From Sphingomonas bacterium (GTDB taxonomy: Bacteria; Pseudomonadota; Alphaproteobacteria; Sphingomonadales; Sphingomonadaceae), in assembly GCF_903643065.1 (NCBI RefSeq), contig NZ_CAHJWX010000179.1, positions 1 to 5,291 on the forward strand: a DNA stretch of 5,291 nucleotides. Reading direction: 5' to 3'. Each line of letters starts with the position of its first letter. The stretch's first letter is position 1. Of the stretch, positions 1 to 5,291 are shown piece after piece. Both the position numbers and the translations under genes were made by a program. Under the pieces are notes generated by a model that was given only the letters and a program-made list of their open reading frames with translations, did no database searches and was not told the DNA's origin.

Positions 1-111
1 GCGCACCTGCCCCAGCCGCGCCGCGCCCGCCTCCGCCGCCACCGCGCGCTCATCGGCGGTGAGCCCCAGCAGCACGGCGGCGCGCGACGGATCGGGAAGG
101 GTGGGCGGCAT
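1..111 (-). CDS. Unidentified protein, N-terminal fragment cut by the window edge
   Basis: An open frame runs from ATG at 111-109 off the left edge, giving 37 residues that begin MPPTLPDPSRAAVLLGLTAD and are rich in Ala, Arg and Glu. The minus-strand sequence just before the start reads GAAGGGTG, a usable Shine-Dalgarno with a short spacer. An in-frame GTG directly upstream (114-112) is an alternative start but lies inside that site. Third-codon positions are almost all G or C, as in the core genes further right. No signal peptide or known motif is visible in this short piece, and I do not recognise the family. The gene points away from the low-GC stretch that follows, so it marks the left border of that stretch. 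Confidence 0.6.
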   Translation of the reverse strand, partial: MPPTLPDPSRAAVLLGLTADERAVAAEAGAARLGQVR

Positions 112-411
112 CACCCTTCGCGGGTAGGGGGGAGTGGTTGCCGAAAGGTTAATCCTGAGTGAGGAGCACGATGACCGGCTCTTCAGAATATCGCCCGCAG
201 GCGACAGCGGTCGTGAGGGCGATGCCGGGGCGAGATACGGCGACGAACTCGTCATCATGACCAGCTACCCGCCTGGCGTGTCCATTATGACGAGGCCCGC
301 TTGCGGAAGGCGCTGGGCTACGGCTCAATTCGCGATTACATCATGCAACCCGCGAGGCACCGTCACAATCCGGAAGCAATGACATCGCGGCCGAGTCTAC
401 CGGAGGAAGAA
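112..411. other. Intergenic stretch without a convincing gene
   Basis: These 300 bases hold no frame I would call a gene. Three short open frames in three different phases follow one another with ATGA overlaps. The first is ATG 171 to TGA 258-260, preceded by a good Shine-Dalgarno (GAGGAG, 161-166). The second is ATG 257 to TGA 380-382. The third begins at ATG 379 and runs in frame into the fragment at 412. None of the translations resembles a family I know. The pattern fits either a decayed gene with frame slips or chance. The frame-1 translation around 250-340 contains a protein-like run, LPAWRVHYDEARLRKALGYG, but no start codon precedes it in that frame. No tRNA or clear terminator is visible. 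Confidence 0.5.
402..406 (+). promoter_or_regulatory. Ribosome-binding site deciding the start at 412
   Basis: GGAGG, five bases before ATG 412, is one of the strongest Shine-Dalgarno sites in the window. It favours 412 over the in-frame ATG at 379 as the start of the reading frame. The downstream frame at ATG 544 has only AAAAGG one base from its start, which is too close to work well, so this site is likely the original initiation signal for the whole 412-1062 region. Confidence 0.6.
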
Positions 412-537
412 ATGAAGGTACCTGTTTACGTATCATCGACGCTGAAGAAGCTGGGATACATCCAAACGGATAATCACACCTTTGTCGCTAGAGCTCCTAG
501 CTCAACTCTTGAGCACGCCTTGCATATCATGGTTTGA
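412..537 (+). pseudogene. N-terminal piece (41 aa) of a TGA-split gene
   Basis: ATG 412 opens a 41-residue frame that ends at TGA 535-537. The next long frame (ATG 544) is in the same phase only two codons later, so one TGA separates them. The N-terminal text, with LKKLGYIQTDNHTF near residues 9-22, has the pattern 'LkklGf...ntF' that opens DUF4304-like proteins, and the piece breaks off inside what looks like a beta strand (ALHIMV). I therefore read it as the front of a 216-codon gene whose codon 42 changed to TGA, for example from TGG (Trp). A real 41-residue peptide translationally coupled to the downstream gene is the alternative. Codon use and base composition match the low-GC downstream part rather than the neighbouring core genes. 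Confidence 0.5.
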
Positions 538-543
538 AAAGGC

Positions 544-1062
544 ATGGGAGATCAGATTTCGATTGAGTGTTGTATAACAGAACCGTCGGTGGAAAGTTTC
601 GCAATCGATTGTGCTCGGGATTTTGCGCCAAACCTGTACGGTGATATGCTTGACACAGGCGTGCGCACCATCCGGTTCCCGCTCGGTGAGGTTGCGGGTT
701 GGGGCCCGCGCTGGTCCCTTCCGCTGGGCAGTAACAAAAGCGATACCGTAGATAAGATAATCAGGGGCCTTGATATTTTTGCGTTCCCATTAATGAGTAC
801 TATAAACAGCGATGAAACATTTTACAAAACTCTCAAGGAAGATATCAATCCGTTTCCGTGGCATTACTCCAATCACGCATTAAGAGCTGCTCAGTTTGTG
901 TATATGCATTTGCGTATTGGTGAAGAGGAAGATGAAGCAGAAGCTCTCTTGATGCCCTTTCGTTCGTTGATTGAGAACAGTCTATTCAATGCTGAGCTAG
1001 GTCCTTACCTAAAAGGGTGGTGCAGCGTTACCGCGCTCAAATCTCTTGATCAAATAGGTTAG
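544..1062 (+). CDS. Hypothetical protein, DUF4304-like layout, low GC (likely lacks its N-terminus)
   Basis: This 172-residue frame starts at ATG 544 and stops at TAG 1060-1062. It has no signal peptide or membrane segment and should be cytoplasmic. Its middle, a GWGPRWSLPLG segment (about residues 53-63), a helix, then FAFPLMSTINSDETFYKTL (about 79-97), follows the order seen in DUF4304-type proteins: a Trp-rich strand, then a helix ending in 'lP.l..i.s.e.f...L'. That assignment is a pattern judgement only. The function of such proteins is unknown; small low-GC proteins of this sort are sometimes immunity proteins of toxin systems, but no toxin gene is visible here. The start has no proper Shine-Dalgarno, and the missing N-terminal strand lies upstream in the same frame beyond TGA 535-537. 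The gene is therefore either a truncated remnant or expressed by coupling. Base composition (about 40% G+C at 781-900) and codons such as ATA point to horizontal acquisition. Confidence 0.55.
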   Translation: MGDQISIECCITEPSVESFAIDCARDFAPNLYGDMLDTGVRTIRFPLGEVAGWGPRWSLPLGSNKSDTVDKIIRGLDIFAFPLMSTINSDETFYKTLKEDINPFPWHYSNHALRAAQFVYMHLRIGEEEDEAEALLMPFRSLIENSLFNAELGPYLKGWCSVTALKSLDQIG

Positions 1063-1275
1063 TACATCGGCACGCTGAACGATGTGACGAGCGCGTCGTT
1101 CGGCGACCTCAATCGCTGATGGTCGCGAGTAGCTCGTTCGAACGGGTGCGATCCACGACAAAGGCGATCCCGATCATTACCCTTCTTCACCCCCGCCAGC
1201 CCAGCCAGCAGCACCTCACGACGACGTTCTTCATGGTGTCCGGTTGCCAATCATGATGTTCTGATCAAGGTACCG

Positions 1276-1310
1276 GTCGGCAGCGACTCCGTTCAAGGAG
1301 TCGTGCCGAC
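1276..1310. repeat. Strong imperfect hairpin before the methyltransferase RBS
   Basis: The left arm 1276-1290 (GTCGGCAGCGACTCC) pairs with the right arm 1297-1310 (GGAGTCGTGCCGAC). This gives 14 base pairs broken only by one bulged G at 1283, around a 6-nt loop GTTCAA. No T-run follows, so it is not a classic Rho-independent terminator. The right arm ends one base before the AGGAGG ribosome-binding site (1311-1316), which stays outside the stem. It may be a 5'-leader stem that stabilises mRNA or keeps the ribosome site open, a factor-binding palindrome, or one copy of a dispersed repeat. The sequence alone does not decide between these. Confidence 0.6.
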
Positions 1311-1316
1311 AGGAGG
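1311..1316 (+). promoter_or_regulatory. Ribosome-binding site for the FkbM-type methyltransferase
   Basis: AGGAGG lies ten bases before ATG 1327. It rules out the longer in-frame GTG start at 1303, which would place this site inside the coding region and the start codon inside the hairpin arm. Confidence 0.65.
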
Positions 1317-1326
1317 GGGTGTTGGG

Positions 1327-2142
1327 ATGCAAACCGGGGCATTGAGATCGGTGGCGCGCAAGGTTCGTGACGAAGTCGCGCCCTTGCAGGGGCTTATCGG
1401 CTTTCGAGCCTATCGCCGGCTACAGGCCCGGCCGCGTTACTGCGAGGGCTCGGTCATGTTCCGGGGGCGCCGCCTGCGCTATTCGGATGCCGAAGGCTTC
1501 GCTCACTCGCTCGTGGAAATCTACCGGCAACAGGTCTACCTGTTCGATGACCGGACGGGATCGCCGCACATCATCGATGCCGGCGCCAATATTGGACTGA
1601 GCGTCCTTTACTTCAAAGATCGGTTCCCGCGCGCGTCGGTCGTCGCGTATGAGCCCGACGAAGAGATCTTCGACATGCTCGCGGACAATGTCGGGCAACT
1701 GCCCGATGTCACGCTGCACCGTGCCGCCGCCTGGATCGCGGACACGGAGCTGACTTTTTACCGGGAGCGATCGCTCGCCGGCTCCGTCGCCGCCGACTTT
1801 GACGGGCGGGGTGACAAGGTGAAGGTGCCGGCCGTGCGATTGCGCGACGAGATCACCAAGCGCCGGGTCACTTTCCTCAAGATCGACATCGAAGGCGCCG
1901 AGAACGAGGTGCTGTTCGACATCGCCGATGTCCTCGACAATGTGGAGCGGCTCTTCTTCGAATATCACAGCGTCGCCGGGGATCGGCAACGGCTGGGTCA
2001 GCTGTTGAACCTCGTCACGGAACGTGGCTTTCGCTTCGTCATCAACGGGACGCACGGACCCGGCCTGCCGTTCGTCGAGAGCGCGCGGTTCGGCTTCGAC
2101 CTTCAGTGCAACGTCTTCTGCTATCGCAATCTGCCGAACTGA
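1327..2142 (+). CDS. FkbM-family SAM-dependent methyltransferase
   Basis: A 271-residue cytoplasmic enzyme predicted to transfer a methyl group from S-adenosylmethionine, probably to a hydroxyl of a sugar or other small molecule as in the FkbM (Methyltransf_21) family. The class I Rossmann signature is clear: IIDAGANIG at 82-90 (the DxGxNxG SAM loop) and YEPDEE around 108-113, whose acidic residue E109 should hold the SAM ribose. The family signature FLKIDIEGAE lies at about 183-192. An N-terminal extension of about 75 residues has no motif I know. I chose ATG 1327 because AGGAGG sits ten bases upstream. The substrate cannot be read from the sequence. Family members often sit in polysaccharide or O-antigen clusters, but here no glycosyltransferase or sugar gene is nearby, so it is an orphan. 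It converges on ispH with 16 bases between the stops, and a strong hairpin precedes it. Confidence 0.88.
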   Translation: MQTGALRSVARKVRDEVAPLQGLIGFRAYRRLQARPRYCEGSVMFRGRRLRYSDAEGFAHSLVEIYRQQVYLFDDRTGSPHIIDAGANIGLSVLYFKDRFPRASVVAYEPDEEIFDMLADNVGQLPDVTLHRAAAWIADTELTFYRERSLAGSVAADFDGRGDKVKVPAVRLRDEITKRRVTFLKIDIEGAENEVLFDIADVLDNVERLFFEYHSVAGDRQRLGQLLNLVTERGFRFVINGTHGPGLPFVESARFGFDLQCNVFCYRNLPN

Positions 2143-2167
2143 CCGGCGCCCACCGCCGTCACGCCGG
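2143..2167. terminator. Possible short bidirectional terminator stem between convergent genes
   Basis: CCGGCG (2143-2148) is complementary to CGCCGG (2162-2167), a perfect 6-bp GC stem with a 13-nt loop. It begins on the base after the methyltransferase stop and overlaps the ispH stop. There is no T-run on either strand, so it would be a weak or Rho-assisted signal. Such short stems also occur by chance in GC-rich DNA. Confidence 0.2.
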
Positions 2168-3103
2168 CTCCAATTCCCTCGGCAGCTTGAACGTGATCGT
2201 CTCGCGCGTCTGTTCGACTTCGCGCTCGGTCAGCTCGAAGCGGGTGGCGAGCAGGTCCACCAGTTCGCGCACGAGCAGCTCGGGGGCGGACGCGCCGGCG
2301 GTGATGCCCAGCGTGGTGACGCCGTCCAGGAACGACCAGTCGAGCTCGGCGGCGCGTTGGATCAGGTGGGCGGGCGTGCCCTCGCGCTCGGCGACCTCGA
2401 CCAGCCGCAACGAGTTGGACGAATTGGGGGCGCCGATCACCAGCAGGGCGTCGCACGCCGCCGCGATCGCCTTCACCGCCGCCTGCCGATTGGACGTGGC
2501 GTAGCAGATGTCCTCGCCGCGCGGCGCCTGCATCAGCGGGAAGCGCGCCTGCAGCGCGGCGACGACGGCGGCGGTATCGTCCACCGACAGCGTGGTCTGC
2601 GTCAGGAAGGCGAGGTTGGCGGGATCGGCGGGCACAAAGGCGGCCACGTCCGCGATCGTCTCGATCAGCGTCATCGCGCCGGGCGGCACCTGGCCCAGCG
2701 TGCCGATCACCTCCGGATGGCCCTGGTGACCGATGAACAGGATGTGGCGCCCCGCCTCCACCAGCCGCTCGGCCTGGCGATGCACCCTGGAGACGAGCGG
2801 GCAGGTGGCGTCGAGGTAGGACAGGCCCCGATCGCGCGCCGCCGCCGGCACCGACTTGGGCACGCCATGCGCGGAGAAGACCACCGGCGCGTCGTCGGGC
2901 ACCTGGTCCAGCTCTTCCACGAACACCGCGCCCTTGGCCTTGAGACTGTCGACGACGAAGCGGTTGTGGACGATCTCGTGGCGGACATAGACCGGGCGCC
3001 CGTGCCGTTCGAGCGCGAGCTCGACGATGCGGATCGCGCGGTCAACGCCCGCGCAGAAGCCGCGCGGGGCGGCGATGAGGAGCTGGAGCGCGGGCCTGGA
3101 CAC
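2159..3103 (-). CDS. ispH: 4-hydroxy-3-methylbut-2-enyl diphosphate reductase (IspH/LytB)
   Basis: This is the last enzyme of the MEP pathway. It reduces HMBPP to isopentenyl and dimethylallyl diphosphate with a [4Fe-4S] cluster and electrons from a ferredoxin- or flavodoxin-type donor, in the cytoplasm. The 314 residues are the normal family length and complete. The three cluster cysteines are C17 (in [12 protein letters not shown]), C101 ([11 protein letters not shown]) and C200 ([11 protein letters not shown]). Substrate-binding residues are visible as H46 (HEIVHNRFV), H79 ([10 protein letters not shown]), H129 and the catalytic E131 ([11 protein letters not shown]), the Thr pair near 170 ([10 protein letters not shown]), and the S228/N230 segment (GAPNSSNS). 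The start is GTG 3103: an in-frame TAG lies three codons upstream, no ATG is available before the first motif, and AAGG precedes it. It is divergent from the lipoprotein gene, with 57 bp between them. Confidence 0.97.
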
Positions 3104-3160
3104 GGGCCTTGCCTAGCCCATTCGCTTGCGCGGGGCAAAAGCGGTTTCTATGGGCGGCCC
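3104..3160. promoter_or_regulatory. Divergent intergenic region of ispH and the lipoprotein gene
   Basis: Both genes start outward from this 57-bp spacer, so at least one promoter should lie here or reach into a neighbouring gene. A TTCTAT at 3146-3151 could be a plus-strand -10 box, but no -35 at the right distance is convincing. The minus strand offers TTTGCC followed 17 bases later by CTAGGC, which is weak. I see no operator-like palindrome. The position is supported, the boxes are not. Confidence 0.35.
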
Positions 3161-3817
3161 ATGCAGGTGACGGCGGAACGGATCGGGCGAGCGGCGGTGT
3201 TGGCCGCGGCCTTGGGTGTATCGGCCTGCGCGGGACGCGGCGAGCTGGACTCGAGCGGGACGGGCATCGCCACCGTGCGCTCCGCCTGCCCCAGCGTGGG
3301 CGTGCCGGCGGGCACCGGCGACGTGACGCTGTTCGATCCCGCCGGCCGCCGCGACGCGGACGCGCTGGACCTGTCGGCGACCATGACCAACGTCCGCTCG
3401 ACCTGCACCGACCAGGGCGACCAGATCCTGACCGGCGTGACCTTCGACGTGCAGGCGCGGCGCCAGCGCACGGGGGCGCCCCGCGACGTGACGCTGCCCT
3501 TCTTCATCGCGGTGGTGCGCGGCGGCAGCGCGGTGGTGGCCAAGCGCGTGAGCCAGGTCACGCTCCATTTCGACGCGGGCAGCACCCGCGCGCAGGGGCC
3601 CGGCACCGCGTCGACGCTGGTGACGCGTACGGCGGCGACGCTGCCCGACGCGATCCGCCGCCAGATCACCCGCAAGCGCAAGGCGGGCGACGAGGACGCC
3701 GCCGTCGACCCGCTCACCCAGCCGGAGGTCCGCGCCGCCGTGCTGCGCACGAGCTTCGAGGCGCTGGTGGGGTTCCAGCTGACGGATGAGCAGTTGAAGT
3801 ACAACGCTACGCGTTAA
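3161..3817 (+). CDS. Predicted lipoprotein of unknown function
   Basis: A 218-residue protein with a lipoprotein signal peptide: charged start (ERIGR), hydrophobic core AAVLAAALG and lipobox VSAC with C23 as the lipidated residue. The residue after C23 is Ala, so export to the outer membrane is likely. The mature part contains two matching segments, TVRSACPS (C43) and NVRSTCTD (C82), whose cysteines could form a disulfide. A beta-rich middle follows (DQILTGVTFDVQA and PFFIAVVRGGSAVVAKRV), then a charged stretch RRQITRKRKAGDED near 164-177 and an amphipathic C-terminus. I recognise no named domain; the type seems familiar from sphingomonads but its role is unknown. ATG 3161 is the only start giving a correct signal peptide, although its Shine-Dalgarno is poor (GGGCGG). 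The frame stays open far upstream antisense to ispH, a high-GC artefact. The stop codon touches the first repeat of the following cassette. Confidence 0.8.
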   Translation: MQVTAERIGRAAVLAAALGVSACAGRGELDSSGTGIATVRSACPSVGVPAGTGDVTLFDPAGRRDADALDLSATMTNVRSTCTDQGDQILTGVTFDVQARRQRTGAPRDVTLPFFIAVVRGGSAVVAKRVSQVTLHFDAGSTRAQGPGTASTLVTRTAATLPDAIRRQITRKRKAGDEDAAVDPLTQPEVRAAVLRTSFEALVGFQLTDEQLKYNATR

Positions 3818-3849
3818 GGGAGTAGGGGGTAGGAGATAGGGAGTAGGGG
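3818..3849 (+). repeat. Left array of 7-nt repeats (GGGAGTA), slightly degenerate
   Basis: Four heptamers in a row: GGGAGTA (3818-3824), GGGGGTA (3825-3831), GGAGATA (3832-3838) and GGGAGTA (3839-3845), then GGGG. The first base follows the TAA stop of the lipoprotein gene directly. The array is the inverted counterpart of the right array at 4228-4257, with 26 of 30 positions matching when aligned in inverted orientation. It also contains the only Shine-Dalgarno candidate for the TTG start at 3853 (GGAG at 3840-3843, nine bases before it). Confidence 0.85.
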
Positions 3850-3852
3850 TCG

Positions 3853-4227
3853 TTGGAGCCGATCCGCAGCTATCGCGATCTGATCGTATGGCAGCGTAGC
3901 TTGGAGCTCGCCGAGCGAGTGTACCAGTTCACTCGTGCTTACCCGCGCGATGAGCTGTTTGGGTTGACGTCACAGACACGCCGCGCGGCGACGTCGGTCG
4001 TCGCCAACATCGCCGAGGGCCATGGCCGGGGGACGCGCGGGGCTTATGCCGGCTTCGTCAGGATAGCCCGAGGCTCCTTGTGCGAGCTGGAGACGCATTT
4101 GTTACTGGCTGCTCGGATCGGCCTCGGCGATCCTCTACAGATTGACCAACTGCTGACCGACACGGATGAGATCGGTCGCATGCTCCGCGCCCTGATCGCC
4201 CGCTTGCGCATACCGGAAGCCCGGTAA
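3853..4227 (+). CDS. Four-helix-bundle protein, 23S rRNA intervening-sequence / Avd-like family
   Basis: A 124-residue all-alpha cytoplasmic protein of the TIGR02436 / PF05635 family. The signature is complete: SYRDLIVWQRS at 6-16, DELFGLTSQTRRAATS at 33-48, the conserved loop NIAEGHGRG at 52-60, and ARGSLCELETHL at 72-83. The length is typical. Family members are encoded inside 23S rRNA intervening sequences of bacteria such as Leptospira and Coxiella, and the Avd accessory protein of diversity-generating retroelements shares the fold, a basic multimer that binds nucleic acid. The role of stand-alone copies like this one is unknown. TTG 3853 is the only possible start, because an in-frame TAG lies at 3844-3846 and no other start precedes the first conserved motif. 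The Shine-Dalgarno lies in the left repeat array. The gene may be co-transcribed with the lipoprotein gene 35 bases upstream and converges on priA. No reverse transcriptase or rRNA is in the window. Confidence 0.9.
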   Translation: MEPIRSYRDLIVWQRSLELAERVYQFTRAYPRDELFGLTSQTRRAATSVVANIAEGHGRGTRGAYAGFVRIARGSLCELETHLLLAARIGLGDPLQIDQLLTDTDEIGRMLRALIARLRIPEAR

Positions 4228-4257
4228 CCTACTCCCTACTCCCTACTCCCTACTCCC
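4228..4257 (-). repeat. Right array: four perfect GGGAGTA units, G-quadruplex motif on the minus strand
   Basis: On the plus strand this reads CC followed by four perfect TACTCCC units (4230-4257). On the minus strand it is GGG-AGTA repeated four times, which meets the canonical G-quadruplex rule of four G3 runs with loops of four. It fills the whole 30-bp gap between the stop of the four-helix-bundle gene and that of priA. In the priA transcript the G-rich strand would come immediately after the stop codon. It could slow polymerase, stabilise the 3' end or act as a boundary between the convergent genes. Its perfection, compared with the degenerate left array, suggests recent expansion or homogenisation. 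Confidence 0.85.
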
Positions 4258-5291
4258 TCACAAGAAACTATACGGATCCACATCCACCGTGACCCGCACC
4301 TTCGCGGGCCAGTCGAGCGCGCCGAGCCAGTCGCGGATCACGTCCTGGACGTCGAGCGCGCGCCGGGCGTGGACGAGGAGGCGGTAGCGGTGGCGGCCGC
4401 GCAGCATCGCGAGCGGGGCGGGGGCGGGGCCATAGCTCGCCATGCCCTCCACCGCCGGCGCCGCGCGGCCGACCAGCCGCGCGGTCTCCAGCGCGCTCGC
4501 CTGGTCCTCCGACGAGACCACGATGGCGGCGTAGCGGCCGAACGGTGGCGCCCCGGCTTCGCGCCGCGACTCGGTCTCCGCCGCGTAGAAGGCGTCCGCG
4601 TCGCCGGTGACCAGCGCGCGCATCACCGCCGCGCCGGGGCTGTGCGTCTGCAGGAAGACGCGGCCGGGCTTCTCCCCGCGCCCGGCGCGGCCGGCGGCCT
4701 GGCGGATCTGCTGAAAGGTGCGCTCGGCGGCGCGCAGGTCGCCGCCCGCCAGCCCCAGATCGGCGTCGACGCAGCCGACCAGCGTCAGGTTGGGGAAATG
4801 ATAGCCCTTGGTGACGAGCTGCGTCCCCACCACCACGTCGATGTCGCCCGCGTCCATCCGCCCGACGAACTCCGCCGCCTTGGCCGGCGACCAGATCGTG
4901 TCCGACGTGACCACCGCCGTCTTCGCCGCGGGGAACAGCGCCGCCACCTCGTCGGCGATGCGCTCGACGCCGGGGCCGCAGGCGACCAGGCTGTCCTCCG
5001 CCCGGCATTCGGGGCAGGCATTGGGGCGAGGCTCGGCATGGCCGCAATGGTGGCAGGCGAGGCGACGCGTCAGCCGGTGCTCCACCATCCAGGCCGTGCA
5101 GTTCGGGCATTGGAAGCGATGCCCGCAGGCACGGCACAGCGTCAGCGGCGCATAGCCGCGGCGGTTGAGGAACAGCAGCACCTGCTCGCGCGCGTCCAGC
5201 GTGTCGCGCATCGCGGCGACGAGCGGCGGGGCGAGCCAGCGGCCGCGCTCCGGCGGGGTGGCGATGAGGTCGATCGGCTCGATCGCGGGCA
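4258..5291 (-). CDS. priA: Primosomal replication-restart helicase PriA, C-terminal part
   Basis: PriA is a DEAH-type 3'-to-5' DNA helicase that recognises abandoned replication forks and loads the replisome through PriB/DnaT-type partners and DnaC-type loaders. The window holds the last 343 or so codons; the 3'-DNA-binding domain, winged helix and Walker A/B lobe are off the right edge. Numbered from Met at 5211, the zinc-binding insertion is intact with eight cysteines in four CxxC pairs: C26/C29, C35/C38, C53/C56 and C66/C69. Before it comes LLFLNRRGYAPL (12-23), highly characteristic of PriA. The second helicase lobe shows VVVGTQLVTKGYHFPNL (126-142) and motif VI QAAGRAGR (171-178). The C-terminal domain ends in DVDPYSFL, normal for alphaproteobacteria, so the repeat beside the stop has not truncated it. 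The frame continues upstream of 5211 to the window edge without a stop. Confidence 0.96.
   Translation of the reverse strand, partial: PAIEPIDLIATPPERGRWLAPPLVAAMRDTLDAREQVLLFLNRRGYAPLTLCRACGHRFQCPNCTAWMVEHRLTRRLACHHCGHAEPRPNACPECRAEDSLVACGPGVERIADEVAALFPAAKTAVVTSDTIWSPAKAAEFVGRMDAGDIDVVVGTQLVTKGYHFPNLTLVGCVDADLGLAGGDLRAAERTFQQIRQAAGRAGRGEKPGRVFLQTHSPGAAVMRALVTGDADAFYAAETESRREAGAPPFGRYAAIVVSSEDQASALETARLVGRAAPAVEGMASYGPAPAPLAMLRGRHRYRLLVHARRALDVQDVIRDWLGALDWPAKVRVTVDVDPYSFL

Follow-up and report, generated by a model that had tools for sequence, protein, structure and literature searches.

The intervening sequence (IVS) of Coxiella, in which an S23p gene lies within a 28-bp stem with heptameric repeats upstream of the gene, is excised by RNase III, and its S23p is believed not to be produced in vivo (PMC4990558). 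The same source reports S23 proteins as lacking a known function and recalls an older idea that intervening elements of 23S rRNA were once mobile (PMC4990558). Insertions in rRNA have also been surveyed (PMC2672173), and a likeness between PF05635 and Avd has been noted (PMC10053308). Heptanucleotide repeats form a second, separately described subject. For Xanthomonas (GGGAATC) and Nostoc (GGGGA(T/C)T), Rehm et al. (2015) reported a four-unit preference and inverted pairs, observed that GGGAATC forms G4 in vitro, proposed G-quadruplexes, and found 83% of the Xanthomonas repeats to be common to two species (PMC4692102), which implies that movement is rare at best. TAACTGA heptamers of Beggiatoaceae, cyanobacteria and Bacteroidetes are given as of unknown origin (PMC4679880), and the excess of heptanucleotide repeats with its four-unit preference has been ascribed to slippage or to G-quadruplexes (PMC4679880, PMC4692102). 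The terms ‘S23’ and ‘four helix’ are absent from the text of Rehm et al. (PMC4692102), and a search of the open-access literature, with subscription papers and preprints outside its scope, found no paper linking heptamer arrays outside rRNA to S23 genes. Here we describe an S23 gene of a Sphingomonas bacterium that stands between inverted heptamer arrays, and compare it with its relatives across bacteria.

Architecture of the Sphingomonas cassette

The window, that is, the whole stretch of 5,291 nt that was analysed, belongs to a 2.63-Mb assembly of 486 contigs and 72% completeness. An earlier note, made from the letters of the window alone, had described inverted heptamer arrays around one gene, and direct reading, an inverted-repeat search and TRF all confirmed them (Table 1). 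The two arms are inverted copies of each other (87% complementary, 380 nt apart), so that the cassette including both arms measures 442 bp and has terminal inverted repeats in the manner of an insertion sequence or transposon. On the left, TRF returned 3817-3849 (period 7, 73% match), where the units from 3818 read GGGAGTA, GGGGGTA, GGAGATA and GGGAGTA; on the right, it returned 4228-4258 (period 7, 100% match), an arm of four perfect heptamers plus 3 nt (TACTCCC four times at 4230-4257). Two of the left units had been called degenerate, and their spacers do differ, but the AGG anchors, read from the sequence at 3817, 3824, 3831, 3838 and 3845, are all kept (in anchor register, AGG-GAGT-AGG-GGGT-AGG-AGAT-AGG-GAGT-AGG). 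The cassette is flush with the stop codons of both neighbours, as had been stated, with the correction that each 31-nt arm starts on the last base (A) of the adjoining stop codon and not on the base after it.

Table 1 Features of the window around the S23 gene
Feature	Position	Strand	Basis or remark
Left neighbour, lipoprotein-like ORF, 218 aa	3161..3817	+	ORF reading; stop TAA 3815-3817
Left arm, 31 nt, five AGG anchors, 4-nt spacers	3817..3847	+	Sequence, inverted repeat, TRF
S23 / 23S-rRNA-IVP family four-helix-bundle gene, 124 aa, TTG start	3853..4227	+	TIGR02436, PF05635
Right arm, 31 nt, five minus-strand AGG anchors	4228..4258	-	Sequence, inverted repeat, TRF
Right neighbour, priA C-terminal part	4258..5291	-	Stop TGA 4258-4260; runs off window

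The S23 gene scored 116.4 bits with TIGR02436 (cut-off 24) and 119.6 bits with PF05635 (cut-off 33.8), which upholds the family named in the earlier note; the Avd (20.1 bits, cut-off 80) and bAvd (22.5 bits, cut-off 40) models matched below threshold. The predicted monomer has four helices (mean pLDDT 95); its best structural match is 2gsc (XCC0516; query TM 0.84-0.89), and 2gsc and 2rld rank closest, followed by Avd (4dwl, 8ub7-8ube; query TM-score 0.73-0.76). S23 is the sole gene of the cassette, which thus contains no transposase, and the Pfam scan of six ORFs of the window gave no match to a reverse transcriptase. The right neighbour was identified by the TIGR00595, PRK05580, PriA_C and Zn_ribbon_PriA models; the left neighbour has no match in Pfam or NCBIfam, has homologues in 148/151 genomes of the genus, and is presumably a lipoprotein gene, from a lipobox read by eye.

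Because the cassette lies between the lipoprotein-like gene and priA, outside rRNA, it is not an IVS, but it is built like one: the transcript of the window is predicted to fold with its arms paired (-219.9 kcal/mol, z -6.1), giving a stem around the ORF. Only a few bases separate the fifth AGG anchor of the left arm from the TTG start (region 3840-3855), and by its position this anchor could be a Shine-Dalgarno sequence that is hidden when the arms pair. No target-site duplication was seen at the window. Among the 30 best genus loci, and within the stretch examined, priA adjoins the lipoprotein gene only at the window's own locus; the other 29 have no priA match there, so that the lipoprotein-priA junction is not comparable between relatives and yields no empty site for the window. 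Rfam at gathering score gave no match in the window, in six further loci of its genome or in five cyanobacterial plasmid loci.

Period-7 arms flank S23 genes across bacteria

Relatives were gathered by protein alone, and the resulting loci are partly related. They came from 21/387 genomes of the class, 62/397 of the phylum and 64/149 of one gammaproteobacterial-type family (that of G731), together with the best 80 of 554 relatives on GTDB contigs (many phyla) and 35 IMG/VR loci. In a first round, 144/146 loci were testable (L124 and L133 were left out for a short flank), and period 7 or 14 was best in at least one flank of 69/78 named loci, 30/35 IMG/VR loci and 26/31 loci from the class, the genus and the window's own genome; of those, 62, 25 and 20, respectively, had an inverted match above all in-locus control windows. 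In a second round over the phylum (L311 left out as short, partial and weak matches excluded), period 7 or 14 was best upstream in 46/62 and downstream in 45/62. Pooling gave 235 loci, without L342, L343 and L370, the last being the same place as L316. Here period 7 exceeded the 99th percentile of shuffles upstream in 175 and downstream in 158 loci, where about two were expected for each, and a period-7 array was present on both sides of 130 loci and on either side of 203, 73 of which have one arm only. With proteins clustered at 60% identity, the counts were 101 upstream, 94 downstream, 75 both and 120 either of 142. Other periods reached 2 to 18 flanks of 235 (period 8, 14 and 13; period 9, 13 and 18), and the 32 loci without a period-7 array include some with period 8 and some weak matches without arrays (L098-L100). 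The plan of a gene between inverted heptamers, which the earlier note had suggested looking for beside TIGR02436-type genes elsewhere, is thus widespread among S23 loci, more than chance would give.

Several individual loci deserve mention. Period-8 arrays stand beside the S23 genes of L107, L115, L119, L150, L158, L195, L289, L306 and L308. A 1.5-Mb alphaproteobacterial genome (G462) has eleven PF05635 matches (loci L092, L104-L108, L337-L341), several of them with arrays of different words. S23 relatives are encoded on 35 IMG/VR contigs (L189-L223), in which host DNA is possible, and had no match in 50,697 phage records. A genome with two further S23 genes (G693) has two equal-scoring S23 copies in LSU rRNA (L330, L331).

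The likeness to the gene-in-stem plan of 23S rRNA IVSs, drawn in the earlier note, was borne out within rRNA itself, since five S23 loci in LSU rRNA have period-7 arms of the same kind; S23-bearing IVSs and intergenic cassettes therefore look like one class. Left arms favour gene ends: the left arm lies at the end of the upstream ORF (-12..+4) in 58/127 loci, compared with 79/1280 control positions, and right arms lie at an ORF end in 43/124, a figure that has no control set.

The arms are also of a preferred size. Arm length peaks at 29-32 nt (80/195 arms of the 60%-clustered set, with 15 at 22-25 nt and 11 at 36-39 nt), which is the size that five anchors would give. Upstream chains of identical 3-mers at a 7-nt pitch had 4 members in 44, 5 in 44, 6 in 9 and more in 3 of 144 loci, a sharp drop after five, while in shuffled flanks two chains reached 4 and none was longer. 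Each of the two relatives with a solved structure, 2gsc and 2rld, consists of five chains, and by analogy with them we infer one anchor per S23 subunit. The window's right arm, by reading, has four GGG tracts, but 179/222 arms of the class have fewer than four, and 130/222 have no GGG at all and keep the same length peak (57/130 at 29-32 nt), which rules out G-quadruplexes as the general reason for four units.

Repeat word and protein vary together

Across the 130 two-arm loci, left and right arm match within a locus at 6.21 of 7 positions compared with 3.95 for random pairs, agreement being 6 or 7 of 7 in 112 of them, and variation falls in the same columns on both sides (r 0.47 vs -0.08, p 9e-14). 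The words themselves are diverse, with 94 distinct left-arm consensus words among these loci, or 76 when only the 109 loci that contain an exact tandem pair are counted. Word identity falls with protein identity, from 7.0 (protein identity ≥0.9) through 6.7, 5.9, 4.8 and 4.3 to 4.05 (<0.4), so that repeat type and protein clade do co-vary, as the earlier note had proposed to test. The order of variant units in the two arms, compared with shuffled units, was above in 52 and below in 42 of 106 loci (p 0.10); this shows no register beyond chance and does not support a strict stem constraint.

One junction recurs with different words. NuoD lies downstream in 18 loci (for example, L085, L087, L090, L109, L114 and L129), with nuoC upstream by reading; all 15 of the loci with both arms called agree at 6 or 7 of 7, and about six words occur there (GGCAGTA, GTGAGTR, GCGARTA, GGCAATA, GTGAATG and GCGAATG). 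Such variety implies either an exchange of whole cassettes or a joint change of the two arms; the junction may be a hot spot, or it may hold one old insertion whose words have changed. In several of these loci the nuoC stop falls within the first heptamer (CAG TGA GTA), a possible reason why stop codons and arms are flush.

Gene-less arrays follow the gene

The genome of the window has a second S23 gene (near 1477-1857 of contig C182; G000:C182, L001), flanked by inverted GGCAATA-type arrays, a word different from that of the window. Ten gene-less inverted pairs of the two cassette words occur in the same genome around short spacers, of GGGAGYA on C27, C76, C233 and C239 and of GGCAATA on C125, C153, C161, C183, C334 and C379; those on C161 and C183 were called by coordinates only, and some arms of gene-less pairs are imperfect. 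Spacers between gene-less arms vary from site to site, and single gene-less arrays are also present. In the genus, the S23 gene is rare (2/151 genomes: G000, which is the window's, and G144), and arrays of three GGNARYA units occur in 5/151 (34 matches in G000, 8 in G144, 7 in G003, 1 in G010 and 1 in G045), G003 having heptamer arrays without an S23 gene. By reading, gene-less inverted arrays occupy one accD-like junction in G000, G144 and G003 (L021, L055, L069), with arm-to-arm spacers that differ among the three; the upstream gene has a Carboxyl_trans match, and the downstream neighbour, for which Pfam gave no match, is presumably folC, by eye only.

A broader comparison used the 149 genomes of the gammaproteobacterial-type family, one of whose S23 proteins (L316) we take by eye to resemble XCC0516. 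GGGAWTC arrays of three units occurred in 47/64 gene-bearing genomes, being absent in the other 17, versus 12/85 genomes without the gene (p 1e-13); a within-genus permutation over the 20 genera with both kinds gave p 5e-5, the smallest value that this test can give. The word adjoining the gene was taken from a single place in each of 30 genomes, some of the 64 gene-bearing genomes having several copies: the median genome count of GGGAWTC was 88 where this word stands beside the gene (8 places) and 4.5 where another word does (22 places; p 0.001). In 24 hand-chosen genomes whose cassettes were known beforehand, two-unit GGCAGTA arrays occurred in 6/6 genomes that have a GGCAGTA cassette, always including copies away from it, and in 1/18 others, and two-unit GTGAGTA arrays in 3/4 genomes with a GTGAGTA cassette versus 3/20 others. 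Heptamers elsewhere in the genome without the gene, an outcome that the earlier note had held to be fatal to the cassette idea, therefore do occur; however, since ten sites are inverted pairs of the words of both cassettes, and since arrays are found mainly in gene-bearing genomes, gene-less derivatives fit better than an unrelated repeat.

Insertion of cassettes in relatives

S23 relatives are encoded by 24 plasmid records, mostly cyanobacterial, among which three pairs of occupied and empty sites were found. In one, Trichormus variabilis and Scytonema NIES-4073 are occupied and Nostoc linckia, Microchaete and Nostoc carneum are empty, and the flanks are about 98% identical. The cassette is bordered by GTAATAA on its left and by GTAATTAA on its right, whereas the empty site has one GTAATTAA, so that GTAAT(T)AA is a clear direct repeat in this pair. 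The same site holds a gene-less element with similar words in Brasilonema and a truncated cassette in Nostoc C052, whose plasmid pC052_A carries an internally deleted cassette, and in Aulosira and Nostoc plasmids likeness to the Trichormus cassette stops within about 20 nt of the borders. In the second pair, Nostoc edaphicum against Calothrix NIES-4105 (85%), the short repeat TTAG lies on both sides; in the third, Calothrix brevissima against three plasmids (about 90%), there is no border repeat. Elements of 170-202 bp on four plasmids have ends that match the cassette and a conserved non-coding interior. These gene-less elements (L274 401-582, L275 401-585, L276 401-570 and L277 401-602) share an interior with apparent hairpins and have no Rfam match. 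Over 116 loci, border direct repeats are weak (mean longest shared word 3.99 vs 3.82), with repeats of at least 8 nt in three loci against 0.42 expected (P 0.01). The small, transposase-less mobile unit envisaged in the earlier note thus finds its empty sites among plasmid relatives and none at the window, and these sequence comparisons support mobility of S23 cassettes in relatives, not at the window.

Explanation and alternatives

The reading that we favour, with a probability of roughly 0.6, is that the S23 cassette is a small insertion element without a transposase, whose ends are likely bound by the S23 protein, presumably a pentamer, with one subunit per anchor. The S23 protein would bind the heptamer arms, and this binding would keep the anchors; the protein would also help to move both gene-bearing and gene-less copies. 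Cutting and joining would fall to a different cellular enzyme, possibly a reverse transcriptase, which is suggested because the S23 fold is the Avd fold. Insertion at gene ends, with an array that is itself able to supply a stop codon, would be harmless to the neighbours. The evidence is strongest for arm statistics and co-variation, and good for insertion in relatives.

An alternative interpretation is that S23 is a regulator that binds heptamer operators or RNA sites, its own arms serving autoregulation and the gene-less arrays being targets kept by host selection. This would account for the co-variation of word and protein, for gene-less arrays in gene-bearing genomes, for placement at gene ends and for the stable positions of arrays in Xanthomonas (PMC4692102), but we consider it unlikely because occupied and empty sites and the internally deleted copy point to insertion, the gene is rare and patchy in the genus, and gene-less arms enclose a different spacer at each site. 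Less probable still is an RNA element, whose arms would serve as a long RNA stem like that of 23S rRNA IVSs, whose protein would work on the transcript once excised or folded, and which would insert via RNA. The predicted pairing of the window's arms, the five LSU rRNA loci with like arms, a fold shared with Avd, which belongs to a retroelement ribonucleoprotein, and the RNase III excision described for Coxiella (PMC4990558) are consistent with it; however, constrained pairing predicts variant units in register between arms, which were not found, and many array-bearing loci have one arm only while single gene-less arrays exist.

We give very little credence to a general origin of the arrays as G-quadruplex or slippage repeats, with the gene beside them by chance. 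This reading can draw on the four-unit preference, the inverted pairs and the in vitro G4 of GGGAATC (PMC4692102), and on the commonness of G-rich words, including those of the window. Against it, arms without GGG keep the length peak, the loci were gathered by protein alone and their in-locus control windows have no such signal, and the word tracks protein identity and gene presence.

The insertion-element reading can be extended, more tentatively and with some doubt on our side, to a bacteria-wide selfish class in which a pentameric ring would read five anchors per end, word and protein would co-evolve, gene-less copies would be served in trans, S23-bearing rRNA IVSs and much of the heptanucleotide excess would be products, and an Avd-like route would borrow a reverse transcriptase or repair enzyme. 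If the link holds, two orphans explain each other, namely the S23 proteins and the heptanucleotide-repeat excess, and the mobile-element reading would explain the origin of many puzzling heptamer repeats of bacterial genomes. That a five-fold ring reads the five anchors of an arm would be a simple and testable rule, for which the 130 two-arm loci with their dozens of words form a natural specificity set.

Comparison with known systems

Dependence on a protein gene located elsewhere in the same genome is assumed for REPINs, which are short repeats without a gene of their own; the RAYT proteins are tyrosine transposases, and the REP sequences are palindromic. The gene-less heptamer arrays resemble them in being short repeats that may be tied to a distant protein gene, but the S23 protein matches no transposase and its cassette ends in arrays of heptamers. 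The four-helix fold is common to the window protein and Avd of diversity-generating retroelements, although the Avd model scores far below its cut-off.

TAACTGA repeats, as far as the source consulted describes them, are likewise lineage-specific, patchy, intergenic heptamer arrays, but are mostly direct and upstream of genes (PMC4679880). The heptamers of Xanthomonas and Nostoc come closer, with a 7-nt unit, a four-unit preference, inverted pairs and positions near gene ends; the account given there is one of G-quadruplexes, whereas the arrays described here are linked to S23 and include words without GGG (PMC4692102). The Coxiella IVS has an S23 gene in a stem of inverted ends, heptamers upstream and suspected mobility in common with the window cassette, which differs in adjoining protein genes and not rRNA (PMC4990558). 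Two-sided heptamer arms as a rule, co-variation of word and protein, and gene-less relatives are found here and do not figure in the available part of the Coxiella account (PMC4990558). The heptamer-flanked S23 gene is thus a widespread architecture that we did not find described, and the S23-bearing IVS is the same plan in another place.
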